Below are positions 1 to 32,229 of a stretch of 32,229 nucleotides of DNA, piece by piece. Origin of the DNA: a virus; the IMG/VR virus record IMGVR_UViG_3300025652_000292, positions 1 to 32,229 of that record; one strand, 5' to 3'. The stretch's first letter is position 1. Every line of letters begins with the position of its first letter. A program made the position numbers and the translations under genes. The notes beneath the pieces were generated by a model. The model searched no databases and had not been told where the DNA came from. It saw only the letters and a list, made by a program, of their open reading frames with translations.

Positions 1-2374
1 AGATGTACATCTTTCCAACAGTCTGACTGCCAGAATTAGTTTCCATATTAATGTTGCCAATTTCGTTCGCACCATTAACAAAACTTATTACACCACTGTC
101 AGCACCATTAGATGCTGTAGAGCCAATGTTTAATCTACCTCTGTTAGCTGTGCCAATAATACCTACATAGGTTCTTGCGGCAGTGCCATCGCTTGTAACA
201 TCACCGTCAGCTACGCCTATTCCGACAGAGCCGAGGTTATTGATGGTCATTTTTGCTGAGTTCACGCCAGACGTAGCTGTCTGAAACTGAAGGCCAGAAG
301 ACAAAGTTGTGCCGCTATTGACCTCTGCAACAGCGCTAATTCGAGCCATTTGTTGCGTATTACCATCCCCATTACGATCACCAGCAAACACGATGCCGGG
401 GCCAAAGCCTGTAGTAGTAGTGCCAGAGGAACGGGCGTTAAGGTACAGTTTCGTATCTACAGCGTTTGTTGTACCCGTAGAACTTGATATTCTTAAACCA
501 TTTGCTTGAACAGAGCCATCACCAATACCTACACCGTCTGCACCAGCATCAACAAACAACATATGTGACAGGTTGTCAGACTCAACGCGGAAGTCTAGGT
601 TCACGGCAGTATCGTTGATTACAACTTCTTGAGTATCTGCATGCAGAATACTACGGCTGTTTGTTACGTCATAAATGTCTAACGAACCGTTGGCTACTTG
701 TCCATCCGCAATTCTCCAATTCTTAGTGGTTGCACCGGTTTTAGCAATTTCAAATCCGACTGTACTATTTCCGCCAACTTCTGTTTTTACTAGCGTTGTG
801 CCTGTTGATTTTTCAACATGGAGGATTTCATCGGCGGATTCAACGCCTATACCTACGTTCCCGCGATCTAACGTAAGCGTGTTGTTATATGCGGTGCCGT
901 TGTTTGTAAGGTGAAACTGATACCCAACAACGCCGCTTGCGACTATCGCTGAGTCTAGCTCTAAGAAAAAATTATCTTCCCCCGAAGCGTAGGAACCTCT
1001 TAGTATGTTGGCGTTATCACCAAACTGTATATCTAAAGGTGCGGCAGGGGAGCTAGTAAACAAACCAACGCGACCATTACCTGCATCAACAAACAAAGCA
1101 TGAGTGTTAGCGTCTGATTCAACGCGGAAGTCCCTATCGGCACCTGTTTCATTGAAAGTGACATTGCCGCCGTCTATTTGGAAATAGTTGACGTAATTTG
1201 AACCGTTGTCTGTTGAAAGGAGGTATTGAAAATCATCACTGCCCCCGCCGTTGAACAAAAGCCTATGTCGGTTTTGGAAAGTAGATGTGCTAGGGCTTTC
1301 TAAATATAATTGTAAACCGCCATTTCCGGTTCGTATATTTGCGTAATTTGCGCCAGCAAACGCGTCGTTATCAAAAATTAATTTTGGTTCATCGGCATCC
1401 GTTGCTGTGTCGTTACGCAAGGTCAGGGTGTTTGCGCCTACAAGCGTAGCGGTTGTTCCAGTTAAAGCACCATCAATGTCCACGACATCAAGGTTAGTAG
1501 TGCCGTCTACGTCTATGTCGCCTGAGATGTCTAGGCTTGCCGCAATGATCTCGCCGCTTGCGTTGATGGCTCCGTTAATATCAATCGTAGTAGCAGCTAT
1601 CTGAATCTCTGTGTCAGCAACGAGGTCGAGCTGTCCGTCTGCGCTTGAGTTTATGTATATGGCTGAATCACGGAATTGAACTTTCTGTGCGGTTGTTACT
1701 TCTATATCAGTTGATCCAGTGGTATTACCCTGGGCCAAAACCTCAGCCAGGGTGTCAAAAGATGCTACCGAAGAATCAACATACGCCTTAATAGACTGCT
1801 GTGTGGCCAGGGCGGTTGCGCTATTGGAGGACATGTTGTCCTGGTCCAGGATGTCAGTTACCGCAACAGCTCCGGTGCCAGAAAGTGAGTCAAACTCAAC
1901 AGCCGCTGCATCAACAGTGCCAGAAGCAGTCAGGTTGACAACCGTGGTGGTGCCGGTAAGGTCAGTATCAACTAATAGGTCATAAACAACAGCGCCGCTG
2001 CCGGCACCGTCTGTGGCAATCATCTTCACCTGGCCAGCTGGGACCGCAACATTTGCGCCAGAGCCCTGGGAGAAGGTAAGGGTAGAGTTGGTGGTATTTT
2101 CAACCATCCAAACTTTAGATAAGGTGTTAGGTGCCAGGGTAACAGTACAAGCCTGGCCGCCGCCGGTCAGTTTTAAGTAAAACGACCTGGCTGAGTCAGC
2201 TGTTCCATCGGCAACAGTGATTGTATGAGTGGAGGCGTTAGCAATAGCTTCGGAGCCATAACCCAAGGCTTCACCAATCAGTTCCAGGTTGGTGTTAGTG
2301 GTTGTGCCCCAGGTTCCAGATCCTTCACCTGTTGCCAGCTCAGTAAGCCGTAAGTTATTAACGTAAGTAGCCAT
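1..2374 (-). CDS. Tail-fibre-like structural protein, C-terminus outside window
   Basis: Translating the minus strand from the ATG at 2372-2374 gives an uninterrupted frame to the left edge, about 791 codons, so the C-terminus is missing. The N-terminus (MATYVNNLRLTELATGEGSG) followed by a short GTWGTTTNTNLELIG segment is typical of fibre or appendage proteins of marine phages. The rest is rich in T, N, S, G and D, with recurring blocks such as DFRVESD(A/N)..H.LFVDAG and VGIG, the pattern of beta-helical or trimeric fibre shafts. It lies 16 bp downstream of the 22-residue-repeat protein and is the last visible gene of the minus operon. It probably forms a host-contact appendage. The fibre role is inference from composition and family resemblance; no receptor-binding tip or chaperone domain is visible because the end is cut off. 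Confidence 0.75.
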   Translation of the reverse strand, partial: MATYVNNLRLTELATGEGSGTWGTTTNTNLELIGEALGYGSEAIANASTHTITVADGTADSARSFYLKLTGGGQACTVTLAPNTLSKVWMVENTTNSTLTFSQGSGANVAVPAGQVKMIATDGAGSGAVVYDLLVDTDLTGTTTVVNLTASGTVDAAAVEFDSLSGTGAVAVTDILDQDNMSSNSATALATQQSIKAYVDSSVASFDTLAEVLAQGNTTGSTDIEVTTAQKVQFRDSAIYINSSADGQLDLVADTEIQIAATTIDINGAINASGEIIAASLDISGDIDVDGTTNLDVVDIDGALTGTTATLVGANTLTLRNDTATDADEPKLIFDNDAFAGANYANIRTGNGGLQLYLESPSTSTFQNRHRLLFNGGGSDDFQYLLSTDNGSNYVNYFQIDGGNVTFNETGADRDFRVESDANTHALFVDAGNGRVGLFTSSPAAPLDIQFGDNANILRGSYASGEDNFFLELDSAIVASGVVGYQFHLTNNGTAYNNTLTLDRGNVGIGVESADEILHVEKSTGTTLVKTEVGGNSTVGFEIAKTGATTKNWRIADGQVANGSLDIYDVTNSRSILHADTQEVVINDTAVNLDFRVESDNLSHMLFVDAGADGVGIGDGSVQANGLRISSSTGTTNAVDTKLYLNARSSGTTTTGFGPGIVFAGDRNGDGNTQQMARISAVAEVNSGTTLSSGLQFQTATSGVNSAKMTINNLGSVGIGVADGDVTSDGTAARTYVGIIGTANRGRLNIGSTASNGADSGVISFVNGANEIGNINMETNSGSQTVGKMYI

Positions 2375-2390
2375 TTTTTGTCCTCACTTG

Positions 2391-3374
2391 CTAAGCAGCA
2401 TCGCGCCCAGCGTCAATTTCTTGGTAACCTGGGGACTGTGAAACTGATATAGAAGCCCACCCAGGACTTTGCCCATCGTTTATTGTATTGTAGTTTGGAT
2501 CTTGATTGGTGTCTATCTCTCCATACACCAAAGGAGCGCCCAAGTCTACACTTACAGCCAAGCCCACTGGGAATGCGGATGCGCCTAACTTTAACGTAAC
2601 ATCGCCAACCGCTACGCCAATCTCAAAGCCAACGGGCTCTACAATTGTGTTGTTGTAAACAATGACGCTGCCAATGGCAGATGTCATCGCCAGGGATCCC
2701 GCAGTCACATTGGCTTTCGCCTGGACAGAAGCAGATCCCACTGCAGAAGTTATTGCCAGGCTGCCGGCTGTCACATTTGCTTCGGCATCAACAGCTGCAG
2801 CGCCAACAGCAGAAGTAATCGCCAGGGTGCCAGCTGTCACATTTGCTTCAGCATCAACAGCTAGGGCGCCTACTGCAGAAGTTATTGCCAGGCTGCCGGC
2901 TGTCACATTTGCTTCAGCATCTACCGTTACGCTGCCAATGGCTGAGGACATAGACAGTCCAGTCACCTGGACAACTGCGCCGGCAACTACCTGGGCAGCG
3001 CCAATACCAGACGTAATCGCCAGGGATGGGGCTGTAACATTAGCAACCGCATTGACTGTTAAGCTGCCAACGCCTGAAGTAATAACGCCGGCTGAAGATA
3101 CAGCAACATCTGCTGCAGCGGTAGCGGTAACGCTGCCAACTGCCGAAGATATAGATAACCCAGTAACCTGGACGACAGCGCCAGCTACAACTTGCGGGGC
3201 ACCAACTGCCGAGGTTATTGCTGGGGAAACAGGGGTCACGTTGGCTTCTGCAACAATAGTTACACTGCCAACGGCTGAGGTGATTACACCAGCGGTCGAT
3301 AAAGTTACAGGCAGCGAAGTACCCCAGGCGCCTTCGCCCCAGGTTCCGCGACCCCAGCCGGTTAATGTGGCCAT
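2391..3374 (-). CDS. 22-residue tandem-repeat virion protein
   Basis: A 327-aa protein that starts MATLTGWGRGTWGEGAWG, a Gly/Trp-rich opening found in appendage proteins of marine phages. From about residue 30 to 270 it consists of roughly eleven tandem 22-residue units of the type ITSAVGxxxVxAEANVTxxxLA. These are visible in the DNA as a 66-bp period, with the central units nearly identical. The alternating small and hydrophobic residues predict a beta-solenoid or stacked beta shaft. The last 50 residues (DPNYNTINDGQSPGW) are not repetitive. Its ATG overlaps the stop of the 47-aa gene by one base (TAATG), and the fibre gene follows, so an appendage or fibre-attachment role is likely but inferred. 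A long open frame on the plus strand here is only the mirror of the repeat. Confidence 0.75.
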   Translation of the reverse strand: MATLTGWGRGTWGEGAWGTSLPVTLSTAGVITSAVGSVTIVAEANVTPVSPAITSAVGAPQVVAGAVVQVTGLSISSAVGSVTATAAADVAVSSAGVITSGVGSLTVNAVANVTAPSLAITSGIGAAQVVAGAVVQVTGLSMSSAIGSVTVDAEANVTAGSLAITSAVGALAVDAEANVTAGTLAITSAVGAAAVDAEANVTAGSLAITSAVGSASVQAKANVTAGSLAMTSAIGSVIVYNNTIVEPVGFEIGVAVGDVTLKLGASAFPVGLAVSVDLGAPLVYGEIDTNQDPNYNTINDGQSPGWASISVSQSPGYQEIDAGRDAA

Positions 3375-3517
3375 TAGCCGCCTAGCTCTACTTTCGCCTC
3401 TTCAAGATGTTCTTTACACTCATTCAAGATTTGACGAACGGGCGTTGTCATGTAATCTTGTTCGAGCATGCCGTCAATCTTGGTCAGAGCATATTCCACA
3501 TTTTCTAGTGCGCTCAT
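3374..3517 (-). CDS. 47-aa hypothetical protein
   Basis: The frame is open from 3655, but the start chosen is the ATG at 3515-3517 because GGAG lies eight bases upstream and the longer version would run into the recombinase gene. The product begins MSALENVEYALTKIDGMLEQ and is predicted to be mostly alpha-helical and acidic. No family is recognised. It sits 31 bp after the recombinase stop and is coupled by TAATG to the 22-residue-repeat protein, so it may be a small chaperone or structural partner of the appendage genes, but that is only positional inference. Confidence 0.6.
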   Translation of the reverse strand: MSALENVEYALTKIDGMLEQDYMTTPVRQILNECKEHLEEAKVELGG

Positions 3518-3548
3518 AACGATCTCCAAATGAAGCCCCATTATACAC

Positions 3549-4340
3549 CTATGCAGCTTCGCCGATACCTTGGAATTTGCGGTCCAGGATACGGCGTACT
3601 TTAGAGTAAGTGATATCAGCAGCGCAAGCGTGGAGCGATGCGACCTGCTTAGCAATCTTCCTGGGGCCCAGCCCTCGGTCCCGCAGTTTGTAAATCGTCA
3701 TCAACACATCCTGCTCTTCGGGGATCTCCTCCAGGCGAGTCCTGGTCTTATTGCCGTGCTTCTCCTGGACCTTAGCGTAGCCATAAGGAGCGCTGCCACC
3801 AATGAAGTATCCGCGAGAGGCCCAATCTACCTTGCCATCACCAAATCGGTCCTTGATGGTGGAGTGTTCTATCTCAGCAACCGCTGAAAGCACCATAAGC
3901 ATGATCTGGTTAGCCATTTCGTTCATATCAAACTTAGATCTCAGGCCCTTCTGGCCTTCTGGCTTAGGATATACGATGGGCACCTCGCCAAACTGCTCAC
4001 AAAAGAACAATGTAATGCCAATATCTTGCAATACGGGGATAATTGACAGCAAATCGGCGCTGGACCTGGATAATCGGTCCAATCGAGTGCAAACAATGAC
4101 ATCATGACGATCAATGATGTCGGTGAGCTCTTTACTGCCTGGTCGATCCAGGATTGGCCTGGTGCCGGACACGCCGTCATCTACCAGGAACTCTGTAACC
4201 TCTCGGTTATACTTCTCTTTAACAAAGTCAGCAATCTGCTGCTGCTGAACCTCTAAGGACACGCCAGATCGTACCTGCTCTTTAGTCGATACCCTGACAT
4301 AGCCATAAATATTGTTGATTTGCTTGAGCGGATTAATCAT
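3549..4340 (-). CDS. Serine recombinase (resolvase/invertase family)
   Basis: A 263-aa serine recombinase. The catalytic domain occupies residues 10-150: YVRVS with nucleophile Ser18 and Arg16, the VDDGVSG strand near 53-59, and the TRLDRLSRS motif at 85-93. A long helix and a C-terminal helix-turn-helix (RGLGPRKIAKQV) near 227-250 follow. The size matches small resolvases and invertases rather than large serine integrases of 450-600 aa. Its ATG overlaps the upstream gene's stop (ATGA). The first fibre-operon genes follow, so possible roles are tail-fibre switching, resolution of genome multimers, or integration. No crossover-site pair was recognised by eye, so the substrate is unknown. Confidence 0.92.
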   Translation of the reverse strand: MINPLKQINNIYGYVRVSTKEQVRSGVSLEVQQQQIADFVKEKYNREVTEFLVDDGVSGTRPILDRPGSKELTDIIDRHDVIVCTRLDRLSRSSADLLSIIPVLQDIGITLFFCEQFGEVPIVYPKPEGQKGLRSKFDMNEMANQIMLMVLSAVAEIEHSTIKDRFGDGKVDWASRGYFIGGSAPYGYAKVQEKHGNKTRTRLEEIPEEQDVLMTIYKLRDRGLGPRKIAKQVASLHACAADITYSKVRRILDRKFQGIGEAA

Positions 4341-4591
4341 ACAGCCTTTCTCTCCCTACACTTGAACCCATAATCGGTAACTTCCTGAAACAAACGCTGC
4401 CAGTTGATGTTCAATGGCTGCCGATCACTAGCCCTATCGGCAAACAAGACCTGGCCATTCTTTACGAGCTCAACTGCAGCATAGTTTTTAGGCACACCGT
4501 CATAGACGATCTCGATGTCGTGCGCCAGGCAAATCCGGCGCACTCTGTTAGCAAATACTTTCTTCACCCTGGCTTCTTCAGATACTGGCAT
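4337..4591 (-). CDS. 84-aa hypothetical early protein
   Basis: A basic, mixed alpha/beta small protein, MPVSEEARVKKVFANRVRRI onward, with no family I recognise. It is translationally coupled on both sides: its ATG shares one base with the upstream stop (TAATG at 4591), and its TGA overlaps the recombinase ATG (ATGA at 4337-4340). Co-transcription with the recombinase is therefore nearly certain. A role as an accessory or regulator of the recombinase is possible but unsupported by any motif. Confidence 0.65.
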   Translation of the reverse strand: MPVSEEARVKKVFANRVRRICLAHDIEIVYDGVPKNYAAVELVKNGQVLFADRASDRQPLNINWQRLFQEVTDYGFKCRERKAV

Positions 4592-4773
4592 TAACGTGCC
4601 CTCCCTTGAAGAAGAGCACGGATCATCTTGGCTTCCTTCGCTTTAATGCGAGGGTCCTTCTTGATCTCTTTCTCCACAGAATCAACCCTGATAATCTTTG
4701 ACACGCCAGGTATGAAGCAATCATCTACCATTTTCTTGCGCTCTGCTCTTGTCATGCTTTCCCAGTTACCCAT
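4591..4773 (-). CDS. 60-aa hypothetical early protein
   Basis: A highly charged, Lys/Arg-rich 60-residue protein (MGNWESMTRAERKKMVDDC), predicted helical. Its start overlaps the 3' end of the 84-aa gene upstream by eight bases, and its stop is coupled to the next start. No domain is recognised. The compact, coupled arrangement is the main evidence that it is real. Confidence 0.6.
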   Translation of the reverse strand: MGNWESMTRAERKKMVDDCFIPGVSKIIRVDSVEKEIKKDPRIKAKEAKMIRALLQGRAR

Positions 4774-5020
4774 TCATCTTCTCCTCAAATTCAGCCCAAG
4801 CCTCTTTACCCGCGTCACTGTTCGCAGCTTCTTCCGCGATGGTGACCATGTAGTGGCCCAACTCTTCTTCACCGTAAGTGGCTAACTTGACCAACTCTGC
4901 AGCGGTCATACCAACCTCTTCGGCACCCTGGTTAAAGACCGCAGGCAACATCATGGCAACAGCCGGCGGAACACCGAACCTGGTTGCGAAGACCTCGATC
5001 TCGTTGACTAAAACACTCAT
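4766..5020 (-). CDS. 84-aa acidic hypothetical protein, first gene of minus early operon
   Basis: First gene after the minus-strand promoter at 5048-5076, with a strong ribosome site (AAGGAG seven bases before the ATG). The product begins MSVLVNEIEVFATRFGVPPA, is acidic and predicted all-helical, and has no recognised domain. Small acidic early phage proteins often act as inhibitors of host enzymes, but nothing here identifies a target. Confidence 0.7.
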   Translation of the reverse strand: MSVLVNEIEVFATRFGVPPAVAMMLPAVFNQGAEEVGMTAAELVKLATYGEEELGHYMVTIAEEAANSDAGKEAWAEFEEKMNG

Positions 5021-5047
5021 TTCTCACTCCTTAATTACTACATTGCT

Positions 5048-5076
5048 AATGTATCCTATATCGTGTCGTTGTGCAA
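5048..5076 (-). promoter_or_regulatory. Sigma70-like promoter with embedded operator (P1, minus)
   Basis: Read on the minus strand: TTGCAC at 5076-5071, exactly 17 bases, then TACATT at 5053-5048. The spacer begins AACGACACGATA, the block shared with the promoters at 5111, 6212 and 16671. It drives the minus early operon beginning at 5020. About 34 bp of A/T-rich DNA (5077-5110) separates it from the divergent plus promoter and could serve both as an UP element. Confidence 0.75.
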
Positions 5077-5110
5077 GCATAAATATACTTTAATTTAATT
5101 TAATAAATAG

Positions 5111-5139
5111 TTGCACAACGACACGTTATTAGGTATATT
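5111..5139 (+). promoter_or_regulatory. Sigma70-like promoter with embedded operator (P2, plus)
   Basis: TTGCAC at 5111-5116, a 17-base spacer beginning AACGACACGTTA, and TATATT at 5134-5139. It faces away from P1, so the shared blocks form a large inverted repeat. It drives the six small genes from 5171, whose first ribosome site AAGGAG is at 5160-5165. Confidence 0.78.
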
Positions 5140-5170
5140 GTAAATGTAAGTTAATTATTAAGGAGAAGTT

Positions 5171-5482
5171 ATGACTGCGTTTGTTAAAGAAGATTTTGCC
5201 TGGGACGGTATGTACTTAATGTATCGAGGCCGTCACTCTGAGTCTGTCAATATGGAGGTTGCACACCCTAACTGTCACCCTTCATGGATCGGCAAGCCAA
5301 AGCCAGCGTTTATTGCTCGCTTCAAATACGGCAGCAAGCCCTGGAAGTCTTGGGTAAACTGCTTGATGGATAACTATACTGTCGAAGGTTATCTCCAGGC
5401 TTGCAAAGAAAGCAGCCCGTTAGAGGCCGTCCAGGCTAAAGGTTACAAGGGTCGCGGCAGGTATAAGAGGATGGCAGCGTGA
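5171..5482 (+). CDS. 103-aa hypothetical early protein
   Basis: First gene of the plus early operon, with AAGGAG six bases before the ATG. The product is basic and aromatic (MTAFVKEDFAWDGMYLMYRG), contains AHPNCHPSW near 31-39, and ends in a Lys/Arg/Gly-rich tail (KGYKGRGRYKRM) that could contact nucleic acid. No domain recognised. Its stop overlaps the start of the 27-aa membrane peptide (GTGA). Confidence 0.7.
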   Translation: MTAFVKEDFAWDGMYLMYRGRHSESVNMEVAHPNCHPSWIGKPKPAFIARFKYGSKPWKSWVNCLMDNYTVEGYLQACKESSPLEAVQAKGYKGRGRYKRMAA

Positions 5483-5562
5483 TAGATATTGCGTTGCTTT
5501 TTACAGCCACAATGATGGGAGGGCTCCTGGCTCTCCTATTTGCCGAGGATAAAAATGAGTAA
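5479..5562 (+). CDS. 27-aa single-pass membrane micropeptide
   Basis: A 28-codon frame starting with GTG at 5479, overlapping the previous stop as GTGA, and ending TAA at 5560-5562. It starts MIDIALLFTATMMGG, and residues 2-22 form one continuous hydrophobic segment followed by a charged tail EDKNE, giving a likely N-out/C-in single-pass peptide. Coupling on both sides (the next ATG at 5555 lies inside it) supports translation. Function unknown. Confidence 0.5.
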   Translation: MIDIALLFTATMMGGLLALLFAEDKNE

Positions 5563-5668
5563 AATCATTATTGAGTTAGACAAAGAGGACGCTGAAGAAG
5601 TCCTTAAAACCCACGCGGAAATCCTGGAGTTATTGCGGGAGATCCTCAAGGAGCTGCAAGATGGATAA
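5555..5668 (+). CDS. 37-aa helical early peptide
   Basis: ATG at 5555 preceded by GAGGAT, stop TAA at 5666-5668. The product begins MSKIIIELDKEDAEEVLKTH and continues with Leu/Glu-rich heptads (LELLREILKEL), so it should be a short amphipathic or coiled-coil helix. It overlaps the genes before and after it, consistent with coupled translation in a dense early operon. No homologue recognised. Confidence 0.5.
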   Translation: MSKIIIELDKEDAEEVLKTHAEILELLREILKELQDG

Positions 5669-5870
5669 GTATTTCGACACTCTGGACCAGGCTGAATTGT
5701 TCCACGTGGAACCTGGTATGACTGAGAAGCAGCGAATGAAAATCTACAAACGTGCCCTGAACGTGCATCATAACGCGGGGCCTGAAGCCAAACACATCGT
5801 AAAAATCTGGAGAGAGCAGAAAGATGAGCAAAGGTCACACCCAACGCCCCACCAATATGAAGAGTTTTAG
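5661..5870 (+). CDS. 69-aa hypothetical early protein
   Basis: The ATG at 5661 has AAGGAG at 5648-5653. The product, MDKYFDTLDQAELFHVEPGM onward, is charged and predicted helical (TEKQRMKIYKRALNVHHNAG), with no recognised domain. Its final 47 bases overlap the next gene in another frame, and both frames carry credible ribosome sites. Confidence 0.6.
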   Translation: MDKYFDTLDQAELFHVEPGMTEKQRMKIYKRALNVHHNAGPEAKHIVKIWREQKDEQRSHPTPHQYEEF

Positions 5871-6009
5871 CGACAATTTTGATCGCATCTTCAACAAACC
5901 AACCGATCCTCGATTCTGTGACGCGCATGATTTGCGCCTGGTTGAGGACCCTAAAACCAAACAAATGGTTTGCCCACACTGTGAGCAAGCCAAAGGAGAA
6001 GCAATATGA
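5824..6009 (+). CDS. 61-aa protein with possible zinc-binding Cys/His cluster
   Basis: Begins MSKGHTQRPTNMKSFSDNFD. Near residues 32-53 it has FCDAHDLRL followed by VCPHCEQAKG, giving four or five Cys/His residues that could form a small zinc ribbon. A shorter start at the ATG at 5857 is possible, but GGAGAG upstream favours 5824. The stop overlaps the next start as ATGA at 6006-6009. Function unknown. Confidence 0.6.
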   Translation: MSKGHTQRPTNMKSFSDNFDRIFNKPTDPRFCDAHDLRLVEDPKTKQMVCPHCEQAKGEAI

Positions 6010-6200
6010 GTGCAGATAGATACGAGCTGGAAGAGTTCTTCCAGGCAGAGAGCGGCAGCGGGTACGTTGTTACCAGGCGCTGCGGTGAAGCAAGTTATGA
6101 GGAGATAATAGCCAGGCGTGCCAAGATCCTGGATAAGCAAAAGAAGCCTCACGGGATCTATTACATTAGCCCCCAGGGCGAGCGCAGCCGAGTTAAGTAG
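6006..6200 (+). CDS. 64-aa hypothetical early protein
   Basis: Last gene of the P2 operon, with AAGGAGAAG just before the ATG. The product MSADRYELEEFFQAESGSGY onward is charged, and the C-terminal part HGIYYISPQGE looks like a short beta hairpin. No family recognised. It ends 11 bp before the next promoter. Confidence 0.6.
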   Translation: MSADRYELEEFFQAESGSGYVVTRRCGEASYEEIIARRAKILDKQKKPHGIYYISPQGERSRVK

Positions 6201-6211
6201 GCTGCAATTAG

Positions 6212-6240
6212 TTGTACAACGACACGATAAGTGTTACAAT
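6212..6240 (+). promoter_or_regulatory. Sigma70-like promoter with embedded operator (P3, plus)
   Basis: TTGTAC at 6212-6217, a 17-base spacer AACGACACGATAAGTGT, and TACAAT at 6235-6240. The spacer block matches P1, P2 and P4. It places the HD hydrolase and the 77-aa gene in the same regulon as the early operons. Confidence 0.78.
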
Positions 6241-6267
6241 AAACTGTATTGAGAAGGGAGGTGTGTT

Positions 6268-6708
6268 GTGGTTGCTGGGTTTCAAAAGGCTTTAGAGGTT
6301 GCCGTTGCCGAGTATGAGGAGCTGTTCGATAAGAACGGCTTGCCTATCATATTCCACGCGATGGCCGTAGCCAAACCCATGATGGAGAAGTATGGCGAGA
6401 CGCATGCTATTGTTGGATTGTTGCATGACGCTTACGAGAACGTCTGGAATACTGAGCAAGATTTCATCGAGTGCGGTGAGATCTTTGGTCCTGAAATAGA
6501 GGCTGCGGTTCGAGCGGTCACTAAGGCCCCTGGTGAGGATTACTTGGAAGAATACATCCCCAGGTGTTTTGCCAACCCGATTGCAAAAGCAGTTAAGGTG
6601 TGCGACCTCAAAAACAACTACAATGGTCTTGACAGTATACCCAAGCCTGCCGATAGAAAAAGATTGGCAGCCAAGTATGCAGCAGCATTGCTCATGGCAG
6701 GAGAATAA
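6268..6708 (+). CDS. SpoT-like small alarmone hydrolase (HD domain)
   Basis: A 146-aa HD-superfamily metal hydrolase resembling the ppGpp hydrolase domain of SpoT/MESH1. It starts with GTG at 6268, six bases after AAGGGAGG. The metal and catalytic pattern is visible in order: His30 (FHAMAVA), His53-Asp54 (GLLHDAYENV), Glu57, then Asp113 and Asn117 (CDLKNNY). The Asp...Asn spacing of four is the same as in the RelSeq hydrolase (D144/N148). The Glu-Asp pair after HD is Glu57-Asn58 here, one departure from the canonical residues. The family would cleave 3'-pyrophosphate from (p)ppGpp-type nucleotides. It has its own early promoter and faces the RelA/SpoT-like gene at 6876-8144, so it may lower host alarmones or neutralise that protein's product. 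It could instead act on other nucleotides. Confidence 0.8.
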   Translation: MVAGFQKALEVAVAEYEELFDKNGLPIIFHAMAVAKPMMEKYGETHAIVGLLHDAYENVWNTEQDFIECGEIFGPEIEAAVRAVTKAPGEDYLEEYIPRCFANPIAKAVKVCDLKNNYNGLDSIPKPADRKRLAAKYAAALLMAGE

Positions 6709-6709
6709 T

Positions 6710-6943
6710 ATGGAAAAGATAGAGAGTTATTGGACCTGGGAAGAAGCGCCAGGCGTTTTAGTTGACTACGGTGACGATAATTTTGGTGGATTTCACCTAG
6801 CCCAGGGCTCTGACGAATGGGAAAAACAGACCGAGTGGGATGTCGTTCAGTGGTTTAAAGAGGGTAAAAAGCTATCTAAGCCCAGTTTTGAAATGAAATA
6901 CGGAAAGATCGGGGACCAGCTTCCACAACTCCCCCTTTCATAA
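6710..6943 (+). CDS. 77-aa acidic aromatic hypothetical protein
   Basis: The start is the ATG at 6710 with GGAGAA upstream; a longer open frame reaching back to 6533 lies inside the hydrolase gene and is not needed. The product begins MEKIESYWTWEEAPGVLVDY and is rich in Trp, Asp and Glu, as in some nucleic-acid mimics, but no family is recognised. Its 3' end overlaps the convergent 422-aa gene by 68 bp, which is unusual in this window. Confidence 0.6.
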   Translation: MEKIESYWTWEEAPGVLVDYGDDNFGGFHLAQGSDEWEKQTEWDVVQWFKEGKKLSKPSFEMKYGKIGDQLPQLPLS

Positions 6944-8144
6944 ACTTATCCACAAGCTGCTCCACAATAGCAGGATCCGCTGCATCAAAAGCAGCACCAA
7001 ACAGGCGCCTCTGCTCAGCAAGCGCCTTATTGTATAGCTTCAGCTTAGTACCAGGTATCTCGTGGTTGTACCGGCCTTCTAGCTTCCTGGAGTAATCATA
7101 CCAGCGGTGAGCTCCCTGCTCCCCCGCATCAAACATTTCAGGCGTCTTAATCTGGATCTCAGCAACAATCTTCTTGCCGGTAGCCGGATCATCAACCAGG
7201 ACATTCATCTTCCGGTCAAAGTAACCAGATTCAGGTATGCGCTGCCAACCTCGGTCGATAGTCGTGTACATCTGGCCTATTTGACTCACAGCCTCTTCTG
7301 CCTGGTCTGCAGTATCTATGTAAATCGTTGTTCTTACGCCATCGGTGAAGTCTGCCGGCGCCAGGCCCTTTCTCTCAACCTTGGTGGCTATGCTTTTCGG
7401 CGTCTTGACCTCAACATCAAACTGGCTGCCATCTTTTAGGTTGATAAACTTATCAGCTTTCTTGCCACCAACTGACTTAGCCACTGAGTCAATGTTAGCC
7501 TGGAATGAAGGGTTCACTGTGTTAGCTCGCTGGACCATGGCTTCAACCGAATTAAGATCACCTTGCTGCCGTTTAAGTGCAGCCTCAATCTCTCTCACTC
7601 GCTCAATACCCAGCTCCTGGAATACAGGGGTGGTTCTGATCGGACCATCTACCTTGGTGCCCTGCTCAATCGCTGCAACTAACCTGGCGGCATCAATGGC
7701 TTCAACACCATCACCTACCCTGGCAACATCCTGGGGCAGATTATCAATTCCACCGGTCAGCTTCATGGCTTTTCTAAGTGCGCCTGGTGCCTTCAACGCG
7801 GTCCCCAGCGTAGCTCCGAGCGGCGGAATCACGTAGGTCGCATCACCCAGGACGCCTAACGCCTGCAGCGCAGGATCTAGGATGTTGCCCTGGCGAATGT
7901 TCTCCAGGATAGAAGGATTGTTTTCGGCATCAAATATATCGGTGAGACCTGTATCAGACGATGGCATTCCAGGCATATTACCGGTAGCATCAACAGTCGC
8001 TGCCCCAGGAAGTAGTTGCGCTGCAAAATACGCAGCCTGCTCCTCAGTCAGAAAAGGATCACTCTTCTCTTCGGGATCGCGCATCATATCACTGACGCTG
8101 CCCCCAAGGTTAAAAGCGAATATGTCGATATCGTCTCTATTCAC
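6876..8144 (-). CDS. Virion-like protein with C-terminal RelA/SpoT-like nucleotidyltransferase domain
   Basis: A 422-aa protein with a GTG start at 8144. Residues 1-130 (PFLTEEQAAYFAAQLLPGAA, then NILDPALQALGVLGD) resemble the N-termini of phage ejection or large virion proteins. Residues 220-355 look like the RelA/SpoT synthetase fold: KTPKSIATKVERK at 247-259 (compare the synthetase R.K...SI..K loop), DFTDGVR at 265-271 (as in DITDLVR of toxin-linked relatives; the Asp is one position further from Arg than in canonical synthetases), GYFDRK at 307-312, EIQIKTPEM at 329-337 with putative metal ligand Glu329, and GAHRWYD at 344-350. It could transfer pyrophosphate to a nucleotide or to tRNA. 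It is the last gene of the minus operon from 9653 and faces the HD hydrolase. The fold is fairly sure; activity and virion location are inferred. Confidence 0.72.
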   Translation of the reverse strand: MNRDDIDIFAFNLGGSVSDMMRDPEEKSDPFLTEEQAAYFAAQLLPGAATVDATGNMPGMPSSDTGLTDIFDAENNPSILENIRQGNILDPALQALGVLGDATYVIPPLGATLGTALKAPGALRKAMKLTGGIDNLPQDVARVGDGVEAIDAARLVAAIEQGTKVDGPIRTTPVFQELGIERVREIEAALKRQQGDLNSVEAMVQRANTVNPSFQANIDSVAKSVGGKKADKFINLKDGSQFDVEVKTPKSIATKVERKGLAPADFTDGVRTTIYIDTADQAEEAVSQIGQMYTTIDRGWQRIPESGYFDRKMNVLVDDPATGKKIVAEIQIKTPEMFDAGEQGAHRWYDYSRKLEGRYNHEIPGTKLKLYNKALAEQRRLFGAAFDAADPAIVEQLVDKFMKGGVVEAGPRSFRISFQNWA

Positions 8145-8151
8145 CTAATAA

Positions 8152-8244
8152 TCACCTCGTAAGTAAATGCCAAAGGGCAATTGAGACAAATACGACAACT
8201 AGCGCTAAGCCTTTCCAAGTGTCGGGGTCTCTCCAATCATCCAT
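8152..8244 (-). CDS. 30-aa single-pass membrane micropeptide
   Basis: The frame begins at the ATG at 8242-8244, preceded by AGGTGA, and stops with TGA at 8152-8154. It starts MDDWRDPDTWKGLALVVVFV: an acidic N-terminus, then about 18 hydrophobic residues ending in HLLTR, so one membrane segment. It fills what would otherwise be a gap between two genes and ends eight bases before the GTG of the RelA/SpoT-like gene. Holin- or spanin-associated roles are possible, but nothing decides it. Confidence 0.5.
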   Translation of the reverse strand: MDDWRDPDTWKGLALVVVFVSIALWHLLTR

Positions 8245-8248
8245 TGCA

Positions 8249-8434
8249 TCACCTAAATGAATCGTCTGGGCCCACTATCGGCCTCATGAAATTTTCGGTG
8301 CCTGGTTCAGATTCGGATCTAGCCACCCTATTATCAAAAAAATCTACTGCTTCATAATAATCCATGTCGCTCTTTTCAACAAGCAAAGCGATGCAGCGGT
8401 CACGATCTCCAGGACCATCTCTAAAGTCAGTCAT
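8249..8434 (-). CDS. 61-aa acidic hypothetical protein
   Basis: A short, strongly acidic protein (MTDFRDGPGDRDRCIALLVE) with a helical middle (MDYYEAVDFFDNRV). The frame is closely packed between the membrane protein upstream and the 30-aa micropeptide downstream. No recognised domain; retained because of the tight tiling on this strand. Confidence 0.55.
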   Translation of the reverse strand: MTDFRDGPGDRDRCIALLVEKSDMDYYEAVDFFDNRVARSESEPGTENFMRPIVGPDDSFR

Positions 8435-8448
8435 TAACCAGGTACACT

Positions 8449-8805
8449 TTAGTCAGTTGGATTAGGATCTTTGTAAAGGGCCTCAACAGTGCCGATCCTT
8501 ATTGTGAGCTCATGAACACGGTCCTGCATTTCCCGCAGCTCGGACAAATCTCTATCAAGGCCCTCAATCATCATGTCTTGCCTGGCATCTGCCGGCAGAG
8601 CACCTAGCTGGCCCCTGGGCCAAAGGATGCGAAACTCAGAGTTGGACTTGATCTCAACATCGGTTAGCTCAATCTTATGCTCCAGGGCAGTCAATCGAGA
8701 CTCAACCGTAAAATACGCCATGGTCGATACCGCTGTAAAAGCAATCATTGCCAGGAGGTTTTTAAGTGGAATGGTGAGAGCGGTATTCTCGTTGAGCTCG
8801 GTCAT
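8449..8805 (-). CDS. Membrane-anchored coiled-coil protein, possible holin or spanin component
   Basis: A 118-aa protein with a hydrophobic segment at residues 15-35 (LKNLLAMIAFTAVSTMAYF) followed by a charged coiled coil (ESRLTALEHKIELTDVEIKS and RDLSELREMQDRVHELTIRI). The conserved-looking middle RILWPRGQLGALPADARQ recalls a protein I associate with marine phages. A short N-tail, one membrane helix and an extended coiled coil fits an inner-membrane spanin or holin-like part, but no endolysin is seen nearby. Its ATG overlaps the upstream stop by one base. Confidence 0.65.
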   Translation of the reverse strand: MTELNENTALTIPLKNLLAMIAFTAVSTMAYFTVESRLTALEHKIELTDVEIKSNSEFRILWPRGQLGALPADARQDMMIEGLDRDLSELREMQDRVHELTIRIGTVEALYKDPNPTD

Positions 8806-9050
8806 TACCGTTTCCTATAGGTCCTGGTCTTGCCAGCCACCTTCTTGGGCTGAGCGCTATGCTGCTTACCCTTCTTTGTATCCGCTCGCTTCTTCCTGGT
8901 AGTCGCTGCATATTCCTTGTCGGACAGCGCCTTGATAGCCTTCTTCGGTAAATAACGCTCACCGGTTTCAGCGCTAGGCTTACCGGACTTCGTGGTCCAT
9001 TTCTGTTTAGTCCACTTCTTCAGGGACTTTTGGGGTTTCTTTAATGCCAT
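8805..9050 (-). CDS. Lys-rich small basic protein (DUF5872-like, tentative)
   Basis: An 81-aa protein with many Lys/Arg and few acidic residues. The core WTKQKWTTKSGKPSAETGER, then YLPKKAIKALSDKEYAATTR and KKGKQHSAQPKKVAGKT, is a pattern conserved in many phage genomes; I believe it belongs with DUF5872 but cannot verify this. It could bind DNA in the virion or be co-packaged. It is coupled by TAATG on both sides. Confidence 0.7.
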   Translation of the reverse strand: MALKKPQKSLKKWTKQKWTTKSGKPSAETGERYLPKKAIKALSDKEYAATTRKKRADTKKGKQHSAQPKKVAGKTRTYRKR

Positions 9051-9235
9051 TATTTTTTATAGCCTCCCCCCGCCTTCTTATATTCAGAAGCCAGCAATTG
9101 AGCCTTCCTGGCAGACCATTGACCCGCCTTTCCGCCCTTAGTACCAGCCTTGATACGATTGAACAGGTTTTTACGCATTGTGGGCTTAGTATAATTGCCC
9201 GAAGCATTCACCGTCGATTTTTTTTTGACCGCCAT
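9050..9235 (-). CDS. 61-aa Lys/Gly-rich basic protein
   Basis: A small basic protein ending GGKAGQWSARKAQLLASEYK followed by KAGGGYKK. The GKxGQWSARKAQ motif recurs in phage small proteins next to the kind of gene that follows here. AAGGAGGG precedes the ATG. A run of nine A's encodes the Lys residues at the N-terminus, a possible slippage point. The first 50 bases overlap the nuclease gene in another frame. Role unknown; binding to packaged DNA is a reasonable guess. Confidence 0.68.
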   Translation of the reverse strand: MAVKKKSTVNASGNYTKPTMRKNLFNRIKAGTKGGKAGQWSARKAQLLASEYKKAGGGYKK

Positions 9236-9653
9236 AACTACCCTCCTTAAAGTATTTACCCAATAGTATAAACCATTGGTCCAAAGTCATTACCACGGTT
9301 TGCGCGTTGTCGCGCTCGAAACCAGGGTTGATCGCGTGAATCGGCACGCAGACCCTTATGGCTTTGTTGTTAAACTTATAGATAAGGACGGGAGTTCTGT
9401 CACCGCACGCCTCAAGCACCTGGTCCCACCAGGCGGGGGCATACCACCAGCCACTCTTATACGCCTTGGCCTCAATAGCATGACCAGGTATCTCAATGTC
9501 ACACATGCCTGCAGTCTGATATTGATCGAGGTTGCGCTTACAGGTGAGGTCCTGGCCATTACCATCGACTACCCCGTTATCCGCGAAAAAAGTATTTAGG
9601 CGCTTGACCAAATCACGCTCGAAGGCAGCTCCTTTGTTGCGTGAATCAGCCAT
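9186..9653 (-). CDS. PD-(D/E)XK nuclease, Hjc-like Holliday-junction resolvase
   Basis: A 155-aa protein with the signature of Hjc-type resolvases: SRNKGAAFERDLVKRLN with catalytic Glu12, then KRNLDQYQTAGMCDIEI with Asp52, and EAK at 61-63 as the ExK motif. A WWxQ-like segment (WWDQVLEACGDRTPVLIYK) and a final strand follow. Such enzymes cut branched DNA before packaging. The start at 9653 has AAGGAAATGAT upstream. It heads the minus operon containing the RelA/SpoT-like gene and lies beside the gene-free stretch, without an obvious consensus promoter. Confidence 0.8.
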   Translation of the reverse strand: MADSRNKGAAFERDLVKRLNTFFADNGVVDGNGQDLTCKRNLDQYQTAGMCDIEIPGHAIEAKAYKSGWWYAPAWWDQVLEACGDRTPVLIYKFNNKAIRVCVPIHAINPGFERDNAQTVVMTLDQWFILLGKYFKEGSYGGQKKIDGECFGQLY

Positions 9654-9745
9654 ATCATCATTTCCTTTTATTTAAAAATTTGAAAAAAATTTTTCCCCCC
9701 AGGCAACCCAAACGTCCCTAGAGTTTACCCCCCTGGACAATTTGG

Positions 9746-9763
9746 TGTGCAAAAATTTGCACA
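9746..9763. repeat. Palindrome TGTGCAAA-AA-TTTGCACA
   Basis: Perfect inverted repeat with 8-bp arms and a 2-bp centre in non-coding DNA, shaped like a dimeric repressor site. Related half-sites (TTTGCAC / GTGCAAA) occur at 16661-16676 next to promoter P4. Confidence 0.6.
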
Positions 9764-9988
9764 TAGAATCTGAAAGGGCAAAGTGTTTATCCATTACAGA
9801 ATTTTAGTTACTGAATGTGTAAAACTCAAGTAAACCTATCCCGCTGGCCGCCGCCGCATTTAGGGGGGTGCCGCCCCAAAAAAACCAAAGGGATTCGATC
9901 TCGTTTTCTGGATCCATAGGGGTCCAATAAAATCCTGCCCTGGTGGCCCATATCCAGGCAAATCAGGCCCAATCAGCCCTGTTTGTGA

Positions 9989-10007
9989 CCCCCGTGCTCA
10001 CAGGGGG
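9989..10007. repeat. GC-rich hairpin in gene-free stretch
   Basis: CCCCC at 9989-9993 pairs with GGGGG at 10003-10007, extended by GT/AC across one bulged A, leaving the small loop GCTC. No T-run follows on either strand, so it is not a simple terminator. Confidence 0.4.
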
Positions 10008-10107
10008 CGCGGACCAGGCTGCTCAATCCCTGGCAAAACCTGCCCTATATCACTGATTCTTATGGGAATTCCCTTTTTTATAACTTTTTTGCATATATCT
10101 GGGCACC

Positions 10108-10130
10108 AAAAAGAAAGAGCCCTCTTTCTT
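10108..10130 (-). terminator. Intrinsic terminator after terS
   Basis: On the minus strand AAGAAAGAG (10130-10122) is repeated inverted as CTCTTTCTT (10119-10111) and followed by TTT, giving a stem with a T-rich tail about 50 bp after the terS stop. The stem is A/T-rich, so strength is uncertain. Confidence 0.5.
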
Positions 10131-10177
10131 GGTTATATTCAACCTTCCCCAGGCTACCCTTTGCTTCGCAACTTGCG

Positions 10178-10705
10178 CTACACATCCTTGTCATCGTAGG
10201 TAGTTTTTATGCCCAATAAATCGTTCAGCCTCTCCTTGATATCCTCCTTGGTCATGCGCTCCAGGTTGGCGTTGATGTTAAGGTTTTGGCTGCGTTGTAT
10301 TGACAGACCTGCCAGGCTGTTGAGCTCCTTCACCGCACTCACGGCAGCATTGTATGCGCCCTGCTCGAACGATGTCTCGGCGATATTCCATAGCATCGCA
10401 CCAGTCTTTTCTGGCGTGATTGCATATTTCTCGCGCAGCTCTTCCTGGGCGATCCGCACTGCTTTTGTCACCTTCGGATGATCCCTACCGTTCAGCATCT
10501 TCGATGCGGCATTAGCTGGGAAGCTGAAGCCTGCTCTTCGAGCTGCCTCTGTCTGTCCGCATGCACCTTCGGTGTAGTGCCAGACGAACCCTGCTTGCAT
10601 ATCGGTAATGCCCAGCTCCTCGTCTGCGACGAATTGAATGGGCGCGTTTGTGAGCTTAGGCTTTTCCTTCTTGGGTCTGCCTAATTTCTTTTCTTCTTCA
10701 GCCAT
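10178..10705 (-). CDS. terS: Terminase small subunit
   Basis: A 175-aa protein with the small-terminase plan. A basic N-terminal tail (KKLGRPKKEKPK) is followed by a DNA-binding helix-turn-helix near residues 33-85 (ITDMQAGFVWHYTEGACGQT then EAARRAGFSFPANAASKML). Helices of the oligomerisation region come next (YNAAVSAVKELNSLAGL), then a C-terminal tail. It would recognise the packaging start and load the large terminase. The large subunit is not next to it: the gene is followed by a terminator and the gene-free stretch. Its 5' end overlaps the 58-aa frame upstream. Confidence 0.85.
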   Translation of the reverse strand: MAEEEKKLGRPKKEKPKLTNAPIQFVADEELGITDMQAGFVWHYTEGACGQTEAARRAGFSFPANAASKMLNGRDHPKVTKAVRIAQEELREKYAITPEKTGAMLWNIAETSFEQGAYNAAVSAVKELNSLAGLSIQRSQNLNINANLERMTKEDIKERLNDLLGIKTTYDDKDV

Positions 10706-10857
10706 AAGTCTCCTGCCATTTTTGCGAACATCCGTTCGGCCTCACCGTGGGCCAGTGGTCTCTCGCCGTAGCTCTCTCTTTCATCTTTGTTCATTAGCCG
10801 CCACTTATTGAAATTTTCGTTATAAGTAAGCTGCTCATCATAATCAAACACATCCAT
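10681..10857 (-). CDS. 58-aa hypothetical protein upstream of terS
   Basis: The frame starts at the ATG at 10855-10857 with GGAG just upstream (GGAGAAGACTATG) and ends TAG at 10681-10683, overlapping the terS start by 25 bases. The product, MDVFDYDEQLTYNENFNKWR onward, is charged and aromatic at the N-terminus and ends LWLKKKRN. No family recognised. Coupled translation with terS is likely. Confidence 0.6.
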   Translation of the reverse strand: MDVFDYDEQLTYNENFNKWRLMNKDERESYGERPLAHGEAERMFAKMAGDLWLKKKRN

Positions 10858-11163
10858 AGTCTTCTCCAGTGTACAGTGTAGGGTATAGTAGGTGTCTCAT
10901 AGTAAGGCTATATGACCCTATATAAACTATAAATAACTCTACTTTATACTTATATAAAACTGCTCTACCTAAAAGACTATACCCTACCCTACCTATAAAA
11001 AAACAAGCGATATATCAAGGACTTACGCATACACCTAACAGGGTACAGTGTATAGCTAATCTCATTGTATAAATTTGCATACATTATCGTGTCCACTTAT
11101 ACCAACTTTATACATCGACACGATACACCAATTATGCCTACCTGTACCCTGCACCTCACCCTG
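10858..11163. other. Non-coding A/T-rich region with nested inverted repeats (control region or origin candidate)
   Basis: No gene seen. A 12-bp perfect inverted repeat GTAGGGTATAGT (10878-10889) / ACTATACCCTAC (10976-10987) flanks about 85 bp of very A/T-rich DNA with TATA-type words. A 9-bp inverted repeat AGGGTACAG (11040-11048) / CTGTACCCT (11142-11150) flanks a pair of opposed GACACGAT blocks. GTACAGTGTA occurs twice, near 10871 and 11043. The place beside the primase-helicase gene fits a replication origin or control hub, which is inference. Confidence 0.5.
11088..11136. promoter_or_regulatory. Opposed pair of GACACGAT operator blocks
   Basis: ATCGTGTC (11086-11093) and GACACGAT (11117-11124) form an inverted pair with 23 bp between. 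Around the right block a promoter match can be read on the plus strand: TTATAC at 11108-11113, 17 bases, ATTATG at 11131-11136. The left block, minus strand, has only a poor match (GTATAA). These are weaker members of the P1-P4 family and could control the 58-aa gene and terS. Confidence 0.5.
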
Positions 11164-13326
11164 TCACATATCCCACTTCGGGGCCGGTGGGAAGGTGTCA
11201 TCTGCGGTGACTACCGCGTCATAATCCAGGTCATATATCTTCTTGCCATTGCTATATCTTGGTTCAACACCACGATCAGCGAGCACCCTGGCAGCGTCTT
11301 TGAAGTCCGCCATCCTGGGGTTGTTGATTCCCATGTCTCTGAGCAAGTGCGTCATTTGCACTGGCTTCTTGTCTGCACTGTCAAACCGTATGTATTGTAG
11401 CAGTAGGTCTTCGACCGCGCTCTGGGTTCTAAAGAACTCGTTGCTGTCCTGCAGCATGACCCGCTCTTCACTTGTAAGGAACCAGTTACGATCTCCCTTG
11501 GCATACATCGTCTGCTTGATCTCGGCCCACACTTGTTGCATGTTCAAGCCATGGCGCCAGTCTATCTCTGTCACCGGTACAACCCAGAACCGTCTGTTGC
11601 CGCTGGTGTCGATCAAGAACTCCCTCTCATTCACACTGGCATAGAACGCTGTGCGCCGCTGGTAATTGCTAAACGCTCGGTCATAAGGTAGGCGTAACTC
11701 ATCGCTGCGCTTGGTTAGGAATGCCTTGAGCTGGTCAATATCTGCACGCTTGAAGGTGGATCCCAACTCTCCGAGCTCGCATATCCAATGGCTAACACAC
11801 TGCTTCACACTGTCCTTGTCCTGGGGATTCAGTGTAGCGCCTTCCAGCAGCCACTCTTTGTTCGGTGCCAGGCTGTTGAACCACTGCGTCTTACCGACTG
11901 CCTGGGCTCCCTGGAATACCAGGATACCCTCCAAATTAGCTCCGCCCTCCTCGCATGCTGCAGCAACACATCCTTGCAGCCACTTCTTCATCAGCATCTC
12001 TTTGAGCGGCTCATTAGGACTCTTAATGGTATCTAGGAACATCTGCAGCCTGGCCTTTCCATCCCAGGGCTCACTCTCCATCCACTCCTTGACCGGATTG
12101 TACTCCCTGGCCAGCAGCTTCAGATTGAACCGGATACGTTCATGGGGGATCCCCATCTTGATAGCACGGTCCTCGATCTCAATAATCGCCGCGTCATCCT
12201 TTAGGTCAGCGATAAACTTCTGGTTGGGTATGTGTATCTCGATCGCCTTCTTAATGACGTTGTAGTCCACCTCTATCTGATTGGTAACCAGGACGCCACG
12301 ATGATTGTCCTTGGTGTGCAGGAAGCGCCCATTGCTGTTGCGCTCAAAGTCATACTCCTCCGGTATCCTCACCTCTTGCAGCGCCGGAATCACCTCTCCC
12401 TGCAGCGCTTCTTTGTGATCGTTGTAATCCCCCTTAGACTGCGGCATCAACACCTCAGCCTGGCCACCCCCACTCTTCACCGCCTGGGCTGCCTTAATTG
12501 CCTCTTTCTCGCCGGTCGCATTGTCATCGAAATCCGCGATGAAAATATGCTTGGCCTCAGCGAAGTGCTTGAATATGACTTCCGCAACAGGAGCCAGGTT
12601 GTAAGCATCAAAGCTCACCACCACCGGCTGCTTCATATCCTGGTAGTAACTGGCAGCTGTCGCATACCCTTCACAGTAGTTGATAGTGTGAGCGCCCTGG
12701 AGTAGGTCCTGGCCCAGGATGAAGAAGCTGCCCTTCTTCTTGGAACCAGTAAGGAACATCTTCCCCCCACCATCGTCAATATACTGCAGACCGACAATAC
12801 TGAGAGATGCGTCCAGGAGAGGGATCATCAAGCGCCCATCGTTGTGCTGCTTGAGACCGTGACTTAATACATTCTTCTTGGTTAGGTAAGGGTGCTCGCT
12901 GCAGTCCTGGGCACCCTCCCAGATATTAGTGCTGCGCTTAGCAGCTCGGTTGTTCTTCTCTTCTTTCTTTGCCTGAGCTTCTGCCTGGAGCTGCTTGATC
13001 TCCTCTCGCTGCTCATCAGTCATCTTATAGCTGCTGCTGTTGTTCGGCTTCCAGGTTGCGGTGGGGTTAGCACTATCTACACGATAGTCACCGCATCGGC
13101 CAAAAGGGACGGTCTGGTCCGCCCAAAATTGATACCAACCAGTGAGCTTCTGCTTGCCACCGACATCCATATAGGCTCTGCCAATGCTGCCATCGACCAG
13201 GAGGCCCTTCTTTTGGTCCAGTTGTAAGCCATTGTCTGCCAGGAACGATTCAAACTCTTGCCGGAAATTGCCCGTTATGGGCCTTGATTTATCTTTTTTA
13301 TTGGTTGCACTGACTAGAAATGACAT
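11164..13326 (-). CDS. Primase-helicase (Toprim plus VirE/D5-like ATPase)
   Basis: A 720-aa replication protein; the ATG at 13324-13326 is preferred over an upstream in-frame start because GGAGG lies before it. The N-terminal region (GWYQFWADQTVPFGRCGDY at 63-81) is followed by a Toprim domain at 210-305: Glu219 in CEGYATAAS and the DxD region IADFDDN at 263-269. The ATPase domain, of the virulence-associated E family, spans 400-600: Walker A GAQAVGKT at 473-480, Walker B WICELGE at 514-520, a sensor-like YASVNE at 562-567, and a candidate Arg finger GNRRFW at 576-581. It would prime and unwind phage DNA. It is divergent from the SSB-like gene. No DNA polymerase is in this window. Confidence 0.88.
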   Translation of the reverse strand: MSFLVSATNKKDKSRPITGNFRQEFESFLADNGLQLDQKKGLLVDGSIGRAYMDVGGKQKLTGWYQFWADQTVPFGRCGDYRVDSANPTATWKPNNSSSYKMTDEQREEIKQLQAEAQAKKEEKNNRAAKRSTNIWEGAQDCSEHPYLTKKNVLSHGLKQHNDGRLMIPLLDASLSIVGLQYIDDGGGKMFLTGSKKKGSFFILGQDLLQGAHTINYCEGYATAASYYQDMKQPVVVSFDAYNLAPVAEVIFKHFAEAKHIFIADFDDNATGEKEAIKAAQAVKSGGGQAEVLMPQSKGDYNDHKEALQGEVIPALQEVRIPEEYDFERNSNGRFLHTKDNHRGVLVTNQIEVDYNVIKKAIEIHIPNQKFIADLKDDAAIIEIEDRAIKMGIPHERIRFNLKLLAREYNPVKEWMESEPWDGKARLQMFLDTIKSPNEPLKEMLMKKWLQGCVAAACEEGGANLEGILVFQGAQAVGKTQWFNSLAPNKEWLLEGATLNPQDKDSVKQCVSHWICELGELGSTFKRADIDQLKAFLTKRSDELRLPYDRAFSNYQRRTAFYASVNEREFLIDTSGNRRFWVVPVTEIDWRHGLNMQQVWAEIKQTMYAKGDRNWFLTSEERVMLQDSNEFFRTQSAVEDLLLQYIRFDSADKKPVQMTHLLRDMGINNPRMADFKDAARVLADRGVEPRYSNGKKIYDLDYDAVVTADDTFPPAPKWDM

Positions 13327-13400
13327 TATTTTGTTGATCCTCCGCTTAGAATGTGTAGAATAGTGCAAACTTATACAAACAATCAAGAGGTATTTGCAAA
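13327..13400. promoter_or_regulatory. Divergent control region between primase-helicase and SSB-like gene
   Basis: Seventy-four bases separate the two start codons. On the plus strand TTGATC (13334-13339) and TAGAAT (13356-13361), 16 bases apart, make a plausible promoter for the SSB-like operon. GTGCAAAC at 13363 and TTGCAAAA near the start codon resemble the TTTGCAC half-sites seen elsewhere. The shared AACGACACGAT block is absent, so this pair may be regulated differently. Confidence 0.4.
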
Positions 13401-14156
13401 ATGGCACTAACAGCAAGCGCAGGATCGGGTGGTGAATCCACCTTTGAAACCGTACCACCAGGCTCTTACGAGGCTATCTGCTATCGACTTGTCGATGCAG
13501 GCACAGCGGAGGAAGATTACAAGGGAGAGATCTCCAAGAAGCATAAAATTTATATCTTCTGGGAAATCCCTGAGCTCACACTGAGCGATGGCCGCCCATA
13601 TTCTATCTTCCACGGGTACACTTTGTCACTTAATGAGCGCAGTAATCTGCGTCGAGATCTCCAGGCATGGCGTAACCGGCCATTCACTGAGGAAGAGCTG
13701 CAGGCTTTTGACCTGACCAAGCTGCTCGGTGTGACCTGTAAGATCAACGTGGTCCTAAATAGCAACGGCAACGCAAAGGTTGATGGCATTTTCTGCTCTG
13801 ACCAGGGCGCCAAGCGCGTTGAAACCACGAACCCGACCTCAGTGTTTGACCTCGAAGAGTACACCAAAGAATTTTCCGGCGAGAGCTGCGAGGCCAGCAA
13901 GGCGATGTGCGATGTCTTTGAAGAGCTGCCACGCTTCATCCAATGGCGAATTGCCGGTTGCGATGAAGACGGTAGAGACCAGCAGGCCCCGTGCTTTGAA
14001 GTGGCTGCAGCCTGGAAGAAAGGCGGCAATGTAACCAGCACACCACCTGTGTCTGGCTTAGAAGCAATGGCTGCTGATAAAGCAAAAGCGACAAAGAAGT
14101 CAAAAAAGAAGGAAGAGCCTGAAGAGGACTTCATCGACGACGACATCCCGTTTTAG
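13401..14156 (+). CDS. Single-stranded DNA-binding-like replication protein
   Basis: A 251-aa protein with a Gly/Ser-rich start, a beta-rich middle (PPGSYEAICYRLVDAG, KKHKIYIFWEIPELTLSDGR, GVTCKINVVLNSNGNAKVDG) consistent with an OB-like fold, and a Lys-rich linker (KATKKSKKKEEP). It ends in a very acidic tip, EEDFIDDDIPF. The acidic, aromatic-ended tail is the hallmark of SSB proteins that recruit partners. It begins the plus-strand recombination operon opposite the primase-helicase. Assigned from architecture, not a confirmed family. Confidence 0.7.
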   Translation: MALTASAGSGGESTFETVPPGSYEAICYRLVDAGTAEEDYKGEISKKHKIYIFWEIPELTLSDGRPYSIFHGYTLSLNERSNLRRDLQAWRNRPFTEEELQAFDLTKLLGVTCKINVVLNSNGNAKVDGIFCSDQGAKRVETTNPTSVFDLEEYTKEFSGESCEASKAMCDVFEELPRFIQWRIAGCDEDGRDQQAPCFEVAAAWKKGGNVTSTPPVSGLEAMAADKAKATKKSKKKEEPEEDFIDDDIPF

Positions 14157-14165
14157 GAACCTGCT

Positions 14166-14603
14166 ATGAAAATTGAACTCACAGACGACCAGCGAGAAGA
14201 CCTGGAGGCGTTCCAGGTCAATGGCGGCCTGAGCAATACAGCAATGGCTGGGCACCTGGGTGTTAGCCCTGGGGTTTGGTCAAGAGCAATGGAAGGCCAG
14301 CCGGTACGCATCAGCAGCTACAAGAAACTGGTGGCGTGCCTGGAGCCTGACGTTGATGACCAGATGGCAGCTGCCCACGATATGGTCAACTCACCCAACC
14401 ATTATGCTGACTCCGAGATAGAGTGCATTGACGCTATGGTTGCAGCCTTTGGCACCGAGCGTGTCAGGGCTTACTGTGAGCTTGCTGCATTCAAGTATCA
14501 GTGGCGATGTGGGAAGAAACCAGGCAATGACGCCGACCAGGAAAAGGCCAAATCAGTTTGGTATTTACGTTACTCAATGGGGGACGACCCCCGAAAGGAT
14601 TAG
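14166..14603 (+). CDS. HTH-DUF3310 fusion protein (T7 gp1.7-related domain)
   Basis: A 145-aa protein of two parts. Residues 10-60 form a helix-turn-helix of XRE type (GGLSNTAMAGHLGVSPGVWS). Residues 73-138 are DUF3310 (VNSPNHYADSEIECIDAM through KYQWRCGKKPGNDADQEKAK, then SVWYLRY), the domain of T7 gp1.7, a nucleotide kinase. In many phages this domain stands alone, so the N-terminal DNA-binding addition is notable. It lies nine bases after the SSB-like gene and upstream of the exonuclease. It may couple nucleotide metabolism with regulation; the latter is inference. Confidence 0.8.
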   Translation: MKIELTDDQREDLEAFQVNGGLSNTAMAGHLGVSPGVWSRAMEGQPVRISSYKKLVACLEPDVDDQMAAAHDMVNSPNHYADSEIECIDAMVAAFGTERVRAYCELAAFKYQWRCGKKPGNDADQEKAKSVWYLRYSMGDDPRKD

Positions 14604-14604
14604 T

Positions 14605-15375
14605 ATGGATTTTAAACCAGGCATATACGAAGACCTCGATTATCCAACATATGACTCCATCCCCGCATGGAGATCCCACGATTTAACCTCGATAGCCAAG
14701 TGCCCATTCACCTGGAAGAACCGCAAGTTCAACAACTCGCCGGCTCTCCTGGAGGGCAGGGTGCAGCACACCGTCTTTCTGGAGCATCACAAGTTCCACG
14801 ACGAATTTGCCCTGGAGCCCAATGTGGACCGGCGCACTAAGGTGGGCAAAGAAGAGTATGCCGATTGGCTTACCTCGGTTGGTGACCGCACCCCTTGCAA
14901 GCAAGATATGTATGAAGTCTGCATGGAGCGCCGAGAGGTAGTTGCTGAGTACATACCCAAGCCAGAGCATCGAGTAGAGCTCACGCTTTGCTGGGAATGG
15001 TTGGGGCAGCCATGTAAGGGCAAATTAGATTGGCATACTGGCACTGACATCTGGGACCTCAAGACTTGCAGAGACGCATCCCCCAGGGGCTTCAAGTCAG
15101 CTATTAACAGCTTCAAGTATCACCAGCAAGCAGCCTATTATGTTGCCGGCTGCCGAGCCGTTGGTCTTCCGACTGAGAAGTTTTACTTCCTGGCCCAGGA
15201 GAAGATGGCCCCTTACCCCTATGCTGTCTATACCCTTTCAGATGAAGCCATAGCCTACGCAGATGCTAAGAATGAACAGGCCCTGGCAATCGGTATGGCG
15301 TGCAGGGAGAGTGACATCTACCTGCCTTATAACCAGGAAGGCATCAAGGAGTTTGACATAGGTGATCTTTACTAA
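14605..15375 (+). CDS. RecB/RecE-type PD-(D/E)XK exonuclease
   Basis: A 256-aa nuclease. The start chosen is the ATG at 14605, just after the upstream stop; a longer frame back to 14428 lies inside the DUF3310 gene. Motifs in order: His55 (GRVQHTVF), Glu125 (VELTLCWEW), Asp142 (GKLDWHTG), Asp151-Leu-Lys153 (IWDLKT), and Gln174/175 with Tyr178 (YHQQAAYY). This is the RecB-family active site with the QxxxY motif, as in RecE-like and DUF3799 phage exonucleases. It would resect DNA ends for recombination together with the SSB-like protein. No RecT/Beta-type annealing protein is seen, so the SSB-like protein may fill part of that role. Confidence 0.85.
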   Translation: MDFKPGIYEDLDYPTYDSIPAWRSHDLTSIAKCPFTWKNRKFNNSPALLEGRVQHTVFLEHHKFHDEFALEPNVDRRTKVGKEEYADWLTSVGDRTPCKQDMYEVCMERREVVAEYIPKPEHRVELTLCWEWLGQPCKGKLDWHTGTDIWDLKTCRDASPRGFKSAINSFKYHQQAAYYVAGCRAVGLPTEKFYFLAQEKMAPYPYAVYTLSDEAIAYADAKNEQALAIGMACRESDIYLPYNQEGIKEFDIGDLY

Positions 15376-15568
15376 AGAAGAGCAGGAGCGTGAGGACATG
15401 TGGGCTGAGCAGAAAAAGTATTATGCTGCCAGGTCAGTATGGCGTAAACGCTTCCAGGAAGTCCCCAGCAGGCGCCACGGCAAAACTTGGGGCCAGTGGT
15501 TCGAGAAGATGTTTGGAGAGAACCTGGACGATTACGCTAAGCGTATGGCTAAAAAAAAGCCTGGGTGA
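15362..15568 (+). CDS. 68-aa basic hypothetical protein, last gene of replication operon
   Basis: The frame can start at GTG 15362, overlapping the exonuclease end by 14 bases, or at ATG 15398 with AGGAG nine bases upstream; either is plausible. The product is basic and aromatic (MWAEQKKYYAARSVWRKRF) and ends KKKPG. No domain recognised. Its stop TGA lies in the loop of the terminator hairpin. Confidence 0.6.
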   Translation: MIFTKEEQEREDMWAEQKKYYAARSVWRKRFQEVPSRRHGKTWGQWFEKMFGENLDDYAKRMAKKKPG

Positions 15569-15584
15569 CCAGGCTATTTATTTC
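15550..15584. terminator. Bidirectional intrinsic terminator
   Basis: AGCCTGG (15558-15564), loop GTGA, CCAGGCT (15569-15575). On the plus strand ATTTATTTCT follows; on the minus strand a run of eight T's follows. It ends both the plus replication operon and the minus small-gene operon, whose last stop codons (15566-15568 and 15574-15576) are inside the hairpin. Confidence 0.85.
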
Positions 15585-15663
15585 TAAATCTCCACCAATC
15601 AATTAGGTTTTGAATCACTAAGACTGCAATTAAGCAGTCTAAAAAAAGTAAAAAATCAATCAT
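15574..15663 (-). CDS. 29-aa single-pass membrane micropeptide
   Basis: The frame begins at the ATG at 15661-15663, which overlaps the end of the zinc-ribbon gene, and stops TAG at 15574-15576. It starts MIDFLLFLDCLIAVLVIQNL and ends in a Trp/Arg-rich tail, so nearly all of it is one hydrophobic helix with a positive C-terminus. It resembles in plan the 27-aa peptide at 5479 (both begin MID followed by LLF). Within it, AGACTGC and GCAGTCT (15621-15640) form a hairpin. Confidence 0.5.
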   Translation of the reverse strand: MIDFLLFLDCLIAVLVIQNLIDWWRFRNK

Positions 15664-15811
15664 CGCAGGCTTTGCACCAGGGAATATCCCTCCCCTCTTC
15701 ATCCTCTACCAGGCCAAGCTCCTCACCACACTTTTCACAGAACTCAGCCTCCACCCAATCAAGGTCCCCATGATGCCAGTCGGGGTCCTTGATATCCCAG
15801 TCACCGATCAC
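15656..15811 (-). CDS. 51-aa zinc-ribbon-like protein
   Basis: GTG start at 15811 overlapping the previous stop (GTGA), and stop TGA at 15656-15658. The acidic product contains FCEKCGEEL and, about 20 residues on, WCKACDD, a CxxC...CxxC pattern of a small zinc ribbon. Such proteins often bind RNA polymerase or nucleic acid, but no specific family is recognised. Confidence 0.6.
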   Translation of the reverse strand: MIGDWDIKDPDWHHGDLDWVEAEFCEKCGEELGLVEDEEGRDIPWCKACDD

Positions 15812-16137
15812 CACTCAATCCTGTCGTGAATGGCAACTGCTCCATACCAACTTTGACCTAAAAGCTCTCGACATTTATCGCTGAAACGACTGTCGCTTGT
15901 TCCACCATAGTTTCCGCCAAACATTGTCCACTTGCCTTCAGCATCCGCCGGCTCGATTCTCAATATCTTTCTACCACCTATCGGCTCAGCCATAACCAAG
16001 ACAGCAGCGGGGCTGTCTTCGCTGGGCTCAAATGGCCCCTCAACATTTGTGAGACATAACTGCTTTGCGGTAGCGCTAATACCGCCTGCGGTGCTGTCAC
16101 CAAGATCGTTTCGATAAACATAAACTGTCATACCCAT
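15808..16137 (-). CDS. 109-aa conserved hypothetical phage protein
   Basis: The start is the ATG at 16137, which shares a base with the upstream stop (TAATG) and has GGAG eight bases before it; an in-frame GTG at 16146 is less likely. Segments VYVYRNDLGD, NVEGPFEPSEDSPAAV and GGNYGGTSDSRFSD recall an unnamed phage protein family known to me only as hypothetical. Compact alpha/beta, no catalytic motif seen. Confidence 0.65.
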   Translation of the reverse strand: MGMTVYVYRNDLGDSTAGGISATAKQLCLTNVEGPFEPSEDSPAAVLVMAEPIGGRKILRIEPADAEGKWTMFGGNYGGTSDSRFSDKCRELLGQSWYGAVAIHDRIEW

Positions 16138-16331
16138 TAGAACCACTCCTTTTGACCAGTAATTGCGTGACGCATCTCAAGCACAACAAAGGGACATGTC
16201 ACATCCATTGTCTGGGTTCCAGCCCACTCACAAGCCTGGTCCCAGGTTGGGAACCGCATGACCTTGAAGCCATGCTGCCCATTCTTTACACCTCCACAGT
16301 GAAAGGTATCCATCTCAACCGTAATCATCAC
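16137..16331 (-). CDS. 64-aa hypothetical early protein
   Basis: A small mixed protein with MDTFHCGGVKNGQHGFKVMR near the N-terminus and MDVTCPFVVLEM later; its Cys/His residues are too scattered for a clear zinc site. Its ATG overlaps the preceding stop and its stop overlaps the next start. No known family. Confidence 0.6.
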   Translation of the reverse strand: MMITVEMDTFHCGGVKNGQHGFKVMRFPTWDQACEWAGTQTMDVTCPFVVLEMRHAITGQKEWF

Positions 16332-16525
16332 TCACCTCCTTCAGCTTCGATCATCTCATCACAGAACCCCATGGCTTTCTCAAAGGCGTTTTGCGCCTCC
16401 TCATCTCTGCCGCACTGCATCATGAACGCCATGAATTGCAACTGAAACTTTATCTTGCTCGCAGCGCTCTGCTCTTCCTTGATCTCGTTACCGAACATGT
16501 CTATTGCTTGACCCATCTCACTCAC
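16328..16525 (-). CDS. 65-aa helical hypothetical early protein
   Basis: First gene of the minus early operon ending at 15574. The product is Met/Glu-rich and helical (MSEMGQAIDMFGNEIKEEQS, then KIKFQLQFMAFMMQCGRDEE). A GGAGTGAGTGAG tract precedes the ATG. No domain recognised. Confidence 0.62.
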   Translation of the reverse strand: MSEMGQAIDMFGNEIKEEQSAASKIKFQLQFMAFMMQCGRDEEAQNAFEKAMGFCDEMIEAEGGE

Positions 16526-16556
16526 TCCTCAATTGATTAATTACCCTACATACATA

Positions 16557-16585
16557 TAGTCTCATATTATCGTGTCGTTGTATAC
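16557..16585 (-). promoter_or_regulatory. Degenerate member of operator-promoter family (P5, minus)
   Basis: ACAACGACACGATAAT is present on the minus strand (16582-16567), but the boxes around it are poor: GTATAC for -35 and AGACTA for -10 at 17-base spacing. It is placed to drive the minus operon from 16525. The intact block with poor core boxes suggests the block itself is under selection. Confidence 0.55.
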
Positions 16586-16660
16586 ATCTTTACACATTAT
16601 ATATAGACCGTGTAGTTATAAGGGCTGCAGCTGATATGCACTTTTATTCTATATATATTT

Positions 16661-16699
16661 GTGCAAACACTTGCACAACGACACGATATGTGTGATTAT
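16661..16699 (+). promoter_or_regulatory. Sigma70-like promoter with embedded operator and palindrome (P4, plus)
   Basis: TTGCAC at 16671-16676, a 17-base spacer starting AACGACACGATA, and GATTAT at 16694-16699. The -35 box is also the right arm of the palindrome GTGCAA-acac-TTGCAC (16661-16676), an additional possible operator. It drives the 193-aa gene at 16738 (AAGGAG at 16726). Confidence 0.72.
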
Positions 16700-16737
16700 A
16701 GCTATGTGGTAATCAATTAGTAATTAAGGAGAACGAT

Positions 16738-17319
16738 ATGAGAGCACGAATGACTAGAGAGTTTTACATCCCAGCAGACTCTGTTGAGGTTAAGCCAGAA
16801 GGCATTGACGCCGTTGCCTACTACTACGACAGCGGTGCCAACAAGCCAGCTGCCATGATCTTCATCGGCAAGCAGCAGAAGCCAGCCAAGCACTACTGCT
16901 TCAAGAGCGTCGAGCGAAGAGATGAGTATGTCCAGGAGATCTTCGAGAACGTCAAGGCCAACGCTGAGTACAAGAAGGAGCGAGCCGCCAAGGCCAAGGC
17001 TGCCAAGACTGAGGCTGCCAACACTATCAAGGTGGGTGACATCTTCGATACTAGCTGGGGCTATGACCAGACCAATGTTGAGTTCTTCAAGGTTGTCGCC
17101 AAGAAGGGCCAGATGATCGAGGTGGTTGAGATTGGCCAGGTAACTATGGAGAGCAACCAGAACATGGATTACGTTGCCCCCAATCCTGACCACATTATCG
17201 GCAAGATCATGACCAAGAGAATCAATCAGTACGGTGGATTCAAGGCTCACGACTGCGCCAACGCCAGCCCTTACGGTGGTCAACCTCGATATCAAACTGC
17301 CTGGGGTTACGGGCACTAA
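16738..17319 (+). CDS. 193-aa codon-optimised hypothetical protein
   Basis: A protein with a beta-rich N-domain (FYIPADSVEVKPEGIDAVAY), an Ala/Lys helix (KERAAKAKAAKTEAANTIK) and a C-domain with VGDIFDTSWGYDQTNVEFFK. The GDI..SWGYDQTN core recalls proteins of phages and mobile elements that I know only as hypothetical. Codon use is unlike its neighbours: almost all Lys, Glu, Ile, Phe and Asn codons end in C or G (AAG, GAG, ATC, TTC, AAC), as for a very highly expressed gene. It has the single-gene promoter P4, a strong ribosome site and a terminator directly after it, so abundant early expression is expected. Function unknown. Confidence 0.75.
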   Translation: MRARMTREFYIPADSVEVKPEGIDAVAYYYDSGANKPAAMIFIGKQQKPAKHYCFKSVERRDEYVQEIFENVKANAEYKKERAAKAKAAKTEAANTIKVGDIFDTSWGYDQTNVEFFKVVAKKGQMIEVVEIGQVTMESNQNMDYVAPNPDHIIGKIMTKRINQYGGFKAHDCANASPYGGQPRYQTAWGYGH

Positions 17320-17325
17320 TCAACC

Positions 17326-17341
17326 AGCCCCTTCGGGGGCT
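17326..17341. terminator. UUCG-loop bidirectional terminator hairpin
   Basis: AGCCCC-TTCG-GGGGCT, a very stable tetraloop hairpin between the convergent 193-aa and 2OG-oxygenase genes. The flanking T content is modest on both strands, so it may act partly as an RNA-stabilising 3' end. Confidence 0.65.
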
Positions 17342-18077
17342 ATTCGATCTCTTCGTAAATGTGTTTATTCCTAGACTTATTATGTAACCAGAATACCAGG
17401 AGGTATCTGTCGCCACTCTCCACTGCCAAGCCCCTGTGGAGATTGGTGAAGGATGGGAATATAAGGGCATGGCCAGAGGGCAAGGGCTTGAGCGTTCCAT
17501 GATTATGGAATTCAGTACCGCCACCGACATACCCTCCAGTGTTCAGCGGAACAACCACCGAGATATCTGCAGACTCATCATGGTGCCAGGCACCTTTCTG
17601 CTTATCCTTGGGGTTGTAGTTTGCTATCTGCACCGAGGAGATATCAAAGCAATCTCTCTGATACAGGCTTAGGAATATAGGGTTGAGGACAGTCTGCACC
17701 ACGAACCACATACGGCTATACAGCTCAGGACAGTGGTCCCGCAGCACAATCTCTGGGATTTGCCTGAGCTCATCCTCATCCTCATTCGGTTTAAATGCAA
17801 CGTGATCTTCCATGAGTTTGATCTCTTCGACCATCATCTTGCACCATTGCCGCCTAAACAAAGGCACGGTGTAAATGTCAGGAAAGACCCGCTTGCACAT
17901 CTTATCTATGGGGGTTTTATGAAGATCCTCACGCCCCTCATTAGCTCTGTATTTGGCTATGGCGGGGATAGATTCCTGGACGGCATCATACAGGGCATGA
18001 TTGATAGGCCAGTTCGACTGCATTGAAAGAAGATAATTCTTTATTTGGTAAGTCATAGTTTGCATATTCTTACACAA
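17340..18077 (-). CDS. 2-oxoglutarate/Fe(II)-dependent oxygenase
   Basis: A 245-aa protein; the start may be ATG 18077 or the internal ATG at 18056, with no strong ribosome site to choose between them. The C-terminal half is a double-stranded beta-helix oxygenase of the prolyl/lysyl-hydroxylase type: WHHDES with iron ligands His165 and Asp167, the GGGTEFHNHG strand at 185-194, FPSFTNLHRG with third ligand His214, and Arg224 ten residues on for 2-oxoglutarate. The N-terminal half is helical and unrecognised. Phage relatives hydroxylate protein side chains or modify DNA bases; the substrate cannot be told here. It is a single minus gene ending in the shared hairpin. Confidence 0.85.
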   Translation of the reverse strand: MCKNMQTMTYQIKNYLLSMQSNWPINHALYDAVQESIPAIAKYRANEGREDLHKTPIDKMCKRVFPDIYTVPLFRRQWCKMMVEEIKLMEDHVAFKPNEDEDELRQIPEIVLRDHCPELYSRMWFVVQTVLNPIFLSLYQRDCFDISSVQIANYNPKDKQKGAWHHDESADISVVVPLNTGGYVGGGTEFHNHGTLKPLPSGHALIFPSFTNLHRGLAVESGDRYLLVFWLHNKSRNKHIYEEIE

Positions 18078-18116
18078 AACTATAAACTGGTCCAGACAAA
18101 TTTGATAGGACTAACA

Positions 18117-18302
18117 ATGACTAACGTAGAAGATAAACCACAACCAGATCGCCAGCGTAAAAGCCTGGCTGTTGACCAGCACACCTATGATTTGCTGCAG
18201 GAAATTTGCTTCGATCAGAGACGCTCAAAGATAGACCAGCTCAAGATTTTGATTGAGCATGAGCATGACCGACTGTTCCTGGCTGCAGGGATCCAGGCGT
18301 GA
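18117..18302 (+). CDS. 61-aa possible ribbon-helix-helix-like protein
   Basis: The start chosen is the ATG at 18117 with AGGA upstream; the frame opens earlier, at 18045, but would overlap the divergent oxygenase start. The segment RKSLAVDQHTYDLLQEICFD, then RRSKIDQLKILIEHEHDR, has the strand-helix-helix plan of small CopG/Arc-type DNA-binding proteins, making it a candidate repressor. This is a fold guess from the pattern only. Confidence 0.6.
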   Translation: MTNVEDKPQPDRQRKSLAVDQHTYDLLQEICFDQRRSKIDQLKILIEHEHDRLFLAAGIQA

Positions 18303-18547
18303 ATCTGTTCAATAAACCAGGGGCTTCTCGCTCAGTACCGCAAAGCTACAAGCCAGTGCTTGAGGCGTCAGAAGTTATCGACTTGTTTGCCAGGCTAACA
18401 CTGCACCAGCAAGCAGCAATGATGCGACTGTTAAGCCGCAACATAGTGATCGACCTGGGAGACGACAATCGTTATATGGGATATGAGTTTGACTACAGCG
18501 TAGATGGCGCAGTGATTTCTGTTACGCCGTCTATTGATGAAGACTAA
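18299..18547 (+). CDS. 82-aa hypothetical protein
   Basis: GTG start overlapping the previous stop (GTGA). The middle FARLTLHQQAAMMRLLSRNI is helical and the end (YEFDYSVDGAVISVTPSIDE) beta-like and acidic. No family recognised. Its stop overlaps that of the convergent 846-aa virion gene by three bases. Confidence 0.6.
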   Translation: MNLFNKPGASRSVPQSYKPVLEASEVIDLFARLTLHQQAAMMRLLSRNIVIDLGDDNRYMGYEFDYSVDGAVISVTPSIDED

Positions 18548-21084
18548 ACCAGCCCTGCGATACCCGATCTATTAGCTTGCATCCGCGAGGCTAATTCCCT
18601 GTCTGCGTCATTTGGTAGGATGGTTGGCGACATAGCTGACTGGAAAGAACTAGGTGCGCTAACTCCACCGGTAGAAGGCAGTGGCTCAAACATAGAACCA
18701 TCTGTCGAACCGACCTGCGGAATACTCATACTGTTAAGGCTCGCCATGAGCTCTTCCCTATTTGGCAGCAGCTTATCTGCCGTGCTCTTAGGAACAACCT
18801 GGCGGAATGCTGATTCATTGTTCTCTGGTATAGCTTTGGGACCCTGTTGAGACTCAGAGCTCTCCCAATCCATTGGCTCGATAGCATCCTGGCTCAAGCC
18901 CTGGATAACACCCTTAACCTCATCACGGATATCGGGATTAACTTCTGAGATCTGAACCAGGCGGCGGATATGCTGCCCAAAAGAGTTGGGCTTGTATGCC
19001 GCTATCTCTACACCTTTAGATAGCCACTTCACAAAGTCCTTGTTGGTCATCAACTTGGCGGAAGCATAGGGGGCAATCAACCCGCCTAACCCGTACTCAA
19101 ATCCGTCACCACCCAGTAACTTTCCTGCCTCAGCAGCCAGGGGACCAAAGGTTCCCATTGCTCCTAACAGCCTGGCAGTGCCAGAGGGGTTAGCCATTTG
19201 AGCTGCAGTCTTACCTACACGGTCAATTGTAAACACCAGGTCATCAAGAGCTGGTGCCAGGTCGGCATATTCTGTTCCGCCAAACAAAGCCTCTTTCGCT
19301 TCTTTGGAAAGGTTGTTCCAGTTGGTAACAAATCTGTTTGGGGAGAAGCCGGCCTCAGCCATCGCCTCGGCGCCAGACTTGGCGGCCTGCTCACCTAACT
19401 CAGAAGCACCCGCAGCTGATCCGGTAGGCATGCCCATTCTGCCCAGCATGTAGCCGGATAGAACATTAAACTCATCAGGCTCAAATTGACGACGAAGTTT
19501 TTCAAGACGCTCGGCGCCCTCTTTAGAACCGCTAAGCACATAGCGTAAAGCTCCCGTGGCCTCAGTCTCTCCTCGCTTGATAACATCATCAACAAAGGCA
19601 ATGTCTCCGCCCTTACGCATATTCTGTTTAACAAACGCATTGGCGGCCTTATATTTATTTAAAATAGCGTTGGACGCACGCTTGCCAGCCTCACCATCAA
19701 ACATGTCTATCTGAGCGTTCCCTGCGGACTTTACAAGGTTATCCAGGTCTGCGGTGACATATCCTATCAACTCTTTTACTTTGGCCTCAGAACGGCTTAG
19801 AGCGCCTTGTGACTCGGCCTTTCTAACCGTGCTCATCAGGCTGCTTCTAAATGCTTTCAGCTGGTTATAATCGAGCACACCATCAGCAGCATCCTGGAGC
19901 AATCGACCGGCCTGCTCTAATGCAGGATTCAAGTCGGGGGCACCAGTTGCAGTCTTAGATTGTGCCAGGTACTTATCAACAAACTTCTTTGTGGCGCCAG
20001 CATCTGATCTAACGGTGTCGCCGATCAACTCGCCAACTTCGTCATACATTGCTTTTACTTGTTCATCGTAACGAGCCCTGGATGCCTGGGCTGCTCCCAT
20101 TACTTGGTCGGCTGCTTCTGAGGTTGTTCTTACACCACCATACTTGCCAGCTAAACCGGCGGTGGCTTCATCGAGCTCTACCAGGGTTTTCTCCGCGTTC
20201 TCCTTCATGATACGAACAGACGGGGGAGCCGCTGCTAGATACTGCTCAAATAAATTAACCAGGGGATTACCGCTAACCTGGCCGGCAGTGGGGTTACTAA
20301 CGCCGGCCTTAGACATTCTGTCAAGAGCTTCTTTTGCTGAGGTATCTAAGGCGTTTATTGAATACCTGATTGGGGCGCCAACCGCAAACTTAACGCCGTT
20401 ATAAATCTTAGATACGATTGGACCAGCCGCAGCATTGACTGCCGCAGTGGTAGAGAAGTCACCTAGCCTTTCCACGCCTGTCCTGTTGTCTTCGGTTTCC
20501 CCGAAGAAATCCAGAATACCAATATACGCTTCTCTTGCTGCAGCGCTGCCAAGTCCTTCCCCAGCTACAAAGCCAGCGGTTGCTGCAGGGATGGCTCCTA
20601 TCACTGTGGGAGAGGCAAGAGTTCCAGCGGCTGCTGCACCACCAATACCACCACCAATACCACCAATAGTCTCAGCTATCTCTGGACCTACATCAGCAAA
20701 GTCGCCCAGGGTAGGAATGGGCATCCCGAACAATCTGACATCCTCATCAAAAAGCGTGAGCGTCCCAGTCTCTGGATTAGTAAATACAAAGTTACCTCGG
20801 CCAAACCTGGAGGCGCCATTCTTTGGATCAAGGACCTCAACAGGCATAGCGTCAGGATAAAACTTTTTAATGGTAGCCAGCTTATCGTCAACTGATTGAG
20901 CTGCAGCCACCTGGGCTCTAATTCCGGCAGATGCGCCAGACTTGGTGTCTATTGAGTTTAAAATATCTGCCTGAGCCAGAGACATAAGTTGATCGTCAGA
21001 ATAGCTTCCTAAGCTAGGAATCTCTGGAAAAACCATAGAGAGCAGTTGGTCGTCACTTAAAGTTTCTAATGCTTTTTCACTCAC
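18544..21084 (-). CDS. Large internal virion / DNA-ejection protein
   Basis: An 846-aa protein with a GTG start coupled to the upstream stop (TAGTG). It opens with two short acidic repeats (LETLSDDQLLSMVFPEI, GSYSDDQLMSLAQ). A long Gly/Ala-rich hydrophobic segment follows at about 138-185 (GGIGGGIGGAAAAGTLASPT), which could cross or insert into a membrane. Several hundred residues of charged helices come next, then a low-complexity tail ending near SPTILPNDADRELASRM. Size, position at the end of the virion operon and composition match podovirus ejection proteins that form the conduit across the envelope. No transglycosylase motif was found. Confidence 0.75.
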   Translation of the reverse strand: MSEKALETLSDDQLLSMVFPEIPSLGSYSDDQLMSLAQADILNSIDTKSGASAGIRAQVAAAQSVDDKLATIKKFYPDAMPVEVLDPKNGASRFGRGNFVFTNPETGTLTLFDEDVRLFGMPIPTLGDFADVGPEIAETIGGIGGGIGGAAAAGTLASPTVIGAIPAATAGFVAGEGLGSAAAREAYIGILDFFGETEDNRTGVERLGDFSTTAAVNAAAGPIVSKIYNGVKFAVGAPIRYSINALDTSAKEALDRMSKAGVSNPTAGQVSGNPLVNLFEQYLAAAPPSVRIMKENAEKTLVELDEATAGLAGKYGGVRTTSEAADQVMGAAQASRARYDEQVKAMYDEVGELIGDTVRSDAGATKKFVDKYLAQSKTATGAPDLNPALEQAGRLLQDAADGVLDYNQLKAFRSSLMSTVRKAESQGALSRSEAKVKELIGYVTADLDNLVKSAGNAQIDMFDGEAGKRASNAILNKYKAANAFVKQNMRKGGDIAFVDDVIKRGETEATGALRYVLSGSKEGAERLEKLRRQFEPDEFNVLSGYMLGRMGMPTGSAAGASELGEQAAKSGAEAMAEAGFSPNRFVTNWNNLSKEAKEALFGGTEYADLAPALDDLVFTIDRVGKTAAQMANPSGTARLLGAMGTFGPLAAEAGKLLGGDGFEYGLGGLIAPYASAKLMTNKDFVKWLSKGVEIAAYKPNSFGQHIRRLVQISEVNPDIRDEVKGVIQGLSQDAIEPMDWESSESQQGPKAIPENNESAFRQVVPKSTADKLLPNREELMASLNSMSIPQVGSTDGSMFEPLPSTGGVSAPSSFQSAMSPTILPNDADRELASRMQANRSGIAGLV

Positions 21085-21740
21085 TACAATATCCCTCGCG
21101 CTTTTAGTTTAGCCCGTAACTCGGGGTTTCTTTTTGCACGCTCCCTCAATACATCAAGCGCCTCTTCCTCAGTCAGGTCTGGTTGTGAACTATCCTTGAC
21201 GCCTTTTTTAAGATCAGTAAAAGCCTTGTCTGCGTTGTTCTTCATTCCCCTAAGAGCATCTATACGCCGCTGCCTTTTACCCTCTAAAGTTTCCGGCTTG
21301 TCACCAAACTCAGGAATATACAATTGGTTGTTTAGCTCTACTTCAGCTTCGGTCAAAGCGGCACCTGACTCTTTCCTTAGTACAGCCATACTAAAGTCCT
21401 GAGACGCATTACGAAAAAGCTGATAATTAGAGGAGGTTAAAGCGTTCTCTAAAAAATCAGGAATAAATGGCGCTACAGGAAGCAAGTTGTCTTTGACTGC
21501 AGTAATGTTAAACATATCAACTGGGTTGTAACCAGAATCAACAAGGTCATCCATCACCGCCATGTTCTGCTCCATACGAAGAGCAAAACCAGCAGCGTCT
21601 TTCTGCTCTTTTGAAAATGGGGACTTCTTTTTCTCTGTTCCAGCAATAATCCCCGAAGCAGCAATAGGATCAGGAGACGCAGCTCTTTGTGGCATCTGAG
21701 TTGTAGATTGTTCAAATTCTTCTAATGTCAGTATCGGCAT
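21084..21740 (-). CDS. Internal virion protein (RKESGAA motif family)
   Basis: A 218-aa protein, helical, with NASQDFSMAVLRKESGAALT around residues 111-130 and QLYIPEFGDKPETLEGKRQR after it. The pattern F..AVLR.ESGAA...E followed by a YxP...GD segment recurs in phage internal or ejection proteins I have seen annotated as hypothetical. The C-terminus is very basic (ERAKRNPELRAKLKARGI). It is three bases after the 250-aa gene and directly before the ejection protein. Confidence 0.7.
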   Translation of the reverse strand: MPILTLEEFEQSTTQMPQRAASPDPIAASGIIAGTEKKKSPFSKEQKDAAGFALRMEQNMAVMDDLVDSGYNPVDMFNITAVKDNLLPVAPFIPDFLENALTSSNYQLFRNASQDFSMAVLRKESGAALTEAEVELNNQLYIPEFGDKPETLEGKRQRRIDALRGMKNNADKAFTDLKKGVKDSSQPDLTEEEALDVLRERAKRNPELRAKLKARGIL

Positions 21741-21743
21741 AAG

Positions 21744-22496
21744 TTAGTCCTTGGTGAAGTATATCATCTGACCATCTGCGCCAGGACGTTGAAATATTGG
21801 AGCACCTGAGCTGTGGTATCTCCCTGTAAATGTAGCATCTGGAAACTCTGCTGGAGCACTGGTGTCTTGCGGCTGAGTAAATATGTCTTCGACAGTAATC
21901 CCAGGAACCTGCACAACCCTGGCACCCTCTTCTGTTTGGACCGTCTGCATTCTAGGCTTCTGAACAAACTTGAGCGCGAGCTTATATTCTGGCGTGTTCT
22001 TCAACGATGGATTTTTTTCTGCTTCCAACAAAATGTTAAACATCTGAGCCTCTAGGCTCTTGCCAGCAAAGACGCCTCCCGTCTCTTTCAGTACCTGAAG
22101 ATCATACTTAAACTTTGCGTCAAGCATTTTCTCCTGCATAGCTTTTGCATCTTGCCTTCTTTGCTCTACATCCTGATAAGCCATCTGCATGAGCTTGGAC
22201 CGCATTTCGTCAGCTCTTTGCTGGCGCTTCTGGGCTGCCTCGCTGTAAAGATTAAATCCTGCTGCCAGGCCATAACCAATAGATGAGGGTCTACCACTTG
22301 CTGCTTGCTCAACCAAGCCTCGGCTAAGATCTGAAGCCATGCCATACAAGCCGCGCTTCCTGGTGGTAGGCATAAGAAAAGAAAGCTCCTGGGCTTTTTT
22401 ATTTATTGCCTCTAGGTCGATTCCAGATTGCGGCTGATTCTGCATTGCCTGCAGCTGTTTGAAATATTCAAGGGTTGGATCCGTTGTCTCCGCCAT
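21744..22496 (-). CDS. 250-aa internal virion protein
   Basis: Helical and Gln/Met-rich in the first 150 residues (AAQKRQQRADEMRSKLMQMA), with a GYGLAAGFNLYSEAA segment near 74-88 that looks amphipathic. The C-terminal part is beta-like (TFTGRYHSSGAPIFQRPG). Its start overlaps the stop of the 1113-aa gene (TAATG). Position between two large internal proteins suggests an ejectosome component; no named domain recognised. Confidence 0.68.
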   Translation of the reverse strand: MAETTDPTLEYFKQLQAMQNQPQSGIDLEAINKKAQELSFLMPTTRKRGLYGMASDLSRGLVEQAASGRPSSIGYGLAAGFNLYSEAAQKRQQRADEMRSKLMQMAYQDVEQRRQDAKAMQEKMLDAKFKYDLQVLKETGGVFAGKSLEAQMFNILLEAEKNPSLKNTPEYKLALKFVQKPRMQTVQTEEGARVVQVPGITVEDIFTQPQDTSAPAEFPDATFTGRYHSSGAPIFQRPGADGQMIYFTKD

Positions 22497-25400
22497 TATG
22501 CACCCCCTTGATTCATGTAGGTGCCGGCAGCACCTAACGCTCCTAGTCCAGTAGCAAGACCAGCCTGCAACGCACTAGGCGGCGGAGTATAAGTTGTGCC
22601 AATAGTTGTTTGGCCGCCAGCCCCTACACCCATATTCACAAACGGCTGCAGAGCGTTGTACTGATTAAGCGGAGCCATCTGAGCCTGCTGCATTGCTGCA
22701 CGCTGGGCATCAAACATCTGCTGCTGATTACCCTGCTGCATTCCGCCGTACTGCATTAGATTCTGCATCTGCTGCTGGCCTGCTGCCTGCTGTGCATTGC
22801 CAAGACCCTGGAGGAAACCACCATAGCCTTGCTGCGCTGCAAGTTGCTGCTGACCGATCTGCCCCTGAAGTCCGCCCATGGCGCCATAGCCCTGCGCGAT
22901 AGTCGCTGCATTCTGCGCTGCATTGTTGCCCATCTGAGTCCTGGCATCCTGCATGCTTTGGCCTGCGCCCATCATTGTCTGACCAAGCTGAGTGCCGGCG
23001 CCATACATTTGATTAGCCACGTTACCCATAGTTTGACCATACTGCTGCTGAGCACCCATTCTTTGTTGAGCGCTTTGTCCCAGGCTAGAAGCCAGATTCT
23101 GCTGGTTACCCAACACCTGGCCGGCAGTGCCCTGGATAAGGTTGCCGTATCCTTGACCTGCACCCAATCTGCTTTGAGCTGCCTGGGCTTGTTGCTGTGA
23201 TCTTTGCTGCTGCGAACCAAGTCTTTGTTGAGCACTTGATCCAAGCTGGGCACCATACTGTTGCTGAGCGCCTAGACGCTGTTGAGCCTGGCTACCCATT
23301 TGATTAGCCAGCTGCCCAGATACATCCATCTGCTGCTGACCGATTCTACCAATGCCTTCACCTTCTGCCCTTTCCGCCGCAAGTCTTTGTTGCCCAGCAG
23401 ATCCAAGGGTTGAGGCCAGGTTTTGCCTAGCGCCCAGGGTTGATTGAGCTGCGCCCATCTGCTGAGAGGTCAGTGCCTGGTTGGCACCAAATCGTGTTTG
23501 TGAGATATCTCCAGCTCGTCTAGCCAGGTCAGATTGTGCTGCAGCCTTTTGCGCTGCGGTCTGCCCCATTTGAGAAGCCAGTGTTTGATCTGCGCCAAAC
23601 TGTGTTTGTGATACGTCACCAGTACGCCTAGCAATGTCTGCCTGAAATGCAGCACGTTGCGCGGCAGTATTTCCTAACTGAGAAGAAAGAGCCTGGTCTG
23701 CGCCAAACTGTGTTTGTGATATATCGCCTGCCCTTCTTGCCAGGTCAGACTCAGCTGCACCTAACTGTGAAGCAGAAGAACCAAGCTGAGAAGCAACGGT
23801 CTGCCCTGCGCCAAATCTTTGCGAACCGGCAGCAGCTAAACGATCTGCAATGCTTTGATTAGCAGCCAGGTCGCCAGAAGCCTCCTGGGACATTCTGCCA
23901 GATAGTGATTGGTCTGCAGTAAGCCTGCTCGCCGCACCCTGACTCAATGTATTTGCAGCACCCTGCTGGGCACTCAAGTCCTGACCGCCAAGAGATGCAA
24001 GCCCTTCTGCTGCGCCACGCTGAGCTCCCTGCTGTCGAGCAAACTCACTCATCGCAGTGTTTTGAGCGTTCTGGAATCCCTGAGCTCTTAGACCGCCAAC
24101 CTCTTTGGCCAATCCTCTACCCATTGCTTCCGCTCGCTCTGCAGCAGTCAACCTAGCCCTAGAGCCAAAAGCAGACTCACCGCCAGTCTGTATATCTCTA
24201 GCGGTCTGAGCCATGTCGGACTGAGCCAACCCTTTAGTGGCGTCCTGGATCATTTGGTTGACTACACTATCTTCATACGGGTTCATATACTGAGAAGTAG
24301 TTGACGGATCAAATGCCCCTACAGAACCACGCAGTAAATCCCTGGACTCATTTAGCCCAGCAGAGAAATCATCAACCGCACCAATCCCACGCTGTTCTGC
24401 GTCAGACAGTCTGTTGCCGAAACGGTCAACAGCGGCACCAAGCCTTGCTGTAGCTTCACCTTGTCGGTTGGTAAATCGGTCAACAGCTCCACGCTCCTGG
24501 CCTAATGCCTGGTTGAGCTCTTGATTTAATTTTGCTTCTGCACCCTGCAGAGATGTGGTGGCCTGACCCAAGCCTTGGCCAAGACGATCTACGGCACCTT
24601 CTTGCCTGGCTAAGGAGCCAGATAAGCCCTCGCCTAAACCTTCAATCCCCTGCCTAAGTGCTGCAGTTGACTGACCTAAACCAGAATCTAAAGTACGACC
24701 AGCCTGCTCTTGCCTGGACAAAGATTGTGTTAATCCAGCCCCTAAGCCTTGAACACCTTCTCTAAGCGCTGCAGTTGAAGAGTCCAGTCCTGATCCCAGG
24801 CCAGCGACAGCTCGACGCTGTTCTGCCAAAGATCCACCTAAACCTCCACCAAGCTCATTTACTGATCGAGATAAACCCTGAGTTGCTTGCCCTACTTGGC
24901 CAGAGAATTGTCCTTCTGCGCCTCTAGCTAAACCTTCTATTCCACCCAGGTCTCGCGCAAACCGATCACCAGATTGTCGAAGCATCGCACCCTGCTGCCC
25001 AAGTGCCTGACGTTGCTGACTTGCACCACCGGCCAGCTCCCTGGCAGCGCCAGCAAGTCCTCGATCAAAACCGGCTGTAGATCTTCTAGCCAAATCATCA
25101 ATATTAGATAAGTCGCGTCCAAATCTATTGGCAGCTAACTGACCAGTCCGCTCAGATCCAGCAAGATCTCGCTTAAACCTGTTAAGGTCATTAGCTGCAA
25201 ACCGATCCACATCACCCATTCGGTCGTCAAATGCAGAGGCTGCACCCCTGGATAAATTCTCTACGCCCTGGGCACGTTGGTCGAATTGCTGCTGAGTTTG
25301 AAGCGCTTGTTGCTCTTGAGCAGACAAGTCTCTCCGTAATTCATTTGTTGCTCGCTGCGCTTCGCTCTGGTTTCTGCGAATGCCGCCTAATGCGTCACCC

Positions 25401-25837
25401 AAACCACGCTGGGCTTGAAACTCAGATATGCCTGCGCCACGCTGCAACTCTTGGAGTGACTGCTGCTGAGAAGCAAGCTGAGCCTGCTGCCCTTCACCCA
25501 GGGCACCAAGGCCCTGCTGATACGCATCTTGAGAAGCCTGGAGAAAAGGCTCTTGAGAACCAACGGCCTCTCTTGCCATTTCAAAGGCTGCTTGTTGGTC
25601 TGGGCTAAACCCAGCAATCTCCTGGGGAGTAACCAGGGGACGACCCTGCTCATCAAAGAAACTGCGCTCGGCAGCTTGCATCGCTCCAGGTATAAAACCG
25701 CCCTGGCCATCTAAGCCATAAAGCATTTGCTGGACAATAGGGTCCATGCTGGTTTCAGTCTTTTGAATACCAGCTACATAAGGAGAAGCGGCGCCACCTT
25801 CTTGAAACCTTTTAATTTGGGCGGGGGACATAATCAT
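22496..25837 (-). CDS. Giant Gln/Ala/Gly-rich repeat protein of the virion
   Basis: A 1113-aa protein of very low complexity. Three repeat zones are visible. Residues about 300-420 have 36-residue units (LSRQEQAGRTLDSGLGQSTA then ALRQGIEGLGEGL). Residues about 650-790 have another 36-residue unit (ARRTGDVSQTQFGADQTL then ASQMGQTAAQKAA), with near-identical copies in the DNA at 108 bp. Residues about 850-1010 have 18-residue units (LGQSAQQRMGAQQQYGQT). Eighteen residues are five helical turns, so long straight helices or ribbons are predicted. A central non-repetitive part (STTSQYMNPYEDSVVNQMIQ) is likely globular. Its place after the LysM protein suggests an internal or ejected scaffold; tape-measure-like use cannot be excluded. 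Confidence 0.72.
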   Translation of the reverse strand: MIMSPAQIKRFQEGGAASPYVAGIQKTETSMDPIVQQMLYGLDGQGGFIPGAMQAAERSFFDEQGRPLVTPQEIAGFSPDQQAAFEMAREAVGSQEPFLQASQDAYQQGLGALGEGQQAQLASQQQSLQELQRGAGISEFQAQRGLGDALGGIRRNQSEAQRATNELRRDLSAQEQQALQTQQQFDQRAQGVENLSRGAASAFDDRMGDVDRFAANDLNRFKRDLAGSERTGQLAANRFGRDLSNIDDLARRSTAGFDRGLAGAARELAGGASQQRQALGQQGAMLRQSGDRFARDLGGIEGLARGAEGQFSGQVGQATQGLSRSVNELGGGLGGSLAEQRRAVAGLGSGLDSSTAALREGVQGLGAGLTQSLSRQEQAGRTLDSGLGQSTAALRQGIEGLGEGLSGSLARQEGAVDRLGQGLGQATTSLQGAEAKLNQELNQALGQERGAVDRFTNRQGEATARLGAAVDRFGNRLSDAEQRGIGAVDDFSAGLNESRDLLRGSVGAFDPSTTSQYMNPYEDSVVNQMIQDATKGLAQSDMAQTARDIQTGGESAFGSRARLTAAERAEAMGRGLAKEVGGLRAQGFQNAQNTAMSEFARQQGAQRGAAEGLASLGGQDLSAQQGAANTLSQGAASRLTADQSLSGRMSQEASGDLAANQSIADRLAAAGSQRFGAGQTVASQLGSSASQLGAAESDLARRAGDISQTQFGADQALSSQLGNTAAQRAAFQADIARRTGDVSQTQFGADQTLASQMGQTAAQKAAAQSDLARRAGDISQTRFGANQALTSQQMGAAQSTLGARQNLASTLGSAGQQRLAAERAEGEGIGRIGQQQMDVSGQLANQMGSQAQQRLGAQQQYGAQLGSSAQQRLGSQQQRSQQQAQAAQSRLGAGQGYGNLIQGTAGQVLGNQQNLASSLGQSAQQRMGAQQQYGQTMGNVANQMYGAGTQLGQTMMGAGQSMQDARTQMGNNAAQNAATIAQGYGAMGGLQGQIGQQQLAAQQGYGGFLQGLGNAQQAAGQQQMQNLMQYGGMQQGNQQQMFDAQRAAMQQAQMAPLNQYNALQPFVNMGVGAGGQTTIGTTYTPPPSALQAGLATGLGALGAAGTYMNQGGA

Positions 25838-27834
25838 GCTGGCTCTCCTGCAAAGTCTCTGAACAGCTTCATCATGTCGTACATTAGCTTTGTGCCTTTC
25901 TCCCTGGACTCTTCACCCAGGGGTTGCAATGTAATGATGCCGCCGTCTTTTTTCATCTCGAAAGCTCCAGCACCTCTTACTGCCTGGCCCGTCATGACGA
26001 ACTCGCCATCGGATAGCATGGCAGGAATGTCATCACTTACCTCAGTGCCTGGTCCTTCGATATCGCCAACCATTCTTTGAAACTCTTCCATAGAGACGTT
26101 GCCGCCATCAGCATAAGACATGACAGGTCCGCCGTATCTCATTCCTTCCGCTTCAGTTGGTGGTGGGGTTGGTCTTCCACCGCTCAAGGTCGGGAAGGTA
26201 TTAGCAGGCAGCAAGCCAAACTCAACAGGGTTAGGGGCTTCCCCTCCTGTACGTCTTGCAATCTCTGCTTCAATATTGTATCGGCCAGCCGCGTTCATAG
26301 AGGTCAACGGCGTCTGTGCTACACCTTTAGAGTTCTTGGCTTCATCATAAGCGAGCTTACCCAGCAAGCCGGCCAGGCCAAGCGCTGCAATGTCTTTGCC
26401 TCCAAAGCCACCGCCACCGCTACCACCGCCAGTGATAGACTTGATAAAGTCAGGTGTTGGATTGCTCCCACCAAATCCTAAGCTGTCGCCTATGTTCTTT
26501 ATGTAGTCTGGGGTGTCAAACGCCTCATCAATAAAGCTGCCATTGGTGAATGGGTTCAAACCAGACAGTACACTGGAGGCCGCTCCTGCAGCTGCACCAG
26601 TGCCGGCCATCATCTGGCCACCTGGTACGTTTAGCATTTGGCCAGCGATAATCATGTTGGGGTCAGTTATGTGCGGGTTATTTGCCATCATTTCTTCAAC
26701 AGATACGCCGTACTGCTGGGCTATCTGAGAGAGCGTATCCCCAGATTGAATCTGATATTGCTCTGGCACTCCTGCCATTCCAGCACCGCCAAGACCCGCT
26801 GCAGTGGTAAGACCTCTTCCAACCATTCCGGTAGGAGCTCCAGGCAGCTGACCAGGATTGAGCACGCTACCTGTTGCAGCTACACCAGGCAGCGCTGCCT
26901 CTCCTGAGTAAGTTGCTGTTTTTAGCAATCCAGGAATACCCTTGTTACCTGCAGCACCACCGAAGATGGTGTCCATGGGGCTAGAGACAAGGTTACCAAT
27001 ACCGCTCTTTAACGCAGCACCAGTGCCGGTTAAACCGGCGCCTATCCCGCTGAAAAAGTTACCGCCACCAGCTTTAGTGATATTAGAGATGTTAGATCCA
27101 ATACTTCCGCCAGTAGCAGCGGGGCCAGCTACAGTCAGCAAAGCCAGGGGATTGGCTCTGCCTTTTGCAACATCGTATACAGTGAATGCTTTGTTAGCCA
27201 AAGCAGCGATAGGCTGCCATGGACCAGGTATAAATTGAGCTACCTTGGCAAGAGGTTTGACAACCTTCTTAACAACCTTCTTAACGCTTTTTGCAATCTT
27301 CTTAAAGAAGCCGAATTCTTCCAGCCCAGTAATTGGGTTTAATGAGGCGATGCCCAAACCAACTACAGCCTGGTGTGGGTCAATATCTAATTCTTCAAAT
27401 CTTTGCTGAACGACACGCTCAAACTCTGGATCCTCAAATGCTTCAGGCGGAAGGACAACCTCACCTGGTCGGAGGTGAGCCAGGGCAGTATCATCGCCAC
27501 GACCTTCTGCTGCCAGGGCAATAGCCTGCTCAGCCATGGGCGCGTTAGCCCCAACCATAGCGGCTTCAGCCAGGTGCTCATATGTTCTTTTTTCTGTGGG
27601 ATCGTCTGTGGCCTGGGCTTGCATCATCATCTCTTCGATGGCTGCAGCAATATCGGCATTCGGGTCTTGAGTTACGGCCTGCTCTACAACGGCCTCTTGA
27701 GCTTGGCCCATCAAGGCCATTTGATCCTGGGAAGGTGCTGCGCCGCCATCTCTCATCATGACAACTGGCCCTCCCATGTTCATTGGTTGGGCTTCAAGAC
27801 TTGCAAGCAGTTGATCTTCTAATTTCATATTCAT
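25834..27834 (-). CDS. LysM-domain virion protein
   Basis: A 666-aa protein. Residues 359-404 are a LysM peptidoglycan-binding domain (YQIQSGDTLSQIAQQYGVSV, then ITDPNMIIAGQMLNVP). Before it lie an acidic helical N-region with LRPGEVVLPPEAFEDPE near 121-137, a Lys-rich helix (KKIAKSVKKVVKKVVKPLAK) and Gly/Ala-rich segments. Near the C-terminus is DDIPAMLSDGEFVMTGQAVR, a motif recurrent in phage virion proteins but without assigned function. It probably binds the cell wall during DNA entry. No lysozyme or amidase active site was found, so it is not a complete endolysin. Coupled to neighbours by ATGA overlaps. Confidence 0.8.
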   Translation of the reverse strand: MNMKLEDQLLASLEAQPMNMGGPVVMMRDGGAAPSQDQMALMGQAQEAVVEQAVTQDPNADIAAAIEEMMMQAQATDDPTEKRTYEHLAEAAMVGANAPMAEQAIALAAEGRGDDTALAHLRPGEVVLPPEAFEDPEFERVVQQRFEELDIDPHQAVVGLGIASLNPITGLEEFGFFKKIAKSVKKVVKKVVKPLAKVAQFIPGPWQPIAALANKAFTVYDVAKGRANPLALLTVAGPAATGGSIGSNISNITKAGGGNFFSGIGAGLTGTGAALKSGIGNLVSSPMDTIFGGAAGNKGIPGLLKTATYSGEAALPGVAATGSVLNPGQLPGAPTGMVGRGLTTAAGLGGAGMAGVPEQYQIQSGDTLSQIAQQYGVSVEEMMANNPHITDPNMIIAGQMLNVPGGQMMAGTGAAAGAASSVLSGLNPFTNGSFIDEAFDTPDYIKNIGDSLGFGGSNPTPDFIKSITGGGSGGGGFGGKDIAALGLAGLLGKLAYDEAKNSKGVAQTPLTSMNAAGRYNIEAEIARRTGGEAPNPVEFGLLPANTFPTLSGGRPTPPPTEAEGMRYGGPVMSYADGGNVSMEEFQRMVGDIEGPGTEVSDDIPAMLSDGEFVMTGQAVRGAGAFEMKKDGGIITLQPLGEESREKGTKLMYDMMKLFRDFAGEPA

Positions 27835-28157
27835 GGCGTGTTCACCGTTACAGTTCCCAAGCCGGATTCAATTACCTGACCAGCTGGATAGGTCTGGTGG
27901 GAATACAGATCTCGCAAAGCATTTCCATCAAAAGCCTGGTGTATTTGGTTAGTTGTATTAAAGATTATAGCACCCGTTGCAAACTGAAGGGTACTAATTT
28001 GTGTTGAGTTAAAATGGGGGGATATTGTAAAATCGACAGAACCGAGATTTATCTCCAAAACCCTAACCAAACGATTAAAGGTTTCTACATCAACCTGCGT
28101 ATCTGTACCGATCCCACCAGCTGCCAGGGGAAGCCTGGTCTCAAGTAGCTTACTCAC
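27831..28157 (-). CDS. 108-aa small virion-operon protein
   Basis: GTG start at 28157 overlapping the preceding stop by three bases, and stop overlapping the LysM-protein start. The product is mixed alpha/beta (VETFNRLVRVLEINLGSVDF, then TGAIIFNTTNQIHQAF) and has no recognised family. It may be a minor tail protein because of its position after the nozzle-like gene. Confidence 0.62.
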   Translation of the reverse strand: MSKLLETRLPLAAGGIGTDTQVDVETFNRLVRVLEINLGSVDFTISPHFNSTQISTLQFATGAIIFNTTNQIHQAFDGNALRDLYSHQTYPAGQVIESGLGTVTVNTP

Positions 28158-30052
28158 GACCGGCGACCACTTGGTTGTATATCAATCCTGGTAGAGCCTA
28201 GCCTCCACTTATATCCAAGCTGATTGTTTGCAGTGTCGTCATCATCCGACTCAAACCTGAATACCAGCTGCCGCGCACGGCTTCTTACGTTGTTATAGGT
28301 AGATGTTCCGGTGACTTGGGTGGTGGAGTCTGTGGTCAAATCTTGACCAGGGTAATCTCTTCGTTTAAGAACTATGTTCATCGCAGGAGTGTTGCTAGAG
28401 CTGCCATCACTAAAGAAAGCAACATCAGGTATGATCTGCTTGACAAAAGAGAAGTTCTCTCCGTCACCAATAGCGGTATCGCCAGACTCGACAAATACAT
28501 TGGTCATTGGGCCGTGATTATCGTTGTAGCCCGTCTCATGCTCAAACACCAGGCTCTGCCCTGAAGACTGGGCCCCAGATAACGGCAAGTCTTCAATGCC
28601 TGCATCTAGCCAGGAGTACCGGACCAGGGAACCAATCGACCAGGTATTCTCTTCGTAGTTGTAAATGACATACCGGCTAATCTCGCCAGTAGCATCTTCC
28701 TTGGACGGGTAGAAGAACCACATCTCACCAAACTCGGAGTTAAGACCCATATGGCATTTGAATGCCTGCTCCAGGTCTAGGTCCTCAAACACGTATTCCT
28801 GAACGGAGCAGGGCAGCTTCTTAACTGCACCAGTGTAAACATAGAATCCGGTTTTCGACGCAAAAAACACCCCGCTCGGCGCATTTACTGCAGCCTTGGG
28901 TCCAATCAATCCGGCGCCTTCGTTTACCAGGTTTACCGCAAACGTCAGCGGTGGTCCGATAAAGTTCATGCTGTATAGGCTGGTGTCTGTCCAGATCAGG
29001 ATCTCCTGCCTAGACTTCAGCCCCCCAACAATAAAGGAACCGGAGCTCAATCGCACATCACCCGCTGAGTTAGTTGGCAGCGGCTCAAACTCCAAATCAT
29101 TCTCTGAAGCAGAGAAGGCAACAAGCATAGGGTCGATAACACCAGTCCTGGCGCCACCGCTTACAGGGTCGCAACCTAAAACAACCAGGTGTCGATCAGT
29201 CTCTGAAGTAATAACCTGGAGCCCAACAGTGGGGACCTGGTTGGCACCGCTAACTGTGGCCAGCTCTTTGGCCTCAACCGTAACGCCGTTATTTTCCACC
29301 CAGCGATAAATACCCGCACCCCTGGGATTAATTATTAAGTTCTCACCAAAGTTATCGTGGGTCCATAGCCTCAGCTGATTGACTGCAGATATGGCGTTAG
29401 CCGAACCATAGGCGCCATTGCCCCAGGTGCCGATACCCCAACCGGTACTGGTTACATAAGTATCCAGGCCCACGTTTATTTGATAGGTGCCTACAGTGCT
29501 AGAGCCGCCATTTCCAGAGTCGCTGGCATTTGCCGTAACGGTGTTACCGCTAGTGTCCTTGGCGGTTATGGTGTAGGTGTTGGCATCTGTCACCAGAAGG
29601 ATTTGATATTCCTGGTTAAGTACGCCGGCTGTAATTAATCCACCCAAAGAAGCAGCGCCGCTAAATGTGACAAAATCGTTTGTCACCGCGCCATGGGCAG
29701 TATCTGTGATTGTAATTGTTGAAGAGCCGTTAGAAGCTGAAAAGGTTACATCGCCTGCAGAAGTAACCAGGCGAATAGGGGTAACGTCATTGTAAGAATT
29801 ACCCTCTTCAATGTAATACTTCCAGGTGGTGCCTACGCCCAAGAACCTGGTGCCACCGAGAGAGATCCAGCTATGCAGTGCCCTGCTCAACCCAAGAAAA
29901 TAATTCTGGCCGAGCTGCTGCCAGCCGCCTACTTTCTCTACACGGGCTTTTCTAAAGCGCACAAGATTGCCATCAACCCAGCCGCCCTGGGCGCTGTAGT
30001 CGGTGGCTTCTTTATTTATGCCAGCTTGAAACTCTATCTTTGATAGCGGCAT
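28154..30052 (-). CDS. Tail nozzle / stabilisation-like protein (P22 gp10 type)
   Basis: A 632-aa protein opening MPLSKIEFQAGINKEATDYS, with GGWVDGNLVRFRKARVEKVGGW close behind. This opening is typical of short-tailed-phage stabilisation or nozzle proteins, which form a beta-propeller platform below the portal. A separate insertion near residues 100-195 (DTAHGAVTNDFVTFSGAASL, then EYQILLVTDANTYTIT) looks like the small FCCH-type beta domain seen in tail proteins. The remainder is rich in Trp/Tyr beta strands (LWTHDNFGENLIINPRGAGI, MWFFYPSKEDATGEISRYV). Assignment rests on the N-terminal pattern and gene order. Confidence 0.8.
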   Translation of the reverse strand: MPLSKIEFQAGINKEATDYSAQGGWVDGNLVRFRKARVEKVGGWQQLGQNYFLGLSRALHSWISLGGTRFLGVGTTWKYYIEEGNSYNDVTPIRLVTSAGDVTFSASNGSSTITITDTAHGAVTNDFVTFSGAASLGGLITAGVLNQEYQILLVTDANTYTITAKDTSGNTVTANASDSGNGGSSTVGTYQINVGLDTYVTSTGWGIGTWGNGAYGSANAISAVNQLRLWTHDNFGENLIINPRGAGIYRWVENNGVTVEAKELATVSGANQVPTVGLQVITSETDRHLVVLGCDPVSGGARTGVIDPMLVAFSASENDLEFEPLPTNSAGDVRLSSGSFIVGGLKSRQEILIWTDTSLYSMNFIGPPLTFAVNLVNEGAGLIGPKAAVNAPSGVFFASKTGFYVYTGAVKKLPCSVQEYVFEDLDLEQAFKCHMGLNSEFGEMWFFYPSKEDATGEISRYVIYNYEENTWSIGSLVRYSWLDAGIEDLPLSGAQSSGQSLVFEHETGYNDNHGPMTNVFVESGDTAIGDGENFSFVKQIIPDVAFFSDGSSSNTPAMNIVLKRRDYPGQDLTTDSTTQVTGTSTYNNVRSRARQLVFRFESDDDDTANNQLGYKWRLGSTRIDIQPSGRRS

Positions 30053-30058
30053 CAGCTA

Positions 30059-30487
30059 TCACGCTAGTCGAATAATAGCGCCTGTTGCTGTTGGCGTTGG
30101 GAAGACAACAGTAAAGTCTCCAGCAGTGGAGGTCTTATCTCCACCAAAGTCCACAGCACAAACAGCTTTATCTGATTGAGTATCGTTATAAATCAAGCAG
30201 CCCCTAGCGGTGATTGTGGCATTGCTGAAGGTGAGATCATTGAAATCACATACCGCAGTAGTGCCTGTAGCGAACGGCGTTACGTTAGTAAGCGCAGATC
30301 CACCGGAGGAGTAGTTGGTCCCACTAGCCTGGCCTGTTGTGGTAAAGGCAGTTGTAGCCGCACCCAGGTTAGCCGAAGAAGTGTAAAGCGCTAACTTAAA
30401 ACTGTTACCGCTAGAGTTAGTAAAATTGTGCGTACCGACAAGCAGCTCTTGCTTGAAGGACGTACATATTGCTGAAGTTATAGCCAT
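30059..30487 (-). CDS. Small beta-rich structural protein
   Basis: 142 aa from the ATG at 30487, which has GGAG eight bases upstream (GTG 30493 is the alternative). Thr/Ser/Ala-rich and beta-like (FKLALYTSSANLGAATTAFT and VVFPTPTATGAIIRLA). I recognise the SFKLALYTSSA opening as common in marine phage virion operons, without an assigned role; decoration or tail component are possible. Confidence 0.7.
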   Translation of the reverse strand: MAITSAICTSFKQELLVGTHNFTNSSGNSFKLALYTSSANLGAATTAFTTTGQASGTNYSSGGSALTNVTPFATGTTAVCDFNDLTFSNATITARGCLIYNDTQSDKAVCAVDFGGDKTSTAGDFTVVFPTPTATGAIIRLA

Positions 30488-30489
30488 CG

Positions 30490-30780
30490 TCACAGCTCCT
30501 TTAAAAATTTGGCAACGTCACCGTGGCCAATTTCTTCTAATTTATTGGACACTGTAACACGATCCGAAGCGATTGCGCTTCTCATGCCTGTCAATATTAC
30601 ATTATAAACTGCGTTTCGGAAAGCAAACGCTTGTTCTTTAATGTGAGGAGATGCTTGCTCAGATATGCCACAAATTCTATTTGTCGTCTGTTCTGCCCAA
30701 AACTCTGGGTCATGGCCACGATTGTTTGTAGTCTGAACCGTGATCTGGCCCATGCCTAAACCTATATTATCTTTAATCAT
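30490..30780 (-). CDS. 96-aa conserved hypothetical protein of marine phage virion operons
   Basis: Helical protein with MGQITVQTTNNRGHDPEFWA at residues 10-29, then EQAFAFRNAVYNVILTGMRS. This pattern is familiar from uncultured marine phages in the same position after adaptor genes. No known fold or activity. Its start overlaps the preceding stop (ATGA). Confidence 0.7.
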   Translation of the reverse strand: MIKDNIGLGMGQITVQTTNNRGHDPEFWAEQTTNRICGISEQASPHIKEQAFAFRNAVYNVILTGMRSAIASDRVTVSNKLEEIGHGDVAKFLKEL

Positions 30781-31499
30781 CCTTTGTATGGCTCCGGTGC
30801 TGAGGGCATGTCTATTGTCTCCAGGTTGTGCTTCTTAATCATTCCTGGAAGCATTGACCTTGGGCACAATACCCACTCACCCTCTGGGCTTGGCATTGCC
30901 ACCATAGGATCTGGCAGCCTGTGATAACCATACAGTCTGTCTGTGATCGGCACGTTACTATCAAGCAGCGTTGACCTGGGGGAGGCCCCTATGGCGATTC
31001 CTTCAGAGATGCACTTGGATATCCAAAACTCCAAGCAAGCTCTTCCTGCCTCAGCAAAGTGAATGTTCTCTTTATAGCTAAAGTCCATGCCGAACAGGTC
31101 CATCTGGCCCACCTTGTTCCACAACCCAAATGCAATAGCATAAGCAGCGGTGGTGTTTAGGTAGGCGCATTTTGCCGAGGTTGCAACTTCGGCCAGGGGA
31201 TATTCAACAATAGCTGGCACGCGCTCATCAAGCACGCAGGAGTATATTGGCTTTGTTACGCCAGGCAACAGCTTACGCATTACCTCGGTTTGATTGCCGG
31301 CATCCTCACTATCCAGATACCTGGTGGGAGGATCCATCATAAACACTCTGTCGTAATTGAATGCAGCCAAGGCTGAGTTAATTACCCAGACTTCATCCCA
31401 TTCCTTAGAGTTCTCCAGGCCAATCACAAAATCAATTTGTGAGGCGCCTAGACCGAGTATTGCAATTTTCTTATCTTTAAGTTTTTTTATTGGTTCCAT
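30777..31499 (-). CDS. Rossmann-like DUF115/GT42-type protein in virion operon
   Basis: A 240-aa protein with a nucleotide-binding-like start (KKIAILGLGASQIDF at 10-24), VWVINSALAAF near 37-47, then YLNTTAAYAIAFGLWNKVGQ and MDLFGMDFSYKENIHFAEAG. The order of a GxG...S loop, a short T..YAI.FG.W helix and a (D/G)xDF(S/Y) strand resembles GT42 sialyltransferases and the DUF115/MptE group. It could transfer a sugar or other group to a virion or host component, but catalytic residues were not verified. It sits between the adaptor and the 96-aa gene, coupled on both sides. Confidence 0.65.
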   Translation of the reverse strand: MEPIKKLKDKKIAILGLGASQIDFVIGLENSKEWDEVWVINSALAAFNYDRVFMMDPPTRYLDSEDAGNQTEVMRKLLPGVTKPIYSCVLDERVPAIVEYPLAEVATSAKCAYLNTTAAYAIAFGLWNKVGQMDLFGMDFSYKENIHFAEAGRACLEFWISKCISEGIAIGASPRSTLLDSNVPITDRLYGYHRLPDPMVAMPSPEGEWVLCPRSMLPGMIKKHNLETIDMPSAPEPYKG

Positions 31500-32146
31500 T
31501 AAGTGACGCCCGTTCGTAGTAAGTCATACCTATATTCGTCCCTGGTCTCTCGGCCCTCACTCACATTCTTCATGCGAGATAAGGCTTCTTTAAACCTGGT
31601 CTCAAAGGTGGCTACTACATCGGGAGTCTCTTTTAAGAACACTGCGGCTTCAACGAGCGTACCGTACAACAAAGCATCACTATACTTAGTTGACAGCACT
31701 GTGGTGCCTGATTCGGCGCCTGCAGTCAACGATGGTGGCTTATACAAGTAATGCAGCTCGATTGTGTAACCCGCATCAGGAACCGGTGAGAGTTCAAATG
31801 CGTCATTGTCAAACAAGCTGTAATACTTGGGCTGTCCGGTAACAGTTGAGTTTGGACTGTACTCTTTAATAAATGACGGGTGCTTAAACAGCAAATACGA
31901 ATATACGTTAGAGCTGATTACCGCCAGGGAAAAAGGAGCATAGAAGTCTGTAGGTGTAGCCAGGAATCGGTTGTTCTGCGAAACCGTTCCCTGGACGTTC
32001 TTGCGCTGCTCAGGCAGCTGAACCATAGAGAAGATTCGATCCTCGGACTCTCTGATAAATTCATCCAGGTTAGCATTAAACGTGGTTTCATTTACCTGCA
32101 GGTAGTCCTGAACCGTAGACTTCAAAGTCGCTAATGTAAAGCTCAT
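31499..32146 (-). CDS. Head-tail adaptor-like protein
   Basis: A 215-aa protein of the short-tailed-phage adaptor or tail-tube-A type. It begins with a helical ATLKSTVQDYLQVNETTFNA and LDEFIRESEDRIF, continues with the beta-rich QNNRFLATPTDFYAPFSLAV and YTIELHYLYKPPSL, and closes with a helical SDALLYGTLVEAAVFLKETP. The plan fits SU10-type adaptor proteins that join portal and nozzle. Its ATG overlaps the previous stop (ATGA). Confidence 0.75.
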   Translation of the reverse strand: MSFTLATLKSTVQDYLQVNETTFNANLDEFIRESEDRIFSMVQLPEQRKNVQGTVSQNNRFLATPTDFYAPFSLAVISSNVYSYLLFKHPSFIKEYSPNSTVTGQPKYYSLFDNDAFELSPVPDAGYTIELHYLYKPPSLTAGAESGTTVLSTKYSDALLYGTLVEAAVFLKETPDVVATFETRFKEALSRMKNVSEGRETRDEYRYDLLRTGVT

Positions 32147-32229
32147 GATGTAGTTACCTCCACAGATCCTACATTAGCACTTATTGCAAATGTTTGCAAA
32201 GTTGTACCTAAAATACCATCGCCCACATT
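32143..32229 (-). CDS. C-terminal end of upstream virion protein (partial)
   Basis: Twenty-eight codons in frame from the right edge to TGA at 32143-32145, ending FAISANVGSVEVTTS. The I.(S/T)..VGSV.V motif matches the repeat unit of the protein at 2391-3374, so this upstream gene may be a second member of that repeat type. Its stop overlaps the adaptor start. Confidence 0.6.
   Translation of the reverse strand, partial: NVGDGILGTTLQTFAISANVGSVEVTTS

Follow-up and report, generated by a model that had tools for sequence, protein, structure and literature searches.

A modular phage effector with a RelA/SpoT-type domain and two facing genes that may protect against it

Why would a phage carry a gene resembling an alarmone synthetase and, facing it on the other strand, a gene resembling an alarmone hydrolase? 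The question is raised by a 32,229-nucleotide stretch of DNA (here called the window), an IMG/VR virus record that aligns, as two pieces, to one 51,015-base contig at 99.99 to 100.0% identity. The original prediction, made from the letters alone, was that the two genes form an effector/antidote pair. We find both open reading frames (ORFs) at the predicted positions, and favor, with a probability of roughly 0.65, the reading that the 422-aa protein is a modular, polymorphic-toxin-like phage effector and that the facing 77-aa and HD genes protect against it. The features of the locus are as follows (loci of relatives carry L numbers).

6202 to 7683, both strands: exchanged block holding the synthetase part of the effector, the 77-aa gene, and the HD gene (DNA similarity breakpoints against L012 and L025)
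6268 to 6708, plus strand: 146-aa HD hydrolase gene, SpoT/Aph1-like, candidate enzymatic immunity protein (PHROG 990, tblastn, 7smg)
6710 to 6943, plus strand: 77-aa gene, candidate direct immunity protein (co-occurrence, purifying selection)
6876 to 6943, both strands: antisense overlap of 68 nt between the 3' ends of the effector gene and the 77-aa gene (coordinates)
6876 to 8144, minus strand: effector gene, 422 aa, GTG start (ORF, Pfam RelA_SpoT, relatives at the same locus)
7089 to 7409, minus strand: RelA/SpoT-type synthetase domain, effector residues 246-352 (PF04607; D268 and E329 invariant in 10 of 10 relatives)
7683 to 8144, minus strand: N-terminal part of the effector, common to relatives with other C-terminal domains (protein and DNA comparison)
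8118 to 8135, minus strand: DDIDIF N-terminal tag, effector residues 4-9 (count of DIDIF-type motifs at anchor loci)
9186 to 9653, minus strand: PDDEXK endonuclease gene, the locus anchor (Pfam PDDEXK_15)

PHROG matches mark two virion structural genes and one exonuclease VIII-like gene in this genome, and primase/helicase, small-terminase-like, and endonuclease genes are also present (Pfam, PHROG). By one virion protein, the nearest isolates are phage DSL-LC04, Roseobacter phage CRP-901, and Pelagibacter phage HTVC027P, at 32 to 39% identity. The effector gene shares its strand with the virion genes, and the small-terminase-like and endonuclease genes stand upstream of it. On the plus strand, the HD gene is preceded by a run of small ORFs, and the 77-aa gene starts one base past the HD stop codon. 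Purine-rich stretches resembling ribosome-binding sites precede both genes: GGGAGG at 6257 to 6262 before the HD gene, and an AGGAG-type GGAG at 6700 to 6703 before the 77-aa gene. Promoter-like matches also occur near 6213 to 6240, in a region with 11 such matches where 5.7 are expected, and hence they were not used as evidence.

How strong is the case for a synthetase? The effector narrowly passes the Pfam threshold for RelA_SpoT (PF04607, residues 246-352, 27.5 bits against a cut-off of 27), and a record-level search scores the same domain at 30.7 bits (E = 7.8e-9); among the 50 records examined, 17 match PF04607 at E ≤ 0.001 and 12 stand above the cut-off. The RelA/SpoT motifs named in the original prediction are all present (KTPKSI..K at residues 247-255, DFTDGVR at 265-271, GYFDRK at 307-312, EIQIKT at 329-334, and GAHRWY at 344-349), and an alignment of 10 divergent relatives has D268, R271, G307, R311, E329, H346, and R353 invariant. 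The AlphaFold model of the effector has a mean pLDDT of 46, with a moderate core at residues 191-290 (block means 67 to 82). Foldseek gives 13 PDB matches at E ≤ 0.001, every one an alarmone synthetase or the tRNA pyrophosphokinase CapRel, at low TM-scores and from a weak model; the VIA Z of the model is 8.3 with the exported synthetase 8vx3, tied by DNA polymerase mu at 8.2. In all, the fold evidence is compatible with a synthetase without proving one. By sequence, a profile of the window-family effectors alone retrieves nothing from the PDB at E ≤ 0.1, and with two MuF-toxin sequences added it finds 8vx3 at 3.7e-13. We found no relatives of the effector in the phage collection, and when GTDB genomes were scanned once with a pattern for the synthetase, the 19 matches included no relative.

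The closest published model is the prophage toxin Apk2, a MuF-(p)ppApp synthetase accompanied by a binding inhibitor, IapK, and a hydrolase, Aph1 (PMC12226406). By analogy, the C terminus of the window effector would be an Apk2-like pyrophosphokinase that attaches pyrophosphate to a nucleotide or to the end of a tRNA, so that metabolism stops. Where the (p)ppApp type has RYT, GxN, and YH (PMC12226406), the window effector has RTT, KMN, and IK; because these specificity motifs are mixed, we leave the product of the domain uncalled.

The facing gene had been described as a minimal SpoT-like HD protein, and this description holds. The 146-aa ORF has H30, H53-D54, E57, D113, and N117. In the PHROG search it hits PHROG 990, "metal-dependent phosphohydrolase" (E = 4.4e-23), and the best PDB match of its profile, built from six window-family sequences of which three are near-identical, is 7smg, a "(p)ppApp hydrolase" (E = 6.3e-11). 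Against Pfam HD_4 it scores 21.5 bits, below the cut-off of 27.2, and a whole-record HD_4 search of 50 records recovered only 3 HD genes and missed those of the window type. Residues H30, H53, D54, K110, D113, and N117 are invariant in all seven aligned HD proteins, at what we take to be the metal-ligand positions of HD enzymes and their KxxDxxxN motif. The HDxxED motif is incomplete in the window protein, which has HDAYEN; two Aph1-type genes and L040 have HDSVED and HDVIED. Judging from its homology to Aph1 and to (p)ppApp hydrolases, the HD protein may cleave the pyrophosphorylated product.

With tblastn, the HD protein finds 62 phage records, including Mannheimia, Pasteurella, and pneumococcal phages, and prophages of Mannheimia, Pasteurella, and pneumococcal host species bear characterized Apk2-IapK-Aph1 loci (PMC12226406). 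Two of the four HD-bearing phage records that we examined have the order MuF-domain gene (Pfam), ~70-aa gene, HD gene, in agreement with those published loci; the other two (Aeromonas Asswx_1 and Tunturi_4) have no annotated MuF or synthetase gene within 3 kb of the HD gene. The two compared MuF proteins have no Pfam RelA_SpoT match, and their C termini are only 22 to 23% identical to the window effector.

Which of the facing genes is the more constant partner of the synthetase? Among the first set of loci, a profile of the 77-aa protein found its gene at every synthetase locus with enough contig and at no other locus; at three of these loci (L055, L057, and L058) the flank and the 77-aa gene are present and the HD gene is absent. 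A scan starting from the 77-aa protein gave 26 loci. At 24 of them a synthetase gene lies next to it in convergent orientation, and at the remaining two (L132 and L146) the contigs end within 150 nt. A scan for the synthetase domain gave 57 loci, or 53 testable ones after four whose contigs end inside the gene were dropped (L006, L011, L041, and L173). The small gene is found at 46 of these 53 (E < 1e-3) and the HD gene at 11, the latter a lower bound, as the flank is shorter than 1 kb at four loci (L010, L039, L156, and L157). The co-occurrence of synthetase and HD genes to which the original prediction pointed is thus seen at 11 loci and is missing from the other 42, and the HD gene was rejected as the main partner. 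The 77-aa gene is the more constant partner and the HD gene an optional one. The seven loci where the small gene has no HMM support (L179, L182, L183, L189, L191, L193, and L194) were all counted as misses. By eye, their antisense ORFs look family-like; the nearest to the family are those of L182 and L183 (E = 0.013; hhalign P/E 8e-6, probability 65%), and that of L179 gives E = 0.6.

We also used the endonuclease gene as an anchor, taking 80 of 405 relatives as loci. The 36 of these 80 with a complete effector and at least 1 kb beyond it were tested, and the other 44 were dropped. Anchor loci with a synthetase have the 77-aa gene in 8 of 8 cases and the HD gene in 7 of 8; in the 28 anchor loci without a synthetase, neither gene occurs within the sequence stretch available. 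Fisher values for this association are 1e-6 and 3e-8, which are overstated, because several loci are close relatives (e.g., L044, L045, and L046). The zeta and ART variants at the locus have no comparable partner gene, which means that effectors at this locus do not generally require an antidote.

The diversity at the anchor is large: adjoining ORFs of at least 150 aa reach 2,156 aa, and Pfam assigns the 44 picked effector proteins matches to ART-PolyVal (19), RelA_SpoT (9), DUF3990 (8), PBECR5 (3), and zeta toxin (2). A by-eye reading suggests an ART-like insert in L009 and L047, without Pfam support, and a GNAT-like insert in L008 and L048 is weak (E = 0.0055). Residues 1-151 of the window effector have counterparts of 87% protein identity in L012 and L013. 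DNA similarity between the window and the zeta variant L012 ends at 7683 and returns at 6202; with L025, whose ART-PolyVal match is below cut-off, it ends at 7678 and returns at 6194. L058, with synthetase and small gene, and L059, with a zeta kinase and no small gene, have flanks that are 99.1%, 96.6%, and 99.5% identical. In these three comparisons the synthetase domain is replaced, twice by a zeta kinase and once by a protein with a weak ART-PolyVal match, and the facing genes are gone as well. Because the replacement is joint in each, the synthetase domain and the genes that face it are acquired and lost as a unit.

This joint exchange, along with the co-occurrence, supports the effector/antidote relation that was originally proposed. 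The pairing itself has to be revised, as the proposed antidote is the optional gene, and the more constant partner, the 77-aa gene, had no place in the prediction. Is the HD gene, then, an unrelated phage nucleotide phosphohydrolase that came to stand next to the effector by chance? Its wide occurrence in other phage records, half of the four examined lacking an annotated MuF or synthetase neighbor, would fit this, as would its absence from most synthetase loci. However, the HD gene is also absent from all 28 sister loci without a synthetase, and in the comparisons with L012 and L025 it disappears along with the synthetase. It is moreover seen in three different placements by synthetase genes: facing, as in the window type; 2 kb beyond and on the other strand (L040 and L155); and upstream (L170). 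We therefore consider a chance neighbor improbable.

The 77-aa gene might be a mere antisense shadow of the effector gene. We rejected this: the effector ORF leaves 166 of its 234 nt uncovered, and the first 52 codons, all from that part, have a pN of 0.05 to 0.31 against a pS of 0.58 to 0.82 (six pairs among four relatives), so that the gene is under purifying selection in the window group. A profile built without nested members also recovers nested ones (L141, L142, L143, and L148), which likewise counters the shadow reading. In the ten nested cases compared, pN/pS does not distinguish the two frames. The arrangement varies across the 46 loci with the small gene, with a tail overlap in 28, a gene nested antisense within the effector ORF in 15, an adjacent gene in 1, and a distance of 1.35 kb in 2. 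Effector and small gene thus overlap in 43 of 46 loci, by anything from a few bases up to complete nesting. We found no convincing match for the 77-aa family in Pfam, PHROGs, NCBIfam, or PADLOC, no match below E = 0.07 for it by sequence in the PDB, and no relatives in the phage collection. The model of the protein is poor (pLDDT 53), and a fold search with it gave no match at E ≤ 0.001; hhalign against the IapK-position proteins gives a probability below 1%.

We suggest that the 77-aa protein binds and blocks the synthetase domain. Its lack of homology to known immunity proteins would also suit a different account, in which the effector is a nonlethal host-takeover enzyme altering alarmone or nucleotide pools, the 77-aa protein is a domain-specific chaperone or packaging partner, and the HD protein tunes nucleotide levels. 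That other effectors at the locus do without partner genes points the same way, as it implies that toxicity to the producer is no rule there. However, a packaging partner would be expected for the zeta and ART effectors too, and an HD hydrolase with a ~70- to 77-aa gene repeats the Apk2 arrangement (PMC12226406), so a takeover enzyme seems unlikely to us. Should the 77-aa protein instead be an inhibitor, it would be a new and compact member of that class, and the overlapping 3' ends would tie it physically to the effector gene, locking toxin to antidote. Such antisense writing would make the two hard to part by recombination.

The general scheme of a toxin with a binding inhibitor and a reversing enzyme is already published: besides Apk2, the MuF toxin Bxa has a pair of cognate immunity proteins, of which one is an enzyme and the other binds (PMC12226406; PMC11699363). 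Like the Apk2 locus, the window has a C-terminal RelA/SpoT-like synthetase beside a gene of ~70 to 77 aa and an HD hydrolase gene, and the HD genes are homologous. The window effector differs from Apk2 in its mixed specificity motifs and in having no MuF domain (no PF04233 at E ≤ 1, in a library that detects PF04233 in the two phage MuF proteins). Its small protein is similar in size to IapK but without detectable homology to the IapK-position proteins, and its partner genes are convergent with an antisense overlap, whereas Apk2-type genes are consecutive in one direction. RelA/SpoT domains in phage polyvalent and MuF proteins have also been described (PMC5512222; PMC5576092). Members of the locus family resemble polyvalent proteins in bearing ART-PolyVal, PBECR5, zeta, and RelA/SpoT domains in varying combinations (PMC5512222), and the window effector does so in lying on the virion-gene strand next to small-terminase-like and endonuclease genes. 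Unlike them, it has one Pfam enzymatic domain above cut-off (RelA_SpoT) rather than two or more, and the excerpts of PMC5512222 describe no immunity genes for polyvalent proteins. As far as our searches reach, what is new is the 77-aa family, its antisense overlap with the effector gene, and the joint exchange between near-identical phages; we found no report of this phage group or of an antisense immunity gene in the open-licence literature, which is weak evidence of absence.

Where would such an effector act? ToxSAS, Tas1/Apk1, and SaEAS share with the window effector the synthetase fold group seen among its structure matches, but they have other or no delivery, other gene layouts, and other N termini. 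The original prediction had invoked ToxSAS, a module that is a bicistronic operon (PMC10565793); the window genes are convergent instead, and membership fails for that reason. The genes could still form a toxin-antitoxin-like or abortive-infection/superinfection module that works inside the infected cell rather than being carried in the virion, as ToxSAS modules and CapRel do (PMC11782079; PMC9712102), and an antisense overlap could also serve to regulate expression. Against this, effector and partners are not in one operon, the effector gene lies among the virion-strand genes beside terminase- and endonuclease-like neighbors, and its tagged N terminus is common to polyvalent-type proteins bearing ART, zeta, and PBECR domains. 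We regard a purely intracellular module as quite unlikely. For the favored toxin-like effector, the shared N terminus would serve packaging or delivery. The effector would probably be made late and carried in the virion, and the antidotes would let the producer cell survive up to lysis and may also lift the block following entry. From gene position, delivery at entry and an early hydrolase, both parts of the original proposal, may be suggested.

A more tentative proposal, to which we give somewhat less than even odds, is that the genes belong to a polymorphic toxin system that is delivered by the virion and stands apart from the MuF family, found in environmental podovirus-like phages, with a portable DDIDIF tag, exchangeable warheads, and an immunity gene of an undescribed family written antisense in the 3' end of the toxin gene. 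The biological role of MuF toxins themselves is called unknown in the excerpts of PMC11699363. The phages compared here that have 97 to 99% identical flanks and different effector cassettes are a natural experiment, through which delivery, self-protection, and warhead choice become testable. The tag, which could be a recruitment signal judging by its distribution, occurs as a DIDIF-type motif in the first 45 residues of the ORF adjoining the anchor at 62 of 70 loci (10 of the 80 were left out, having less than 1.3 kb of room); among the 965 other ORFs of 100 aa or longer, one has it. A further motif, [FYM]xxGGx[VAI], was, like the DIDIF type, picked after the sequences were viewed; in the 65 greedily called genes of the 51-kb contig, shuffling predicts 2.4 occurrences and 12 are observed, with 4 in a gene that matches endolysin and tape-measure PHROGs and 2 in the effector. 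The sequences that follow the tag vary, and two or three tagged genes can stand in series (L073 and L116).

The effector gene (C-terminal RelA/SpoT-type domain) is faced by a small candidate immunity gene of the 77-aa family, and at 15 related loci the effector ORF fully encloses an antisense 77-aa family gene (L178, L180, L181, L184-L188, L190, L192, L195, L196, L198, L170, and L177). In the 10 of these 15 nested loci that were compared, constraint on the nested gene and on the effector looks equal in both frames. Large effector genes at L182/L183, L189, L191, L193, L194, and L179 also hold antisense ORFs; on visual inspection these look like members of the 77-aa family, a similarity that has no statistical backing.

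A short DDIDIF-type tag occurs at the N-terminus of otherwise unlike proteins adjoining the PDDEXK endonuclease gene (window 8118-8135; effector genes of L044-L116). The tag, a motif chosen post hoc, was found at 62 of 70 loci versus 1 of 965 other ORFs. Three tagged genes lie back to back in L116 (4651-7192).

A second motif, [FYM]xxGGx[VAI], also chosen post hoc, occurred 12 times against 2.4 expected from shuffling (65 gene calls; G001, L121-L123). Its occurrences cluster in:

6876-8144 (-), effector
18544-21084, 846-aa gene
25834-27834, endolysin/tape-measure-like gene

Other genes in the window include:

2-2374, tail-fibre-like long ORF beside the serine-recombinase-like gene
2391-3374, repeat-rich ORF, also beside it
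3549-4340, serine-recombinase-like gene (PHROG integrase/DNA invertase match)
17340-18077, 2OG-Fe(II) oxygenase-like gene
22496-25837, 1113-aa protein

The PHROG search returned no match at E<=0.1 for the last of these, which is rich in Gln, Ala, and Gly and contains near-repeats.
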